A DNA stretch of 64,000 nucleotides from Pseudanabaena sp. BC1403 (GTDB lineage Bacteria > Cyanobacteriota > Cyanobacteriia > Pseudanabaenales > Pseudanabaenaceae), in assembly GCF_002914585.1 (NCBI RefSeq), contig NZ_PDDM01000023.1, forward strand, positions 1-64,000. The letters run 5' to 3'. How positions within the stretch are numbered: the stretch's first letter is position 1; every line of letters starts with the position of its first letter. Below are positions 1 to 64,000 of this stretch, one piece after another. The notes beneath the pieces are model-generated. The model was not told the origin of the DNA. It did not search any database and saw only the letters and a program-made list of their open reading frames with translations. A program made the position numbers and the translations under genes.

Positions 1-124
1 CTTTCCCTCCGCTTGTCGTCGCTATTATCTTCTCCCTCTCCCTGATTCCTAATTGTTTTTTTACTTATTTTGAGAGCGGAATGTGGGTTCCAAAAAAGAT
101 TACTTTGCGACACTACCCTATATT

Positions 125-2470
125 CTAAGTATCCTGATTAATAGATTCATTGCTAGACTCTTCATCAAGATCAACAATTTGTCCATTAAACAAGTCAGCT
201 AAATTTTTGATCACCCTATCATCCTCCGACATCCCAACATAACCTTTAGGTTGAGGTTGGGGCTGAGGTGCTTGATTAGGCGCTATGTTTACTGGTGGAT
301 CTGCTAATGGCTGTGGAGGAGCAGGAACTGAAGGTATGGTTGGATTTTGGTAAGTGACAGGCGGAGGTGCGATCGCAGGACTAACAGGAAGAGGAGCCGC
401 AACTTTTACTGTTTCAGCTTGAGGCGGTGTAGTCACAAATGAAAACATTACCTTAATCGGGCGCTGCAAATGCTTAGCAAAAACTTCTTCTAGTTCTGGT
501 CGCTTCTGAACCACAATATTTTTGGTGGTTTCATCACGCTTCCCACCTAAGCCAATTTTGACACTACCACTATCGATTGAGAGAATATGAGCCTGAATCT
601 GGATAAAAACCCATTTTGTCGGTGTAGGCAACATTGACAAAATACTTTGCCACATCTGCTCTAGATCATATCCAACTGACGCAAAGTTCTCAAGATCATC
701 ACTTCCCGATGATATCGGCGTTTCAACAACTGGAAGAGCCGATATCGAAGGCGTAGATGGTTCATCTACCTTTGCTATTTGAGGGATTGGATGCGATTCT
801 TGTGCTGGGATTGATGGAGTTTGTGATGGAGCTTGTGCAGCAGGATTAGCCTTCGCTGGTTGAGGTGCAACTTGCGGAGTCGCGGGTGTACTGCGCGATG
901 AAATAAATGTTTGCGCTGGAGAAGGAAGAGGCGATTGTGACTGCGCGATCGCACCCTGTGCTGATGGGAGTAAGCCCATCAGCGTGACTTCTAGCCATAG
1001 GCGCGGCTGCGTAGTATTGCGGATTTGTAGCTCTGCCGATCGCAAATGTTGTTGACCCAGTAAAATATTTGGTATTGCTAAACCTTGAGCTAGTTGACTC
1101 AATCTCTCCCAACCAGAACTAGTCATGGCAACAAGATCACTGCGATCGCTAGCTGTTTTCGCAATTAATAGATCACGATATACATTCGCCAAGTTCTGTA
1201 ACACGATTAATGGTTCGCGACCACGATCCATAATTCGCCGCACATAGTCAATTAATTGGATGGAATTATCGGATGCGATCGCTTCAATTAGCGACAGCAA
1301 ATCTTGCTCAGGAACTGATCCCACCAAATCCCATACTGCTTCAATAGTAATCTCTCCATCCAATAAGCTCAATTGATCGAGCAAAGATTCTGCATCACGT
1401 AGCCCACCCTGTGCAATTTGAGAAACCAAGGTAATCGCTTCAGTATGAATATTAATATTCTCATTTGCGGCAATCTTCCCTAAATGCTTCACCATCGCAT
1501 CAAGAGGAATCCGCCGAAAGTCAAATCGTTGACACCGCGAAATAATCGTTGGTAATACGCGCTGTGGATCAGTAGTCGCAAGAATAAAAGTAACGCGATC
1601 GGGAGGTTCTTCAAGAGTTTTCAGCAATGCGTTAAACGCTGCTGTGCTGAGCATATGACAGTTATGAACTAGCAGACCATTAGCAACAAAATTATTATTA
1701 TCTTCTACTTCGATGTCATAGACTCTTTCATCACCAACGACTGTTACAGACTCGACCCTCTCCAAATTTGTATGCCATTGACAAGGAAGTTCCACAGCCA
1801 CAGGCACAGGTGACAATATGTTCATCCCAACTTTGATATTGCTTGCTTGTGTCCATCCTGATTCTGTTCTAACTAAATGATTACCTGTACATTGAATCGA
1901 TCGCTGATTAGTTTTAATTATTAACGTAGGCTTTACGCCACGATCTAACCAGCGCAATACTTTTTTGTATTCCCATTTCGACAACACTTCGTTATAGCTA
2001 AGTACTTGTTTACCTAATAAATCTTGATCGTCAAGACGAATCAAACCTGCACTAGTTTGGACAAGGGTATCGCCTGTCAAACATTCATCAATGATATAAA
2101 CCTTAAACCTTGCCTTAACTGGCGCAAATTGGGCGCGTTCAATTAATTCGCGAATATTATCGACACCAGTGTTACTTGCCGCATCAATTTCGGTAATATC
2201 TAGCGCATTACCATTAGCAATGCTAAGACATAGTTCACACTTGCCGCAGGGGTGGGGTGTAGGTTGGTCAGAGCTTAGGCAATTGAGCGACTTTGCCATG
2301 ATCCGCGCACTGGACGTTTTGCCTGTACCTCTTGCGCCTGTAAATAGGTATGCAGGTGCGATACGCTTAGTGTTTAAGGCATTGCTAAGGGTATGTGCGA
2401 TCGCCTCTTGCCCAACGAGGTCAGCAAAGATTTGCGGTCGATATTTGTGGTGTAGTGGCTCATAGCCCAT
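125..2470 (-). CDS. dnaX: DNA polymerase III subunit gamma/tau, intein-containing
   Basis: Clamp-loader ATPase subunit that loads the sliding clamp during replication. From the ATG at 2470 the protein starts MGYEPLHHKYRP, the usual DnaX beginning. It then shows the Walker A motif GARGTGKT (about residues 45-52), a Cys-rich zinc segment (CGKCELC), and the Walker B/DExx segment IIDE-C interrupted by an intein before HMLSTAAFNALLKTLEEPP. The C-terminal third is rich in Pro/Gln and ends in a tau-like domain. An in-frame GTG at 2494 would add eight residues; I prefer the ATG because homologues begin there. The mature spliced protein would be about 640 residues. Identity is certain; the start is a choice between two close codons. 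Confidence 0.97.
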   Translation of the reverse strand: MGYEPLHHKYRPQIFADLVGQEAIAHTLSNALNTKRIAPAYLFTGARGTGKTSSARIMAKSLNCLSSDQPTPHPCGKCELCLSIANGNALDITEIDAASNTGVDNIRELIERAQFAPVKARFKVYIIDECLTGDTLVQTSAGLIRLDDQDLLGKQVLSYNEVLSKWEYKKVLRWLDRGVKPTLIIKTNQRSIQCTGNHLVRTESGWTQASNIKVGMNILSPVPVAVELPCQWHTNLERVESVTVVGDERVYDIEVEDNNNFVANGLLVHNCHMLSTAAFNALLKTLEEPPDRVTFILATTDPQRVLPTIISRCQRFDFRRIPLDAMVKHLGKIAANENINIHTEAITLVSQIAQGGLRDAESLLDQLSLLDGEITIEAVWDLVGSVPEQDLLSLIEAIASDNSIQLIDYVRRIMDRGREPLIVLQNLANVYRDLLIAKTASDRSDLVAMTSSGWERLSQLAQGLAIPNILLGQQHLRSAELQIRNTTQPRLWLEVTLMGLLPSAQGAIAQSQSPLPSPAQTFISSRSTPATPQVAPQPAKANPAAQAPSQTPSIPAQESHPIPQIAKVDEPSTPSISALPVVETPISSGSDDLENFASVGYDLEQMWQSILSMLPTPTKWVFIQIQAHILSIDSGSVKIGLGGKRDETTKNIVVQKRPELEEVFAKHLQRPIKVMFSFVTTPPQAETVKVAAPLPVSPAIAPPPVTYQNPTIPSVPAPPQPLADPPVNIAPNQAPQPQPQPKGYVGMSEDDRVIKNLADLFNGQIVDLDEESSNESINQDT
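1661..2083 (-). other. DnaX mini-intein (141 residues)
   Basis: In-frame protein-splicing element inside dnaX, at the Walker B site DE/C known as an intein insertion point in cyanobacterial DnaX. It begins with Cys in CLTGDTLV (block A), has a block B motif with Thr and His (CTGNHLVRT), and ends in block F/G residues NNFVANGLLVHN followed by Cys+1 of the extein (CHMLST). All residues needed for class 1 splicing (Cys1, block B Thr/His, penultimate His, terminal Asn, Cys+1) are present. At 141 residues it is only the HINT splicing domain; no LAGLIDADG homing endonuclease lies between blocks B and F, and no split is visible. Confidence 0.95.
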
Positions 2471-2513
2471 AGAAACACGATGATGCTCAAGCACTGCTGG
2501 TCAAATATATCAT

Positions 2514-3680
2514 TCACCAGTATAACTTTTGACCAAAGGCGACGATCGCATTTTGCCCTCCAAAGCCAAAGCTAAAATTAAGCGCATATTGGAGATCGGG
2601 TGCGCGCTCTACTTGTTGAATCATTCTCAAATCAAAAGCAGGGGTTTGCATTCCCACGGTAGGAGGCAAAATGCGATCGCGTAAAGCCAATAGACAGAAC
2701 GCTGCCTCGATCATCCCTGTTGCCCCCAGCGTATGCCCTGTTGCACCTTTGGTTGCGCTAACTTTACTGTCAGGAAAAATTCTTTGGATTAATTCTGCTT
2801 CACGGGCATCATTCATTTGAGTTGCCGTGCCATGCACATTGATATAACCAATATCAGCAGCACTAATTTGCGATCGCCTCAAACAATCTTTAATTGCGAT
2901 CGCAGCCATTTTATTGTCAGGATTGGGACTAGTGGCATGATAAGCATCATTAGTAATTCCCCAGCCTAAAACCCTGCCATAAATTTGACAACCTCGCTGC
3001 CTTGCAGACTCCAGCGACTCTAGTACTAGCACCGCCGCACCTTCTCCTAGCGCAAAACCTTCGCGCTCTTGACTAAATGGATGCACGCCTGATTTGGCTA
3101 ATACGCTAATTTTTTGAAATCCTGCGATCGTTAATGGTGTAATCGCTGCATCGGTTGCACCTGCGATCGCCATGTTGCATTGTCCTGAACGGATTAATTC
3201 AACAGCTTGAGCAATTGTCCAATTTGCAGTTGCACAGGCTGCCATCGGCGACAGTACTGGGGCTTGAGTTTGCACTAAATTAGCAATTTGTGCTGACAAA
3301 TTCGCTGGCTGACATTGCCACCATTTATTCTCAATTAAGATCTGGTCAGGTTTATCTAGAAGTAATTCTAATTCTCTTTGGTTACTACGACTAGAACCAA
3401 TGACTACCCCACATTTCAGTAATGGAATTTCTAGATTTGAATCAACGATCGCTTCTAAAGTAGCTTTTTCTAATAAATCTTGCGATCGCGATGAATGAGA
3501 ATCCTCTAAACAATTAATTTTGGCAACAGGAAGTTGTAATTGATGGTCAAACTTAATTCCTGATTTGTTCTCTAAAAGTTTTTGCCAAGTATTTTCGCGA
3601 CCAGATGCGATCGCAGTCATCATGCCAATACCTGTCACAACAACTGTTGTTCTATCAGCTTTTCTATCCCAAGATTTCAT
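2514..3680 (-). CDS. beta-ketoacyl-ACP synthase II-like protein
   Basis: Thiolase-fold condensing enzyme of 388 residues that should elongate acyl-ACP with malonyl-ACP. The KAS II catalytic triad is visible: Cys149 in PMAACATANW, His283 in NVHGTATQMND and His316 in KGATGHTLGATG, with the conserved Lys311. The N-terminal VVVTGIGMMTAIASG and C-terminal FSFGFGGQNA motifs fit FabF-type enzymes. It is about 25 residues shorter than typical FabF and divergent before the active site, so it may be a second, specialised KAS rather than housekeeping FabF. Its start overlaps the 3' end of the upstream Uma2 gene by 17 bases, suggesting co-translation. Confidence 0.85.
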   Translation of the reverse strand: MKSWDRKADRTTVVVTGIGMMTAIASGRENTWQKLLENKSGIKFDHQLQLPVAKINCLEDSHSSRSQDLLEKATLEAIVDSNLEIPLLKCGVVIGSSRSNQRELELLLDKPDQILIENKWWQCQPANLSAQIANLVQTQAPVLSPMAACATANWTIAQAVELIRSGQCNMAIAGATDAAITPLTIAGFQKISVLAKSGVHPFSQEREGFALGEGAAVLVLESLESARQRGCQIYGRVLGWGITNDAYHATSPNPDNKMAAIAIKDCLRRSQISAADIGYINVHGTATQMNDAREAELIQRIFPDSKVSATKGATGHTLGATGMIEAAFCLLALRDRILPPTVGMQTPAFDLRMIQQVERAPDLQYALNFSFGFGGQNAIVAFGQKLYW

Positions 3681-4227
3681 CGACAGTAATACTTACCTCA
3701 GGAAAAGCAAGAATAGATAAGTTTTGACCACGATAGAATTTCTGGATTTCTTGATAACCTTCAGCAGTTGGGTATCGATAAACTTCTATACAAGCGCTAT
3801 TAATATCAACTAACCAAACTTCCGTAATGCCATCTTCAGCATAAAGTGGGCTTTTTAATTCGCGATCGCTATCAACAGTACTATCCGCTACCTCGATTAA
3901 TAGAAATACATCAGCAGGCTGTGGTAGTCCAGACTCATAGCAATCAGATTTACGCTTTAACAACACTACATCTGGTTCAGGCTTAGAAGTGTTATCTAAA
4001 GCTAAAGGGTTCTGCACACTAAGTAAAATGCGATCGCTTAATTTTCTTGTAAAAACATCAGACAATCGAATTACACAAGCTGCATGTCTTCTACCAATGG
4101 GTGACATTTTAATTATTTCTCCTCTAATTAGTTCTACGCGCTCACCGTCAGCTAGCACTCCAGATTCAGACATCCGATCATATTCTTTCACGGTGAAGAG
4201 GCGCTTAAGTACTGATGTAGCTGGCAT
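3664..4227 (-). CDS. Uma2 family protein (DUF820, putative restriction-endonuclease-like)
   Basis: Uma2/DUF820 proteins are abundant in cyanobacteria and adopt a PD-(D/E)XK nuclease-like fold; their cellular role is not settled. The sequence shows the family hallmarks: FTVKEYDRMSESGVLADGERVELIRGEI, a central EPDVVLLK segment with the acidic residue, and LLIEVADSTVDSDRELKSPLYAEDGITEVWLVD, which carries the E-x-K-like signature. I chose the ATG at 4227 (MPATSVLKR) instead of one six codons earlier because a GGAGG sits seven bases before it. The gene overlaps the KAS gene downstream. Confidence 0.85.
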   Translation of the reverse strand: MPATSVLKRLFTVKEYDRMSESGVLADGERVELIRGEIIKMSPIGRRHAACVIRLSDVFTRKLSDRILLSVQNPLALDNTSKPEPDVVLLKRKSDCYESGLPQPADVFLLIEVADSTVDSDRELKSPLYAEDGITEVWLVDINSACIEVYRYPTAEGYQEIQKFYRGQNLSILAFPEVSITVDEILG

Positions 4228-4274
4228 ATATTTACCTCCGTACAATTGGTTTTATTTTAACCTTAATTTTTGAT

Positions 4275-4312
4275 AATTCAAAAGTGCCGCTTCGCGGCAC
4301 TTTTGAATTTTT
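4275..4312 (-). terminator. hairpin terminator
   Basis: Perfect 16-bp arms around a TTC loop (arms 4275-4290 and 4294-4309), AT-rich outside and GC-rich at the tip. It follows the minus-strand gene ending at 4346 and precedes the Uma2 gene, so it should end the upstream transcript. Confidence 0.7.
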
Positions 4313-4345
4313 GCTTGGTTTTAATTCAGCGCGAAGCACTGTAGG

Positions 4346-5842
4346 TTATGGCAACCAGCGTGGAACTGTGCCGAACATTGGCAATACTTCGGGTTGCAGT
4401 GGATTTGCGCCTTGATTATTATTAATCGGTAACATAACTAATTGGGTTGGCACTTGGGGAGCGCGAGAAGCTCTAGAAGCCTGAGCAGAATCTTCGGAAA
4501 TAGGTGGCGAATTAGATGTGTTTTTGTCACTAGGAATTGCAGAATTTAAAAGAATTGATTGACCATCAGGAGCAATATTAAATTGAACTTCTCTTTGTGG
4601 CGGAAGTTCTAAAAGTCTTCGCAGTTCTGCCGTTTCCAGATTAATCGCAGCAAGATATGGCTTCTCACGGAAGATGTTTTTAGCAGTATCTTGTTCAACA
4701 TCAGTGAGTAAGCAATATAGAGTCTTTTCTTGAGGATCAAACTGAGCACCAAGAATAGACCCATTAATTTTCGTGAGTTCCTTCTGCAATCCTTGGTTAT
4801 TTACCAAATATAGCGATCGCGTATAGTCCTTATTAAATTTAATCGTGGCAGCCTGTGTCCCACTCCTACCAAAATTTAGAACCGTACCGAATCTTGGGAG
4901 AAAGTCCAGCGGTGGGGCCTGTGGCTCAAGAGGCAAAATCGCAACTCCTTCGCCTTGAGCGATCGCCACCGACGCGCTGTCGGGCGTGAACATAAAATCG
5001 CCTCCTGGCTGATTATCAAGCGATCTTGGCGGTTGATTATCTTTGATGAGCCAGAGTCCATAGCGTCCGACTTGCTGACGGCTGAGTCGCTGTACCAAGA
5101 TGTTTTTGCCGTCGGGCGAGAGATCGAATTTAAAATTTTGAAAGTCATCGCTACCAAGTATAGGTTTGATTTCTGGAGGATTTGACGTTAACCGATCTTC
5201 GCGATCAATGCCTGTCGTTACCAGATAAAGTTTTTGATCAAGTAAGCTTTGCCCCACCGTTTCAATCGCTCCAAAGAGAACCTTTTGGCGATCAGGATAA
5301 ATCCGAAAATCTAGGACAGACAGATTAGCGGGTGTTAAAACGCGCTTGCTCTTTTGTAGCACATCGTAAAGTATAAGGCGACCTTTTTCTTCCCCCTGTG
5401 AGCCTATATATGCAAAATAAGGATTTGGTGTCGCAAAACTGCCAGTAAATGGTTCGATCGCTTTTTTATCGCCAGATTCACTGGCAAAGCGATCGAAGGC
5501 ATTTTCTAGCTTGACCGTATAGGATTTACCATAAGTGGCTGGCGCTAGGGGCGTATAGGACATCCGCCGCGATGACCAACTGATTTTACCTGCGAGGGGT
5601 GGGGAAATCTTAAGATTTTTCTCAACGCTGTCGCGTTCCATTGGACGATTAAATGTTAAAGAAAATGAGATATTAGTGGCATCAATCTTTTGACCTTGCC
5701 AACTAAACTCTCTCACCTGTGGCGCTGTGCGATCGCCCACCCATAATAATATGGCGATCGCTACAGCCAAAAAAGCTGCTAGCCCAATTGCATAGCGATC
5801 GAGCGGCTGAGAAAATAATTTAAAGCGAGGGCTAAGTTGCAT
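4346..5842 (-). CDS. membrane-anchored Ig-like / beta-propeller protein, function unknown
   Basis: 498 residues. A short cytoplasmic N-terminus is followed by one hydrophobic helix (about 18-36, YAIGLAAFLAVAIAILLWVG). Next comes an SbsA/Big_5 Ig-like domain (about 45-135) with the family pattern FSLTFNRPM...V..NL.ISPPL.G..SW....SYTPLAPATYG. The rest (about 145-490) looks like PD40/WD40-type propeller blades (SPDGKNILVQ, TPDSASVAIAQGEG, APDGQSILLN). This predicts a periplasmic or lumenal protein tethered to a membrane. The final residues lie just before a hairpin. It is adjacent to the ArsA-like gene with a 14-base gap on the same strand, so they probably share a transcript. No specific function is recognised. 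Confidence 0.7.
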   Translation of the reverse strand: MQLSPRFKLFSQPLDRYAIGLAAFLAVAIAILLWVGDRTAPQVREFSWQGQKIDATNISFSLTFNRPMERDSVEKNLKISPPLAGKISWSSRRMSYTPLAPATYGKSYTVKLENAFDRFASESGDKKAIEPFTGSFATPNPYFAYIGSQGEEKGRLILYDVLQKSKRVLTPANLSVLDFRIYPDRQKVLFGAIETVGQSLLDQKLYLVTTGIDREDRLTSNPPEIKPILGSDDFQNFKFDLSPDGKNILVQRLSRQQVGRYGLWLIKDNQPPRSLDNQPGGDFMFTPDSASVAIAQGEGVAILPLEPQAPPLDFLPRFGTVLNFGRSGTQAATIKFNKDYTRSLYLVNNQGLQKELTKINGSILGAQFDPQEKTLYCLLTDVEQDTAKNIFREKPYLAAINLETAELRRLLELPPQREVQFNIAPDGQSILLNSAIPSDKNTSNSPPISEDSAQASRASRAPQVPTQLVMLPINNNQGANPLQPEVLPMFGTVPRWLP

Positions 5843-5856
5843 ATGTGACAGGTAAT

Positions 5857-6918
5857 TTAGCCAAAGGAAATAATGAGATAAGAATCTTGAAATTTTGCGC
5901 CATTGGCTTGTTTGCCTGCTAGCTCATTTGGCAAGAAAATATTACGGCGTTGATCGCCTGCTTCGATGGTTACTTCTGGGCCTAGTTGAATTATTTTGAC
6001 CTGTTTTTTATTGAATGTTGGCAAAAATAACTTGACTTGCTTAGTTATAGTATTTATTTCAATTGGCTTTGGTGCAAGATTAGCAAGATGCTCAGGAATT
6101 GTTAACTCAGTTACCTGATCGGGGATTTGACATATGGATAGAGGCTCAAAATCAGAATCAGAAATCTGATCTCTAGAAAATACGCCACCAACTGTTAAAC
6201 CAACCTGTTGCGCACTACCCCATAGATATTTAGCTGTAGCGATCGCATAGGGATCTCCAGTCGTGACCAGATAAGCCGCCACGCGACTCGGATCATTAAC
6301 TGCTTTTTGACCGCGTGTTAATACTGAAGACATTTCACCAGCTTGTTGCGAAATATCATCGGTGCTAGAAACTTGCAGAATACTTCTTAAGATTGGTTCC
6401 ACAAAAGGCGAAATCGCTTGTCCAAGAGCCGAACCTGTCAATACTTTTTTAAACCGTCGCAAATACCAGCCTAAAATCTCTGGCATTCCTAGCATTCGTA
6501 AGGTTTCGAGATCTCCCATGCCATCGTAAATGATTACGTCATACTTACTTTCAGCATCACGTTCACGCAAAAAGCTCAAACCAAGAGCTGAATCCATACC
6601 TGGTAAAATGCCTAGCTCTTGTCCATAAACCTCCTTAAAAAAAGGAGTACGCAGAAATTGGCTTTCTAGCCCTTTCATTTTGTCCCAATACTTTTCCAAC
6701 AAGACCGTTGATTGCAGATGTACAGCCGCAAAATTCGGTGCAACTAATTGCGGCTCACTGCTCAGCTCTGCACCTAGTCTCATGCTAAGGGTGTCGCCTG
6801 CTTGTTGACCCACATATAAAACGTTTTTGTTCTGGGCGGCAAAAGCACGCGCGGCAGCGATCGCAGTTGTCGTTTTGCCAACGCCGCCTTTACCGATAAA
6901 TGTCAGAATTAGGCTCAT
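5857..6918 (-). CDS. ArsA/Get3-like ATPase with C-terminal HSP20-like domain
   Basis: Deviant Walker A P-loop FIGKGGVGKTTTA at residues 7-19 and a Walker B-like YDVIIYDGMGD place it in the SIMIBI ArsA/Get3 family. The last roughly 70 residues (KKQVKIIQLGPEVTIEAGDQ onwards) match the HSP20/alpha-crystallin-like extension often fused to cyanobacterial ArsA homologues. No arsenical-binding Cys cluster is visible, so a role in arsenite export is unlikely; a chaperone or protein-targeting role like Get3 is an inference. It overlaps the upstream HU gene by four bases (ATGA, 6915-6918), showing translational coupling. Confidence 0.85.
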   Translation of the reverse strand: MSLILTFIGKGGVGKTTTAIAAARAFAAQNKNVLYVGQQAGDTLSMRLGAELSSEPQLVAPNFAAVHLQSTVLLEKYWDKMKGLESQFLRTPFFKEVYGQELGILPGMDSALGLSFLRERDAESKYDVIIYDGMGDLETLRMLGMPEILGWYLRRFKKVLTGSALGQAISPFVEPILRSILQVSSTDDISQQAGEMSSVLTRGQKAVNDPSRVAAYLVTTGDPYAIATAKYLWGSAQQVGLTVGGVFSRDQISDSDFEPLSICQIPDQVTELTIPEHLANLAPKPIEINTITKQVKLFLPTFNKKQVKIIQLGPEVTIEAGDQRRNIFLPNELAGKQANGAKFQDSYLIISFG

Positions 6919-7220
6919 TGGATTTTCTCACTAGGCTTTTGCACCAGCTTTTTCAGATTAGGACTGGGAGTAAAATGCGGAACAATAACTTCGGGAATCG
7001 TAATTGGCTGATGTGTGCGAGGGTGACTTCCTAAACGGGCACGACGATGATGGACTGCAAACTTACCAAAACCGCTCAATGTTATAGATTGGTGATTGGA
7101 TAAAGCTTCAGTGACGCAGGTTAAAACTGCTTCAAGACTAGCGGAAGCCATGCTATAGCTTAGTCCATCAACTTCTGCCATCATGCCCCGAATGATATCT
7201 TGACGGTTAATATCTGCCAT
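6915..7220 (-). CDS. HU/IHF family DNA-binding protein
   Basis: 101-residue bacterial histone-like protein. It has the alpha-helical dimerisation region (DIIRGMMAEVDGLSYSMASASLEAVLTCVTEAL), the ITLSGFGKFAVHHRRARLGSHPRT turn into the beta arm, and the IPEVIVPHFTPSPNLKK tail of the HU/IHF family. It is slightly longer than typical HU (about 90 residues) and has HPRTHQPITIPE in place of the usual RNPRTGE, so it is a divergent paralogue and probably not the main nucleoid HU. It is first in a coupled pair with the ArsA-like ATPase. Confidence 0.85.
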   Translation of the reverse strand: MADINRQDIIRGMMAEVDGLSYSMASASLEAVLTCVTEALSNHQSITLSGFGKFAVHHRRARLGSHPRTHQPITIPEVIVPHFTPSPNLKKLVQKPSEKIQ

Positions 7221-7280
7221 AGGGCTTAATAATAATGATGATGTCGCGAAATGCGCGACATCATGACTGTTTTAACTGTT

Positions 7281-7475
7281 TTAGACTATTGATTCTAACT
7301 CATCTGCAAAAAACCAAGACTTGGTACTGTCGGGGAACTTGACAACGTAGCCCCATTTGCTACCATCCATAATTTTTTCTTCTTTAATGACTCCGATCTC
7401 GCCGACTTTGTTAGCGATCGCCTTGCCACTGCCATCTTTGAAACTACGAACACGAACTTTTTGACCAACTTGCAT
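7281..7475 (-). CDS. DUF2862 (PetP-like) small protein
   Basis: 64 residues, SH3-like beta-barrel type. Starts MQVGQKVRVRSFKDG and ends GYVVKFPDSTKSWFFADELE, which match DUF2862. That family includes PetP, the small peripheral subunit of the cyanobacterial cytochrome b6f complex. Several cyanobacteria carry paralogues, so this may be a second copy rather than the photosynthetic subunit. It is transcribed away from panB; a long palindrome lies in the shared upstream region. A longer overlapping reading frame on the same strand (7295-7624) is not credible. Confidence 0.65.
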   Translation of the reverse strand: MQVGQKVRVRSFKDGSGKAIANKVGEIGVIKEEKIMDGSKWGYVVKFPDSTKSWFFADELESIV

Positions 7476-7554
7476 AATGTTTGCTTCTCGTACCGAACTC
7501 GATAAATCTTTTGCGTTTGCTTTAAAAAGTTTACATTAGATGTTAGCTCTATAA

Positions 7555-7615
7555 AATAAAGAACCAATTTGTTGTGGCACGGCGAGGCTGCATTACAACA
7601 AATTGGTTCTTTATT
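7555..7615. repeat. long palindrome between divergent genes
   Basis: Perfect 21-bp arms (7555-7575 and 7595-7615) flank a 19-base imperfect palindromic core. It lies between the minus-strand DUF2862 gene and panB, ending 22 bases before the panB ATG, so it is within the panB leader and is not at the end of any gene. It could be a mobile miniature repeat or a translational/transcriptional control hairpin. The outer arm resembles that of the hairpin at 29833-29887 (both contain an A-C-C/G-C-C-AATTT core). Confidence 0.75.
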
Positions 7616-7637
7616 AACACCCACGAGGAATGTCCCA

Positions 7638-8408
7638 ATGTCAGTAACGATCGCCCAATTGCAAAAATGGAAACAGCAAAAAAAGCCGATCGCGGCGCTG
7701 ACTGCAAGTGACTATGCGATCGCTAAACTGCTAGACAAAGCAGGCGTAGATATGATTTTGGTGGGTGATTCTTTGGCGATGGTGACACTCGGATACAAAA
7801 ACACGCTTCCCGTTTCTCTAGACGCAATGATCCATCATGCCCAAGCAGTGGGACGTGGTGTTGAGAATGCTTTTCTAATTGTCGATATGCCATTTCTTAG
7901 CTATCAAGTTAGTACTGAAGAGGCAATGCGATCGGCTGGGCGCATTTTTAAAGAAACCGATGCACGCGGTATCAAACTCGAAGGCGGCTATCCTGATATG
8001 GTTGCGACTATTCACAAATTAGTGCAAGCGGGAATGCCTGTGATGGGGCATGTAGGATTAACACCACAATCGGTACATCGGATCGGCTATCGAGTTCAGG
8101 GTGGCACGCCCGATGCTGCCGCAGAAATTTTGCATCAATCTAAAGCTTTAGTCGAAGCTGGTATTTTTGCACTCTTATTAGAAAATATTCCTGCGGAGTT
8201 AGCGACCCAGATTACAGAACTTATTCCTGTTCCTACAATTGGTATTGGTGCGGGTCAAGGCTGTGATGGACAGATTCTTGTAACCCACGATGTCTTGGGC
8301 TTATCCGATTGGCAACCGCCTTTTGCCCACAAATATGTAGACCTAAACAGCATAATTACGGAAGCAGTTAAGCAATATTGCCAAGATGTCCGAAAGCCCA
8401 AGAATTGA
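7638..8408 (+). CDS. panB: 3-methyl-2-oxobutanoate hydroxymethyltransferase (ketopantoate hydroxymethyltransferase)
   Basis: First committed enzyme of pantothenate/CoA synthesis: adds a hydroxymethyl group from methylene-THF to alpha-ketoisovalerate. 256 residues, normal family length. Family motifs are clear: [63 protein letters not shown] (catalytic Glu) and [20 protein letters not shown]. The frame is open upstream to 7569 within a palindrome; the ATG at 7638 is preferred because [12 protein letters not shown] is the normal beginning and a GAGGA lies just upstream. The last codons (Lys-Pro-Lys-Asn-stop) lie inside the palindrome shared with the convergent alkD-like gene. Confidence 0.96.
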
Positions 8409-8447
8409 GTAACGGCACTTTGTGCCGTTACTCAATTCTTGGGCTTT
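8393..8447. terminator. bidirectional palindromic terminator containing both stop codons
   Basis: Perfect 26-bp arms (8393-8418, 8422-8447) around a TTT loop between the convergent panB and alkD-like genes. The panB stop (8406-8408) and the opposite-strand stop (8432-8434) are exact mirror images about position 8420. Both proteins therefore end in the same codons, Lys-Pro-Lys-Asn-stop. Confidence 0.85.
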
Positions 8448-9142
8448 GACAAATATGCTTTTCGGTTTGGTTCATCAAAATGCTCGATCGCATAGCGCAA
8501 CATTGTGCGGGGCATTTGTTGACAATAAACGTCTAAAAAGCCAACTAAAATTTGGCGATCTTGTTTGCCAACTTCGCGCAACATCCAGCCAACTGCTTTA
8601 TGAATGAGATCATGGGAATGATTTAACAGAATTATGGCAATTTCGAGAGTGTCGGCAAACTGTTGATGTTTGATAAATTCCAAAGTAGAAACAATTGAGA
8701 TTCTCTGTTCCCAAAGATTTTGCGATCGGGCTAGTTTGTACAGAATATTGCGGTCTTGATGAAGTAAATGTACGCCCAAAATCTGACGGCAGGTGACATC
8801 CACTAAATCCCAGTTATTAATCCATTTGGTATGTTTGAGATAGAACTCAAAGATTTCTTCTCGTTTAAAAGTATCGGCTTTAGGATATTGATAGGTAAGA
8901 ATCAGTAGCGCAGTAAGACGATATTCATGCATGTCCGTTTGTAGGAGATGTTCTATCTGATCAAAGCCAAGACTGATAAATTTTTTGGCTAATTGGCGTT
9001 GATCTGGCACGGTAATTCCTAAAAAGCGATCGCCTTCTCCATACTCGCCTTTACCCGTTTTAAAAAAGCGAGAAAGCGCGATCGCTTTTGTTGGACTAGC
9101 CAATGCATCTAGCTCACTCTTAAGATCGGCTTGTGTTAGCAT
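8432..9142 (-). CDS. AlkD-like DNA alkylation repair protein (HEAT-like DNA glycosylase)
   Basis: 236 residues, the normal size for AlkD. The family signature WINNWDLVDVTCRQI is at about residues 107-121, with the Trp and Asp that in Bacillus AlkD contact and excise alkylated bases (3-methyladenine, 7-methylguanine). WEQRISIVSTLEFIK (about 144) and HKAVGWMLREVGK supply the conserved Arg and Trp. Helical HEAT-like repeats span the protein. It is a stand-alone gene, convergent with panB. Its last four residues are encoded by the terminator palindrome. Confidence 0.9.
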   Translation of the reverse strand: MLTQADLKSELDALASPTKAIALSRFFKTGKGEYGEGDRFLGITVPDQRQLAKKFISLGFDQIEHLLQTDMHEYRLTALLILTYQYPKADTFKREEIFEFYLKHTKWINNWDLVDVTCRQILGVHLLHQDRNILYKLARSQNLWEQRISIVSTLEFIKHQQFADTLEIAIILLNHSHDLIHKAVGWMLREVGKQDRQILVGFLDVYCQQMPRTMLRYAIEHFDEPNRKAYLSKPKN

Positions 9143-9209
9143 AATTTACAGGGTGTTTTCGTTTATATTAACCTTTGTTTGCCCTAGTCAGATGGACAGG
9201 TAAAATCAC

Positions 9210-10082
9210 ATGCTAAGCGCTCCTGTAGGATACAAAACCCAATCCATTGACACCAGCATTGACGCTGAGATGTATTTGTTTAGTCGTTTGAAAGCATTAA
9301 CTCTAATTAAAAAAGCTGAAAAAGTAAGCATTTGGACAAAGGGATGCTTAGAACTTTGTTTAATTGGTCTTCAACAACGGCATCCTAATGCAAACTCATG
9401 GAAATTGCGATATGAATTTGCTAAAGCTACATTAAAATCTAATTTTTCCGATCTTGTCTATCAAAATATTTCTGAATACGCTCAACCGCTTATGCTTACT
9501 GATCCAATTTCACTAGCGCTGGATATAGCCACAATTTTTAATAATTTAGATATTCCCTATTTAGTCGGTGGCTCAGTTGCAAGTACATTGATGGGAGAGC
9601 CGAGAGCAACCGAAGATGTGGATATTGTTGCTGATTTAGAAATAGGGAAATTAATTCCATTAATGCAAGCTCTTCAACCGAGATTCTATGTTTCTGAAGA
9701 TGCGGTTCGAGATGCAATTAGGCTTAAACGTTCTTTTAACCTCATCGATAATGACTCTCTAGGAAAAATAGATGTTTTTGTGCTTAAAGATAATCCTTTC
9801 CCTCAAATTGAATTTCAACGTCGGCGATCGCAACTAGTTCGGCAAAACCCCGATCAAATGCTGGTACTGCCAACTCCTGAAGATATCATTTTGCAAAAGC
9901 TCGTCTGGTATCGAATGACTAAAAATGAGTCACAGAGGCAATGGCGCGATGTTTTGGGTGTGCTCAAGATTCAAGGCGATCGCTTAGATTTTGGCTATTT
10001 ACAAAAATGGGCTGGGGAGCTTAGTTTAAGTGATTTGCTAGAGACTGCTTGCACAGAGTCAGGAATAGAACTTTTCTTCTAA
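9210..10082 (+). CDS. nucleotidyltransferase-fold protein with extra N-terminal helical domain
   Basis: 290 residues. The C-terminal part (about 100-285) shows the nucleotidyltransferase pattern LVGGSVASTLMGEPRATEDVDIVAD (GGS followed by DxD), then KIDVFVLKDNPF and TPEDIILQKLVWYRM, as in AbiEii/DUF6036-type proteins. The N-terminal about 85 residues (DTSIDAEMYLFSRLKALTLI, then LQQRHPNANSWKLRYEFAKA) resemble a short helical family usually encoded as a separate small protein, so this looks like a fusion of two families. No antitoxin partner is adjacent. A toxin or tRNA-modifying role, as in AbiEii, is possible but unproven. The start at 9210 is the first ATG of the frame. Confidence 0.7.
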   Translation: MLSAPVGYKTQSIDTSIDAEMYLFSRLKALTLIKKAEKVSIWTKGCLELCLIGLQQRHPNANSWKLRYEFAKATLKSNFSDLVYQNISEYAQPLMLTDPISLALDIATIFNNLDIPYLVGGSVASTLMGEPRATEDVDIVADLEIGKLIPLMQALQPRFYVSEDAVRDAIRLKRSFNLIDNDSLGKIDVFVLKDNPFPQIEFQRRRSQLVRQNPDQMLVLPTPEDIILQKLVWYRMTKNESQRQWRDVLGVLKIQGDRLDFGYLQKWAGELSLSDLLETACTESGIELFF

Positions 10083-10118
10083 AACACAAAAGGAGCGCTA
10101 CGCGCTCCTTTTGTGTTA
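10080..10118. terminator. bidirectional palindromic terminator
   Basis: Perfect 15-bp arms (10084-10098, 10102-10116) with a TAC loop, between two convergent genes. The two stop codons (10080-10082 and 10116-10118) sit at the arm bases, two bases off exact mirror symmetry. Confidence 0.8.
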
Positions 10119-12074
10119 CCAACTACGACCATTTACAGGTCTTCTTAAACCAGAACCAACTAGTTCTCGTTCTTCGCCTTGAGAATCTCTAATAGAATTA
10201 TTGACTAAATCTTGCTGCTTATCATCTTGATATTTTTTCTCGTCGCGCAATAGAACTTCACGTACTGCCCGCACTAGCGATCGCTGAGCTAGTTTAGAGA
10301 TAACATCACGACCAAAGGCGAAAGTCTTACGCTTGCTGAGGATGCGAGTGGCTAAGGGTAGAATATCAGTAGGCGTGATCGACTTATCTTTTTGAAGAAT
10401 TGTCCATAGTCTAGCGATATAGTCCAAACTGGAAGGATTTTCGGATTTGGAAATTGTTTCTTTGACCTTAGGATCGATCACAATATCGCCAATTATTGAA
10501 GTGCGAAATCTTTCTGGTAAACGCTTGCTCGTCTCAACTTCAATACCTTTCACGATTTCATCAATAATGCGATCGTGCATAAACTCACTGCGATCTGACA
10601 ATAAGAAATCAATTCCTTTGTCAAGAGTTCCATTCAAATTATAGTCGGGATTAGTTTGAGCATTGCTCAACAAGTTCTCTAAACGGTTCCAACGGAACTC
10701 ACCATCTCGGAAAAGTAAATCTTTTAGAGCCATCCGTAATTCTGGGGCAGAGTCATTTAGTAAACGGTTTGCCACATAGGGATAGGCGACAGCTAAGACT
10801 TTGAATTTTGGGTCAACGCTCAAAGCAATTCCTTCTAGAGTAACTAGCGATCGGATGATCAGTGCATAATAAGCTGGGACTTGGAAAGGATAGTCATACA
10901 TGATCTGTGAAAGTTGATCGGTCATGTCTTTGAAATCCATTTGAGTCAAGCTCTGACCTTCAGGTGGATTAAAGACTTCCGATAGAGCTGGCACGATCTC
11001 CCCAAAGTCAAAATCTTCCGTCAAGAACCCTAAACGCACATAGTCTTTAGATAAAGCTGTAAAATCACGATTGACTAAATGCACGATCGCTTCGATTAGT
11101 CCAAAACGTTGTTCAGCCGAAACTTGACTCATCATCCCAAAATCTAAGTAGGCGAGATTCCCATCACCCATTACTAATAAATTCCCTGGGTGAGGATCGG
11201 CGTGAAAATAGCCATAATCAAGTAACTGACGTAAAGAGCACTGTACGCCAACTTCGATAATACGGCGACTATCAAAGCCTGCTTCTTTGACTTTTTGCAC
11301 ATTGGTTAACTTTATGCCTTCAATCCATTCCATCGTCAATACACGTCTAGCGGTATACTGCCAATAGATTCTGGGGACATAAATACCTTCTAATCCTCCA
11401 TAATATTCAGCAAATTTCTCCGCATTTTTACCTTCAAAGGTATAGTCCATTTCTTCAAAAATGCGACTAGCAAACTCATCAAGGATCGCTGCTAAATTTG
11501 TGCGAACGAATTTAAAAGTCTTTTTGAGCCATACGGAAATACCACGCAGGATATACATATCAAGGGCAATGCCAGCAGCAATGTCAGGACGCTGTACTTT
11601 GATTGCAACGAGTTCACCTGTTTTGAGCTTGCCTTTATAAACTTGACCGAGGGAGGCGGCTGCGATCGGGTTGTCGGATATCTCTGCATAAACTTCCAAT
11701 GGATCTGCCCCTAATGCCTCGCGAATAAATTGGAAGGCGATTTCATTGGGAAATGGAGGTAATTGATCTTGCAGTTCTGCAAGTTCGTCCATGAACACAG
11801 GTGGCACGATGTCAGGGCGTGTCGAAAGGGCTTGACCAATTTTGATAAATGCTGGGCCCAAACGGGTTAATAACTTACGCGACTCGATCGCTAATTTTTT
11901 TAATTCTTTGGCTGAGGCTTTAGCTCTGAGTCTCAGTCTCAGCAATAACCAGATGAGTGGTACAAAAATCACTATGCAGCGCCACCAGACTCGCAAAGGT
12001 TGGTTGCGGTAGTAGTTTGCGATCGCATCAACATCATAACGATCTAACTCAAAGTCTTTTTTGGTTGCAGGCAT
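10116..12074 (-). CDS. ABC1/AarF-UbiB family atypical kinase
   Basis: 652 residues. The ABC1 hallmark KxGQ motif is in FIKIGQALSTRPDIVP, followed by the Ala-rich loop AAASLGQVYKGKL, the VAIKVQRP lysine, the catalytic DPHPGNLL and metal-binding DFGMM. Members support quinone biosynthesis (UbiB/Coq8) or, in plastids and cyanobacteria, tocopherol/plastoquinone metabolism. Two hydrophobic residues-rich segments near the N-terminus (about 33-48, IVIFVPLIWLLLRL) suggest membrane association. The C-terminal roughly 200 residues are the extension typical of cyanobacterial members. Several paralogues normally exist, so no symbol is given. Confidence 0.92.
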   Translation of the reverse strand: MPATKKDFELDRYDVDAIANYYRNQPLRVWWRCIVIFVPLIWLLLRLRLRAKASAKELKKLAIESRKLLTRLGPAFIKIGQALSTRPDIVPPVFMDELAELQDQLPPFPNEIAFQFIREALGADPLEVYAEISDNPIAAASLGQVYKGKLKTGELVAIKVQRPDIAAGIALDMYILRGISVWLKKTFKFVRTNLAAILDEFASRIFEEMDYTFEGKNAEKFAEYYGGLEGIYVPRIYWQYTARRVLTMEWIEGIKLTNVQKVKEAGFDSRRIIEVGVQCSLRQLLDYGYFHADPHPGNLLVMGDGNLAYLDFGMMSQVSAEQRFGLIEAIVHLVNRDFTALSKDYVRLGFLTEDFDFGEIVPALSEVFNPPEGQSLTQMDFKDMTDQLSQIMYDYPFQVPAYYALIIRSLVTLEGIALSVDPKFKVLAVAYPYVANRLLNDSAPELRMALKDLLFRDGEFRWNRLENLLSNAQTNPDYNLNGTLDKGIDFLLSDRSEFMHDRIIDEIVKGIEVETSKRLPERFRTSIIGDIVIDPKVKETISKSENPSSLDYIARLWTILQKDKSITPTDILPLATRILSKRKTFAFGRDVISKLAQRSLVRAVREVLLRDEKKYQDDKQQDLVNNSIRDSQGEERELVGSGLRRPVNGRSW

Positions 12075-12217
12075 AGGATTTGGGGAGACTCATCTTATAG
12101 ACTTTAGTTTACATATTATTTTAACAATTTGTAACAAATTTCGGGATAGCTCTCTAGACTTATGTTTGCAATCATGGAGTCTTAAAATTTTTATATATGT
12201 CCTACGATCAATACAGC

Positions 12218-12323
12218 TATAGTCAAGTGAGTTAAGACATAAAATTCATAAAGAGAGTTGCGGCGCGAAGCGCCGCAACTCTCTTTATGAATTTTGTTTT
12301 TGATGTGACATAAAATAGCTATA
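12218..12323. repeat. palindromic intergenic element, family-2-like
   Basis: A 106-base element bounded by TATAG...CTATA. Its centre is a perfect palindrome with 26-bp arms (12241-12266, 12270-12295) around GAA. The left flank shares the GACATAAAA stretch with the elements at 27783-27898 and 29702-29815, so I group it loosely with them. It lies between divergent genes, so it does not serve as a terminator for a coding gene seen here. The rest of the 12075-12416 gap is AT-rich and holds nothing else I can name. Confidence 0.65.
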
Positions 12324-12416
12324 CAGCTAAAGGTATAAGTTTTAGGATCGTCTTAAATTTTTGGTTTCTTAAGGTATGCAGTAGAATGAAACATAGTTTT
12401 TTATTCATTTGCTGCT

Positions 12417-12776
12417 ATGAGTCAAACCGATAACCTAGAAGAACGCTTTCGCGAGCTAGAGCGCGAAGTGATGGGCAATAAACAACAAGCAAGTGGTCAA
12501 ACTCACGACCCAAACAAACGTGCTGAGCCAGAACGTATTGCCATTGGTCAGAGTGTTGATGCTGCTAAAACTGGATTGAGCAGTCTAATTGCTTGGGTCA
12601 ATAGCCTTACTGGAGCAACCAAGGTTGCAGCGATCGTGGTGATCGGCTTAGTTTCCTTTACAATTCTGAGTTTCATCTTTAAACTAGTTACAGCGGCAAT
12701 TTCCATAGGTATTATGGCGCTAGTCGGATTTATTTTATATAAAGTATTCTTTGAGCCAAGTCCAACTAAATCATAA
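12417..12776 (+). CDS. small two-helix membrane protein, unknown
   Basis: 119 residues. The N-terminal half is charged and predicted cytoplasmic (DNLEERFRELEREVMG, then a Gln/Pro-rich linker). The C-terminal half has two close hydrophobic helices (about 67-86 and 90-109) and a short basic-acidic tail. I do not recognise the family. It precedes the small coiled-coil gene at 12837 by 60 bases on the same strand and may be cotranscribed. Confidence 0.6.
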   Translation: MSQTDNLEERFRELEREVMGNKQQASGQTHDPNKRAEPERIAIGQSVDAAKTGLSSLIAWVNSLTGATKVAAIVVIGLVSFTILSFIFKLVTAAISIGIMALVGFILYKVFFEPSPTKS

Positions 12777-12836
12777 AATTTTTTACTGATTAAAAGTTTT
12801 TACAACCAAATAAAATGTCTATCAGGACTAAATCCT

Positions 12837-13181
12837 ATGACTATCTCTCGTACATCTCGTAGACCCATCCAGCCAAAGTTGCGTTCTATGCCTTTGCGTA
12901 AAACCCCTTCAGCTTTATATATTCAGATGCATCAACTCGCTAATGAAAAAGAACGTCTGCAAGAAGAATTGGTGCGAGTATGCGATCGCCAACAACAAAT
13001 AGTTGATCGCCTTGCTGAACTTGATCGCAACCTCGCTCAACTAGATCTTGATGTGGAGAATAGTGATGTGAATGCAGAGATGACAGAATCACAGTTTGTC
13101 CATAAAATTAAAGCCAAGCCCTCTGAGCGAATTCAAACAACTCGTGGGGTAACCTACGAAAGCATGACTATTGAGTACTAA
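12837..13181 (+). CDS. small coiled-coil protein, possibly GvpV-like
   Basis: 114 residues: a basic N-terminus (SRTSRRPIQPKLRSMPLRKT), then a long helix (about 25-75, LYIQMHQLANEKERLQEELV and RQQQIVDRLAELDRNLAQLD) and an acidic linker. The layout (MPLR motif, aromatic residue, then E-K-x-R-L-x-x-E-L helix) resembles the cyanobacterial gas-vesicle accessory protein GvpV as I recall it. No other gvp gene is nearby. The gas-vesicle link is therefore a weak family guess; a plain coiled-coil protein is the safe description. Confidence 0.5.
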   Translation: MTISRTSRRPIQPKLRSMPLRKTPSALYIQMHQLANEKERLQEELVRVCDRQQQIVDRLAELDRNLAQLDLDVENSDVNAEMTESQFVHKIKAKPSERIQTTRGVTYESMTIEY

Positions 13182-13215
13182 TATTCCACCACCTCAAATT
13201 AGCTTCGATCTGTAG

Positions 13216-13446
13216 AATCAGCAAGGAGTTTCTATTTAACTCTCTCCTAATCGTTTGAAAACATAAGTTGGTCAATAGTATAGCAATGATTGACTCATTG
13301 TTCTTCTCTCCCTAAGATACTAATGGGTTCTATCTGACAAAATGTAATTTTGCGCCGAGAAGTCTTGCTGATTAACCCATCTGAGGCTATCGGCGTGAAA
13401 CCTCTTGCAACATGATTTTTTGCTCAGTGTCGTTGTCAAAGAGGTT
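13216..13446 (+). other. structured intergenic region upstream of the STAS gene
   Basis: The 338-base gap 13182-13519 has no credible gene but contains several complementary pairs: AATCAGCAAG (13216) with CTTGCTGATT (13364), ATGGGTT (13323) with AACCCAT (13374), CGCCGA (13353) with TCGGCG (13390), and AACCTCTT (13399) with AAGAGGTT (13439). These could fold as a leader RNA or small RNA, with some pairs mutually exclusive. A GAGG ribosome-binding site precedes the ATG at 13520. No known RNA family is recognised. Confidence 0.35.
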
Positions 13447-13519
13447 CTGGAGCAACCAAAGAAGAATTGCCAAAAGTATATACAATTTTTACGCCAATTG
13501 ATCTAGTGAGGATTAAGCA

Positions 13520-13837
13520 ATGAATAAATCGATCAGTGTATTTGAGCCAGAAGGTATTATCGATACTGCTGGAGGTGCTCAAATCCGTCAAGATGTTGGT
13601 GATAGCCTTGAAGCTGGAGTAGAGACAATTTTGCTTGATCTTACGAATATTTCTTTTATGGATAGTTCTGGCCTAGGAGCAATGGTGACAACGCTGCAAC
13701 GTGTAAGAGCAAAAGGAGCTAAGTTATATCTTTGCTCTCTCAACGCTCAGATAAAAATTATTTTGGAATTAACCAAAATGGATAAGGTTTTTGACATTTT
13801 GCCAGATCGCGCAGCGTTTGATGCATTGATCTCTTAA
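13520..13837 (+). CDS. STAS-domain anti-anti-sigma factor (SpoIIAA/RsbV-like)
   Basis: 105 residues forming a single STAS domain. The phosphorylatable Ser region LTNISFMDSSGLGAMV is intact, as is the leading strand pattern EPEGIIDTAGGAQIRQD. In partner-switching systems the unphosphorylated protein sequesters an anti-sigma kinase, and a PP2C phosphatase reactivates it. Suitable partners are encoded next door: a receiver-PP2C protein (13918-15072) and a small HATPase protein (15223-15645). A good ribosome-binding site (GAGGATTAAGCA) precedes the ATG. Confidence 0.9.
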   Translation: MNKSISVFEPEGIIDTAGGAQIRQDVGDSLEAGVETILLDLTNISFMDSSGLGAMVTTLQRVRAKGAKLYLCSLNAQIKIILELTKMDKVFDILPDRAAFDALIS

Positions 13838-13851
13838 AATCAAACTCAGAA

Positions 13852-13886
13852 CCGCCAAGAGAGTTGCGGCGCAACTCTCTTGGCGG
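13852..13886. terminator. bidirectional hairpin terminator
   Basis: Perfect 16-bp arms (13852-13867, 13871-13886) with loop GGC, between the convergent STAS and PP2C genes. The inner arm (GAGAGTTGC) is shared with the palindrome at 12241-12295. Confidence 0.7.
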
Positions 13887-13917
13887 TAGCAGCGCAGAGC
13901 ACTACTCTATCTATATT

Positions 13918-15072
13918 CTATAGAAAATCTATTTTCAATAATGAAACATCATCATCAAACTTGGCAGTTGGAGTTCCAGTACGAATCTTTTGAAGAACTA
14001 AATTGGCAGTAACTTCTTCATCTACGGCAAATTTCTCTTTCAAGAGATCGAAAAAATTAACCACGCCCCAAATTTTGCCATTTTCTTGACTGACTTCAAA
14101 AATGCCATCACTAAAAATATAGAGCCTACTGTTTAGAGGGACCGAAATCTCTGAACTAGAATATTCAACATCTGGGAAAAATCCGATAGGCATATCTAAA
14201 CTCGGTAGTTCTTGTATTTGAGGATTTTCAGGATCTCTCGCAATCAATAGCCCTTGAGGATGTCCAGCATTAGCAAAGGTCAGTTTACGTTGCGATCGCT
14301 TAAATACTCCGTACCACATCGTAAAGTAACGACCATTATGCTGACTCATTTGAAAAGCATGATTCAGTTCAGTCATAATTTTGCTTGGCGAGTAAAACTT
14401 CTCTTTCCCGAAAGACTGCGATCGCAAGAGATTTAAAATTGAGATGGACATTAATGCTGCTCCCACACCATGTCCAGAAGTATCAATCAGATAAATAGCA
14501 AGATGATCATCATCTAGCCAATAAAAATCATAACAATCGCCACCTAATTGACTAGAAGGAATAAACTCAGCAAGGATATTGACTTCACCTTTTAAGGTTA
14601 CTGGCAATAGAGATTGAATATATTCACTCGCCTCTGCAAGCTCTGCTTCTAGTAATTGCTTTTGTACTTGTAAGTCTTGATTGAGTTGATAAATTCGTAG
14701 CCCCGCTCTTACACTAGCGATTAATTCAGTTTTGTCGATCGGTTTAGATAAAAAATCATCAGCTCCATTATCTAAAGCCTTAACCTTGTCCTCAACAGAT
14801 CCTTTGGAGGTCAACAAAATAAAAATTGTTGCAGATAAATTATGATCTAGTTTGATTTGGCGACAGACTTCTAACCCATCTACATCTGGCATCATCCAAT
14901 CACAAATAACTAGAGCAGGGAGATGTTTTTTTGCTAAGGATATTCCCTCATTGCCATTTTTAGCAACTATTACCTCATGCCCTTGCCCCTGCAATGTATT
15001 TTTTAAAATCATCTGCATGACAAGATCATCATCAATTATAAGAATTTGTAACATTCTGTTTGCCTGAAGCAA
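13918..15072 (-). CDS. response regulator with PP2C (RsbU/SpoIIE-like) phosphatase output
   Basis: 384 residues. The N-terminal receiver (about 8-125) has the acidic pair in IIDDD, the phospho-acceptor Asp in VICDWMMPDVDG and the Lys in FLSKPIDK. A coiled coil (about 128-155) leads to a PP2C/SpoIIE domain with GGDCYDFYWLDDDHLAIYLI and DTSGHGVGAALMSI, which carry the metal-binding Asp residues, and LYIFSDGIFEV near the end. Expected role: phosphorylation-controlled phosphatase that dephosphorylates the adjacent STAS antagonist. The gene converges with the STAS gene and diverges from the HATPase gene. Confidence 0.93.
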   Translation of the reverse strand: MLQANRMLQILIIDDDLVMQMILKNTLQGQGHEVIVAKNGNEGISLAKKHLPALVICDWMMPDVDGLEVCRQIKLDHNLSATIFILLTSKGSVEDKVKALDNGADDFLSKPIDKTELIASVRAGLRIYQLNQDLQVQKQLLEAELAEASEYIQSLLPVTLKGEVNILAEFIPSSQLGGDCYDFYWLDDDHLAIYLIDTSGHGVGAALMSISILNLLRSQSFGKEKFYSPSKIMTELNHAFQMSQHNGRYFTMWYGVFKRSQRKLTFANAGHPQGLLIARDPENPQIQELPSLDMPIGFFPDVEYSSSEISVPLNSRLYIFSDGIFEVSQENGKIWGVVNFFDLLKEKFAVDEEVTANLVLQKIRTGTPTAKFDDDVSLLKIDFL

Positions 15073-15222
15073 TATATTTAGATAGAGTTATATAAGTTAA
15101 ATTAATTTATAAAAAATTATTTAAACTGATAATTAATATCTTTAAAAAACCATATCTCAGTTTCCAAAGAATTTCCTATTAGATCTATATTTTATCTCAA
15201 AACTTATCTTGGTAGAACTTCC

Positions 15223-15645
15223 GTGTCTCTAACAATTTTGTTACAAACTACTACAAATCTTAACGATCTCATTCTCGTATTAGATTGGTTTGAGCAACTC
15301 CCACATAAAGCCATACCAAATGCTGATTGGTTGCGTTGTAAAACTGCTCTAGCAGAAATATTTACCAATTCTGTGCGTCACGCCCATAGAAATATGCCAT
15401 CGGAAACACCCATTAGCTTAGAAGCAAATCTTTCTGATAGTTCAATTGAGATTAAAGTTTTTGATTTTGGATCGGGTTTCGATCTTTCAGGAAAACTATC
15501 AAAACTAGAAGAAGTTGATGTTACTGCTTTAGGAGGAAGAGGACTAGACTTGATCAGCCAAATGGTGGATGTCTTTACCTACGATAAAACCACAGACGGA
15601 CGCAACTGTATGAGAATAGTTAAGTATTATGTCCCAATCTCTTGA
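15223..15645 (+). CDS. HATPase anti-sigma factor kinase (RsbW/SpoIIAB-like)
   Basis: 140 residues comprising one GHKL ATP-binding domain. It shows the N box ([15 protein letters not shown]), the G1 box ([12 protein letters not shown]) and a G2-like [13 protein letters not shown]. It starts at GTG 15223 ([10 protein letters not shown]), the earliest good start after an AT-rich leader. Such proteins phosphorylate STAS antagonists and bind sigma factors or other targets. Its last 19 bases overlap the 3' end of the convergent hybrid kinase (15627-15645). Confidence 0.88.
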
Positions 15646-18179
15646 ACTAGATTTTTTATCTGTTCAATATCTCTGGTAATTTTTTCAAGTAAGATTGTGA
15701 TGTTTTCTGGCAGATTTTTGTTTTTGCCGCTTTCTTCTAATATGCTTGCTAATCTAGCAACTCCACTTATCCCGATCGCAGAACTCGATCCTTTAATAAA
15801 ATGGGCTTCATGCTCAATATCTGCGTATTCTTTTGTAGAGACAGCGATCGCCAATGCTTCTAAATGCTCAGGCATCGATATTGAGTATGCTTTCAATAAC
15901 TCTCGCTTAAATTCAGCATTGTCACTACACATTTCGTCGAGATAAGCCCAATCAATTTCTAATACCGAATCAACTAGAGTATTTTCAATTTTCAGCGGAT
16001 CAATAGGAATATCATTTTTTGAATTTGGTAATAAGATCTCGATCTTTTCAGCAGGCTCAAGTTTATCTCGATTGGCAAGGATTTGAGTCCAATAATCTAA
16101 CTTCTTCTCCAAATCCTGTTTCCGCACTGGTTTACCCAGAAAATCATCCATACCCGAATCTAGACAGCGATCGCGATCCTCTCTCGTCGCATTAGCAGTT
16201 AGAGCGATGATAATCATCTTTGAAGCTTTGTAGTTTGATGCTGCTTCGCGATCGCGAATTTGACGACTAGTACTATAACCATCAAGGATTGGCATCTGAC
16301 AATCCATCAAAATGATATCGTATGGAATTGTTTCAAGTAGATCTAACACCTCTTGACCGTTTGCAACAACATCTACCTTAAAACCTAAATTATGCAGTTG
16401 ATTGACAGCAACCTTTTGATTGATTGGACTATCTTCAGCAAGCAATATTCTGAGCTTTGACGCAGGTCGAATTTCTCTAGATTGGAGATTCTTTTTGATA
16501 GGTTCCTGTTCACCACTAGTCCCTTTGATCGTAGTAACTAGACTATCTAATAAACGTGATTTGCGGACAGGCTTGCAGATATAGTCAGCAAAACCAATCT
16601 CAAGCATACGTTTAGCTGCACCGCTTTGATCAAGTGACGTAAGCATCGTTAAATGCATATTCTTAAGGATTTGGGAGCTTTTAATCTGGATTCCCAACTG
16701 CTCGCCGTCCAATTCAGGCATTTGCATATCAAGCAATGCAACTTGATATGGTTTTCCCATCTCTATGGCTCGATTTAGACAAGGAATAACATCAGTAGAT
16801 TGGATAAGTATATCGACCTCCATCCCCCAAGATTTCAGTTGATGGTAAAGGATATTACAGTTCGTGATGCTATCATCAACCACCAAAATCTTTAGCCCTC
16901 GAAGCCGATCAATCCCATGATTATGATGTTCATTGGACTTGTTGACTTGCTTTTGAAAAGGAACTGTAAACCAGAAGGTTGAGCCTTTATTCTCTTCACT
17001 TTCTAAATGAATTTCACCTCCCATCAAATCCACCAATTGCTTGCAGATAGCTAATCCCAAGCCTGTTCCACCATATTGTCTCGTAGTTGAAGCATCAACT
17101 TGGATGAACGGCTGAAACAACCTAGACTGAGAAGATTCTGATATCCCAATGCCTGTATCGATTACAGCGAACCTCAAAATGACAGAATTTGCTGATTCAG
17201 ATTCCAGACCTACTTCAATGATCACCTCTCCTTGTTCAGTAAATTTAATGGCATTATTAGTCAGATTTAATAGAATTTGTCGTAGTCTACTGATATCTCC
17301 TTGCAGATGTTTTGGAATGTCTGGATAGATAAATGTAGCTATTTCTATACCTTTACTGTGCGCAGGTTTGGCTAAGATATCAGCAATCTCCTCTATGCTT
17401 GACTCTATATCAAAGTCAAGTACCTCTAGCTGCATCTCGTGGGCTTCCAACTTTGAGAAATCGAGAATTTCATTTATAAGGTTTAATAGATGCTCTCCAC
17501 TGTTGTGAATTGTCTCAGCAAAATCTTGCTGTTGAGAATCCAGATTAGTATCGAGCAATAAACCTGTCATCCCGATCACAGCGTTCATCGGTGTCCGAAT
17601 TTCATGGCTCATTGTTGCCAAGAAAGAACTTTTTGCTTTGTTAGAGTCCTCTGCTGCTTGCTTAGCTAGCTGAAGTTCGTAATTTTGTTGATTTAACCGC
17701 TCATTCAATTCAACTAATTCTTGATTACGATTCTCTAATAACTCTCTCTTTTCTGCTTCTAAAACTAACTGGCGATCGCGGGATATTTGCAAAGCATCGT
17801 ATTGTTGCTTTATTCTCAACATTGATTGCACCCTTGCCCGCAGTTCAAGAGCATTAAGAGGCTTGCTAATAAAATCATCAGCCCCTGCATTTAAGCATTG
17901 AGCAAGATCTTCTTTCGCTGTTAGAGCCGTGACCATAATGATCGGAATCGGGCTATATTTAGGAATGGCTTTGATGCGTTCGCAGACTTCGACACCATCC
18001 ATATCGGGCATCATTACATCCAATAAAATTAAATCTATTTCTAGGATTTCTAAGGATTCGAGTGCTTCCTGTCCACTAGATGCATAATTTAATTCATAGT
18101 CATATTCATTCAACAATGCTTCTATGACATCAAAATTGCGCGGCTCATCATCAACAATTAAAATAGATCGGTTATTCAT
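15627..18179 (-). CDS. hybrid sensor histidine kinase, REC-HisKA-HATPase-REC-REC-HPt
   Basis: 850 residues with six phosphorelay modules in order. A receiver (about 4-120, [11 protein letters not shown]) is followed by a coiled coil (130-185), HisKA with the H box [13 protein letters not shown] (about 195), HATPase (N box [14 protein letters not shown]1 DTGIGIS, G2 [10 protein letters not shown]), and a second receiver (about 430-550, [11 protein letters not shown]). A third receiver follows (about 575-695, [11 protein letters not shown]), and then a C-terminal HPt with [11 protein letters not shown]. There is no transmembrane or dedicated sensory domain. Its ATG overlaps the TGA of the upstream PAS-kinase gene (ATGA), so the two are coupled. 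It belongs to the phosphorelay block around the partner-switch genes. Confidence 0.94.
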
Positions 18180-20017
18180 GGATTATTTAGGTTAGGGTTC
18201 TGCGATTCAAGCTTTTTTGTGGTGCGGCTCCGCTGCGCCACAAAAAAGCGGTTCTTTATTGCTTTTGGGCTTAAAATTTGTTTGATTGTATTTGCTAGTT
18301 GATTGAGTTTGATGGGTTTAGTTAAATACTCATTTGCACCAGCTTTTATACATCGCTCGCGATCGCCTGTCATTGCTAAAGCAGTTAAGGCAATAATGGG
18401 AATGTTCGCTAGTTCAGGAATATTGTCTCTACGAATGATTTTGATTGCCTCTAGCCCGTCAATATTGGGCATTTGAATATCCATTAAGATTAAATCAGGG
18501 CGCATTGCCTTTGCAATATCGATCGCTTCTTGACCATCTTTGGCAAACAACAATTGATAACCCTTGGCTTTGAGGTATCTAGAGATTGTCAGCTTATTCC
18601 CATCATTATCTTCCGCAAGTAATAGTATGGGCAACCCCTCAGCAATTCCATTGTCAGGACTTGGCTCTAATGAACCTGTGGATTGATTTGTAAGTTGATT
18701 TGTAAATATAGGCGATGACATTGATATATTTTCGCAGGGAAGTGCGATCGTAAAACAACTACCTACGCCCACTTCACTCGTTACACTTACCGTGCCGTTA
18801 TGCATCTCTACAATGCTCTTAACTAACGCCAGACCTAAGCCAGTGCCTGTGTTTTGACGATTGAGCGCTCCATCTATTTGGACAAAGGGTTGAAATAATT
18901 TTTGCATATTTTCAGGTGAGATGCCGATCCCTGTATCAGTTACGGCAAATCTAATTTCGCTCATGATTTCATTCGTGATTTTTGCTGGATTTTGCTGGAG
19001 ACTAACCGCCAATGACACCCGACCTTTTTCAGGAGTGAACTTAATCGCATTACTGAGCAGATTAATCAAAACTTGGCGAATACGTCTCTCATCGACAAAT
19101 AATTCTGGTAAATTAGGGGCGATTTTTAATTCCAGATGAATGCGTTTTCGTAATGCTTGCTGCTTAACAAATGGCAAACTCGATTGACATAGTTCATTGA
19201 TCTCAGTTTGCGAACAGTCAATCTCGACTTGTCCCGATTCAATTTTGGCAACATCTAGAATGTCATTAATCAATTCCAATAGATGGGTTCCACTGCTGGT
19301 AATGGTTTCTAGGGAGTCTTTCTGCTCTTGATTAATTGCACCAAAAACATGCTCTTGCAATGCTTCAGACATTCCTAAGATAGCATTGAGGGGAGTTCGC
19401 AATTCATGGCTCATGTTAGCAAGAAATTCATCCTTCAGCCGAGTAGCGCGAGCCAGTTCCTCGTTAGAGTCCTCTGCTACTTGCTTAGCTAGCTGAAGTT
19501 CGTAATTTTGTTGATTTAACCGCTTGTTTAATTCAACTAATTCTTGTGTCCTAAGCTCAACCCTATGCTCTGACTCTATTTTAGCTTGCAGGAGCAATGA
19601 TTGGGTTCGTTGTTGTTCAGTAATATCATTAATTGCGATAACTACACTAATCTCTTTTGGCTCGTTAGCTACTATTTCTACATAGGTAGATACAACTTCA
19701 ATAATCGAGCCATGTTCTCCTAGATGGAACTCGTAACTCTGACTAAATTTCCCCTTCTTCTCTATTGCTAATGCCACGGGATATTTTTCGGCTGGTACAA
19801 GAACTCCGTCATAATACAGAGGCAAAAGTGTCGGCAATTCTTTACCAAGAATCATAATATGTAATTTTCCAACTAAGCGATCGAAAGATTTATTACACCA
19901 TTGGATACGTCCTTCTGCATTAGTCCACACAATCGCACTATCTACCGCACCCAGAGCGATTTCCATTTTCCCTAGAGTCGATCGCAGTTCCTGTAGTTGA
20001 GAAGGAGTAGATTCCAT
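18176..20017 (-). CDS. PAS hybrid histidine kinase with C-terminal receiver
   Basis: 613 residues: PAS (about 18-135, [21 protein letters not shown]), a short coiled coil sharing the [18 protein letters not shown] stretch with the next kinase, and HisKA ([18 protein letters not shown]). HATPase follows ([38 protein letters not shown]), then a receiver (about 465-585, [13 protein letters not shown]...LTKPIK). The last roughly 25 residues ([13 protein letters not shown]) are encoded through a palindrome (18211-18249) and look like a later addition. It is coupled to the hybrid kinase downstream by a four-base overlap and lies 33 bases after the small PAS gene. Confidence 0.93.
18211..18249 (-). 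repeat. palindrome inside the 3' end of a kinase gene
   Basis: An inverted repeat with near-perfect 15-bp outer arms (one mismatch) and a GC-rich core, lying within the coding sequence shortly before the stop codon. It is translated into the basic C-terminal tail [13 protein letters not shown]. The T-run on either side would also make it a plausible weak terminator within a coupled operon. Confidence 0.6.
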
Positions 20018-20050
20018 GGATATAATCTTAGGATTGTTGACTAAAAAAAA

Positions 20051-20410
20051 TTAAGATTCTAGTGAACGAAGTGTTGCACCAAAGCTCCATTTTTCGTCTT
20101 GTTTTTCAGCAATAATGTAATGTTCTGAAAGAATCTCTCGTTCATCTTTGGTTATAACTTTAAGCTCTAGGGGATGATTAAGAATGGTCGCAACACCTGA
20201 TGCAGTAAAACGAGAAAACCCCATATGATGGGACTCTCGAAAATAGCTTGGCAAAATTACTGAGATCAGTTGTCCAACTATTTCCTGCTTTTGCCAACCC
20301 GTAAATATTTCAAAATGCTCATTGACCTCAACAATAATTCCTTGAAAGTCAGCAATAACACCAGGGAGATCGCTAGCTAAAATCTCAGCAAGTGTCTGGG
20401 GACGCTTCAT
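20051..20410 (-). CDS. single-domain PAS protein
   Basis: 119 residues covering one PAS domain: GVIADFQGIIVEVNEHFEIF, then TGWQKQEIVGQLISVILPSY and an RESHHMGFSRF segment typical of PAS domains in bacterial kinases. No output domain is present. It is immediately upstream of the PAS hybrid kinase (33-base gap), so it is likely a sensory or adaptor input to that kinase. The ATG at 20410 follows a purine-rich stretch. Confidence 0.85.
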   Translation of the reverse strand: MKRPQTLAEILASDLPGVIADFQGIIVEVNEHFEIFTGWQKQEIVGQLISVILPSYFRESHHMGFSRFTASGVATILNHPLELKVITKDEREILSEHYIIAEKQDEKWSFGATLRSLES

Positions 20411-20571
20411 GGAGAGAGCCTCAAAAATAATATGATGTCATATATGTTCTTAATTGCAAACATATCTAGTCATTTATTATACTTTTTGTCTGGGTAGATA
20501 AGTAGATAAATATCAGCTAAAAAAACATATTAATCGTCACGCGAGGGATATAGCTTGTTTCAGACATTAAT

Positions 20572-20660
20572 TATAACAATGTAAGTTTTGCTTAGGACAC
20601 ATTCAAAAGAGAAACAGCGGCGCGAAGTGCCGCCATTACTCTTTTGGGTTTGATTTGTCT
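20572..20660 (+). repeat. partial copy of family-2 miniature element
   Basis: Begins with TATAACAATGTA, the same left terminus as the elements at 27783 and 29702, shares the TTAGGACA segment and contains an imperfect GC-rich hairpin. The right terminal repeat is not recognisable, so this is a degenerate copy. It fills most of the 20411-20738 gap between the PAS gene and aspS. Confidence 0.6.
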
Positions 20661-20706
20661 AACTAACTCAAAGCAATTGGCAAGCATTTAGACCAATGGG
20701 AGCCAA

Positions 20707-20745
20707 AAATTAAATAAAGGGCGCAAAGCGCCCTTTATTTAATTT
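20707..20745 (-). terminator. aspS terminator, overlaps stop codon
   Basis: Perfect 18-bp arms (20707-20724, 20728-20745) with an AAA loop. The aspS stop codon (20739-20741) lies inside the arm. Confidence 0.8.
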
Positions 20746-22538
20746 GTTTTAGCAGGAGGTAAAGATAATTTAACGTGTAGTTCTTTTAGCTGTGAGTCAT
20801 CAACACTTGATGGTGCTTCAGTCAATAGGTCGCGTGCTTGCTGTGTTTTCGGGAAGGCGATCACATCTCGGATCGAGTCTGCGCCAGAGATGAGCATCAC
20901 CAAGCGATCAAGCCCAAAGGCTAGTCCGCCATGAGGAGGAGTTCCGTACTCAAATGCTTCCATTAGGAAGCCAAACTTCTCTTTTGCCTGCTCATCGCTC
21001 AGCCCGATCGCAGCAAATACCTTTTCTTGGACTTCACGCTTATGGATACGAATACTACCACCACCGATTTCTGTACCATTTAGTACAAGGTCATAGGCTA
21101 GAGCGATCGTATTAACATCAATGGGCTGACCATCGGCAATATCTTCAGGACGAGGCGAGGTGAAAGGATGGTGCAGGGCTTCCAATCTTTTCTCGTCAGC
21201 ATTCCACTCAAACATTGGGAAGTCAGTAATCCAGACAAAGTTGAGTTTATTATGATCGATCAGTTCTAACTCATGACCGAGTGCTAGGCGCAAACGATAG
21301 AGTGATTCGTTAACAATCGCCTTTTCGCCAGCACCAAATAGCAAGATCGTGCCTGCGGTTGCGCCTGTGCGTTCTAGCAGTTCCTTCTTAACTTCTTCGG
21401 TGAGACTATCTTTGAGAGCGCCAATTGTATCGATGACACCATCTTCGCGGACGCGGATAAAGGCTAGACCTTTTGCACCATATTGAGCGACTAAATTGGA
21501 AAGGTCACCACCTGGCTTAATACGTGTATTAGAAATCAATGCATCACCGCCAACTACAGGCAGGACTTTAATCATTCCGCCATTAGCGACCGTGTTGGCA
21601 AACACTTTGAACCCTGAATTAGCAAACAAATCAGTGACATTTACCAATTCCATGCCAAAGCGAGTATCAGGGCGATCGCAGCCATAGCGATCCATTGATT
21701 CGGCATAGGTGAGTCGAGGGAAATCGCCAAGTTCTACACCTTTAACGGTTTTGAAAACATAGCGAATTAGATTCTCATTTAGCTCAATGATTTCTTCTTG
21801 GGACATGAAACTCATTTCCATGTCCAGTTGTGTAAATTCAGGCTGGCGATCGGCGCGAAGATCTTCATCACGGAAACATCGCGCAATTTGATAATAGCGA
21901 TCGCAACCACCTACCATTAGCAATTGCTTAAATAACTGTGGCGACTGTGGCAGCGCGTACCATTGTCCTGCATTCACACGGCTTGGTACTAGGTAATCTC
22001 TTGCACCTTCAGGTGTAGAACGACAAAGAATCGGTGTTTCTACTTCCATAAAGTTATATTCATCTTCAAGGAAGCGCCGAATCGATTTAACAACCTCAAA
22101 TCTGAGCTTGAGATTGCTGGATAGACGCTCACCACGCATATCGAGGTAGCGATATTTAAGACGCAATTCTTCTTTAATCGTGTCAGCTTCAGAAATTAGG
22201 AATGGTAGGGGTTTACTGACAGCATTGAGTAATTCAATCAATTCAGCATAAATCTCGACTTCACCTGTGGCAAGTTTGGGATTAAGTGACTCATCTGGGC
22301 GTTTAGAAACTTTACCGATAATTCGGACTACATATTCATTTCGCATTTCCCCTGCAAGTTCATAGGAGACGGGAGTCCGTTGGGGATCGCTGACGATTTG
22401 CAAGATTCCTGTGCGATCGCGCAAATCTAAAAAGATCACGCCACCATGATCCCGTCTGCGATCGATCCAACCGCACAAGCTTACTGTTTGTCCGATCTGT
22501 TCGGCATTGAGGTGACCGCAATAGTGACTACGCATCAT
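20739..22538 (-). CDS. aspS: aspartyl-tRNA synthetase
   Basis: Class II synthetase of 599 residues, the bacterial long form. It has an OB-fold anticodon-binding domain ([21 protein letters not shown]), the class II motif 1/2 region ([42 protein letters not shown]), the inserted GAD domain, and motif 3 [16 protein letters not shown]. It begins [10 protein letters not shown] after one extra Met. In cyanobacteria such enzymes may be discriminating or non-discriminating depending on GatCAB; the sequence alone does not decide. Transcribed alone, ending in a strong hairpin. Confidence 0.97.
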
Positions 22539-22683
22539 GTTTTTCGAGAAGACTTGATTATAAAATCGTGATTTTGAACATTGTCTATGATAACCGCTAA
22601 TGCGTTAGTGACTGGCATTATTCGTGATTTGTCTATGCGATCGCAAAATTTTCGCAAAAATCTTAACTAATTAACGAACCTAT

Positions 22684-22734
22684 AAACCCAAAGGAGAGTT
22701 ACAGTGCAAAGCGCTGTAACTCTCCTTTGGGTTT
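22684..22734 (-). terminator. terminator of ArsC-like gene
   Basis: 24-bp arms with one mismatch (22684-22707, 22711-22734) around AAA, directly adjoining the stop codon of the minus-strand gene. The GAGAGTTAC arm resembles other hairpins in the window. Confidence 0.75.
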
Positions 22735-23132
22735 TAGGCATAGCTTAAAAGAACTTCAACTTTATCTCTAATGTCGTCTCTGATATATCGGTATGCTTCC
22801 AATGATTCTTCTTCTGGTTGAGGTACAATCCATTCATCAAAGCTTCTACACATCATCCATTGTTCTGGCAGTCTCATGCTCATCGTACATAGTGAGATTA
22901 CAGTATCAAAGTTATATGGCTCGTAATCGCTGAGAAGTTGAGGATCATTATCACTAATGTCGATACCAACTTCATTCATCACCCGCGCAATATATGGACT
23001 ACATTGACCGAATGCTAATCCTGCACTCGCTACAAAAATTTGCTCCCCGACAATATCGCATATCCAAGCTTTAGCTATCTGAGCATAGGTATTGTCTTGA
23101 CAGACAAACATCACATTTTTCATCGAACGCAT
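22734..23132 (-). CDS. ArsC / low-molecular-weight phosphatase-fold protein, active site degenerate
   Basis: 132 residues aligning over full length with the cyanobacterial ArsC-type arsenate reductases: VMFVCQDN, VASAGLAFGQCSPYIARVMNEVGIDIS, DTVISLC, LPEQW and a C-terminal RYIRDDIRDKVEVLL. However, the phosphate-binding loop C-x5-R reads C11-QDNTY-A17, so the invariant Arg is Ala and the following Ser is Gln. The second Cys region reads LCTMSM rather than LCGCG, and the acidic D-P-x-G loop reads VPQPEE. The protein is therefore unlikely to reduce arsenate or hydrolyse phosphotyrosine. It may be a binding or regulatory pseudo-enzyme. The gene is intact, with its own terminator. Confidence 0.75.
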   Translation of the reverse strand: MRSMKNVMFVCQDNTYAQIAKAWICDIVGEQIFVASAGLAFGQCSPYIARVMNEVGIDISDNDPQLLSDYEPYNFDTVISLCTMSMRLPEQWMMCRSFDEWIVPQPEEESLEAYRYIRDDIRDKVEVLLSYA

Positions 23133-23217
23133 TCTCTTTTGATTTTAAAATTGTGCAGTATATATTCACAATTTGCAATGTGAAGGTTAACATGGCTATA
23201 ACTTTTGTGGCAATCTC

Positions 23218-24174
23218 ATGACAGCAGTACCGACCGTTCGCACTCACCGATTGACAAAACAGTTTGACAATCACGTTGCGGTGAATCATCTCGATTTGCA
23301 GATTGATCGCGGTGAAGTTTATGGACTGATCGGACCAAATGGTGCAGGTAAAACAACATTGATTCGGATGCTCGCTGCTGCTGAGGAGCCAACCGCTGGC
23401 GAAATTTATATCAATGGGGCACGGTTTTTGCGTGGTCAAAACAACCCTGAACTGAAGAGACAACTAGGCTATTTACCCGATGATTTTCCTCTTTATGATG
23501 ACCTAACAGTTTGGGATTATCTCGATTATTTTGCTCGTTTATATTTTCTAAGAGATCCACAGCGATCGCAAAGATTGTATGAAGTAATTGAGCTAGTAGA
23601 GCTAGAACAAAAAAAGAATGAACTAATTGCTACGCTCTCGCGAGGAATGAAGCAACGTCTTAGTCTTGCAAGAAGTATTATTCATAATCCCACTTTGTTG
23701 TTATTGGATGAGCCTGTATCGGGACTCGATCCTCTCGCACGGGTGCAGGTTCGCAATATTATCAAATCTCTGCAACAGCAAGGGATGACGATTCTGATTT
23801 CATCGCATATCTTGAGCGATCTTGCCGAAATTTGCACTTCGATTGGGATTATGGAGCTAGGACATTTAGTTGAAAGCTCAAGACTACAAGCGCTCTATGA
23901 TCGCAGTAATCAAGACCAGCAACAATTACTAATCTCGACCTTAGGCAATCTTGAGGATTTACAAACCGCTTTAAGAAAATCGGAGCGAGTACAGGAGGTA
24001 GAAGCTCTATCAGATGTTCCGAGTGTACGAGTTCAGTTTATTGGCAGTATTGAAGACTGCGCTGCGTTGCTAAAGTCTTTGATCGAAGTGGGGATTCCTA
24101 TTTCCAATTTCCATCGTACTCAAGAAACTTTAGAAAATATTTTCTTGAAATTAGGCTATAAGCAAACCAGCTAA
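23218..24174 (+). CDS. ABC transporter ATP-binding protein
   Basis: 318 residues. It has Walker A GPNGAGKTTLIR, Q-loop LGYLPDDFPLYDD, signature LSRGMKQRLSLARS, Walker B LLLLDEPVSGLDP and the H-loop SSHI. The C-terminal about 100 residues form an accessory domain as in CcmA/NatA-type exporters of the DrrA family. No permease gene is next to it, because the next gene is convergent. The substrate cannot be inferred. It diverges from the ArsC-like gene. Confidence 0.92.
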   Translation: MTAVPTVRTHRLTKQFDNHVAVNHLDLQIDRGEVYGLIGPNGAGKTTLIRMLAAAEEPTAGEIYINGARFLRGQNNPELKRQLGYLPDDFPLYDDLTVWDYLDYFARLYFLRDPQRSQRLYEVIELVELEQKKNELIATLSRGMKQRLSLARSIIHNPTLLLLDEPVSGLDPLARVQVRNIIKSLQQQGMTILISSHILSDLAEICTSIGIMELGHLVESSRLQALYDRSNQDQQQLLISTLGNLEDLQTALRKSERVQEVEALSDVPSVRVQFIGSIEDCAALLKSLIEVGIPISNFHRTQETLENIFLKLGYKQTS

Positions 24175-24229
24175 GATCTTCTTTTGTTGAGGTGCGGCGG
24201 AGCCGCACCTCAACAAAAGAAGATCTTAG
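24171..24229. terminator. bidirectional palindromic terminator containing both stop codons
   Basis: Perfect 28-bp arms (24171-24198, 24202-24229) with loop GGA. The stop of the ABC gene (24172-24174) and that of the convergent GGDEF-EAL gene (24226-24228) are exact mirror images about 24200. Similarity continues weakly beyond the arms (CAAAC-AG-C on both sides). Confidence 0.85.
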
Positions 24230-26832
24230 TCTGTTTGAGAAAGCGCGATCAATTTAGAGCTATTAGCAATCACCTGCTCGGCGGCAGATGCAGGTAGAGG
24301 TCGCGAGAATAAATATCCTTGACCAAACTCACAGCCCAATTTTTTTAAAATTTCCACCTGCTGCTCTGTCTCTACACCTTCAGCAACAACACTCATATTT
24401 AAAGTATGTGCCAACATCGTAATTGTGCGGACAATTTCGATGTTCTCACCGCCGTCAGTCATTTGATTTACAAAAGCACGATCAATTTTGAGAATATTAA
24501 TTGGAAACCGATGTAAATAGCTCAGGGAAGAATAGCCCTGTCCAAAATCGTCAATACTAAGTTGAATGTTTCGCGCCCTCAATTGAGCCAGTTTATTGAT
24601 CGTCTGCTCACCTTGATCCATCAACGTACTTTCCGTAATTTCTAAACGGATAGAACCGCCATCAACACCAGTTTCTGCAAGAATAACATCGAGCTTATCT
24701 AACAAATCAGGTTCGCGAATTTGATGGCTAGCTAAATTAATGCTCATCTTCAAATTTGCTGCTTCAGGAAATTGATGTAGCCAAGCTTTTAGTTGTTGAC
24801 AGGCTTCTTTTAAAACCCAATCACCAACTGCAATAATTAATCCTGTATCTTCAGCAAGGGGAATAAACTCTATGGGAGAAATGAAACCACGTTTAGGGTT
24901 CTTCCAGCGGATGAGCGCTTCAAATCCTGATAATTCGTCAGTGATTAGAGAAACTATTGGCTGATAGTAAAGCTCAAACTCTTGATGCTCGAGAGCGTAA
25001 TGCAGTTCACTCTCTAACTGAGTTAATCTAAGAGTCTGTTCATACATCTCCTGATCAAAAAGAGTATAACGTCCTTTGCCCAGAGATTTAGCACGGTACA
25101 TGGCAATATCAGCATCCCTCAGCAAATCAGCACAATTATCATAATCGGGCGTGCTAATCACAATACCAATACTTGCACTGGGAAAAATCGCCTCACCTTT
25201 GATGATTACGGGAGATAGAAACTTATTGAGAATGCGATCGGCTACTACTAATGCTTCTCCCACATCTTGAATGTCATCAACGAGAATCGTAAATTCATCA
25301 CCGCCAAGCCTAGCAACTGTATCGATTGAGCGTAAGCAACTTTGCAAAAGTTCAGCGATCGCCTGTAAAAACAGGTCACCGACACTATGACCAAGACTAT
25401 CGTTAATCATTTTGAATCGATCTAAGTCAATAAAAAAGATTGCAAACAGATAATTAGAATGGCGTTTACTATATTTGATCGCATGTTCTACACGATCCAT
25501 AAATAGATTGCGATTTGGTAAACCTGTTAAGGCATCATGGGAAGCATCATGAGCAAGTAGTTCGATTGAATCAGAAAGAGCAGAATTCAGCTCCCGCAGT
25601 CGTGAAATATACATATAGCTCTGCATCACAAGCATGGAGCCGATATAAGTAAACAAAGCAGGTGCTACTGGTATCCACCAACCTGATAGAAATAGTAAAT
25701 AGCTCCCACCAATTAGAAAACCTGTACAGGAGATCACAACACCAGTGAGAAAAATCAAACGTCTAGTCGAGAATATCCAAATAATTGCTGCCCCAGCAAT
25801 TGCCCAAGCTGCAATCCATAGCTCTTCCCAAATATCTGACCAGACTCTAAATAGAGGGCGATTATCAAGTACTGCGCCCAAAACCAATTTGACAATATTT
25901 GCTTGAAATTCTACTCCCGAAATTTGAGCGGGTGAGGTTATAAAATTGCTGCTGTAGGGAGTATAAAAAACATCATTGAGACTAGATGCTTGAGGGCCTA
26001 TCAGAACAATGCGATCGCGCATTAGTTGCGGATCAATGCGATTTTCTAAAATATCTTCAAGGGAAATATGGCGAAATTTTTGATAGGAGCCATGGTAGTT
26101 CATCAGAACTTGATATCCACCAGCATCAACATGAATATATCCACCATCAGTGCTTTCTAAAGGTCTAAAAATCGTTTTGCCAAGTTGTAAATATCTGGAT
26201 TCTGACGGTGGTGGTTCTATCCCTTGATCTTTTAAATATCTAAGCGCGATCGCTAAACCTAGACTTGGCAATCCTTCATTCCCTTCAGGCACTGGATACA
26301 GTAAAGCACGGCGCAATCTTCCGTCAGGATCGATAATTATGTCATTTGCCGACACTTGACCTAATGCTTTTAAAGCGGGTGGTGGATTAATGACAGGGCT
26401 AAAGCGATCGCCAATACTTTTTTCGATGCCAATCAAGTTGGGAGTGGTTTTGAATACCTGCTCTAATTCTGCGTAGCCATCACCTACAGGAATATCTCGA
26501 TAAAGATCTAAGCCAATAACTTTGGGTTTTTGATCGCGGATTTTGCGCAAAATTTTGGCAAGTACATGATCAGACGCAGGCCAGTTGCCCAAATAACGAA
26601 TATCAGACTCTTGCACCCCGACAATAATAATTCTTTCATCCACTGGCTCCGCAGGTCGAAGTTGGATAAATAGATCAAAGGCAGCCCATTCACTAGGCTG
26701 CAACCACCCTAGCCAGCGCAGCCCGAATATTAACAAATATATGCTGCCACTAGACAGGAAAAAACCTCCCCACTGCTGGAATCTAAGTGGTAATTTTTCC
26801 CAACTTGACTTTAAAGTTTTAATAGCGATCAT
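24226..26832 (-). CDS. CHASE2-GGDEF-EAL cyclic-di-GMP enzyme
   Basis: 868 residues. One N-terminal transmembrane helix leads to an extracytoplasmic CHASE2 sensor (about 45-330, IIIVGVQESDIRYLG...DRIVLIGPQASSLNDVFYTPYS). A cluster of three hydrophobic helices (about 335-400) follows. The GGDEF domain is intact (RLGGDEFTILVDD, about 506-510), as is the EAL domain (FEALIRWKNPKRGFISP, EAL at about 638, with DDFGQGYSSL and VAEGVET). Both diguanylate cyclase and phosphodiesterase motifs are present, so it may make or degrade c-di-GMP in response to an external signal. Monocistronic, convergent with the ABC gene. Confidence 0.95.
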   Translation of the reverse strand: MIAIKTLKSSWEKLPLRFQQWGGFFLSSGSIYLLIFGLRWLGWLQPSEWAAFDLFIQLRPAEPVDERIIIVGVQESDIRYLGNWPASDHVLAKILRKIRDQKPKVIGLDLYRDIPVGDGYAELEQVFKTTPNLIGIEKSIGDRFSPVINPPPALKALGQVSANDIIIDPDGRLRRALLYPVPEGNEGLPSLGLAIALRYLKDQGIEPPPSESRYLQLGKTIFRPLESTDGGYIHVDAGGYQVLMNYHGSYQKFRHISLEDILENRIDPQLMRDRIVLIGPQASSLNDVFYTPYSSNFITSPAQISGVEFQANIVKLVLGAVLDNRPLFRVWSDIWEELWIAAWAIAGAAIIWIFSTRRLIFLTGVVISCTGFLIGGSYLLFLSGWWIPVAPALFTYIGSMLVMQSYMYISRLRELNSALSDSIELLAHDASHDALTGLPNRNLFMDRVEHAIKYSKRHSNYLFAIFFIDLDRFKMINDSLGHSVGDLFLQAIAELLQSCLRSIDTVARLGGDEFTILVDDIQDVGEALVVADRILNKFLSPVIIKGEAIFPSASIGIVISTPDYDNCADLLRDADIAMYRAKSLGKGRYTLFDQEMYEQTLRLTQLESELHYALEHQEFELYYQPIVSLITDELSGFEALIRWKNPKRGFISPIEFIPLAEDTGLIIAVGDWVLKEACQQLKAWLHQFPEAANLKMSINLASHQIREPDLLDKLDVILAETGVDGGSIRLEITESTLMDQGEQTINKLAQLRARNIQLSIDDFGQGYSSLSYLHRFPINILKIDRAFVNQMTDGGENIEIVRTITMLAHTLNMSVVAEGVETEQQVEILKKLGCEFGQGYLFSRPLPASAAEQVIANSSKLIALSQTD

Positions 26833-27014
26833 TTAAAGAAGTTTAGTTGAACTTGCTTCGTTCAGCCTAACTTATAGCCATAATTCCTTAATCGGCTAAA
26901 AGCTAAGGTAAGGGTCGCTAAGTTTTAATACTGATATCAAATCGCCTTAATCCTACCAAATTAATACTTTGATGTATGCAAGCCCTTTGTCGTAGGCTAA
27001 ATATGAGCAAAATC

Positions 27015-27053
27015 AAAAAAGAAGGACATGCTGAGCATGTCCTTCTTTTTTTT
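27015..27053 (-). terminator. hairpin terminator
   Basis: 17-bp arms with loop TGA and flanking A/T runs. It lies in the 387-base gap between the GGDEF-EAL gene start (26832) and the fragment at 27220; apart from this hairpin I see no gene in that gap. Confidence 0.6.
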
Positions 27054-27219
27054 GAAATTAAGCATTATGGCGGTTTCTTTATATCTTATAGATGAACTAA
27101 CCTATAAACCATGTTAAAGATACAATTCAATTTGTATTATTAACTGAGTCTTGAAATGACGCTATAGCTATTTTTGCCTGATCTTAAAGACCTGATGGCA
27201 CTAGATAGAAAACAAAATT

Positions 27220-27447
27220 TTACAAAATAGGATTTTGTAAAGGCAATGATTGATATTTAGAAAACATAACTTTAAAGTGTAAGCGAGAGCCTCCACCTTG
27301 AGTACGTTGTGGTTTTGGACGATCAGTTGGGGTAAATCCCGCTTGATTATTTGCCAAAGCTAGTTCTGGTTGACCGACTGCAAAAATCATCCCCCCGATG
27401 AAGGCAACCGAAGCTGGCAGAATATTTTTGTATGACTTTAGCAACAT
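27220..27447 (-). pseudogene. short exported ORF, probable N-terminal remnant of a DUF928-type protein
   Basis: 75 residues. A signal peptide (KNILPASVAFIGGMIFAVGQ, cleavage near ALA) is followed by a Pro-rich linker ending RTQGGGSR, the pattern found just after the signal in cyanobacterial DUF928 proteins. The expected roughly 150-residue domain is missing; the tail (LHFKVMFSKYQSLPLQNPIL) does not match it. I read this as a truncated gene, or less likely a small secreted protein. Confidence 0.4.
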
Positions 27448-27582
27448 ATAAATTCTGGCTCTTTAGCTACATATCAGATTTTACCTGATCAACGCGAAAA
27501 AGATGACTTTATATAACTTTTTGATAACTTTTTTTGTTTAAAAGTTTTTGTTTGACGTTAATTAAGACGTTAACAAACTTAC

Positions 27583-27683
27583 ATACTCCCTCCACAGTGA
27601 AAAATTAGAGAGAGTGCGGCTTCGCCATACCCTCTCTAATTTTTCACTTTATGCCACCTATTCTTTTGGTGGGAAGGGAGTAT
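27583..27683. repeat. 101-bp element with terminal inverted repeats and inner hairpin
   Basis: Ends ATACTCCCT...GGGAGTAT form imperfect terminal inverted repeats that continue as TCCAC/GTGGG. Inside is a hairpin at 27597-27647 with arms GTGAAAAATTAGAGAG and its complement. Single copy in the window. It is followed by AT-rich DNA up to the next element. Confidence 0.5.
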
Positions 27684-27782
27684 TAAGTTTATGATTATAT
27701 TTTTTAAATTACTCAAATCCCCTACCTGAAAAGACTTCAACCCTAAAAACAGGATATCTTTCAATATTCTTCTTTTTGAAGG

Positions 27783-27898
27783 TATAACAATGTAAGAGAT
27801 AGCTAGGACAAATCAAAACCCAAATTAATAAAGGTGGAGCAAAGATCCGCCTTTATTAATTTGGGTTTTATGTCCTAAGCAAAGCTTACATTGCTATA
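27783..27898 (+). repeat. family-2 miniature element (TATARCAATGTA termini)
   Basis: 116 bases with termini TATAACAATGTAAG and CTTACATTGCTATA, next inner matches TAGGACA/TGTCCTA, and a central hairpin with AACCCAAATTAATAAAGG arms. It is closely similar to 29702-29815 over the whole length. No coding capacity. TA at both ends fits insertion by a Tc1/IS630-type transposase, but no transposase is present here. Confidence 0.8.
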
Positions 27899-27960
27899 TC
27901 TGACTTGAAGTTGTCTAAATCCCTTCAGAAATACATCTAAAATAATGCTTAAAAATCCAA

Positions 27961-27997
27961 AAAAAAGAACTCAGCTCTCTTAGCTGAGTTCTTTTTT
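27961..27997 (-). terminator. tRNA-Val terminator
   Basis: Arms AAAAAAGAACTCAGCT and complement with a five-base loop, ending in a T-run on the minus strand directly downstream of the tRNA gene. Confidence 0.85.
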
Positions 27998-28002
27998 ATC
28001 TA

Positions 28003-28075
28003 TGGGCGCTGAGGGACTCGAACCCCCGACATTCTCGGTGTAAACGAGACGCTCTACCAACTGAGCTAAGCGCCC
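28003..28075 (-). tRNA. tRNA-Val (UAC)
   Basis: Read on the minus strand: acceptor stem GGGCGCT pairs with AGCGCCC, the D arm is GCTC-AGTTGGTA-GAGC, and the anticodon stem TCTCG/CGAGA has a TTTACAC loop giving anticodon TAC. The T arm is GGGGG-TTCGAGT-CCCTC. The discriminator base is A; CCA is not encoded. A strong terminator follows. Confidence 0.95.
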
Positions 28076-28158
28076 TTTTTTTAGTCTGTTTTTTTGACCT
28101 CAATTAATATAGCAGATAACGATCGCATTTAGTCAACTATTTCGCCACAACTAATTTT

Positions 28159-28191
28159 GATATTTTTAGCACCTACGGCGCTAAAAATATC
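28159..28191 (-). terminator. second hairpin downstream of deaminase gene
   Basis: 12-bp arms GATATTTTTAGC and complement around a nine-base centre, placed tandem with the hairpin at 28197-28235. Confidence 0.5.
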
Positions 28192-28196
28192 TCGCA

Positions 28197-28235
28197 GACG
28201 AAAAGGTGGGGCGCATTGCGCCCCACCTTTTCGTC
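28197..28235 (-). terminator. deaminase gene terminator
   Basis: Perfect 18-bp arms GACGAAAAGGTGGGGCGC and complement with loop ATT, abutting the stop codon of the minus-strand deaminase gene. Confidence 0.75.
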
Positions 28236-29593
28236 TACTCAACTAGCTTACGCGCAATCTTATTTGTACGTTCGATCAGCGTTGGTAAATCAAGCGTGGT
28301 TAACTGACCGCGATCAATGACCTTACGACCATTGATAAAGCTGTAGTCCACTGACGGGACTGGGCAAAATATTAAAGCTGCAACCAGATCGTGATGTGCT
28401 CCTGCAAATTGCGATCGCTCAATATCGATCGCTATAAAATCCGCCGCCATATTTGGTGCGATCGCACCAATGTCATCACGACCCAAAACCCTAGCACCAC
28501 CAAGAGTGGCAACCTCCAAAATCTCCCTAGCACTCATGGATGTGGTATCACAATCCTTCACCCGTGCTAATAAAAAAGCTGTACGAGCTTCTTGTAAAAG
28601 ATTGCCAGTATCGTTTGAAGCAGAGCCATCTACACCCAAGCCCACTGGCACACCATGATTCAGCATTTTCCTGATTGGAGCAATGCCACTACCAAGACGA
28701 GTATTACTACAAGGACAATGTGCTACACCTGTCCCCGTGCGGGCAAATTGTGCGATCGAGTCATCACTCAGCTTTACACAATGGGCGTGCCAGACATCAT
28801 CACCTAGCCAGCCAACAGACTCAGCATAGTCTCCAGGTATTTTGCCGAATTTGGCGAGGCTATAGTCTACATCCGATTTGTTTTCGGCTAGATGTGTATG
28901 CAATCTCACACTGGTATACGATCGCGCCATTTTTGCTGACTCGATCATCAAGTCTGGGGAGACAGAGAATGGGGAACAGGGCGCTAAAGTCATCCGTAAC
29001 ATCGCAAAGCGTGAAGGATCATGATATTCCTCAATCAGTCTTTGCGAGTCTTTGAGAATATCAACTTCCTTCTCAACTAAAGCATCAGGGGGAAGTCCAC
29101 CTTGGCTTTCACCGACGCTCATACTACCGCGACTAGCATGAAATCGCATTCCAATCTCTTGGATTGCTGCAATCTCATCATCCAGTTTGCAATCATTGGG
29201 ATAGATATAAAGATGATCACTTGCTGTTGTACAACCAGAGAGAATTAGTTCGGCTGCTGCCATCTGAGCGCTGATATAAATACTCTCAGACGTGAGCCTT
29301 CCCCAAATGGGATAAAGAGCCTGCAACCAATTAAACAAAGTGCAATCTTGGGCGGCGGGGATAACCTTGGTGAGAACTTGATAAAAATGGTGATGAGTAT
29401 TAACTAGCCCTGGCAGCACAATATGTTTCCCCTGTAAGTCCAGCACCTCATCGGCAGTTTGGGGTAATTCGGTGGTGAGTCCCACCTGCTCAATCGCATT
29501 ATCTCTGACAAATATAGCTGCATTACGGATCTCGCTGCGATCGCGATTCATGGTGACTAAGGTATGGATATTTTTGACTAGCAGGGTGGGCAT
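28235..29593 (-). CDS. amidohydrolase, 8-oxoguanine deaminase-like
   Basis: 452 residues of the TRZ/ATZ amidohydrolase family. Metal ligands are visible as the HxH of PGLVNTHHHF (residues 67-69), the His of VRLHTHLAE, WHAHCVKL and the Asp of GLGVDGSASND. The segment LTKVIPAAQDCTLFNWLQALYPIW matches 8-oxoguanine deaminases of the Pseudomonas type, which convert 8-oxoguanine to uric acid. Other TRZ/ATZ enzymes (guanine or hydroxytriazine deaminases) are alternatives. Monocistronic on the minus strand with a double hairpin terminator. Confidence 0.85.
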   Translation of the reverse strand: MPTLLVKNIHTLVTMNRDRSEIRNAAIFVRDNAIEQVGLTTELPQTADEVLDLQGKHIVLPGLVNTHHHFYQVLTKVIPAAQDCTLFNWLQALYPIWGRLTSESIYISAQMAAAELILSGCTTASDHLYIYPNDCKLDDEIAAIQEIGMRFHASRGSMSVGESQGGLPPDALVEKEVDILKDSQRLIEEYHDPSRFAMLRMTLAPCSPFSVSPDLMIESAKMARSYTSVRLHTHLAENKSDVDYSLAKFGKIPGDYAESVGWLGDDVWHAHCVKLSDDSIAQFARTGTGVAHCPCSNTRLGSGIAPIRKMLNHGVPVGLGVDGSASNDTGNLLQEARTAFLLARVKDCDTTSMSAREILEVATLGGARVLGRDDIGAIAPNMAADFIAIDIERSQFAGAHHDLVAALIFCPVPSVDYSFINGRKVIDRGQLTTLDLPTLIERTNKIARKLVE

Positions 29594-29701
29594 GGATTTG
29601 GCTAAAATTCAGAATGTGAGTTTTTTGTCAGAGCAAAGTGCTGGAAGGTGACCTTTGATTTCTACCCTACAGTCTAGTAATTAATTGTCATCGTTGTAAC
29701 C

Positions 29702-29815
29702 TATAGCAATGTATGCCTTGCTCAGGACATAAAACCCAAATTAATAAAGGCGGAGCTTTGCTCCGCCTTTATTAATTTGGGTTTCGATTTATCCTAGCTA
29801 TCTCACATTGCTATA
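29702..29815 (+). repeat. family-2 miniature element (TATARCAATGTA termini)
   Basis: 114 bases beginning TATAGCAATGTA and ending ACATTGCTATA. The inner arms share AGGACATAAAACCCAAATTA with the copy at 27783-27898 and enclose a GC-rich hairpin GGCGGAGC/GCTCCGCC. It sits upstream of the deaminase gene (start 29593) and beside the msrA terminator. Confidence 0.8.
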
Positions 29816-29832
29816 TGGACTAACGGTAAAAC

Positions 29833-29887
29833 AAAGAGCCAATTTTTGGTGGCGTGGCTTCGCCACGCCACCAAAAATTGGCTCTTT
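29833..29887 (-). terminator. msrA terminator
   Basis: Perfect 26-bp arms (29833-29858, 29862-29887) with a TTC loop, 16 bases after the msrA stop on the minus strand. Confidence 0.8.
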
Positions 29888-29903
29888 ATTAACAGGTTAA
29901 ACT

Positions 29904-30614
29904 TTACTCTTTATATATTTCAGGAAACTGCTTTCTTAACTGGGCAAGTTTCGGAAGATCATGAGCGACTACATAAGGATAGTCGGGGTTGTGAACAATA
30001 AAATCTTGATGGTAATCCTCTGCTGCATAAAAACTCTCTAAAGGAGCTAACTGAGTTACAACAGGTTTAGAAAAACTTTTGGTCTGGTTGAGACGTTCTA
30101 TATAGGCTGCTGCAATCTGCTGCTGCTCACTATTTGTGAAAAATATAGCCGAACGATATTGAGTACCGCGATCAGGCCCTTGCCGATTTAGTTGGGTTGG
30201 GTCATGCGCTACATAAAAGTAGACTTCAAGAAGCTTCTCATAGGATATTTGGGAAGGATCGTAGGTAATTATGATGGATTCAGCATGTCCAGTTTGTCCA
30301 GAACCGACAGCTTCATAATTAGCAGTTGCAGCACTTCCGCCAGAATAACCAGAAACAACATTGGAAACTCCTTTTAGATGCTCAAATACTGCCTCTGTTC
30401 CCCAAAAGCATCCTCCTGCGAATACGGCTGTCTTTATTCCTTTCTGATTGATAATAGGGCTAGCAGTAGAAGTTTGAGTTGCTCTAGCCCCAGAGTTACG
30501 AGGCTCAGTATTAATCGCCTTTACCGAAACAAGCGAACTCAAAAATAAAGATGCGATCGCAAGACTGCCAATAATGCCGCCACAAACATATAAACTTCGC
30601 TGAAACATATTCAT
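29904..30614 (-). CDS. msrA: peptide-methionine (S)-S-oxide reductase, exported
   Basis: Repairs methionine-S-sulfoxide in proteins. 236 residues: an N-terminal signal/anchor (about 8-32, VCGGIIGSLAIASLFLSSLV), a linker, then the MsrA domain with catalytic Cys69 in AVFAGGCFWGTEAVFEHLKG, GYSGG, GHAESIIITYDP, YFYVAHDPTQLNRQGPDRGTQYRSAIF and EDYHQDF. No second conserved Cys is evident near the C-terminus, so recycling may use a partner. The signal segment puts it in the periplasm or on a membrane surface, unlike standard cytoplasmic MsrA. An in-frame Met two codons later is an alternative start. Confidence 0.95.
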   Translation of the reverse strand: MNMFQRSLYVCGGIIGSLAIASLFLSSLVSVKAINTEPRNSGARATQTSTASPIINQKGIKTAVFAGGCFWGTEAVFEHLKGVSNVVSGYSGGSAATANYEAVGSGQTGHAESIIITYDPSQISYEKLLEVYFYVAHDPTQLNRQGPDRGTQYRSAIFFTNSEQQQIAAAYIERLNQTKSFSKPVVTQLAPLESFYAAEDYHQDFIVHNPDYPYVVAHDLPKLAQLRKQFPEIYKE

Positions 30615-30746
30615 AGACTTTCCGTGAAACTATCTAAACTATTGGAACTTTAACTTTATGCATTGTTATAAGTAGTACGGAGAGCGATCTCTATTGGATG
30701 AATTTATATAGAAAATTGTAAGAGGCCCACCCTACGGATAAGTCTC

Positions 30747-32456
30747 TCATGTGGCTATCGGCAATAAAACACTAACGATCGTGCCTGCGATCGCTGAAGA
30801 TTCAATTTCTAATTTGCCGCCATGAGCTTCTACAATTTTTTTGACGATCGCTAAACCTAATCCGTTGCCATCGGGTTTAGTCGTCATAAAAGGTTTGGTT
30901 AAATTGGGTAAAATGTCAGATGGAATAGGTGTGCCTCTATTCTGTACTTGTAAACAAATTTGGCGAGAACTGGTCAAAGAGGAAAAACTTACAGAAATTT
31001 TTTCTCCTTCTGGTACTGCTTCACAGGCATTTTGCAATAGATTGATCAAGACCTGAGTTAATTTATCTTTATCTCCGAAGACTATCAGGGATTCAGGCAT
31101 TGGCTCAAAAACTATTTGCTTGCCAATGGCAACTGGCGTACTAGAAATATTTTCTATATACTCCATAGCTAGTTTGTTTATATCAACTGGAACGGGCTGA
31201 ATAACCTCATGTTTTGCATAGAGCAGAATCTCATTTAAAAGTCGCTTAAGACGTTCTGCTTCATCTAAGGCTAGCGTCAATCTCTTCCTCGCGCTTTCAG
31301 GCAATTCCATTCGATAAAAGTAGTTTAGCCCCATTAGCACTGTGGTTAAGGGATTACGGACTTCATGGATGATTGTGGTTGCTAGTTCGCCAATCTCGGA
31401 GAGTCTTTCCATCGCTTTAATTGTGCGCTGTTGCTCTTGTTGTCGATGGGTAATGTCTTCAGCGATTCCCGCGACTCGATAGATTTGCCCATTTTTATCA
31501 ATAATCGGAAAGGCCTGATCTCGAATAATCCTGACACCTCCATCTGGTCGAATAATCCGATATTCAAGATCGTAACTACTACCATCTAAAAACAAGTTCT
31601 TGAATGCTATTGATACCATCTCTCGATCTTCAGGAATAACTGCATTTAAGCAAACTGAGCCATCCTCATACCATTGTTCGACAGGAATTCCCCATACTTT
31701 CTCAAACATGGGACTCATGTAAATTGGCTTGCCATCATGGGAATACAGCCATACTAGCGGCTCCAAATTTTCGGCAATCAAGCGTAATTGCTCTTCACTT
31801 TTCCTTAATGCTTGTTCTGCTTCTTGTCGGTCATTGATCTCAGATTGTAACGCTAGATTAATTTCTTGTTGCTTTTGGTAGAGATTATAGTTGTCAATAG
31901 CTGTCGCAGCGCGTTCAGCAAAAATCTCCACCAAGCTCATCTCTTCGCGCGTGAATTTGCGTGGTCGTCGGTTAAACGAACAGACTGTACCAATAATTTC
32001 TCCATTGGGTAGTCTCAATGGTGCACCTAAATAAGCTAAATATCCTTCTGGTGTTTCACCTAAATCTTTAAAAATAGATGTATTTTCTACAAAGAGGCAT
32101 CGACCAGAATTCATAACACTTTCTGAGAGCGTGCCATGAAGCTCAAATTGCTGTTCTGCTGCATCACCTAAGTCAATAGAACTGGCTGCGACTCCACCAA
32201 ATCCCTCGCGACTTAAGGTGACAATTGCCCAGTCCAAGTCAAGTAATTCACTAACGCTACTTGCTACTAGTTGGAGATATCCTTTCAACTCGCCTGTACG
32301 ATAACTGAGCGATGATAGTACTTCTAAGGTTCGCTGTTGTCTTTTGATGTTAGCTCGATACTGAGGCATCAAAGCTGAAATATTGTGTTTAATGCTATTT
32401 AGAAATACTTTAACGACCTTCAGTATGGAGATGTAAAGGCGGTTCAGGTATTTCAT
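30747..32456 (-). CDS. GAF-PAS sensor histidine kinase
   Basis: 569 residues. A basic N-terminus is followed by a GAF domain (about 40-195, SSLSYRTGELKGYLQLVASS...GAPLRLPNGEIIGTVCSFNRRPRKFT) and a coiled coil (195-225). PAS comes next (about 225-345, LIAENLEPLVWLYSHDGKPIY), then HisKA with IIHEVRNPLTTVLMG and an HATPase (NLLQNACEAVPEGEK, GNGLGLAIVKKIVEAHGG). The H box HEVRNP and C-terminal layout are of the NtrB/ZraS-like HisKA class. No receiver is encoded adjacent on this strand; the divergent kinase and regulator (32799-34387) may or may not be linked. Confidence 0.93.
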   Translation of the reverse strand: MKYLNRLYISILKVVKVFLNSIKHNISALMPQYRANIKRQQRTLEVLSSLSYRTGELKGYLQLVASSVSELLDLDWAIVTLSREGFGGVAASSIDLGDAAEQQFELHGTLSESVMNSGRCLFVENTSIFKDLGETPEGYLAYLGAPLRLPNGEIIGTVCSFNRRPRKFTREEMSLVEIFAERAATAIDNYNLYQKQQEINLALQSEINDRQEAEQALRKSEEQLRLIAENLEPLVWLYSHDGKPIYMSPMFEKVWGIPVEQWYEDGSVCLNAVIPEDREMVSIAFKNLFLDGSSYDLEYRIIRPDGGVRIIRDQAFPIIDKNGQIYRVAGIAEDITHRQQEQQRTIKAMERLSEIGELATTIIHEVRNPLTTVLMGLNYFYRMELPESARKRLTLALDEAERLKRLLNEILLYAKHEVIQPVPVDINKLAMEYIENISSTPVAIGKQIVFEPMPESLIVFGDKDKLTQVLINLLQNACEAVPEGEKISVSFSSLTSSRQICLQVQNRGTPIPSDILPNLTKPFMTTKPDGNGLGLAIVKKIVEAHGGKLEIESSAIAGTIVSVLLPIAT

Positions 32457-32629
32457 AAAAATATACTCAGCTAAAACTCAGCGTCAACTAATTAATTACT
32501 TAAAGGTAAATCATATTGAAACGATTTAGAGGAGTAATAATTATTTATATAAATATAATTTTTTTGATATCAGCAATTTCTATTTTATGTGCAGGATATA
32601 GATCTTTCCATACTTTATATGCTACAGCC

Positions 32630-32735
32630 TATACCAAAGCACGAAATAGCCACGCCATTTTGTACTTCTAAAACCCTTGCTAGGTTTAGTCTTTAATTCA
32701 CAAAAGTGTGATGACACTTTTGCGAATTGGGATTA
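32630..32735 (-). repeat. family-1 miniature element (AATACCAA termini), inverted copy
   Basis: About 106 bases. In reverse complement it matches 33572-33676 and 45395-45497: a hairpin CAAAAGTGTnnTnACACTTTTG, an AGCAAGGGTTTTA spacer, and a second ACAAAATGGCnTnGCnATTTT segment. The outer ends TATACCAAA/TTGGGATTA are partly decayed. It is the main content of the 342-base gap between two divergent kinase genes. Confidence 0.7.
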
Positions 32736-32798
32736 ATGATTGAGGAGAGATGGCGAGCAATCGCGATCGCTAATTTTTTTGTAATACCGTGATTTGAA

Positions 32799-33551
32799 AT
32801 GAGTGACTTTACTTTGACCTCTGCGCATGAGGCATCTGCAAACCATCAGATGGTCAGTCTTGATGAAGTGCAAGCTCAGCAAATACAACTAATTAGAAAC
32901 TTCTCCCATGAGTTACGAACGCCATTAACGCTGGTTTATGGTTATATGCAAAGTATATACCGCCGTAATGAAAACCTTACCGATCTCCAAAAAAATGCGC
33001 TGGAGATCGCCATGTTTGAAATGAAGCATACCATTCAATTATTACAAGAATCTCTTGATCTAGCGAGGTTAGAATGTCACGCTATTTGCTTGCGCCGCGA
33101 ACCAGTACCATTGCATGGGCTAATATCCGAAGCGATCGCTTTTTCTCAGCAAGTCAAATCGCGTGAAATTATCGTTGAATCTGAGGAGTCAAATATTTTG
33201 GTGCTAGCTGATGCTGATCGACTCAAACAAGTTTTATTAAGGTTGATTGATAATGCTGTGAAGTATTCGGATACTGCAATTACGATTAAATTAGAAAAGT
33301 CAGGAGATTGTGTAGCGATTAGTATCTGTGATCGTGGCTGTGGTATTGACTTTCAAGATCAACTCAATATTTTTAGCCCTTTTTATCGAGTTGATCGCTC
33401 TCGAAATCGTGACACGGGCGGAGCAGGCTTGGGTTTGGCGATCGCTAAAGTTTTGGTAGAAGGTATGGGAGGAACTCTCAATGTGTATTCTCAACTAGGT
33501 GAAGGTAGTATCTTTAAGATTATTCTCAAATCTCTCGTGAGTATTGCTTGA
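32799..33551 (+). CDS. soluble sensor histidine kinase
   Basis: 250 residues, only the transmitter module. HisKA has phospho-acceptor His37 in [18 protein letters not shown]. The HATPase shows LIDNAVKYSDTA, CDRGCGIDFQDQ, the F box FSPFYRVDRSRNR and the G2 box GGAGLGLAIAKVLVEGMGG. No sensory or membrane domain, so input must come from a partner protein. An OmpR-type response regulator follows 155 bases downstream, separated by a miniature element, and is the likely cognate regulator. Confidence 0.92.
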   Translation: MSDFTLTSAHEASANHQMVSLDEVQAQQIQLIRNFSHELRTPLTLVYGYMQSIYRRNENLTDLQKNALEIAMFEMKHTIQLLQESLDLARLECHAICLRREPVPLHGLISEAIAFSQQVKSREIIVESEESNILVLADADRLKQVLLRLIDNAVKYSDTAITIKLEKSGDCVAISICDRGCGIDFQDQLNIFSPFYRVDRSRNRDTGGAGLGLAIAKVLVEGMGGTLNVYSQLGEGSIFKIILKSLVSIA

Positions 33552-33571
33552 TGTCTAAGCCACTCACATCG

Positions 33572-33676
33572 AATACCAATCCAAAAAAGTTTTGTCACAC
33601 TTTTTTGGATTAAAAACCAAACCCTGTAAGGATTTTAAAAACATAAAATAGCGTAGCCATTTTGTGTTTTGGTATT
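33572..33676 (+). repeat. family-1 miniature element (AATACCAA termini)
   Basis: 105 bases starting AATACCAATCC and ending TTTTGGTATT, giving 8-bp terminal inverted repeats AATACCAA/TTGGTATT. It has two internal hairpins. It lies between the kinase and regulator genes and could act on their cotranscription. Confidence 0.75.
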
Positions 33677-33706
33677 ACTCATTATGTTTAATATACTTAG
33701 AAATTT

Positions 33707-34387
33707 ATGTCAACTAAAATCCTTTTAATAGAAGATGATGTCAGACTAGCCCAGTTTGTTGAAATGGAGTTAACTTGCGAAGGCTATCAGGTGAGCATGG
33801 CTCACAATGGCTTAGATGGACTAACTCAAGCTAGACAGGATCAACCTGATTTAGTAGTTTTGGATTGGATGATGCCAGGATTATCGGGAGTAGAAATTTG
33901 TCGAAGATTGAGAGCTACTGGTAGTAAAGTCCCGATCATTTTAGTTACTGCAAAGGATGATATTAGCGATCGCGTGGCGGGTTTGGATGCTGGGGCTGAT
34001 GATTATGTAATCAAGCCTTTTAGTATTGAAGAGATGCTTGCCAGAATCCGTTCTAATTTACGTCGCACTAAAGCAGAAGATAGTGACACGCTCCAATTTG
34101 AAGATCTAAGTTTAAATCTCCGTACACGCGAAATCTTGCGTGCTGGAAAAGTGATCGAATTGACGGTGCGAGAGTTTGAGTTGTTGGAATATCTCATGAT
34201 TCATCCCCAGCAGGTTATGACTCGCGATCAGATCTTAGAAAATGTTTGGGGTTATGATTTTGGCGGTGATTCTAATGTGATTGAGGTTTATGTTCGTACT
34301 CTCAGGCAAAAGTTAGAAATTGATAATACTTGCCGACTAATTCAAACTGTTCGCGGTATCGGCTACGTTCTGCGTCTTAGTAAGTGA
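33707..34387 (+). CDS. OmpR/PhoB-family response regulator
   Basis: 226 residues. Receiver 1-120: acidic pair in LLIEDDVRL, phospho-acceptor Asp53 in LVVLDWMMPGLSG, Thr in ILVTAKDD and Lys in YVIKPFSIEE. The C-terminal winged helix (about 130-222) has LTVREFELLEYLMIHPQQVMTR, then VIEVYVRTLRQKL and TVRGIGYVLR. It probably pairs with the soluble kinase immediately upstream. The stop codon TGA is the first three bases of an inverted-repeat element (34385-34531). Confidence 0.94.
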   Translation: MSTKILLIEDDVRLAQFVEMELTCEGYQVSMAHNGLDGLTQARQDQPDLVVLDWMMPGLSGVEICRRLRATGSKVPIILVTAKDDISDRVAGLDAGADDYVIKPFSIEEMLARIRSNLRRTKAEDSDTLQFEDLSLNLRTREILRAGKVIELTVREFELLEYLMIHPQQVMTRDQILENVWGYDFGGDSNVIEVYVRTLRQKLEIDNTCRLIQTVRGIGYVLRLSK

Positions 34388-34531
34388 TGTTACGTGGAAA
34401 GAAAAATGCACCACATCCCCCAACCCCTTCTCCTTACAAGGAGAAGGGGAGCCAGAGCTTTTTCTTGTTCCCCTCTCCTTTGCAAGGAGAGGGGCTAGGG
34501 GTGAGGTTTTAGAAACTTCCACGTAACATCA
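34385..34531. repeat. 147-bp element with perfect 15-bp terminal inverted repeats
   Basis: Termini TGATGTTACGTGGAA (34385-34399) and TTCCACGTAACATCA (34517-34531) are perfect inverted repeats. The interior has two C/G-rich hairpins built on CTCCTTACAAGGAG and CTCCTTTGCAAGGAG, a widespread cyanobacterial repeat type. It begins at the stop codon of the response regulator. Confidence 0.75.
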
Positions 34532-34556
34532 GTAATTACAGTGATTTTCGAGCAAC

Positions 34557-34617
34557 CGAACCAATAAAACTTTTGAGAGGGCTGCAAAGCAGCCCTCTCA
34601 AAAGTTTTATTGGTTCG
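34557..34617. repeat. long perfect hairpin in a gene-free gap
   Basis: 29-bp arms (34557-34585, 34589-34617) with AAA loop. Together with the element at 34385-34531 it fills most of the 430-base gap before the exported protein gene; it may terminate regulator transcription. Confidence 0.7.
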
Positions 34618-34817
34618 GATTTGAGCACTTTGTGCTCTAACTGAGTAAACGATGAGTTTTAACCTAATTATTTTTAATTTTAAACTTATACAACTCATAA
34701 CTTGATTTCAGCTTCGTATCATTGCGCTCGGCGATTATTGAGAAGTAGAGATTAGCTGATTTAGCAGATATCTCTGGTTATCGTAGTTTGAGCTAGCAAA
34801 TTTAGGAGCATATTAAG

Positions 34818-35219
34818 ATGAATATCAAGTCCCTCAGCCCTCTACTTACAAGTGTCGCTTTAGCAGGTTTTATCGGCGTTGGTGATGTAGCAGTGCGCTC
34901 ATTCACTCCTCAATTTCAATCCGTAGCGATCGCTGAGTCAATGCCTTCTAAAACAGCCCAAGCGGAAAAGACAGAAGCAGAGAAGCATATTGAAATCATT
35001 ACTAAAAACAAGGGACAGATTGGTGGAGGCGATCAGTTACGTCGCTGGTTCTTTGGCGATCTTATGCCTTTGGGAGTGCAACCAGGTGGAGCTGGCATGG
35101 TGGTGAGTCTCTACAACAAAGCTAACGATGTTACATTCTCCTACTGTGCTACCTATGATGTAGTAGTCGCAGTGAAAAAAGGTCGGGTGGTTACATTCCC
35201 TGCTAAAGAAGTCAAATAA
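34818..35219 (+). CDS. small exported protein, unknown
   Basis: 133 residues. N-terminal hydrophobic segment with a signal-like end (LLTSVALAGFIGVGD...IAIAESMPSKTAQA), followed by a roughly 80-residue domain with GGGDQLRRWFFGDLMPLGVQ and TFSYCATYDVVVAVKKGRVV. One Cys is present. I do not recognise the family. An AGGAG lies upstream of the ATG. It precedes the DUF4079 gene by 109 bases, with a weak terminator-like hairpin between, and may belong to the same functional group. Confidence 0.6.
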   Translation: MNIKSLSPLLTSVALAGFIGVGDVAVRSFTPQFQSVAIAESMPSKTAQAEKTEAEKHIEIITKNKGQIGGGDQLRRWFFGDLMPLGVQPGGAGMVVSLYNKANDVTFSYCATYDVVVAVKKGRVVTFPAKEVK

Positions 35220-35257
35220 TTGATATTTCGTAGAGCGAATATTTACACTCACTCTCA

Positions 35258-35286
35258 GCCCCCGCTCTGACATTGAGAGGGGGCAA
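35258..35286 (+). terminator. imperfect hairpin terminator or attenuator
   Basis: GCCCCCGCTCT pairs imperfectly with GAGAGGGGGC, followed by a T-rich stretch. Lies between the small exported protein and DUF4079 genes. Confidence 0.45.
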
Positions 35287-35328
35287 ATTGATTATTTTTT
35301 ACTAAAATTATTTGCACCTACCAATCAT

Positions 35329-36036
35329 ATGGATCTAAAAGATACTCTAGCTTTACTACATCCTGCGATCGCAATTGCATTTGTATTCCCATTGATTGGT
35401 ATCGTCATCAATCGTTCTTGGCTAACTCGTCAACGTCGTCTGCAAACCACAAATGGAGAGAAGAGTAAGATTCCTCCAAGTGTTGGCTCCGAGCATTTAG
35501 CGATCGGTTATTGGCTAAGCGGCTCGGTTGTAGGAGTAGCACTTTTGGGCATGGCTTTCCCAATTTTTTCTAAGATGATCGAACGCGATATTTTAACCAA
35601 AGAGCCATCACGGGTTGCCTTTGTGGTGATCTTGTTTATTGCTTCTACGGCTTCGATGGTATTTCTCTATCGGGCTACAAGCAAGTTATGGCGTGGTGTT
35701 TTTGCGACTCTATCTGGAGTGGGATTAATTATCTTAGGTGCTCAACCAGAGGTCTTTCGTCGCGATAAAGAATGGTTTTTCTCTCACTACTACTATGGAA
35801 TAGCCGCAGCTTTATTGATGATTTTTTCAATGGCGATCGTGCAGGATATTTACCAAGACCGCAAAAATCGCTGGCGAACTGTGCATATTTTACTGAATAT
35901 TTTTGCGACTATACTGTTTTTAGGGCAAAGTATGACTGGCGCTAGAGATTTGTTGTCCATTCCCTATAGCTGGCAAGCTTCCTACATCTCTAAATGTGAC
36001 TTTACAAATAAAACTTGTCCACAAATTAACAAATAG
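35329..36036 (+). CDS. DUF4079 membrane protein (possible b-type cytochrome)
   Basis: 235 residues with about five hydrophobic helices. The N-terminus LALLHPAIAIAFVFPLIGIVIN and SKIPPSVGSEHLAIGYWLSGSVVGVALLG are typical of cyanobacterial DUF4079. Conserved-looking His residues occur in or near helices (LLHPA, SEHLAIG, SHYYYG, VHILLN), and the last helix reads LNIFATILFLGQSMTGARDLL. This resembles cytochrome b561/ferric-reductase-type heme binding, which I infer and have not established. It is followed 70 bases later by a membrane-anchored FAD/2Fe-2S reductase, the natural electron donor for such a protein. Confidence 0.75.
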   Translation: MDLKDTLALLHPAIAIAFVFPLIGIVINRSWLTRQRRLQTTNGEKSKIPPSVGSEHLAIGYWLSGSVVGVALLGMAFPIFSKMIERDILTKEPSRVAFVVILFIASTASMVFLYRATSKLWRGVFATLSGVGLIILGAQPEVFRRDKEWFFSHYYYGIAAALLMIFSMAIVQDIYQDRKNRWRTVHILLNIFATILFLGQSMTGARDLLSIPYSWQASYISKCDFTNKTCPQINK

Positions 36037-36106
36037 ATTAGTTCAAAAGTGGGAGCGATTTCACTATTATAAAAAAGTAAAATCAGACTAATAACGGAAT
36101 CCGCCA

Positions 36107-37450
36107 ATGTTAGAAGATATTAGACAAATCTCAAATCCCTTGGTTAGGGCAATAACTTCTGGGTTGTTTCTCAGTTCTTTGGTAACCATACCTGCTTCTG
36201 CTGCAATTTTTTTAGTAAACTTCAAGAATGAATCTGCCTATAAATTCATTTTTTATGCCTCAATAGCTAGTGCTACAGTCGGTGCAGTGGGCGGTCTTGC
36301 ATCTGGGAAAAGTAAATCTGAGGTAACAGAAAGACCAATAGTTGAAACTACTGGTGGTATGGATTGGAAAGACTGGCGTAAATTTGTGATTGATCGCAAA
36401 GTTAAAGAGAGCGACAGTATCACATCTTTTTATCTAAAACCATTGGATGGCGGGACGATTCCCAACTTCACACCTGGGCAATTTCTGACAATTCAGTTAG
36501 ATATTCCTGAGCAGTCGAGACCTGTAATTCGCACCTATTCACTTTCTGATTACAGCAGATCATCCACTTATTATCGTCTATCAATTAAACGCGAACCTAC
36601 GCCTCCAGACACGATCGCACCTGCGGGGATTGCCTCAAACTTCATGCATGATCATGTTCATGAAGGCTCTGTTATTTTGGTAAAGCCTCCTGCTGGAAAG
36701 TTCGTGTTAGATGTGAATAGTTCGCAACCTGCTGTCTTAATCAGTAATGGTGTTGGTATTACGCCCATGATTAGCATGGCAAAAGCTGTTAGCTTGCTTA
36801 ATCCACAACGACATATTTGGTTTTTGCATGGTGCGCGAGATGGCAGCCTCCATGCCTTTCGTGATGAAGTTAATGCGATCGCAGTTAGTAATCCTAATTT
36901 ACATATCGTTTATTGCTATAGCCGCCCTAACTTGACTGATGAAGGAAATTATCAGCATAAAGGCTATGTGGATGTTGATTTGATCAAGAATGTAGTTGCA
37001 CCTGAGATGCAGAACTTTTATGGTTCGACGGATGCAGAATATTTCCTCTGTGGCTCTCCATCATTTATGGATTCACTCCGAGATGGATTGAGGGAATGGG
37101 GTGTAGCTGACAATAAGGTTCTATTTGAATCTTTTGCTAAAGCTAAGCCCAAGAAGTCAGAACCAGCCCAAGATCCATCCCAAGAACATGATTCTATCGA
37201 AATCGTTTTCGGGAAGTCTGGTAAAACTCTGAGCTGGAGTCCTAACGATGGCACGATTTTAGAGTTTGCGGAAGCAAATGATATCTATCCCGATCATAGT
37301 TGCCGTATTGGTGTTTGTGGTACTTGTATGTGCAAAATTTCTGAAGGAGAAGTTGAGTATGCGCAAGCACCAACGGCTTCTGTTGATGGTGATTCAGTTC
37401 TCATTTGCATCTCTAAGCCTAAAACTGCAAGGTTAGTTCTAGATATTTAA
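36107..37450 (+). CDS. membrane-anchored FAD/NAD(P) reductase with C-terminal 2Fe-2S ferredoxin domain
   Basis: 447 residues. Two N-terminal transmembrane helices (about 15-36 and 42-63) precede a ferredoxin-reductase FAD domain (VIRTYSLSDYS, the RxYS flavin motif). A nucleotide-binding domain follows (LISNGVGITPMISMAKAV, FLHGARDGSLHAF, YFLCGSPSFMDSL). Last is a plant-type 2Fe-2S domain (about 360-447) with cluster ligands CRIGVCGTCMC plus a later Cys (ICIS). The order matches Hcr/phenol-hydroxylase-type reductases. The membrane anchor and the DUF4079 neighbour suggest electron transfer from NAD(P)H across or into a membrane. The downstream hairpin marks the operon end. Confidence 0.88.
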   Translation: MLEDIRQISNPLVRAITSGLFLSSLVTIPASAAIFLVNFKNESAYKFIFYASIASATVGAVGGLASGKSKSEVTERPIVETTGGMDWKDWRKFVIDRKVKESDSITSFYLKPLDGGTIPNFTPGQFLTIQLDIPEQSRPVIRTYSLSDYSRSSTYYRLSIKREPTPPDTIAPAGIASNFMHDHVHEGSVILVKPPAGKFVLDVNSSQPAVLISNGVGITPMISMAKAVSLLNPQRHIWFLHGARDGSLHAFRDEVNAIAVSNPNLHIVYCYSRPNLTDEGNYQHKGYVDVDLIKNVVAPEMQNFYGSTDAEYFLCGSPSFMDSLRDGLREWGVADNKVLFESFAKAKPKKSEPAQDPSQEHDSIEIVFGKSGKTLSWSPNDGTILEFAEANDIYPDHSCRIGVCGTCMCKISEGEVEYAQAPTASVDGDSVLICISKPKTARLVLDI

Positions 37451-37455
37451 AACCC

Positions 37456-37506
37456 AAAACTAGAGATTGTGTCGCCCGCGTAGTGGGTGACACAATCTCT
37501 AGTTTT
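37456..37506 (+). terminator. hairpin terminator
   Basis: Perfect 18-bp arms (37456-37473, 37489-37506) enclosing an imperfect GC core, right after the reductase stop codon. Confidence 0.8.
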
Positions 37507-37553
37507 ATAAACTACTTAGTTATGCCATTAGAGCATAGTTATAAATTTGGATA

Positions 37554-38336
37554 ATGAATATAATCGAATATGCGATCGAGGCTATTTGTTTAGGAACATT
37601 TATGGTTATAGCAACCATAGTTACAGCCATTTTTCAGCTTCCTAGCTCTCCTATTCATCAAGCGATCGCAGATCCTCTGTTACGGCGTTTTTTTATTGCT
37701 GTAGTAATTGCATTAACTGCAATGTCGATAGTTTATTCCCCATTTGGAATGCGATCGGGCGCTCATCTGAATCCCTCTGTGACCTTGACCTTCTGGCGAC
37801 TTAAAAAAATTCGCACAATAGATGCTTGCTTTTATATCTTGGCACAGGCTCTGGGCGCAATTTCAGGCATTTGGTTTGCTGGCATTTTACTCGGTATGGC
37901 GATCGCTGATCCATCGGTAAATTACATTGCTACAGTTCCCAGCTCTGCTGGTGAGTTGGGAGCTTTTTTAGTTGAGTTTTTACTCTCATTAGGAATGATG
38001 ACTTTGATACTACAGATATCAAATCATCCTAAGCTATCTCAATTGACGGGTTTGTTTTGTGGCATGTTGCTGGTGGTTTATATTACGATCGCTGCACCAA
38101 TTTCGGGGATGAGTATGAATCCTGCGCGATCTTTGGGTTCTGCCATACCCGCCCAAGCATGGCATGGCTTTTGGATTTATTGTGTTGCGCCTCCCCTAGG
38201 AATGATCATCGCCTCAGAAATCTATCTGCGCTTGATCGGCAAAAAGAAAAGCCGCGCCGAGTTATGCTGTAAACTTTGTCCAAATAGTTCTACTCGATGT
38301 ATTAGTCCAGTTTGCTGTCAGATGTGTAAACTGTAG
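37554..38336 (+). CDS. MIP/aquaporin family channel with Cys-rich tail
   Basis: 260 residues, six hydrophobic helices. The two pore half-helices are visible as SGAHLNPSVTLTFW (NPS in place of NPA) and SGMSMNPARSLGSA (NPA). The C-terminus adds a Cys-rich tail (LCCKLCPNSSTRCISPVCCQ, then MCKL) with seven cysteines, similar in kind to the RCIF-type tails seen on a subset of bacterial aquaporins; metal or redox sensitivity is possible. Substrate (water, glycerol or other neutral solutes) is not decided. Its 3' end overlaps a short convergent fragment by 19 bases. Confidence 0.9.
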   Translation: MNIIEYAIEAICLGTFMVIATIVTAIFQLPSSPIHQAIADPLLRRFFIAVVIALTAMSIVYSPFGMRSGAHLNPSVTLTFWRLKKIRTIDACFYILAQALGAISGIWFAGILLGMAIADPSVNYIATVPSSAGELGAFLVEFLLSLGMMTLILQISNHPKLSQLTGLFCGMLLVVYITIAAPISGMSMNPARSLGSAIPAQAWHGFWIYCVAPPLGMIIASEIYLRLIGKKKSRAELCCKLCPNSSTRCISPVCCQMCKL

Positions 38337-38536
38337 CTGCTGATATTGGACTTCGACTTTGGCAAGACAAGTAAAGAGATTGGATTTCTACCATCAATCA
38401 AATGCGTATCACCAAGATCGTGTAATTTGCTAGCGATCGCATTAGAAGCACCAAATATGATAGTAGCGATCGCGAGTAACCACCTACCGATAACCCGATC
38501 TTGAGAGTTAGGAATTCTAGAAAGTTCTTGAGCCAT
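38318..38536 (-). pseudogene. N-terminal fragment of a membrane protein (possibly EamA/DMT type)
   Basis: 72 residues. The start MAQELSRIPNSQDRVIGRWL, then LAIATIIFGASNAIASKL and LIDGRNPIS look like the first helix and loop of a multi-helix transporter. After Pro-Ile-Ser the sequence becomes low in similarity to anything membrane-like and stops within the aquaporin 3' end. I read it as a gene truncated where the aquaporin region joins. The family assignment is from memory and weak. Confidence 0.35.
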
Positions 38537-38954
38537 TGCTTGACTATATTTTGTTGTGGAGAGATAAAATTAAATGCGATCGCGTAGCTTTCTAGTTGAA
38601 GTCTGTTATAGGCGTATGATTTTTCAGCACTGGTTTAGGAATGTTATGCTGCATAGCGATCGATAAAACTCCATTCAGGTATGTTCCGCTGCAAAAAGTT
38701 TGTTCTTACTCTTATTGGTTGCTTTATCTGACTAGTTGTGTGATATTTATTTCATACAAGTATTTATCCTGTAATCTACATGATGATGTATAGTTATGCC
38801 GCTCAGTGCTTGGGAGGGGTATAGTGCAAGTTTATATATAGAAGATGATACCCAATTAAGAATAAGTTCTCGGTTAGGTATTGATGAATGTGGTGTTGAT
38901 AGAGTGAGATCGCATATTCTAAAGTGTATCTAACAGTAAACAACCAGTGAAGCA
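38537..38954. other. 418-base gene-free stretch
   Basis: AT-rich, with two HIP1-related GCGATCGC/CGATCG sites, no credible ORF and no strong hairpin. It lies at the left side of the accessory island and may be the decayed remainder of the truncated gene to its left. Confidence 0.5.
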
Positions 38955-39173
38955 ATGATCAAAAGCAAATTCAAATTCGTTTTCGTGAAGTACCTTCTGT
39001 TACTTGCCTTTGGGCTTGCAGTAACTGCAACCTTACTTTCGATCTTTGGAGGTGCAAATGTAGCACCTTTCTTAGCTCAAATCCTTCCTATTCTTTGGAG
39101 AATTCTTGTTGGTATTATACCTTTGATAATGGTTCTTCTTACTTTATTAACTATGGTTGAGTCCCTTAAATGA
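38955..39173 (+). CDS. small two-helix membrane protein, unknown
   Basis: 72 residues: a basic N-terminus (MIKSKFKFVFVKY) and two hydrophobic helices (about 14-32 and 43-66), ending with a short charged tail. No family recognised. It is followed 61 bases later by another small membrane ORF. Composition is lower in GC than its neighbours. Confidence 0.5.
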   Translation: MIKSKFKFVFVKYLLLLAFGLAVTATLLSIFGGANVAPFLAQILPILWRILVGIIPLIMVLLTLLTMVESLK

Positions 39174-39234
39174 ATACTACTCAAGCATAAGAAATGCAAA
39201 AGAAACAACTATTCAGTCAACCTGCAAATAAACC

Positions 39235-39633
39235 ATGCTAACTATTCTAGTATTTGTACTAACTATTATTTTCAGCTTTTTGTTCCACAGAAAAACAAAG
39301 CGTTTCCCAACTTTGCAGGCTGTACTTTTAGTTGCATTAGCCATTCTTGCTGCAATCCAAAATATTAGATTCTTTTACCTGATGTTGATTCCAGAACTTG
39401 GTAATATATCGTTTTTTAGTATTTTTCTGAATCAGGGAAATGGAGCGATAAATAACTCATCCGACTTGAAGACTTGCTTAAATTCTGTGGGCTCTGAATT
39501 TGATCGTTTTAATTTAGTTTTGGGTCCAGTTGCTGTAATATGGCTGTCGATTAAGCAAATAATAGAGCTTTTGCCTAATAAAGTTTCGTTACAGAATTCA
39601 TCTCAGCCCTCACAGTCAAAGCCTCAACCTTAA
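39235..39633 (+). CDS. small membrane protein, unknown; possible gene-cassette ORF
   Basis: 132 residues with an N-terminal hydrophobic helix (LTILVFVLTIIFSFLFHR), a second (about 24-42, LQAVLLVALAILAAIQNI), a shorter third region, and a Ser/Gln/Pro-rich tail (NSSQPSQSKPQP). No family recognised. Its stop lies 32 bases before an attC-like inverted repeat (39666-39756), an arrangement like a promoterless integron cassette. No integrase is present in the window. Confidence 0.5.
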   Translation: MLTILVFVLTIIFSFLFHRKTKRFPTLQAVLLVALAILAAIQNIRFFYLMLIPELGNISFFSIFLNQGNGAINNSSDLKTCLNSVGSEFDRFNLVLGPVAVIWLSIKQIIELLPNKVSLQNSSQPSQSKPQP

Positions 39634-39665
39634 TACCAAAATATTGAAAGAGACTACCTAGACGT

Positions 39666-39756
39666 GCCATAACAATCCCGTTGCACACCGCCCGTTTCAA
39701 GTCTTTTCGCTGAGTTCGAGAGGTTGCTAGCGGCGGGTGAACGGGGGGCGTTATGC
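39666..39756 (+). repeat. attC-like imperfect inverted repeat
   Basis: Left end GCCATAAC-AATCCCGTTGCAC with following CCGCCCG pairs imperfectly with the right end CGGGTGAACGGGGGGCGTTATGC. The pairing leaves small bulges and a central variable region, as in integron attC recombination sites (R''-L''...L'-R', ending GTTATGC). It follows a small ORF at cassette-like spacing. No intI is visible, so this is a structural call only. Confidence 0.5.
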
Positions 39757-39824
39757 TAAACCGAATAAGCCCGACAAAGTTATTTGTTTCCAGCCGAAAT
39801 TAGGCGCTCAAAAATGATTTGCTT

Positions 39825-39886
39825 CGTTGGTGAGTTCCAAAAAGTTGTCGGCGATCGCAAAGACAAATAATTATTAAGTGCGATCG
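39825..39886 (+). repeat. direct repeat, left copy, flanking the protease pair
   Basis: A roughly 60-base sequence (CGTTG...GTTCC...GGCGATCGCAAAGACAAATAATTA...CGATCG) repeated in the same orientation at 40657-40716. Together the copies bracket the two-gene unit at 40000-40640. The 39634-39999 gap otherwise holds the attC-like element and a short AT-rich stretch. Confidence 0.75.
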
Positions 39887-39999
39887 ACAATCTTGTAGGG
39901 TGCGTTAATGAAATGTAACACACCTTTTTTAGTACCAAATGTAGGGTTTCATTGTTACCCAAAGCTATAATGACACTATAAACTAACAACACAAAAGCT

Positions 40000-40275
40000 A
40001 TGTCAGTTCGTCAACGGCGTTACAGCAAAGAAGAATTAGCTCGGCGTGGTCAGGAACTCTATGAATCTAGCATTCGGCAGCAAGTAGAATCTGGTAATAC
40101 AGGTAAGATCGTAGCGATCGATATTGAAACAGGAGCCTTTGAAGTCGCCGATCATGTTTTGCCAGCGACTAACGAATTATTCAAGCGATATCCTGATGCT
40201 CAACCTTGGGTTATTCGTATTGGACACCGTGCTGTTTATCACTTTGGCTCAAGGAGTTTGGTGAAACCTAAATGA
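40000..40275 (+). CDS. small protein paired with an aspartyl protease, unknown
   Basis: 91 residues. Starts MSVRQRRYSKEELARRGQEL, with a helical N-terminal half and a second half VAIDIETGAFEVADHVLPAT...QPWVIRIGHRAVYHFG. This two-gene arrangement with a clan AA aspartyl protease is frequent in cyanobacteria. The first protein may be an antitoxin-like or substrate partner, which is unproven. It ends in an ATGA overlap with the protease gene (40272-40275). Confidence 0.7.
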   Translation: MSVRQRRYSKEELARRGQELYESSIRQQVESGNTGKIVAIDIETGAFEVADHVLPATNELFKRYPDAQPWVIRIGHRAVYHFGSRSLVKPK

Positions 40276-40640
40276 TGCAAGGAGTTGTTAATCGGCGGTG
40301 TGAGGCAACACTTCCATTGGTTGTTGGTAATGCGAACGGGCAAAGGCAAGTTATCGATGCTGTCATTGACACAGGTTTCAATGGGTTCCTCACTTTGCCA
40401 TCTTCAATCATCGCTGCTCTTGATTTACCGTGGAACGCTTCCGACATCGTGACCTTGGGTGACGGTAGCGAAACTTTCTTTGATCTGTATTCAGTAACAG
40501 TTATCTGGGATGGACAGTTTCGTGAAATTGATGTTGCTGAATCAGAGACTGACCCTTTGATTGGAATGTCACTACTCTACAAGTATGGATTGCGAATAGA
40601 TGCAGTTGAAGGAGGTATCGTGAGAGTTGAAGCCCTATGA
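40272..40640 (+). CDS. clan AA (retroviral-type) aspartyl protease
   Basis: 122 residues. The catalytic motif is AVIDTGFNGFLTLPSSIIAA (D-T-G, about residues 32-34), followed by a second-half hydrophobic-hydrophobic-Gly segment LIGMSLLYKYGLRID, the fold signature of pepsin/retropepsin-like single-domain proteases that act as dimers. Target unknown. It is coupled to the 91-residue gene upstream, and the pair is bracketed by direct repeats. A second Met immediately follows the first. Confidence 0.8.
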   Translation: MMQGVVNRRCEATLPLVVGNANGQRQVIDAVIDTGFNGFLTLPSSIIAALDLPWNASDIVTLGDGSETFFDLYSVTVIWDGQFREIDVAESETDPLIGMSLLYKYGLRIDAVEGGIVRVEAL

Positions 40641-40656
40641 CTCAGTAAAAAGTTAC

Positions 40657-40716
40657 GTTGTTTAGTTCCGAGAAGTTATTGGCGATCGCAAAGACAAATA
40701 ATTAGTAAGCGATCGC
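40657..40716 (+). repeat. direct repeat, right copy
   Basis: Right-hand copy of the repeat at 39825-39886, starting CGTTG and ending CGATCG. It starts 17 bases after the protease stop. The remaining DNA to 40932 is AT-rich, with HIP1 sites and no gene. Confidence 0.75.
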
Positions 40717-40932
40717 CATTATTTTAAGCAATAGAATCCCAAAATGAGGATTTACTGAGCGATCGCTTAAAAAATATTCCTGAAGTATCAGCTAATTTCA
40801 ATATACTTTTTATATCTCTCTAACTCTGTTTAGTAACTATTCAAGCAGAATAAAGCAATATTTTCTCAATGGTCTTAGCCCGTCGAGGATTTCTCTCCAA
40901 AATAATTGCAAATTTAACTGCGGTGAAAATTT

Positions 40933-41739
40933 ATGAAACTAGATGGAAAAGTTGCCCTAGTCACTGGAAGCAGTGGTGGCATTGGTCAAGGTATTGCGAT
41001 TCGATTGGCAAAAGAAGGCGCTAAAGTTGTGGTCAACTATCGCTCTAATCCCCAAGGCGCTGAAGAGACTTTAAGTGCTATCAAAGCAACTGGTGGAGAT
41101 TGCATGATGGCTGAGGGTTTCTGTGACAACGATCGCGGCTATAGCATTGGTGCTGATTTGGGAATGGTTGATGACGTTCGTAAATTGATCGATGAAAGTA
41201 TTGAGCATTTTGGAACCCTTGATATTCTGGTTAACAATGCGGGGATTGAGAAACATGCTGATTTCTGGGATGTGACCGAAAAAGATTTTGAAGCGGTGAT
41301 GAATATCAATTTTAAGGGTGTTTTCTTTGCGACCCAATCTTTCGTTAAACATCAAATTAGTGAAGGCAAACGCAACGGACGCATCATCAATATTAGCTCT
41401 GTTCATGAAGAATTGCCATTTCCGCATTTTACCGCCTATTGTGCCAGCAAAGGTGCGTTGAAGATGATGACACGCAACCTTTCCGTAGAGTTGGGCGCAC
41501 TTGGTATCACTATCAATAACGTCGCCCCTGGTGCGATCGAAACTCCAATTAATAAGGCACTTCTCAACGACCCGACCAAATTGGAACCATTGCTAAAAAA
41601 TATTCCTTTGGGGCGATTGGGACAACCTGAAGATGTCGCTTCTGTCGTTGCTTTTTTAGCATCCGATGAGGCTAGATATATTACTGGTTCGACAATGGTG
41701 GTAGATGGTGGTCTGCTATGGAACTATCAAGAGCAGTAG
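40933..41739 (+). CDS. short-chain dehydrogenase/reductase, glucose 1-dehydrogenase-like
   Basis: 268 residues of the classical SDR family. It has the coenzyme motif [12 protein letters not shown] (GxxxGxG), NNAG in [14 protein letters not shown], the catalytic Ser-Tyr-Lys ([24 protein letters not shown]), PGAIETPIN and the C-terminal [12 protein letters not shown]. The Arg in VVVNYRSNP suggests NADP preference. A 14-residue insert around [14 protein letters not shown] is unusual. The exact substrate is undetermined; glucose 1-dehydrogenase is the nearest named subfamily. First gene of a four-gene operon, with eight bases to the next start. Confidence 0.88.
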
Positions 41740-41746
41740 AAAGATC

Positions 41747-42829
41747 ATGAATCTTAAATTTCAGAATGTAATTTTTGCGATCGCTATTACTGCAACTGGG
41801 CTGGCTGTTCAAGAGCCTTTCTTATTAGGACAAATCTCGGCGCGATCGCCATTTGTAATTGCTCAAGCAGAAACAAATAGTATTACTGCTGTTGACTCTG
41901 TAGGTATTACAGTTTCAGATATGGATAAAGCCATTCAGTTTTACTCTGAAGTTTTATCCTTCCAAAAAATATCTGATGTCGAAGTCTTAGGCTCCGAATA
42001 TGAACGACTCCAAGGTTTATTTGGCTTGCGTTTGAGGGTTGTAAAAATGCGGCTGGGTACGGAGATTCTGGAATTAACGGAATATCTCACGCCCAAGGGT
42101 AGACCGATTCCTGTCGATTCACATAGTAACGATCGCTGGTTTCAACATATTGCGATCGCAGTCCGCGATATGGATAAAGCCTATGAGATTCTTCGGAAAT
42201 ATAAAGTGCAACATGCTTCCACTGCGCCACAAAGGATTCCTGACACAAATAAAGCCGCCGCAGGAATTCGGGCTTTCTACTTTAAAGATCCTGACGGGCA
42301 TAATTTAGAAATCATTTATTTTCCTAAAGGTAAAGGCGATCCCAAATGGCAAGAGAATAAGGGGCAAGAGAATTCCCAACAAGTCTTTTTAGGAATTGAC
42401 CATACTGCGATCGTTGTCAGTAATACGGATGCTAGTTTGCAGTTTTATCGAGATCTTTTGGGACTCCGACTGGCAGGTGAAAGTGAAAACTTTGGCATTG
42501 AGCAAGAGCATCTTAATAATGTCTTTGGAGCAAAGTTACGCATTAGTGGCTTACGAGCGCCATCGGGTTTAGGAATTGAGTTTCTAGATTATTTGTCACC
42601 AAGCGACGGTAAGCCTTTCCCACCTGATGCGCGACCTAATGATTTACTGCATTGGCAGACGACTTTAGTTGTCAATGATGCCAAGGCGATCGCGCAAAAA
42701 TTGCGAAGTTCCCGCACAATTTTTATTTCTCCCGACGTAATTGAAATACCTTACCGCTCTTTTGGGTTTAAGCGCGGATTTTTAGTTAGAGATCCCGATG
42801 GTCATGCCTTAAGGATAATTGAAAAATAA
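41747..42829 (+). CDS. exported protein with two VOC (glyoxalase/bleomycin-resistance) domains
   Basis: 360 residues from the ATG at 41747, preferred over an in-frame upstream codon because it gives a proper signal peptide (FQNVIFAIAITATGLAVQEP, cleavage near AQA). Two VOC domains follow, about 44-190 (DSVGITVSDMDKAIQFYSEV...FKDPDGHNLEIIYF) and 212-358 (IDHTAIVVSNTDASLQFYRD...VRDPDGHALRIIEK). Both keep the D-P-D-G-H...E/R end motif. A tandem VOC pair usually makes one metal-dependent active site. Lactoylglutathione lyase or extradiol dioxygenase-like roles are possible. Export outside the cytoplasm is unusual for VOC enzymes. Confidence 0.8.
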   Translation: MNLKFQNVIFAIAITATGLAVQEPFLLGQISARSPFVIAQAETNSITAVDSVGITVSDMDKAIQFYSEVLSFQKISDVEVLGSEYERLQGLFGLRLRVVKMRLGTEILELTEYLTPKGRPIPVDSHSNDRWFQHIAIAVRDMDKAYEILRKYKVQHASTAPQRIPDTNKAAAGIRAFYFKDPDGHNLEIIYFPKGKGDPKWQENKGQENSQQVFLGIDHTAIVVSNTDASLQFYRDLLGLRLAGESENFGIEQEHLNNVFGAKLRISGLRAPSGLGIEFLDYLSPSDGKPFPPDARPNDLLHWQTTLVVNDAKAIAQKLRSSRTIFISPDVIEIPYRSFGFKRGFLVRDPDGHALRIIEK

Positions 42830-42879
42830 GTGAAGATCTAAACAAAAAAATTTAATCAAAAAAATTTAGCTATAACATT

Positions 42880-43710
42880 ATGAATATTCCTAATCAATCA
42901 TCATTTACACTTGATTTCCAGCAACTTGCCGAAGCGCGAATCCAACTCCACTATGCTATCCAGCCATTAGCCTCTATCTCCAACGCTCTAGCAGATTCGA
43001 GTAATAAAGGATTATTCTGGGACGAGCAGCTAGGGTTCACAACCCGCGCAATTACCTCGATTAAGTCGTATCGACTTGCTCTCGATCCGATCGCATTAAC
43101 TCTAAATTTTTTAACCGATCGCGATCAAATTATTTCTTCCTTTGCTTTAAGCGATCGCACATTGACTGAAGCATTTATTTGGACGAGGGCGATCGTTAAT
43201 GGATTGGGCGGTGAGGGAGATCTAATCACCCCAATTTCCTATCCACCTAACGACTTCCCTGACAGTGATCTTGCCCGTGGCAAAACTTTCCAACTCAAGC
43301 ATTTAACTTCAGATTTGACAAAATATTATGCCATTGCAGATCAACTTCTCCAAAATATAGTCCAGCAAGAACCTATGGCATCTAATGTTCGCATTTGGCC
43401 ACATCATTTCGATATTGCAACATTAATTTCCATCCCAGATGAAGCAAATGGACAAGAGAAATCCGTAGGTGTCGGTCTATCTCCAGGTGATGACGGCTAT
43501 AACGAGCCTTACTGGTATGTAACTCCCTATCCTTACCCCGAAGATCGCAGTAATTTACCTAAGTTAGATGGCGATGGGTTTTGGCATACAGAACATTGGG
43601 TTGGGGCAGTGCTTACTGCTTCTCAATTTGGTGAACCTAATGCAAGTATTGATCAAGTTAGCGCCTTTTTAAAATCTGCGATCGCCTCTTGCAAAGAACT
43701 ATTGAATTAG
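42880..43710 (+). CDS. conserved-looking protein of unknown function
   Basis: 276 residues, no signal peptide or membrane segment. Notable stretches are NVRIWPHHFDIATLISIPDE, SVGVGLSPGDDGYNEPYWYV, TPYPYPEDRSNLPKLDGDGF and WHTEHWVGAVLTASQF, rich in His, Trp and Tyr and suggesting a metal- or ligand-binding beta fold. I do not recognise the family with confidence. Third gene of the SDR-VOC operon; the next gene starts directly after its stop. Confidence 0.65.
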   Translation: MNIPNQSSFTLDFQQLAEARIQLHYAIQPLASISNALADSSNKGLFWDEQLGFTTRAITSIKSYRLALDPIALTLNFLTDRDQIISSFALSDRTLTEAFIWTRAIVNGLGGEGDLITPISYPPNDFPDSDLARGKTFQLKHLTSDLTKYYAIADQLLQNIVQQEPMASNVRIWPHHFDIATLISIPDEANGQEKSVGVGLSPGDDGYNEPYWYVTPYPYPEDRSNLPKLDGDGFWHTEHWVGAVLTASQFGEPNASIDQVSAFLKSAIASCKELLN

Positions 43711-43728
43711 ATGAATGAGGTTAAACTT

Positions 43729-44718
43729 ATGTCAAAAATTAGTTGTCTCCCTGATAAACGTTCCATAGAAATCAACAAATCCGATACGGTTTTAGAGGCT
43801 TTATTAGCAAATGGAATCGAGCATACCCATGTCTGCGGTGGAAATGCCTATTGTTCCACTTGTCGAATCATGATTTTAGATGGAGTGCAAAATTGTAGTC
43901 CCCCAACTAGCGCTGAAAGAGCTTTAGCTAAAAAACTGGATTTCCCTGTTCATGTTCGTCTTGCTTGCCAAACTAAGGTTACGGGAGATGTTTCGATTCG
44001 CCGCATGGTGATTGACAATGAGGACATTGATATTCTCGAAGGTCAGCTTGCTACTGGTGCTGTAAATAGCGATCGCAATGTAGCTTTGCTAGTTGCCACA
44101 ATTCGCGGAGCGACTAATTTTGATGAGGTGAACTTTCACTACGATATTGTCTATATCATGAGTCGCTATTTTCATCGAGTTCAGAAAGTCGTGGGTCAAT
44201 ACGGTGGGGTTATTCCTAACGTCATGGGCGTAAGAGTTATGGCAGTATTTGGATTTGAGAAAAACAGTAGTTTAGCCGCAGAGAGAGCGGTATGGGCGGG
44301 TTTAGAATTGCTTAAAACCATAGCGGAATTGAATGTTTTCTTAAAGAAGTTATCTTACAATCCGCTAAATGTGAGCATTGGTATTCATTATGGTGCAGCT
44401 GTTTTAATTCCGATAGATCCCAGCAAGCCCAATGTTCTTACGCCTTTGGGTGATATTGTGAATTCAGTCGGTCGAATTGAAGCTGCCAATCAAGAAGTTG
44501 GGAGTGATTTGTTGATTTCAGAATCAGTCTACAACCAAGTCAAAGACAAAGCGATTATCAATCGTAACGGTAATTTCAGCCTAGGTAAAACCGAGTTTAA
44601 GGTCTATGAAGTCACTGGTATGCAGGGAAATCCTCCTAAGGTAGCGAAAGCGCAAGAATCTACTGCTCCTGTACCTAAGAGATTCATGTCTTTTCTCCAG
44701 AAGTTCTTGTCTAAATAA
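43729..44718 (+). CDS. 2Fe-2S ferredoxin fused to a class III nucleotide-cyclase-like domain
   Basis: About 329 residues from ATG 43729, chosen because GAGG lies eight bases upstream; an ATG at 43711 would add six residues. Counting from 43711, ferredoxin ligands are Cys42, Cys48, Cys51 and Cys86 (VCGGNAYCSTCRI and RLACQ). A class III cyclase homology domain spans about 122-310 (VALLVATIRGATNFDEV, VMGVRVMAVFG, SIGIHYGAAVL, GDIVNSVGRIEAANQ). The two metal-binding Asp positions are replaced (Thr130 for the D of D-I-x-G-F-T; Val174 for the D of G-D), while the Asn and Arg of the VNxxxRxE motif remain. Probable redox-sensing pseudo-cyclase. Ends the operon. Confidence 0.85.
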   Translation: MSKISCLPDKRSIEINKSDTVLEALLANGIEHTHVCGGNAYCSTCRIMILDGVQNCSPPTSAERALAKKLDFPVHVRLACQTKVTGDVSIRRMVIDNEDIDILEGQLATGAVNSDRNVALLVATIRGATNFDEVNFHYDIVYIMSRYFHRVQKVVGQYGGVIPNVMGVRVMAVFGFEKNSSLAAERAVWAGLELLKTIAELNVFLKKLSYNPLNVSIGIHYGAAVLIPIDPSKPNVLTPLGDIVNSVGRIEAANQEVGSDLLISESVYNQVKDKAIINRNGNFSLGKTEFKVYEVTGMQGNPPKVAKAQESTAPVPKRFMSFLQKFLSK

Positions 44719-44777
44719 ATCTTCATTCTTAAATCTAGAAGAAAATCTATGTCTACTGAACATTATGATGTCATTAT

Positions 44778-44814
44778 TAAAAGAATTGCCCCGCTTAGCG
44801 GGGCAATTCTTTTA
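44778..44814 (+). terminator. operon terminator
   Basis: Perfect 17-bp arms (44778-44794, 44798-44814) around TTA, 59 bases after the cyclase-like gene, GC-rich core with flanking A and T runs. Confidence 0.85.
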
Positions 44815-44976
44815 GGCTTTGAAAACAGTTATAACTTCTCAGGCAGAATTAATCATTCTCTCATTTTCACATCAGGGTGACTTCAGGCAAAAGGTAAATA
44901 CTTAGATCAATACAAAAAGAACTAGTTCATTAATTAGTTCTCCAAAAGAATAAATTCTATATCGAGAGATAAAATC

Positions 44977-45330
44977 ATGAAAAAATTACTTCTAGCTTTC
45001 TTGCCTGCACTCTTACTCTCTGCAACTGCTACAGTTCCTGCCGCGAAAGCTCAAGATGCTATGCAAATGCCTTCCATAGAAGTAAAAATGAGAATCACCT
45101 TGACACCCTTCAATCTTGCTTATCTGGCGCATCAGGGCTATTTTACAAGCCAAGGTATTCCTGATTCTGAGGGTCTAATGAAAGGCTTTAACGATGGTTC
45201 GATTACCGCAGCTCAACTGGTAAAGGCAGCAGTCAACGACAAACGACTACCTGCTGCATTCTTGACGAATGATTCCTATATCTCCGCAGTTAAGAACCAG
45301 TTATATACTCTCTCTCTCTCAGCTCGTTAA
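44977..45330 (+). CDS. small exported protein, unknown
   Basis: 117 residues with a clear signal peptide (KKLLLAFLPALLLSATATVP, cleavage near AKA/QDA). The mature part is about 90 residues, with FNLAYLAHQGYFTSQGIPDS and a helical C-terminus. No cysteine pairs and no family recognised. The ATG follows a GAGAGATAAAATC leader. Isolated between the operon terminator and a miniature element. Confidence 0.65.
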   Translation: MKKLLLAFLPALLLSATATVPAAKAQDAMQMPSIEVKMRITLTPFNLAYLAHQGYFTSQGIPDSEGLMKGFNDGSITAAQLVKAAVNDKRLPAAFLTNDSYISAVKNQLYTLSLSAR

Positions 45331-45394
45331 GACCGATTAGGATTTACAAATAGACTAGTAGATGTAGAAGCAATTCATGAATTACTTCTACGGT

Positions 45395-45497
45395 AATACC
45401 AATCCACAAGAGGGTGACGACACTTTTGTGGATTAAAAATATACCCAGCAAGGGTTCTAAAACACAAAATGGCTACGCCATTTTGTGTTTTAGAATA
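45395..45497 (+). repeat. family-1 miniature element (AATACCAA left end)
   Basis: About 103 bases, same order as 33572-33676: AATACCAATCCAC, hairpin ending CACTTTTGTGGATT, AGCAAGGGTTCTAAAACACA, and hairpin around ATGGCTACGCCAT. The right terminus (TTTTAGAATA) has lost the GGTATT match. It lies in the 279-base gap before the glucosidase gene. Confidence 0.7.
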
Positions 45498-45609
45498 AAA
45501 TAAGGCTTTCAGGGTATTTTTGCGTAAGTCCTAATTAGGATAGGAGGCTTACGCGATTTCACTCAATTCCTATTGCTTAGCAAAAGTAGAAATACTCCTT
45601 TAGAGAAAT

Positions 45610-48258
45610 ATGATGAATCCAGAGCAAGTTAGATTAGTAGAAACTAGAAACGGAAAACCTTGGAAGCAATGGGGATCTTATCTTAGCGAGCGGCAATGGG
45701 GAACTGTTCGCGAAGACTATAGCGCTTCGGGAACTGCTTGGGACTATTTTTCTCACGATCAGTCTCGCTCGCGTGCCTATCGATGGGGAGAAGATGGGCT
45801 TGCTGGTATTTCTGACGATCATCAGTTTCTCTGCTTTGCGATCGCACTCTGGAATGGAACCGATCCGATTATTAAAGAAAGATTGTTTGGGTTAACTGGC
45901 AGCGAAGGCAATCATGGTGAAGATGTTAAGGAGTATTACTTTTATCTAGATAATACGCCCACACATTCCTACATGAAATATCTGTACAAGTATCCTCAAG
46001 GAGCTTTCCCCTACGAACAACTTGTAAAAGGGAATCAACAGCGCAGTCGAAATGAACGAGAACTTGAGTTATTGGATACAGGTGTATTTGATAGCGATCG
46101 CTACTTTGATGTGGTTGTTGAATATGCTAAAAATTCGCCGCAGGATATAACAATCCAAATCAGCATTACCAATCACGCGCCTGACGCACAGACGATTCAC
46201 CTGTTACCGTCGCTGTGGTTTCGGAATACTTGGGTTTGGGACAATAGCAAGAAACCCTCACTTAAGGCTCATTCTTCAGACATGATTGCGGCAAGTCATG
46301 AGCAATTAGGGCAAATGTGGCTCTATTGTCCAGAGAGTAAAGAATTACTATTTACAGAAAATGAAACCAACTATCAGCGGCTATTTGGAACTGCAAATAG
46401 CTCTCAATATGTAAAGGATGGCATTAATGATTATATTGTCAATGGTAAAGCATCGCTAAATCCTCAGCAACAAGGCACAAAAGCTGCTGCTCATTATGAA
46501 CTAGCGATCGCATCGGGTGAGACTAAAGTTGTCAGATTGCGATTGAGCGATATTGCCCCTGATGTCCTCGTTTTGGGAGTAGAAGCCGAAATTGTGGCAA
46601 CGAGACTGCGCGAAGCTAATGAGTTCTATCAACAAATCTCTCCATTTGCGATGACGGATGATATGCGAAATGTCCAGAGACAAGCTTTTGCAGGAATGTT
46701 ATGGAGCAAACAGTACTATAACTATCTCGTAAAACCTTGGTTAGAGGGCGATCCAGCTACACCAACTCCACCAAGCGAGCGCCTCAACGGACGAAATGCT
46801 AAATGGTTTCATTTGGAATCTGAAGAGATTCTTTCGATGCCAGACAAATGGGAATATCCTTGGTTTGCGGCTTGGGATTTGGCTTTCCATACGATTCCGA
46901 TCGCGATGATTGATCCAGATTTTGCTAAACGACAACTTGACGTGATTACTCGCGAATGGTTTATGCACCCAAATGGGCAAATCCCAGCCTACGAGTGGGC
47001 TTTTGGTGATGTCAATCCTCCTGTTCATGCATGGGCGACCTATCGGGTTTATAAGATTGAGCAGAAGATGTATGGCAAAGGCGATCGTAAATTCTTAGAG
47101 CGGGTTTTTCAGAAACTTTTGTTAAACTTCACTTGGTGGGTAAATCGCAAAGATCGCGAAGGAAAAAATGTTTTTGAAGGCGGCTTTTTGGGATTAGATA
47201 ACATTGGAGTATTTGATCGTAGTGCTGAACTCCCCACGGGCGGATATATTGAGCAAGCCGATGGTACTAGCTGGATGGGCATGTATTGCTTAAACATGCT
47301 AACAATCGCCTTAGAACTAGCAAAAGAGAATCACGTTTATGAAGACATTGCCACGAAATTCTTTGAGCATTTTCTCTACATTGCTGATGCAATGAACAAA
47401 GTTGGAGAGAAGCATACAGAACTCTGGGACGAGGAAGATGGCTTTTACTACGATGTTCTTAATCTACCCTCTGGTAATCAACTAAAACTAAAAGTGCGAT
47501 CGCTAGTGGGGTTAATTCCTCTCTTTGCAGTACAAACATTAGATCCCGAACTACTAGATCAATTGCCCGAATTCAAAAATAGAATGCAATGGTTTATCAC
47601 CCATCATCCTGAGCTAACTCAAAATGTCTCTTGCATGGAAACCTGTGGGATGCAAGCTAGAAGGTTACTTGCGATCTGCTATCGCGATAAACTCCAACGC
47701 ATTTTAACCAAAATGTTAGATGAGAGTGAATTTTTAGGCGCATATGGTATTCGTGCACTCTCTAAATTCCATAAAGATCACCCCTATATTTGGAGAGCTA
47801 AAGGTAGTGAATATAGAGTCGATTACGAACCTGCTGAATCTTCAAGCGGTCTGTTTGGTGGAAATTCTAACTGGCGTGGACCAATTTGGATGCCAGTAAA
47901 TTTCCTCATTATCGAATCCCTACAAAAATTCCATCATTTCTATGGTGATAGCTTTAAAATCGAGTATCCTAATGGCTCAGGAAATTTGATGACTTTAAAT
48001 GATGTTGCTGCCAAGCTATCTCAACGCTTAATTAATATCTTTGTAAGAGATACGCATGGCGATCGCCCTTTAAACGATCCACAAAAAATCAAAAAATCAA
48101 AATTCGATACTGATGCTAACTGGAAAGATTTAGTGTTGTTCTATGAATATTTTCATGGTGATAATGGCTCAGGGATTGGCGCTAGTCATCAAACTGGATG
48201 GACAGGGCTGGTGGCAAAACTAATTCAACAATCAAGTGAATATTCTGATAAGAATTAA
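45610..48258 (+). CDS. GH63-type glucosidase (MGH1-like glycoside hydrolase)
   Basis: 882 residues, full length for the cyanobacterial/bacterial GH63-like glucosidase family. It has an N-terminal beta-sandwich ([38 protein letters not shown]) and a large (alpha/alpha)6 barrel with [40 protein letters not shown] and [19 protein letters not shown]. Related enzymes hydrolyse alpha-glucosyl or mannosylglycerate-type linkages. No signal peptide, so cytoplasmic. The exact substrate (glucosylglycerate, kojibiose-like or glycan) cannot be read from sequence. Transcribed alone; a double hairpin follows its 3' end. Confidence 0.85.
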
Positions 48259-48376
48259 GACTCACGCAACCGCTTTGAGTATTTCCCCAAAAGTATCTCC
48301 TTCTATTAGAGGTTAGTGGTATCAACCAGTTACCTCTATACTTTTTTCCAATATTTCCTAGCCACTAACTCACTGT

Positions 48377-48469
48377 CACTAGTTTTAAAATCGCATTATA
48401 GCGATTTTAAAACTAGTGAAGTACAGTGGTTTGTTTCCCCGCCGACGGCGGGGAAACAAACCACTGTAC
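48377..48469. terminator. tandem double hairpin between convergent genes
   Basis: Two adjacent palindromes: 48377-48418 (18-bp arms, ATTATA loop) and 48421-48469 (23-bp perfect arms, GAC loop). They lie in the 309-base gap between the convergent glucosidase and glycosyltransferase genes and could terminate both; nothing else is seen there. Confidence 0.75.
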
Positions 48470-48567
48470 CTCGCTTGCTTAAGAATCTCTAAATATATGC
48501 TAACTTAACTAATTCTCATTTGTTAGTTGACTATTACTTTAAAAAGTTGATCAGTAAAGACATTAAC

Positions 48568-49548
48568 TTACTTTGTTTTACCGCTTTGCGTAAGTCTTAA
48601 CCTATTAGAAATAAATTGAAAAGCATACATTAATACTATTGTTGCTTTCCATCCTAGTAGATTGTATGTATTCTCAAATTTTGAATTTCCATCTGGTCTG
48701 AATTTTTGGTTTCCAGATAAATCATTAGATGTCTTATAGCAAGTATTAGCCTCTTTGAATGCCCCTAACATCGCATAGCTTTTAGCCACAAAAAAATACT
48801 TACAAGCAAGTACATCATGATATTTACTGTTCCATAATTCTTTTTCTTTTAGACAGAAACTAATTTTATCCAAAAGAAATTTGACTGAATTTGGATATTT
48901 AATTCCTTGTCCATGAGAAGCGGTAATTGAGTTATATATGCGATAAAAATAGTTGCAACCCTCCATATAACTAAATTTAGCTCCAGAGAATGCTAGCCTA
49001 ATGAAAAAATCATAATCTTCAGCAATTCTTAGAGATTCATCAAATCCTGACATCCTTTCAATCACTTCACGTTTGTATAAGCAAGATCCAATATGAATAG
49101 TGTTATTACTAATTACATAATAAGTCATGTCGTCCGCAGACTGATTTGTAATGTAGTTTAATGATTTAATTGAATTATCATCATTATAAACTTGATGGCA
49201 CCAATCACTATAAACTAGATCTTTACCTGATACTTTTAAAAACTCTATTTGCTCCTTTATCTTCACAGGAGAAATATAGTCATCAGAATCTATAAACTGA
49301 ATATAATGCCCTTTACTAATTTGAAATCCTCGATTGCGAGATGCACTTGGTCCGCTATTTGGATAACTTGCCAATCTAATTTTATTTCCATATTTTTTAA
49401 TTATAGACAGACTGGCATCCGTAGAACCATCATCAATAACAATTACTTCTATGGGTTTATATGTCTGCGAAAGAGCTGAATCAATACAATCGCCAATCCA
49501 TTTTTCAGCATTGTAACAAGGAATGATAATTGAAACCAGTTCAGTCAT
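48568..49548 (-). CDS. family 2 glycosyltransferase
   Basis: 326 residues, GT-A fold. N-terminal VSIIIPCYNAEKWIGDCIDSALSQ, the nucleotide-binding VIVIDDGSTDASL, SASRNRGFQISKG, and the metal-binding D-x-D as IQFIDSDDYISP; FDESLRIAEDYDFFIRLAFSG is the typical acceptor-side segment with the catalytic base. The C-terminus (about 240-326) is less conserved and helical. It starts one base after the stop of the second glycosyltransferase gene, so the two are translationally coupled and likely act on one polysaccharide or glycoconjugate. Codon use is AT-rich. Confidence 0.92.
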   Translation of the reverse strand: MTELVSIIIPCYNAEKWIGDCIDSALSQTYKPIEVIVIDDGSTDASLSIIKKYGNKIRLASYPNSGPSASRNRGFQISKGHYIQFIDSDDYISPVKIKEQIEFLKVSGKDLVYSDWCHQVYNDDNSIKSLNYITNQSADDMTYYVISNNTIHIGSCLYKREVIERMSGFDESLRIAEDYDFFIRLAFSGAKFSYMEGCNYFYRIYNSITASHGQGIKYPNSVKFLLDKISFCLKEKELWNSKYHDVLACKYFFVAKSYAMLGAFKEANTCYKTSNDLSGNQKFRPDGNSKFENTYNLLGWKATIVLMYAFQFISNRLRLTQSGKTK

Positions 49549-49549
49549 A

Positions 49550-50602
49550 CTAATATTGCCTAATAGATGCTTCTACAAGCTTATTTTTTAATGCTCCGAC
49601 ATAAAATCGCGAAAAAACAAAGAAAGGGTTTTTAAAGAGCAAAGATACGAGAGCAGCAAGCCCTGCAAATCCTATATTCATAGCAGCTTCTCTTACAGCA
49701 ACTTGAACGGACAATTGATATATACGCTGTTTAATATCTTTCCTCTGATTAGCTGGGAATTTTGTCATAACGCTTGAAAGCATCTGTATGGCTTCCTTCT
49801 CAAATTTTATCCAAGATGAAACTGTCTTCGCTCCTTCATGAAGTTTAGCAGTTGATAGACATGAGTTGATAGTTGTCAATCTAGTTATACTTTTACTTAG
49901 AAGAAGATTGATATATAAGCTATAGTCTATTATATAGTGAAAGTCTTCACTCATTGCTCCAACTTGTTTAACAAGACTGAGATTCAAAAAAGTTGAAGGC
50001 TGTGACATCCCTACCTCGCCCTGAAAGCATAGAGCTAGATCTAATGCTGAAATTGATTGATGTGGTATCCATTCAATACATTTCTCTGAGGTAATTATTC
50101 TGCCAGAGCCTACTAGAATATCCGAGTTTCTTTCTTTCCAAACATATGCCACATTATACAAAGAACCCAAGTTCAATATGTCATCAGAATTTATCCAATT
50201 GAAAATCATCCCAGTAGATTTCCTTATACCCTTATTAATTGCATTACTTTGTCCCGAGTCTTTTTCACTAACCCAATAGGACAAACATTTTTCGTACTTC
50301 TTGATTATTTCAACAGAATCATCATTGCTTTCCCCGTCAATAACAATGTATTCAAGGTTAGGATAACCCTGTAGCAGAACCGAACGAATTGTCTCCTCTA
50401 TAAAATGCCCGTAGTTATAGTTTGGAGTAACTATACTAATTCTTGGCCACTCTGAGCCATCAGACATTTTGCCAAGAATTAGTTCTGTCTGTTCTGTCCA
50501 AGGCCAGCCTGTTTTTCCTTCTGGAGGAGGAGGTAAATCTTGTAATGTCAGAGCGGTATTTACAAGTTCCATGCTAGTCAAAGTTGTTAAATCGGTTTGC
50601 AT
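49550..50602 (-). CDS. family 2 glycosyltransferase
   Basis: About 350 residues from ATG 50602; the frame stays open to a TTG at 50668 inside a miniature element, which I reject as start, and another ATG exists at 50572. The N-terminal LQDLPPPPEGKTGWPWTEQT is followed by the GT2 core ISIVTPNYNYGHFIEETIRS, YIVIDGESNDDSVEIIKKYE, DSGQSNAINKGIRKSTGMIF and DxD-like NWINSDDIL. This resembles WcaA/WcaE-type sugar transferases with the Pro-rich lead sequence found in cyanobacteria. It is first in a two-gene operon. Confidence 0.88.
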   Translation of the reverse strand: MQTDLTTLTSMELVNTALTLQDLPPPPEGKTGWPWTEQTELILGKMSDGSEWPRISIVTPNYNYGHFIEETIRSVLLQGYPNLEYIVIDGESNDDSVEIIKKYEKCLSYWVSEKDSGQSNAINKGIRKSTGMIFNWINSDDILNLGSLYNVAYVWKERNSDILVGSGRIITSEKCIEWIPHQSISALDLALCFQGEVGMSQPSTFLNLSLVKQVGAMSEDFHYIIDYSLYINLLLSKSITRLTTINSCLSTAKLHEGAKTVSSWIKFEKEAIQMLSSVMTKFPANQRKDIKQRIYQLSVQVAVREAAMNIGFAGLAALVSLLFKNPFFVFSRFYVGALKNKLVEASIRQY

Positions 50603-50662
50603 AGCCAATATAGTGCTTTGAGTGCAGTTTCTAAATAAATATTCTTCAACAGCATTCTTTAT

Positions 50663-50793
50663 CAGCAATTCTCATTATAAGAATCGGTTGTTTGAAAGCC
50701 CGCCAATGGCGGGCTTTCAAACAACCGATTTTAGTGTTTCCAGCGCCTTCGGCGCTGGAAACACTAAAATCGGTTTCATAATGAGAATTGCTG
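50663..50793. repeat. family-3 double-hairpin element (CAGCAATTCTCATTAT termini)
   Basis: 131 bases with 16-bp terminal inverted repeats CAGCAATTCTCATTAT and ATAATGAGAATTGCTG, enclosing two large hairpins. The first is built on AATCGGTTGTTTGAAAGCCC; the second on TTAGTGTTTCCAGCGCC. Same termini as 57918-58046 but unrelated hairpin sequences. It separates the glycosyltransferase operon from tgt. Confidence 0.8.
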
Positions 50794-50893
50794 ATTCTTT
50801 ATCGTCTGTAACACAATATGAATCTGAGTGCGATACAATTAAAAATTGTTTAAACCTGTTCACAAACATAAAATATTAAAATTAGGATTGTAA

Positions 50894-52398
<1,505 letters not shown>

Positions 52399-52554
52399 AT
52401 TGTATTTATAAATACATTTGTATTTGACTGATTTTGTTAGCTTCCAATATATGCATCCAAACAAATGTAACTAGACTTAATATTAGGTAGTCGAAACCTA
52501 ACTTATGAAATTGGTTATAAATGTTGAACATATTTTCTTTTATGGTGTGAAGGA

Positions 52555-54285
52555 ATGAAAAAAGTCAGTAATCTCTCAGTTCTATTAGGCTTGAGCTTGC
52601 TAGCTACGGCTACAGGCGCAAATGCTGAGACGCAAAATCAAGTTCGAGTTCAGGATCAATCTACATCTGCTCCAGTAATACAGTCATCACTTCCTGTAAC
52701 AGAAGTAAAGCTGAACGAATCACAAACGATTCGTGCTATTAACACAGAGTTAAATCGCCCTAAGGAAGTAGCTCAAAACGTCACTTCTGTATCTCAATTG
52801 AGTGATGTTAAGCCTACAGATTGGGCTTTCACTGCTTTACAATCTTTAGTTGAGCGCTACGGCTGTATTGCAGGTTATCCTGACCGTACCTTTCGCGGTA
52901 AACAAGCAACTAGCCGTTATGAATTTGCTGCTGGTTTGAATGCTTGTTTAGACAAGATCAACGAAATCATTTCCGCAGGACTAGCCGATAAGGTCAGCAA
53001 AGAAGACCTCGCTACCTTGCAAAAGCTTCAAGAAGAGTTTGCAGCGGAACTAGCGACTCTACGTGGTCGTGTTGATGCATTAGATGCAAAGGTCGAGAAG
53101 CTAGAAGCTCAACAGTTCTCTACTACCACCAAGCTTAGTGGTTTAGCATTCTTTAACGTCACTGGTGGTTCAGGAGCAAACGTAAAGAAAGATCCTACAG
53201 GAACTCCAGTTGGAAATGCGCCAAATACAACCATGAGTGGGTTGGTATGGCTGACTCTAAATACTTCATTTACAGGGAAGGATAGTCTAACAACCCAACT
53301 CGCTGTTGGTAATGGTAATTCAGCTTACTCAACAGCTTATGGCACAGGGTCATTCTTCAATACCACAGCGACTACTTTTACTAATCAAACGGCTGGAGAA
53401 TCGGCTAATACTTTCATTTTGCGCGAGCTTTCTTACCAATTCCCTGTGTTTGAAAAAGCAACTTTAGTTGTCGGTCCTCGCGTCAACTTCTACAAGTACT
53501 TTGACGGAAACAGATTCATCTATCCTTGGAACACTACTTTTGCCTCCATTAACAACTCATTGTTGACCGATGCTAAGCGTGGAGCTGGGGCAGTGTTCAT
53601 GACTCCTCTCGGTGACCTATTCGATTTCAAAGTTGGATACTTGGCTGAAAGTAACGAATTTTTCCCTGGAGCTATATCTTCAGCAGCTAATCCAAGCAGA
53701 GGTTTATTTGGTGGCACCAATAATTTAACTGCAGAACTTGGTTTCAAGCCCAGCGATTCCTTTAAGCTCCGACTCATATACAGTCATGGAAATATTGCTG
53801 GGAATGGTGGAACTACTATTGGAGGTACTCCATCTTTTCAAGGCATTGCGACTGTTGCTACTGGCATAAACAATGCACAGTCAGATGTTTTTGCGGCTAA
53901 CTTTGACTGGTTGGTTACCAAAGGCTTTGGTCTGTTTGGTAGATATGGATATGGCACTACTAACATCAACCTCACTGCTGGTGGCTCCACCAATGTCAAT
54001 CAGTATACTTTCCAAGTAGGTGCGGCTTTCCCTGACTTGTTCAAAGAAGGTGCTCTTGGCTTGATCTCCTTTGCGGTTCCATACAAGTTTGGAGATAGTA
54101 GCAACGTAATTACTTCTGGTCGAGGTAATGATGGTACTCAACTTGATCTTGAAGTGTCTTATGTGTATCCTGTCACTAAGAACATTTCTCTAGTGCCTTC
54201 TGCTTACTTCATCTTTAGTCCTAATAACTTCTCCGATAATCCAACTGTATTTATTGGTAACTTGCAGGCAGTGTTTAGCTTCTAA
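52555..54285 (+). CDS. outer-membrane iron-uptake-type porin (SLH + OprB)
   Basis: 576 residues. The signal peptide (KVSNLSVLLGLSLLATATGA) is followed by an SLH domain (about 80-135, SDVKPTDWAFTALQSLVERY, then CIAGYPDRTF), which anchors to cell-wall polysaccharide. A coiled coil (about 140-190, LQKLQEEFAAELATLRGRVD) leads to an OprB-type beta barrel ending in a C-terminal aromatic residue (NLQAVFSF). This is the common cyanobacterial major outer-membrane porin architecture, some members of which support iron uptake. A terminator follows, so it is monocistronic. Confidence 0.94.
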   Translation: MKKVSNLSVLLGLSLLATATGANAETQNQVRVQDQSTSAPVIQSSLPVTEVKLNESQTIRAINTELNRPKEVAQNVTSVSQLSDVKPTDWAFTALQSLVERYGCIAGYPDRTFRGKQATSRYEFAAGLNACLDKINEIISAGLADKVSKEDLATLQKLQEEFAAELATLRGRVDALDAKVEKLEAQQFSTTTKLSGLAFFNVTGGSGANVKKDPTGTPVGNAPNTTMSGLVWLTLNTSFTGKDSLTTQLAVGNGNSAYSTAYGTGSFFNTTATTFTNQTAGESANTFILRELSYQFPVFEKATLVVGPRVNFYKYFDGNRFIYPWNTTFASINNSLLTDAKRGAGAVFMTPLGDLFDFKVGYLAESNEFFPGAISSAANPSRGLFGGTNNLTAELGFKPSDSFKLRLIYSHGNIAGNGGTTIGGTPSFQGIATVATGINNAQSDVFAANFDWLVTKGFGLFGRYGYGTTNINLTAGGSTNVNQYTFQVGAAFPDLFKEGALGLISFAVPYKFGDSSNVITSGRGNDGTQLDLEVSYVYPVTKNISLVPSAYFIFSPNNFSDNPTVFIGNLQAVFSF

Positions 54286-54303
54286 TTACGAATTGTAAGC
54301 TTC

Positions 54304-54344
54304 CAAATACAAAAGGGTGTGCAAGGCACACCCTTTTGTATTTG
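54304..54344 (+). terminator. porin gene terminator
   Basis: Perfect 19-bp arms with AAG loop (arms 54304-54322, 54326-54344), beginning 18 bases after the porin stop. Confidence 0.85.
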
Positions 54345-54482
54345 CAGGAAATCTCTAAGTGACTCAAGTAGTTAGTAATACATTTGTTGAAGATAATATT
54401 TGCTAGCTTCTAAATCAGTGTAGATTTCTTGTATTAATTTTTTTTACTCGCAGTACATTCAATCTGTTCAAGGTGTGAAGGC

Positions 54483-55679
54483 ATGAGTCCAATTTATATT
54501 CCACGTCGCAAGTTTATCCGAGGCGCGATCGCAACAGCAGCCTTTGGAGCCACCTCTCAACTTTGGGTCGGCTGTACTGAGCAGGCTCCCCCGAACACTG
54601 CTACTACAAGTTCTCCAGGTACAACAGGTTCACCTACTGCTGCCTTGCTGAATATTGGTTTTATCTATGTTGGACCAAAAGATGACTTTGGTTATAGTCA
54701 AGCTCACTTTGAGGGAGAAACTGCGATCGCTAAGCTTCCTGGGGTTAAGACATTCAGTGAAGCAAGTGTTGCGGAAACTGCTGTAGTCCAAGAAACCATG
54801 CTTGGAATGATCAACCAAAATGGTGTTACAGCTCTTTTCCCGACATCATTTGGCTACTTCGATCCGCACATTCTCAAATTAGCGCCAGCTAATCCCAAGG
54901 TGCAATTCTTCCATTGTGGCGGCTTGTACACGGAAGGCAAAACTCCTAATAATATCGGTAGTTACTACGGTTACATCGATGAGGCTCAATATGTTGCAGG
55001 TGTTGTTGCAGGGCTATCAACTAAGTCTGGCAAGTTAGGATTTGTAGCCGCCAAGCCAATTCCGCAGGTAGTTCGTAATATTAATAGCTACACCCTTGGT
55101 GCTCGTAGCGTTAATCCTAAAGCTACAGTTCAGGTCATCTTCACAGGCGATTGGTCAGTTCCAGTCAAAGAAGCTGAAGCCGCTAACAGCATGGTTGATC
55201 AGGGTGTAGATGTCTTAACCTGTCATGTAGACAGCCCAAAAGTTGTCATGGAGACCGCAGAGAAAAGAAAAGTATTCTGCACTGGCTATCATACTAACCA
55301 ATCATCACTTGCTCCGAATGGATATCTAACTGGTGCAGAATGGGATTGGAAGAATGTCTACACCAAGTACGTGGAACTGCTTAAAGCAGGTAAGACTCTT
55401 AGTGATGGAGGCATTCCTCATATTTTGCGCGGTGGTCTCAAGGAAGGATTCTGTAAAGTCTCACCTTTTGGAAGTGCTGTTAGTGCGGCAACTAAGAAGG
55501 AAGCTGAAAAGGTGATGGCTAAGTTTATGGATGGCAGCATGATTATTTATGCTGGTGAAATGAAGGATAACACTGGCAAAGTTGTTATTGCCAAGGGCAA
55601 GGAGTTCAAACAGACAGATCCCGATCTGGAAAAAATGGATTGGTTTGTTGAAGGTGTAATCGGAAACGTTAAAGGCTAA
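54483..55679 (+). CDS. BMP-family ABC transporter substrate-binding lipoprotein
   Basis: 398 residues. The N-terminus has a twin-arginine-like RRKFIRGAIATAAFG followed by a lipobox-like LWVGC, so it is probably an exported lipoprotein. The BMP/Med fold is shown by IGFIYVGPKDDFGYSQAHFE, FPTSFGYFDP, GGLYTEGKTPNNIGSYYGYIDEAQYVAGVVAGL, KLGFVAAKPIP and DVLTCHVDSPKVVMETAEKR. BMP proteins bind nucleosides or related compounds for ABC import. Two permease genes follow. A hairpin (55687-55727) between this gene and the first permease may raise its expression relative to them. Confidence 0.9.
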   Translation: MSPIYIPRRKFIRGAIATAAFGATSQLWVGCTEQAPPNTATTSSPGTTGSPTAALLNIGFIYVGPKDDFGYSQAHFEGETAIAKLPGVKTFSEASVAETAVVQETMLGMINQNGVTALFPTSFGYFDPHILKLAPANPKVQFFHCGGLYTEGKTPNNIGSYYGYIDEAQYVAGVVAGLSTKSGKLGFVAAKPIPQVVRNINSYTLGARSVNPKATVQVIFTGDWSVPVKEAEAANSMVDQGVDVLTCHVDSPKVVMETAEKRKVFCTGYHTNQSSLAPNGYLTGAEWDWKNVYTKYVELLKAGKTLSDGGIPHILRGGLKEGFCKVSPFGSAVSAATKKEAEKVMAKFMDGSMIIYAGEMKDNTGKVVIAKGKEFKQTDPDLEKMDWFVEGVIGNVKG

Positions 55680-55686
55680 ATTCAAT

Positions 55687-55727
55687 AAAAGAATTTAAAA
55701 CTTGCTTCGCAAGTTTTAAATTCTTTT
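55687..55727 (+). terminator. intra-operon hairpin (attenuator)
   Basis: 19-bp perfect arms with TTC loop and a following T-rich run, between the binding-protein and permease genes. Such placement usually gives excess binding protein over permease. Confidence 0.75.
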
Positions 55728-55759
55728 GTTTGTATATCATTCATTTGAGAATCAACTAT

Positions 55760-56848
55760 ATGAATATACGCGATCGCTGGCGTTCAACATCTGAAAATAT
55801 TCTGCTCCCCATCGGAGCTTTACTTGCCTCACTAGTTGTTTTTGGGATTTTTTGTGCTGTTCAGGGAAAAAATCCGATCGCAATTTATGGAACAATTTAT
55901 TCATCTGCGTTCGGCAGTAGCTTCTCTTGGCAAGGAACTTTAATCCGCGCGGCTCCATTAATGCTGACATCTCTCTGTACGGCTCTGCCAGCAATGTTAG
56001 GATTGACAATTATTGGCAATGAAGGAGCTTTAATAGTTGGAGGATTGGGCGCGATCGCTGTCGGTCTATCGATCGCTTCTTTACCCTCTTTGATCGTCCA
56101 GATTGGGATGGCGATGGGAGGAATTATCGCAGGTGGTCTATGGATCATGTTTGTAGGTGCGATTAAGTACTATCGCGGTGTTAATGAAACTATTAGTAGT
56201 TTGTTGATGAATTACATTGCGATCGCTGTGCTTAACACCTTAGTAGAAGGTCCAATGCGCGATCCTTCCACTTTGAACAAACCCTCTAGCTTTCCACTTT
56301 CAGCGATTAATATGCTGCAAAGTATTCCAAATACAAGAGTGCATTACGGTCTAATTTATGGACTAGTTGCCTGTGCGATCGCCTATTTCCTGATTCATCG
56401 CACCACTTTTGGATTTGCAGTACGCACCGTCGGTGGGAATATTCGCGCTGCTAAAATTGCAGGCTTACCAGTTGGAAAGCTGACATTAATTGTTAGTTTC
56501 CTAGGTGGCTCCTGCGCAGGCTTAGCGGGGATGGTAGAAGTTGCTGCTATTCATGGAAGTGCAAATGCTTCATTAATTTCTGGCTATGGCTACAGCGGCA
56601 TTTTAGTTGCTTTTATTGCTAGACAAAATCCTTTAGTTGCTGTACTTGTTGCCGTGCTAATGGGAGGTATTTTGGCAAGTGGAAGCGCTCTACAGAGATC
56701 CTTTGGATTACCAGACGCTACGGTTTTACTATTTCAAGGCATCGTATTCCTAGCTATTCTCTTTAGCGAATCTCTTTATGGTCGTTTGGACTTCTTTAAA
56801 GATAGAGAGCCTGAAGTTAAGATTGACGGATCTGCGACTGTTGCTTAG
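55760..56848 (+). CDS. ABC transporter permease, nucleoside/BMP type
   Basis: 362 residues from ATG 55760 (MNIRDRWRST); the frame opens at a TTG at 55730 that has no support. Roughly ten hydrophobic helices, with the BPD_transp_2 features TIIGNEGALIVGGLGAIAVG, NETISSLLMNYIAIAVLNTL, and FAVRTVGGNIRAAKIAGLPV (cytoplasmic coupling helix). Homologous to YufP/BmpB-type subunits of nucleoside importers. It pairs with the permease at 56911. No ATP-binding subunit is encoded in the cluster. Confidence 0.88.
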   Translation: MNIRDRWRSTSENILLPIGALLASLVVFGIFCAVQGKNPIAIYGTIYSSAFGSSFSWQGTLIRAAPLMLTSLCTALPAMLGLTIIGNEGALIVGGLGAIAVGLSIASLPSLIVQIGMAMGGIIAGGLWIMFVGAIKYYRGVNETISSLLMNYIAIAVLNTLVEGPMRDPSTLNKPSSFPLSAINMLQSIPNTRVHYGLIYGLVACAIAYFLIHRTTFGFAVRTVGGNIRAAKIAGLPVGKLTLIVSFLGGSCAGLAGMVEVAAIHGSANASLISGYGYSGILVAFIARQNPLVAVLVAVLMGGILASGSALQRSFGLPDATVLLFQGIVFLAILFSESLYGRLDFFKDREPEVKIDGSATVA

Positions 56849-56910
56849 CTAATTCACGCAATCTTTGTAGCAATACTAACTAATTAATTTTCTAAGAATT
56901 ACCAATTACC

Positions 56911-57843
56911 ATGGCAGATACATCTACAGCATTAGGTTGGATGAGTGTTCCCCTAGCGATCTTCGCAGGTACACTCAGAGGGAGCGCACCATTTCTATTT
57001 GTCAGTTTAGGTGAATGCCTTACCGAAAAAGCTGGCAAGATTAATCTTGGACTAGAAGGAACCTTGCTGACTGGGGCAATGACTGCTTATGCAGTTTCTT
57101 ACCTAACTAAATCGCCTTGGTTGGGAGTCTTTGCCGCTGGTTTAGCAGGTGCTGGTCTGGGGTTAATTCATGCATGGTTATCACAGCGACCTAAGGTAAG
57201 TGATGTTGCTGTAGGGATTGCGATGATTATTTTTGGTAGTGGAATTGCTTTCTTCTTTGGCAAAGCCTTTATTCAACCTAAAGCAATTCCACTACCTTTA
57301 TTTGAGTGGGGCAATTGGAGCAGTTTCCCACAAGTTCAAGCCGCTCTGAAAGTTAGCCCATTGTTGCTGATTGGCATTGCGATCGCACCATTAATGCAAT
57401 GGTTTTTTAGTTCGACTCGTTGGGGCTTATATGTACGTGCTGTAGGCGATAGCCCTAGTGCTGCTAGAGCAATGGGGATTTCGGTTGTCGGAGTGCGTAC
57501 CTGTGCGATCGTCGCAGGTAGTTTCCTTGCTGGGATCGGTGGTGCAAGCTTATCGCTGTATTACCCAGGGCTATGGGCCGAGAATATCTCTAGCGGTCAA
57601 GGTTTAATGGCTGTTGCCCTAGTAATCTTTGCAAGATGGCAGCCAATTCACTGTCTATGGGCAGCTTTGCTGTTTGGTGGTGCACAAGCGATCGGGCCAG
57701 CTTTACAGGCAGTTGGATTTGATTCTTACTATTACCTGTTCAATGCTGCACCCTACATCATGACTTTAATCATCACGATCGCAACCTGTTCACCACGAAG
57801 GACATTAACGGGTTCCCCAGGAGCCTTAGGTACTAACGAATGA
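56911..57843 (+). CDS. ABC transporter permease, nucleoside/BMP type, second subunit
   Basis: 310 residues with about eight hydrophobic helices. Motifs include FVSLGECLTEKAGKINLGLE (typical of YufQ/BmpC-type permeases) and GLYVRAVGDSPSAARAMGIS, the cytoplasmic loop that docks to the ATPase. It is 62 bases after the first permease and is followed by a hairpin terminator at its stop codon. It completes the membrane part of a heteromeric importer for nucleosides, purines or a related ligand. Confidence 0.9.
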   Translation: MADTSTALGWMSVPLAIFAGTLRGSAPFLFVSLGECLTEKAGKINLGLEGTLLTGAMTAYAVSYLTKSPWLGVFAAGLAGAGLGLIHAWLSQRPKVSDVAVGIAMIIFGSGIAFFFGKAFIQPKAIPLPLFEWGNWSSFPQVQAALKVSPLLLIGIAIAPLMQWFFSSTRWGLYVRAVGDSPSAARAMGISVVGVRTCAIVAGSFLAGIGGASLSLYYPGLWAENISSGQGLMAVALVIFARWQPIHCLWAALLFGGAQAIGPALQAVGFDSYYYLFNAAPYIMTLIITIATCSPRRTLTGSPGALGTNE

Positions 57844-57846
57844 GTA

Positions 57847-57883
57847 AAATTTAAAAGCCTTGCAAAGCAAGGCTTTTAAATTT
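57847..57883 (+). terminator. importer operon terminator
   Basis: 17-bp arms with AAA loop beginning three bases after the permease stop codon. Confidence 0.8.
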
Positions 57884-57917
57884 TTATACCAATTCTCGAA
57901 AGAGCGACTACTTTTTG

Positions 57918-58046
57918 AATTCTCATTATGAAAATAATTTTGGGGTTTGCTGCACCTTTGCCACAGTAAACCCCAAAATTGTTTTTGTTGAAAGTCTGCC
58001 TTTGGCAGACTTTCAACAAAAACAATTTTTATAATGAGAATTGCTG
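57918..58046. repeat. family-3 double-hairpin element
   Basis: 129 bases with termini AATTCTCATTAT and ATAATGAGAATT (the right end extends to GCTG as in 50663-50793). It has two internal hairpins, one imperfect around GGGGTTT...AAACCCC and one built on GTTGAAAGTCTGCC. It lies between the importer operon and the methyltransferase gene. Confidence 0.75.
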
Positions 58047-58115
58047 CTACAAGTATTTAGGCTGGCTATACTACAATAGATTTTCTGTGGCTGATATCTA
58101 AATGCTTTGTGGATT

Positions 58116-59384
58116 ATGGGAAATCAACGACCGATCGCTGTCGATTTGTTTGCGGGTGCGGGCGGCATGACGCTTGGATTTGAGCAGGCAGGATTTGATG
58201 TATTAGCTTCTGTAGAGATCGATCCAATTCATTGTGCCACCCATGAATATAATTTCCCAATGTGGTCAGCGATCTGCTCCAGCATTACAGAGATTTCAGG
58301 TTGTGATATTCGACAAAAATCAAAAATAGGCGATCGCGAAATTGATGTCGTTTTTGGTGGGCCACCATGCCAAGGATTTTCGTTGATGGGGAAACGAGCG
58401 TTTAGTGATCCGCGCAATGAGTTGATATCGCATTTTCGGCGCTTAGTGATCGAACTTAATCCCAAATATTTTGTAATGGAGAATGTGAAAGGATTAACAA
58501 TCGGCGATCAACAACATTTCATTGGTGAGGTGATCGAGAGCTTTGAGCAAAAAGGCTATAAAATGCTTAAGCCTTATCAAGTGCTCAATGCTTCTCATTT
58601 TGGGGTTCCTCAAAACCGTGAGCGGCTCTTTTTAATTGGTTGTCGCCAAGATTTAAATCTTCCCAATTACCCATCACCAATTACAAAGCCAGCTAAAATC
58701 AAACGTATCCCTAAAGAGCTTGCCAATTTACCTGATAGCCCAACCGTAAGAGATGCGATCGCAGATTTACCCGATGTTTCTCAATATCCTGAGCTGATGA
58801 AACGCGACTGGTGTGTAGCAAATTTCCCAGAGCCAAAAAGCAATTACAGTGAATATTTGCGAGGTCTGCGATCGGATTCTGCCGATTTATCCTATCCGCG
58901 TGATTGCGATCGCAGTTTGCTCACCTCCAGCATCCGCACTGTCCATAGCCAAGCTTGCATGGAGAGATTTAACAAAACTGCGAATGGAGAGCTTGAGAAG
59001 ATCAGTCATTTCTTGAAACTTGATCCCGATGGAATTTGTAATACTTTGAGGGCAGGAACTCCTAGTACTCGTGGTGCATTTACGGCTCCTCGCCCTATTC
59101 ATCCCTTTATGCCACGTTGTATTACTGTGCGAGAAGCCGCTAGATTGCATTCCTATCCTGATTGGTTTCGATTTCACAGTACCAAGTGGCATGGATTTAG
59201 ACAAATTGGCAACTCAGTCCCGCCTTTATTAGCAAGAGCTGTTGCCCTAAAGATTATGCAGTCATTAGAAACACAAATCTCAAAACCAGAGGAAGTTATT
59301 CAACTAACTGAGGATGGAGGGCTATATCTAAAAATGGTAAAAGCTGCCAATAGATACGGAGTAAGCTCTCATTTAAAACTTTAA
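58116..59384 (+). CDS. orphan DNA cytosine-5 methyltransferase
   Basis: 422 residues from ATG 58116; a TTG three codons earlier is not needed. All main m5C motifs are in order: I (VDLFAGAGGMTLGFEQAGFD), IV (GGPPCQGFSLMGKR, catalytic Cys85), VI (MENVKGL), VIII (PQNRERLFLIG), then a target-recognition region of about 100 residues, IX (REAARLHSYPDWF) and X (RQIGNSVPPLLARAVA). No restriction endonuclease is adjacent, so it is an orphan. Cyanobacterial orphans of this type can methylate CGATCG inside HIP1 (the Synechocystis M.Ssp6803I example); whether this one does is an inference. Confidence 0.93.
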   Translation: MGNQRPIAVDLFAGAGGMTLGFEQAGFDVLASVEIDPIHCATHEYNFPMWSAICSSITEISGCDIRQKSKIGDREIDVVFGGPPCQGFSLMGKRAFSDPRNELISHFRRLVIELNPKYFVMENVKGLTIGDQQHFIGEVIESFEQKGYKMLKPYQVLNASHFGVPQNRERLFLIGCRQDLNLPNYPSPITKPAKIKRIPKELANLPDSPTVRDAIADLPDVSQYPELMKRDWCVANFPEPKSNYSEYLRGLRSDSADLSYPRDCDRSLLTSSIRTVHSQACMERFNKTANGELEKISHFLKLDPDGICNTLRAGTPSTRGAFTAPRPIHPFMPRCITVREAARLHSYPDWFRFHSTKWHGFRQIGNSVPPLLARAVALKIMQSLETQISKPEEVIQLTEDGGLYLKMVKAANRYGVSSHLKL

Positions 59385-59436
59385 ATCCAAAAAGACAAAT
59401 CGTCCGCTACGCGGACGATTTGTCTTTTTGGATTTA
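59382..59436. terminator. bidirectional palindromic terminator with both stop codons at its ends
   Basis: Perfect 26-bp arms (59382-59407, 59411-59436) with TAC loop. The palindrome begins exactly with the methyltransferase stop TAA and ends exactly with the cysS stop on the other strand. Confidence 0.85.
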
Positions 59437-60876
59437 CTCCCTGATCCAGCGTGTAGTTCCATCTTTTTGATCGACTAGGGTAATCCCCAAAGTCTTAAGT
59501 TCATCCCGAATGCGATCGCCTTCCTGATAATTCTTCGCTTTCTTCGCTTCAATCCTTTTTTGAATTAGGGATTCTATTTCTGGATCACTAATGCTCTCTT
59601 CCTTGACTTTGCGATCGCGAATATCGGCAACAAAGCCCAAAACACTGACCATATAGCTCAATGTTTGCCAATCTTGATATAAAGCTTCAGAACCCGCAGC
59701 CGTTTTGCCAGCATGAGATAGAGAGTTTCTCTCAGCACGTAATTTTTTGGCTAATTCAAAAACATGGGACATCGCCACAGAAGTATTAAAATCATCATTC
59801 ATCGCTTCTTCAAAACAAGCGATCGCTTCACCCAAATCTTTTCTAGCAGGAATCTCTATATTTTCCCAACCTAACTTTGCCCCAAAATCCTCCGCAAACA
59901 GCATTCCATCGCGAATTGTTTCCCAGCCTTTCGTGGCGGCATTAATTGCTTCTTCCGTAAAGTCAATCGGTTGGCGATATTGTGCTTGTAGAATGAATAA
60001 ACGGATTGCCATTGGCTCGAAATGAGAAACCAGATCCCGAATAGTTGTGAAATTATTCAGCGATTTCGACATTTTCTCACCGTCAATATTCACAAAGCCA
60101 TTGTGCATCCAGTATTTAGCTAGCGGCTTTGCATAAGCAGCTTCTGACTGCGCGATTTCGTTCTCATGGTGCGGAAATTGTAAATCTATGCCACCTGCAT
60201 GAATATCAATGGTTTCACCTAAACGCGATCGCACCATTGCTGAGCATTCAATATGCCAACCAGGTCTTCCATTCCCCCAAGGCGATGACCAAAAAGGTTC
60301 ATTGGGTTTTGCGGATTTCCATAAAGCAAAGTCAAAGGGATAGCGCTTCTGTTCTTCCTGCTCATCAACTCGACCACTTGCCCCCGCTTGCATATCTTCG
60401 AGCTTGCGTCCTGAGAGCTTCCCATAGCTAGGAAATTTCTGCACTGCGTAATAAACATCGCCACCTGAGGCATAGGCATAGTCGCGATCAATCAACTGCT
60501 GAATTAGCTCAATAATTTCGGGAATTGTCTCTGTAGCGCGAGGATATTCATCAGCTTTGGCAATATTTAGCTTTGCCATATCCTCATCGTAGGCGGCGAT
60601 ATACTGCTCTGCGATCGCCTGCATTGTTGTATTGTTTTCCTGAGCCTTTTTTAAGATCTTGTCATCAATGTCCGTAATATTCTGAACATACTTAACTTGA
60701 TATTTTGTCGCCAAATAGCGCCGAATCATGTCCCAAATCACATAGGCTCTAGCATGACCTAAATGGCAGTAATTATAGACAGTTACACCACAAACATACA
60801 TTTTCACAATCCCCGCTTCGAGGGGAATAAAGTCTTCTTTGTGTCTGGTGAGTGTGTTGTAAATGCGAAGGGTCAT
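59434..60876 (-). CDS. cysS: cysteinyl-tRNA synthetase
   Basis: Class I synthetase of 480 residues, normal length. It starts MTLRIYNTLTRHKEDFIP. The zinc-site Cys is in MYVCGVTVYNYCH, the HIGH motif reads HLGHA, further zinc ligands lie in WHIECSAM and HHENE, and the KMSKS loop is intact (GEKMSKSLNNF). The C-terminal helical DALR-type domain ends near TLGITLVDQKDGTTRWIRE. Housekeeping gene; convergent with the methyltransferase. Its upstream region contains two palindromes (60916-60965, 60997-61037). Confidence 0.97.
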   Translation of the reverse strand: MTLRIYNTLTRHKEDFIPLEAGIVKMYVCGVTVYNYCHLGHARAYVIWDMIRRYLATKYQVKYVQNITDIDDKILKKAQENNTTMQAIAEQYIAAYDEDMAKLNIAKADEYPRATETIPEIIELIQQLIDRDYAYASGGDVYYAVQKFPSYGKLSGRKLEDMQAGASGRVDEQEEQKRYPFDFALWKSAKPNEPFWSSPWGNGRPGWHIECSAMVRSRLGETIDIHAGGIDLQFPHHENEIAQSEAAYAKPLAKYWMHNGFVNIDGEKMSKSLNNFTTIRDLVSHFEPMAIRLFILQAQYRQPIDFTEEAINAATKGWETIRDGMLFAEDFGAKLGWENIEIPARKDLGEAIACFEEAMNDDFNTSVAMSHVFELAKKLRAERNSLSHAGKTAAGSEALYQDWQTLSYMVSVLGFVADIRDRKVKEESISDPEIESLIQKRIEAKKAKNYQEGDRIRDELKTLGITLVDQKDGTTRWIRE

Positions 60877-60915
60877 GGATTTGAGTATTAAAGAGGCGCG
60901 AGGTAATTATACAGT

Positions 60916-60965
60916 AAAGCCATAGCGTAAGGGCAATTCATGAATTGCCCTTACGCTATGGCTTT
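60916..60965. repeat. 50-bp loopless perfect palindrome upstream of cysS
   Basis: Two 25-bp arms meeting with no spacer at 60940/60941 (centre ATTCATGAAT). It is 40 bases upstream of the cysS start, in the cysS leader or promoter, and not at the end of any gene. Confidence 0.8.
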
Positions 60966-60996
60966 GTCATGAAAAGAGGTGCAATATTTTTATTAA

Positions 60997-61037
60997 AAAA
61001 GATGAAATGTGGCGCAGCATAGCACATTTCATCTTTT
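60997..61037. repeat. imperfect hairpin in the cysS / small-gene divergent region
   Basis: 15-bp outer arms AAAAGATGAAATGTG and complement with an 11-base GC-containing centre. It lies between divergent cysS and the small membrane gene at 61118. Confidence 0.6.
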
Positions 61038-61117
61038 GGATTGCTTGTACTAACGAGACTAAGACAGCTTTATACTGAAATTTACATCACACTAACTGCA
61101 AAGAACTTTATTAATAA

Positions 61118-61447
61118 ATGCAAATTTCCACTCTGAAAATTCTGGCTCTATTTATCAATCTTCTAGGTATTCCTGCGCTTATTTTTTCAGGAAGATTTGC
61201 TTTGGAAACTCCTGTTGGGTTACTTTATGCATCAAGTGGGAGGGTAGCCTTCTGGGCGATCGCTACCTTGGGATTTTGTTTTGTTCTGCTACCTATTTTA
61301 CTTGTAGTAGCTGAAATATCTGGATGGCAAAATTTTAAACAACGGAAATATATTGATTCTATTGGTGCATATAAATGGGTACTTGTGGATCTTTTAATCA
61401 TGCTATTTCTTTCAGTTGCCATGAGTGCTGGTTGGGTTAAGGGATAA
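61118..61447 (+). CDS. small three-helix membrane protein, unknown
   Basis: 109 residues. Hydrophobic segments at about 5-24 (LKILALFINLLGIPALIFSG), 40-65 (VAFWAIATLGFCFVLLPILL) and 85-104 (YKWVLVDLLIMLFLSVAMSA), ending WVKG. No family recognised. Its last two codons and stop are mirrored exactly in the convergent WYL gene. Confidence 0.6.
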   Translation: MQISTLKILALFINLLGIPALIFSGRFALETPVGLLYASSGRVAFWAIATLGFCFVLLPILLVVAEISGWQNFKQRKYIDSIGAYKWVLVDLLIMLFLSVAMSAGWVKG

Positions 61448-61477
61448 TTGGTAAGCTCCACAGTACAATTATCCCTT
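61439..61477. terminator. short inverted repeat shared by two convergent gene ends
   Basis: 11-bp arms AAGGGATAATT (61439-61449) and AATTATCCCTT (61467-61477) with a 17-base spacer. Both genes end Lys-Gly-stop within the arms, and the stops (61445-61447, 61469-61471) are exact mirror images about 61458. Terminator strength is doubtful because the arms are AT-rich. Confidence 0.6.
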
Positions 61478-62629
61478 AAAATCATATAGAGATGCTAACT
61501 TCAGTGCTGAAGAGCGAAAGCGATCGCGTAAACTTTGTGGCTCAAGGACTTGAGCATTATGAACAAACTGATTTACCCAACGACAAAACTCATTTAGCGA
61601 TCGCTCTGGTAGCGTAACGATGTAATCGATATACTCAGGCTTTCCACGCCGATCAATCGATTGGGAAATATGTCTTTTCTCTCCCTCTTCGATAAAAGCA
61701 ATTACGGGTGCAAAAAAACGTACCTTGACTTGAATATATTCTAGAGTTCCTGTAATCTCTCTAACTTGCTCAGATGGTTCACCAAGAAACAAACCCCAAC
61801 CTTTTTTAAACAGATTCATTGCTACAGTTAAACTTGATTTTTGGAGATCGATTCCTCTGTGCTGATTAACGAATTGGATTTGGTCAGTAAAGCGATCGAT
61901 TCGTTCGATTTCTAAATGACCATTATCGACATATTCATAGAGCAAATACCAAGCGATATCGTGATAAATCAATTGCAATGGGAAGACTTGTAAATATCCA
62001 ATTTTCTGACTGTAGGGGTCGGCATATCGATAGATGGTGATTGCTTGTCCGATCGCGATCGCGTCTTCCACTTGATCTAAACAATTATAAAGATTTTGGC
62101 GATTTTTTTTGATATCCAGCATTTCGTCAAGATCGGTGTAGATGATTGCTCGATCTATTTGCGATCGCACGGGATAGAGATAGTCTGTGGATTCTAATAT
62201 TTGTTTGCCGCGCAGTTTCTTTTCGAGTTTTTGGTAAATACGGATTGCTTGGGGCGATCGTTGATATTTTGCCATTGAGTTGAGGGCATTGAGAGCTACT
62301 TGCAAGTCTTTAAAGGACATCACACCTGTTCCGAGGAAGTAGCCCCAACGATAAATACGTTGCTCTAAAATGCCATATTTGCGGAGTGTAACTAGGTCTT
62401 TGCGAAGAGTGGGGATGGAATACTTAGTTAATGGAATATTGTATTGTTGTGCTATTTCATAAACTTTTTCTTTGACGGCTTCTAGGGATTCGTGGGCAGA
62501 TTGGGAGTTATTGCCGATGCGATCTGGGCTGCCAATTCCAGGGTGATGAATGAAGGTGACGATGAGGAGCATGAGGCGATCAAAGGCTTGGTGATCGCTA
62601 TAGGAATGTAAGTTACTAGTCTTCGGCAT
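61469..62629 (-). CDS. WYL-domain transcriptional regulator next to a type III-B cas gene
   Basis: 386 residues. An N-terminal helical DNA-binding-like region (about 15-95, AHESLEAVKEKVYEIAQQYN and STLRKDLVTLRKYGILEQRI) is followed by a WYL domain (about 190-330, LQLIYHDIAWYLLYEYVDNG with the conserved W-Y-L, then FTDQIQ) and a C-terminal extension. It is divergent from cas10/cmr2, 183 bases away, the usual position for WYL regulators and TIGR03985-type proteins of cyanobacterial type III loci. WYL domains bind nucleic-acid ligands, so it may control the CRISPR operon. The specific TIGR assignment is from memory. Confidence 0.8.
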   Translation of the reverse strand: MPKTSNLHSYSDHQAFDRLMLLIVTFIHHPGIGSPDRIGNNSQSAHESLEAVKEKVYEIAQQYNIPLTKYSIPTLRKDLVTLRKYGILEQRIYRWGYFLGTGVMSFKDLQVALNALNSMAKYQRSPQAIRIYQKLEKKLRGKQILESTDYLYPVRSQIDRAIIYTDLDEMLDIKKNRQNLYNCLDQVEDAIAIGQAITIYRYADPYSQKIGYLQVFPLQLIYHDIAWYLLYEYVDNGHLEIERIDRFTDQIQFVNQHRGIDLQKSSLTVAMNLFKKGWGLFLGEPSEQVREITGTLEYIQVKVRFFAPVIAFIEEGEKRHISQSIDRRGKPEYIDYIVTLPERSLNEFCRWVNQFVHNAQVLEPQSLRDRFRSSALKLASLYDFKG

Positions 62630-62812
62630 AATGATATGTCAAGTAAATGACAATATTTATAGAAAATTATAATTTGCCATTAGTTTGTTTTTATTAAGAT
62701 ATTTTGAGCCATATATATAAATTATAAAAATATTCTCATAAATTAGCTATCGTGATAAATATCTGATAAATTGCTTTTGTAAATGTGCGTGAGAGGTAAG
62801 GCGATCGCAGTC

Positions 62813-64000
62813 ATGGATGTACTAACACAAGAAAAATCCCAAACGAGTGAATCCGTGAGTGGGAAATATACGGTGATTACATTTGCTCCTGTACAAGGCT
62901 TTATTGAGAAGTCTCGCAAGTTGCGCGATCTCTATGGTGCGTCGCAAATTCTCTCGTACTTAAGTTGGAAGATCGTTTGTGCGGCTAATAGTAAAAACTG
63001 TGAAGTGATTTCACCTGCGATCGCGATCGATGATGCCTCTGAGATGGCTAATGTTGATATTGTGCAAGGAATGCCCAATCGAATTTTAATATTGGGGGAT
63101 TTCTCGCATAACGATGCTCAGAAAGCTTTAACTGAAGGCTGGAAAGAAATTGTAACGGCTTGTCGTGGTTGGTTGAGAGATAATTTGCAAATTGATGATG
63201 AGGGTTGGTTTAACTCTTGGACAAGATGGCAAATTCACGCTTGGGAGGTGTTTTGGGGCAGTGGGGCAGATATTGAGTTAGCAATGCGTGATTTGGAAAC
63301 TCGGAAGTTGCGGCGGGCTTGGACTGTGCCGAATTGGAATGGTGAAAGTTCGAGTTTGTCAGGGCATGATGCGATCGCTCATCCAAATATGGATAGTTTG
63401 GGAACGAATGAAGCAGAAATTAAAAGCTTTTACAAGAGGCTTGCTGAAGTTCTCGATCCTTCTGGTGATGAGAACGATCGCGCTTATATCAACGAAAATG
63501 AGCGATTGAGTATTCCTGAATTAATCAAAAGATTGGTTACTTATGGGGCGATCGCTAGACATATCCACCGCGATCTTTATGCGCCGACTTTTCGAGAAGT
63601 GCTTCGCAAAGATGATAAATCTGGTGCGACCTATTGGACTGGCTGGTTTATGGGTGATGGCGATAAGGTCGGAGATCACCTCAAGAGGCTTACAGATAAT
63701 GCTAGTGTCACTCAATTTAGCCAGTCTTTGAGGGCTTGGGGTAAGAAATTCCAAACAGATTTTGATAAAAAAGGGCGTGTAGTTTATGCGGGAGGAGACG
63801 ATTTTCTTGGTGTGATGTATGGGGACAAACAGACTCCTAAATTAGATAGTCGTGAAGTAATTGAATGGTTACTGGATTTGCGTGGTAGCTGGGAAAAAGG
63901 AAACCTTGGGATTACGCTCAGTGTGGGATTTGTGTGGGCAGGGCATAGCGTGCCGCAGCGTGATGTGTTGCAGCATTGCCGTGAGGCTGAGAAGCTGGCT
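62813..64000 (+). CDS. cmr2: type III-B CRISPR Cas10/Cmr2, 3' part beyond window
   Basis: Open from ATG 62813 to the window end (396 codons, incomplete). An in-frame ATG at 62783 is an alternative start. The N-terminus TVITFAPVQGFIEKSRKLRD and LYGASQILSYLSWKI is the characteristic Cmr2 beginning. The first-cyclase region has GWFMGDGDKVGDHL (DGD at about 282-284), and the second has the palm motif VVYAGGDDFLGVMYG (GGDD at 327-330), which makes cyclic oligoadenylate in active Cas10. No HD nuclease domain precedes the Cmr2 core. The rest of a Cmr operon, effectors and any CRISPR array would lie to the right. Confidence 0.93.
   Translation, partial: MDVLTQEKSQTSESVSGKYTVITFAPVQGFIEKSRKLRDLYGASQILSYLSWKIVCAANSKNCEVISPAIAIDDASEMANVDIVQGMPNRILILGDFSHNDAQKALTEGWKEIVTACRGWLRDNLQIDDEGWFNSWTRWQIHAWEVFWGSGADIELAMRDLETRKLRRAWTVPNWNGESSSLSGHDAIAHPNMDSLGTNEAEIKSFYKRLAEVLDPSGDENDRAYINENERLSIPELIKRLVTYGAIARHIHRDLYAPTFREVLRKDDKSGATYWTGWFMGDGDKVGDHLKRLTDNASVTQFSQSLRAWGKKFQTDFDKKGRVVYAGGDDFLGVMYGDKQTPKLDSREVIEWLLDLRGSWEKGNLGITLSVGFVWAGHSVPQRDVLQHCREAEKLA

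Follow-up and report, generated by a model that had tools for sequence, protein, structure and literature searches.

A ferredoxin–cyclase fusion without catalytic metal ligands in Pseudanabaena, and the metal-less cyanobacterial clade to which it belongs

The locus comprises four same-strand open reading frames with short gaps, in the place and order given by the original prediction, within a 64,000-nucleotide stretch of Pseudanabaena sp. BC1403 DNA that we call the window. The first (40933–41739, +) encodes an SDR resembling glucose-1-dehydrogenase (adh_short_C2, 5e-62 in Pfam); in the PDB, it matches glucose 1-dehydrogenases best (E about 1e-61). The second (41747–42829, +) encodes a double VOC protein of glyoxalase fold (Pfam Glyoxalase, 1.3e-28, in two stretches) with what looks by eye to be a signal peptide; a further upstream ATG of this frame, at 41705, would overlap the SDR gene. 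The third (42880–43710, +) encodes a DUF5996-like protein whose Pfam match (2e-4) is below the cut-off and for which no PDB match was found; a gene of this kind adjoins VOC and GMC genes in other cyanobacteria.

The fourth gene (43711–44718, +) encodes a 2Fe-2S ferredoxin fused to a class III cyclase domain, as had been proposed; this assignment draws on Pfam, on alignment with the solved cyclase 2W01, on individual residues and on membership of a clade with 100/100 support. Both Fer2 (2.5e-11) and Guanylate_cyc (2.3e-9) score above their Pfam cut-offs, the latter at 37.5 bits against a cut-off of 21.9, and the protein begins directly at the ferredoxin, with no heme-B membrane anchor of the CyaC type. 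Its cluster cysteines (42, 48, 51 and 86) follow the CX5CX2C...C pattern of adrenodoxin/ISC-type ferredoxins, and the nearest solved ferredoxin is 1I7H (E 5e-10). The nearest solved cyclase domain is 2W01 (E 1.5e-14), which we take to be the cyanobacterial cyclase Cya2 of Synechocystis; Thr130 and Val174 of the fusion align with the two metal-binding Asp of that structure, which bears out the predicted replacement of both. The VNxxxRxE motif is also kept as predicted, in the form VNSVGRIE, with the transition-state residues Asn251 and Arg255 followed by Glu257, and Asn170 occupies the position of the Lys of adenylate cyclases. The expectation that the domain would not cyclise nucleotide is supported by the missing metal Asp, a state that defines an old, conserved clade. 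Translation is likely to start at ATG 43729 rather than at the first ATG, 43711, because a GAGG lies at 43717–43720 and the first ATG of the window is replaced by TTG in relatives; the residue numbers used here would then drop by six, the metal positions becoming Thr124 and Val168. An AlphaFold model of the fusion, built from 8 close sequences, reached a pLDDT of 39.5 and was discarded.

The fusion had been proposed to end the operon; in relatives, however, the operon continues past it, from a second GMC oxidoreductase gene (GMC2) onward. Three relatives (L031, L032 and L037) share the order SDR–GMC1–VOC–DUF5996–ferredoxin-cyclase–GMC2–small protein, and a GH63-like gene comes next in L031 and L037, L032 stopping at the end of its contig. 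The window retains the first 10 codons of GMC2 (MSTEHYDVII; 44749–44778, +), a remnant that the original prediction had overlooked and that was recognised by alignment with L031: the two sequences align to 44779, and the match picks up again 1645 bp later in L031. GMC1 is missing from the window and from L035 and L036. Neither GMC flavoenzyme gene thus survives in the window strain, apart from 30 bp of the second at 44749. Another GMC gene of the genome (L152, G000:C14:44048-45595) is 62% identical to the lost GMC2, whose activity may therefore come from elsewhere.

At the deletion junction lies a perfect, GC-rich, 18-bp palindrome (44777–44815, +; z −7.1). It is terminator-like in form, as the predicted single terminator would be, but a simple terminator scan of the window does not list it. 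The genome contains the exact TTGC-type pattern twice; a similar GC-rich palindrome stands in place of the fusion gene in another Pseudanabaena strain (G010, locus L114), and L031 has a further one after GMC2. In this genus, palindromes of the kind may indicate where DNA was deleted or inserted.

The wider cluster extends on both sides of the four genes. Downstream lie a gene for a small exported-looking protein (44977–45330, +), whose position is conserved in relatives, and a gene for a GH63-like glycosidase (45610–48258, +), identified by Pfam search and likewise conserved in position. Upstream are genes for a histidine kinase, a response regulator, a DUF4079 membrane protein (35329–36036, +), an FAD/NAD reductase that itself carries a 2Fe-2S domain (36107–37450, +) and is also found in the clusters of L107, L109 and L114, and an aquaporin. 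From the aquaporin gene to the SDR gene (38318–40640) are small open reading frames that vary between Pseudanabaena strains; two overlapping ones at 40000–40640 gave no Pfam matches. Because the GMC2 protein is nearest to FAD glucose and fructose dehydrogenases and the SDR resembles glucose 1-dehydrogenase, the cluster looks like one for sugar oxidation. Four His of the DUF4079 protein (H11, H56, H153 and H186) are invariant in four sequences, which brings to mind diheme-b cytochromes, the CyaC anchor among them, and makes the protein a putative heme binder.

Gene orders among relatives show that the link between the fusion and these genes is local. The cluster occurs without the fusion at five loci (L107, L108, L109, L111 and L112), and the genome of L107 carries a fusion elsewhere (L051). 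Strain G010 has the cluster with the palindrome in the place of the fusion and is nested among fusion-bearing strains, so the absence is a loss; since this congener keeps the rest of the cluster, the pathway can do without the fusion. Beyond Pseudanabaena, the neighbours of the metal-less fusion are assorted housekeeping genes; the exception is G131 (L066), with DUF4079 directly after the fusion. A close double-VOC relative was found in 3 of the 9 genomes of the phylum sample that have a metal-less fusion, two of these being Pseudanabaena. The four genes are not conserved together outside the genus, an outcome that the original prediction had itself named as refuting it; the gene orders rule out the four-gene module as a natural unit, and what had appeared to be a self-contained, undescribed module is the remnant of a larger cluster. 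The tie of the fusion to sugar-oxidation genes is a local arrangement of one genus.

To place the fusion, relatives were gathered from 58 close genomes, from 386 phylum-wide genomes, of which 17 had a ferredoxin-cyclase relative at E≤1e-30, and from the family. In a maximum-likelihood tree of 44 rows, calculated after removal of six active-site columns, one branch with 100/100 support separates all 24 rows that lack the two Asp from the others, and 100% of the bootstrap trees have this single split; the unsure placement of long rows such as CyaC leaves the split unaffected. The tree was rooted on other cyclases, and since all of these keep both Asp, the loss of the metal Asp is the derived state. 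Metal-less rows span at least eight cyanobacterial families, and metal-less and canonical copies coexist in two genomes (G027, with L051 and L052; G167, with L065 and L077). As judged from the sequences, a single loss removed the catalytic metal site, and it predates the divergence of several cyanobacterial families or the exchange of the gene between them. A ferredoxin-cyclase fusion is a known kind of protein; the metal-less clade is the new part. We found no description of this clade in a literature search whose coverage was incomplete, subscription journals being mostly outside it.

Conservation within the clade differs between the two domains. All four cluster cysteines are retained in every metal-less row. 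In 15 metal-less representatives, T, S, A, G, R, N or K occupies the first metal position, and V, L, N, T, G, I, S, W, K or H the second; the replacements have no residue in common, on which ground alternative metal ligands at the two Asp positions were rejected, and which gives no support to the different chemistry that the original prediction had allowed for. Asn251 is kept in 7 of the 15 and replaced in 8, Arg255 is kept in 11 and replaced in 4, and both are present in all Pseudanabaena copies. The absence of a common ligand replacement and the loss of Asn or Arg in outlying members together indicate a pseudoenzyme rather than an alternative metal site. The mean share of the top residue is higher in the ferredoxin than in the cyclase domain of the metal-less clade (0.72 versus 0.57); in the canonical sisters, the values are 0.68 and 0.69. 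Even so, the metal-less cyclase domain has acquired conserved residues of its own: among the representatives, D138, F142, L198 and Y216 never vary and W195 and P218 hardly do, all at positions that hold other or mixed residues in the canonical sisters, and P309 is also among the new invariant residues.

Pairwise dN/dS against seven Pseudanabaena relatives, estimated by the simple Nei–Gojobori method and with high synonymous distances for L037, was 0.04–0.12 for the cyclase domain and 0–0.07 for the ferredoxin, values (≤0.12) that place both domains under purifying selection in Pseudanabaena. Together with the clade-wide conservation of the cysteines, these ratios rule out a decaying pseudogene; together with the conservation pattern, they indicate that the cyclase domain is maintained for a role other than metal-dependent catalysis.

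We consider it probable that the fusion is a soluble ferredoxin-pseudocyclase acting as a redox-responsive, non-catalytic effector. From its residues, the protein would no longer make cAMP or cGMP; the cyclase domain would persist as a dimerising effector that binds a partner, and perhaps nucleotide. By analogy with CyaC of Sinorhizobium meliloti, whose cyclase activity reportedly follows redox state, reduction or loss of the cluster may alter how the pseudocyclase dimer binds its partner or nucleotide. In Pseudanabaena, where its gene lies among genes for the oxidation of sugars and aldehydes, the fusion could plausibly report or relay the electron load of the SDR, the two GMC flavoproteins and the VOC, GH63-like and FAD/Fe-S reductase proteins.

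It is unlikely, though worth weighing, that the protein is an electron-carrier ferredoxin and nothing else, with the cyclase domain as a passive dimerisation tail. The ferredoxin is indeed the better conserved part in the metal-less clade, and redox enzymes, among them the FAD/Fe-S reductase, are encoded in the same cluster; but the cyclase domain is itself under strong purifying selection (at the ratios given above), and the invariant residues gained in it across the clade seem to exceed what a passive tail would need.

We give still less credence to a heterodimeric cyclase in which the fusion would be the C2-like half. Mammalian transmembrane adenylyl cyclases have a heterodimeric site whose C2 half is without the metal Asp and has the Asn and Arg; here the fusion would likewise give Asn and Arg, and another cyclase the metal Asp. 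The presence of Asn251 and Arg255 in every Pseudanabaena copy fits such a half, but their replacement elsewhere in the clade (8 and 4 of 15 representatives) means that the clade does not need them, and the substrate Lys position is Asn170. The genome has 23 matches to PF00211, and 21 cyclase domains, including that of the window, could be extracted from it; the domain of the window alone is without both metal Asp, which the other 20 all keep, and no second ferredoxin-cyclase was found in the genome at E≤1e-30. One of the extracted domains (L134, G000:C3:118108-118581) has both metal Asp and the Asn but carries Ala at the catalytic Arg position, as could be expected of a C1-like partner; it is of another type, however, with Asp at the second substrate site, and we judged this only candidate unlikely.

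A different chemistry, or a metal site made from other ligands, is very improbable: selection persists where the canonical site is gone and D138 is invariant in the metal-less representatives, but no common residue has taken over at the two ligand positions, and D138, 8 residues past the first metal position, would be expected on a helix away from the site.

Whether the preferred reading of the fusion as a redox-responsive pseudocyclase extends to the clade is a more tentative matter. It is conceivable, at somewhat less than even chances, that ferredoxin-pseudocyclases widespread in cyanobacteria are redox switches acting through protein contact or through nucleotide binding without turnover, which would give the class III cyclase fold a bacterial equivalent of the pseudokinases. 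If so, they would show cleanly, in a natural example, how an enzyme can become a non-catalytic redox effector with its Fe-S domain and fold kept: catalysis would have been dropped in one step, and the lineage would then have persisted or spread over many cyanobacterial families. As a canonical paralogue survives in some of these genomes (two were found), metal-less and canonical forms can be compared directly.

Among known systems, proteins described from alpha- and betaproteobacteria have a ferredoxin that comes after a heme-bearing 6TM anchor and before a class IIIb cyclase (PMC4821796). The fusion shares with CyaC a ferredoxin of the CX5CX2C...C pattern directly before a class IIIb cyclase domain, a redox theme and a homologous core, with 33% identity over residues 14–276 and a place in the same tree; CyaC, in contrast, has the 6TM heme-B anchor, both metal Asp and the substrate Lys, and the window protein has neither anchor nor metal Asp. 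Closer in build are the soluble canonical ferredoxin-cyclases of cyanobacteria, Rhizobium etli and Hymenobacter, which have the same domain order and a similar length and form neighbouring lineages in the tree, but retain both metal Asp, the Asn and the Arg. The Rhizobium etli protein (L123:2989-4383) adds a Rieske-like C-terminus to its ferredoxin and canonical cyclase. Twelve of the canonical cyanobacterial proteins (L052, L058, L059, L061, L062, L070–L075 and L077) have Asn for the adenine-specifying Lys, and L063 has Val. The solved cyclase 2W01 differs in having both metal Asp and no ferredoxin. The C2 half of mammalian adenylyl cyclases resembles the window protein in lacking the metal Asp while keeping Asn and Arg; unlike it, the window protein has no fused C1 partner, has Asn at the Lys position and belongs to a clade that loses the Asn and Arg.
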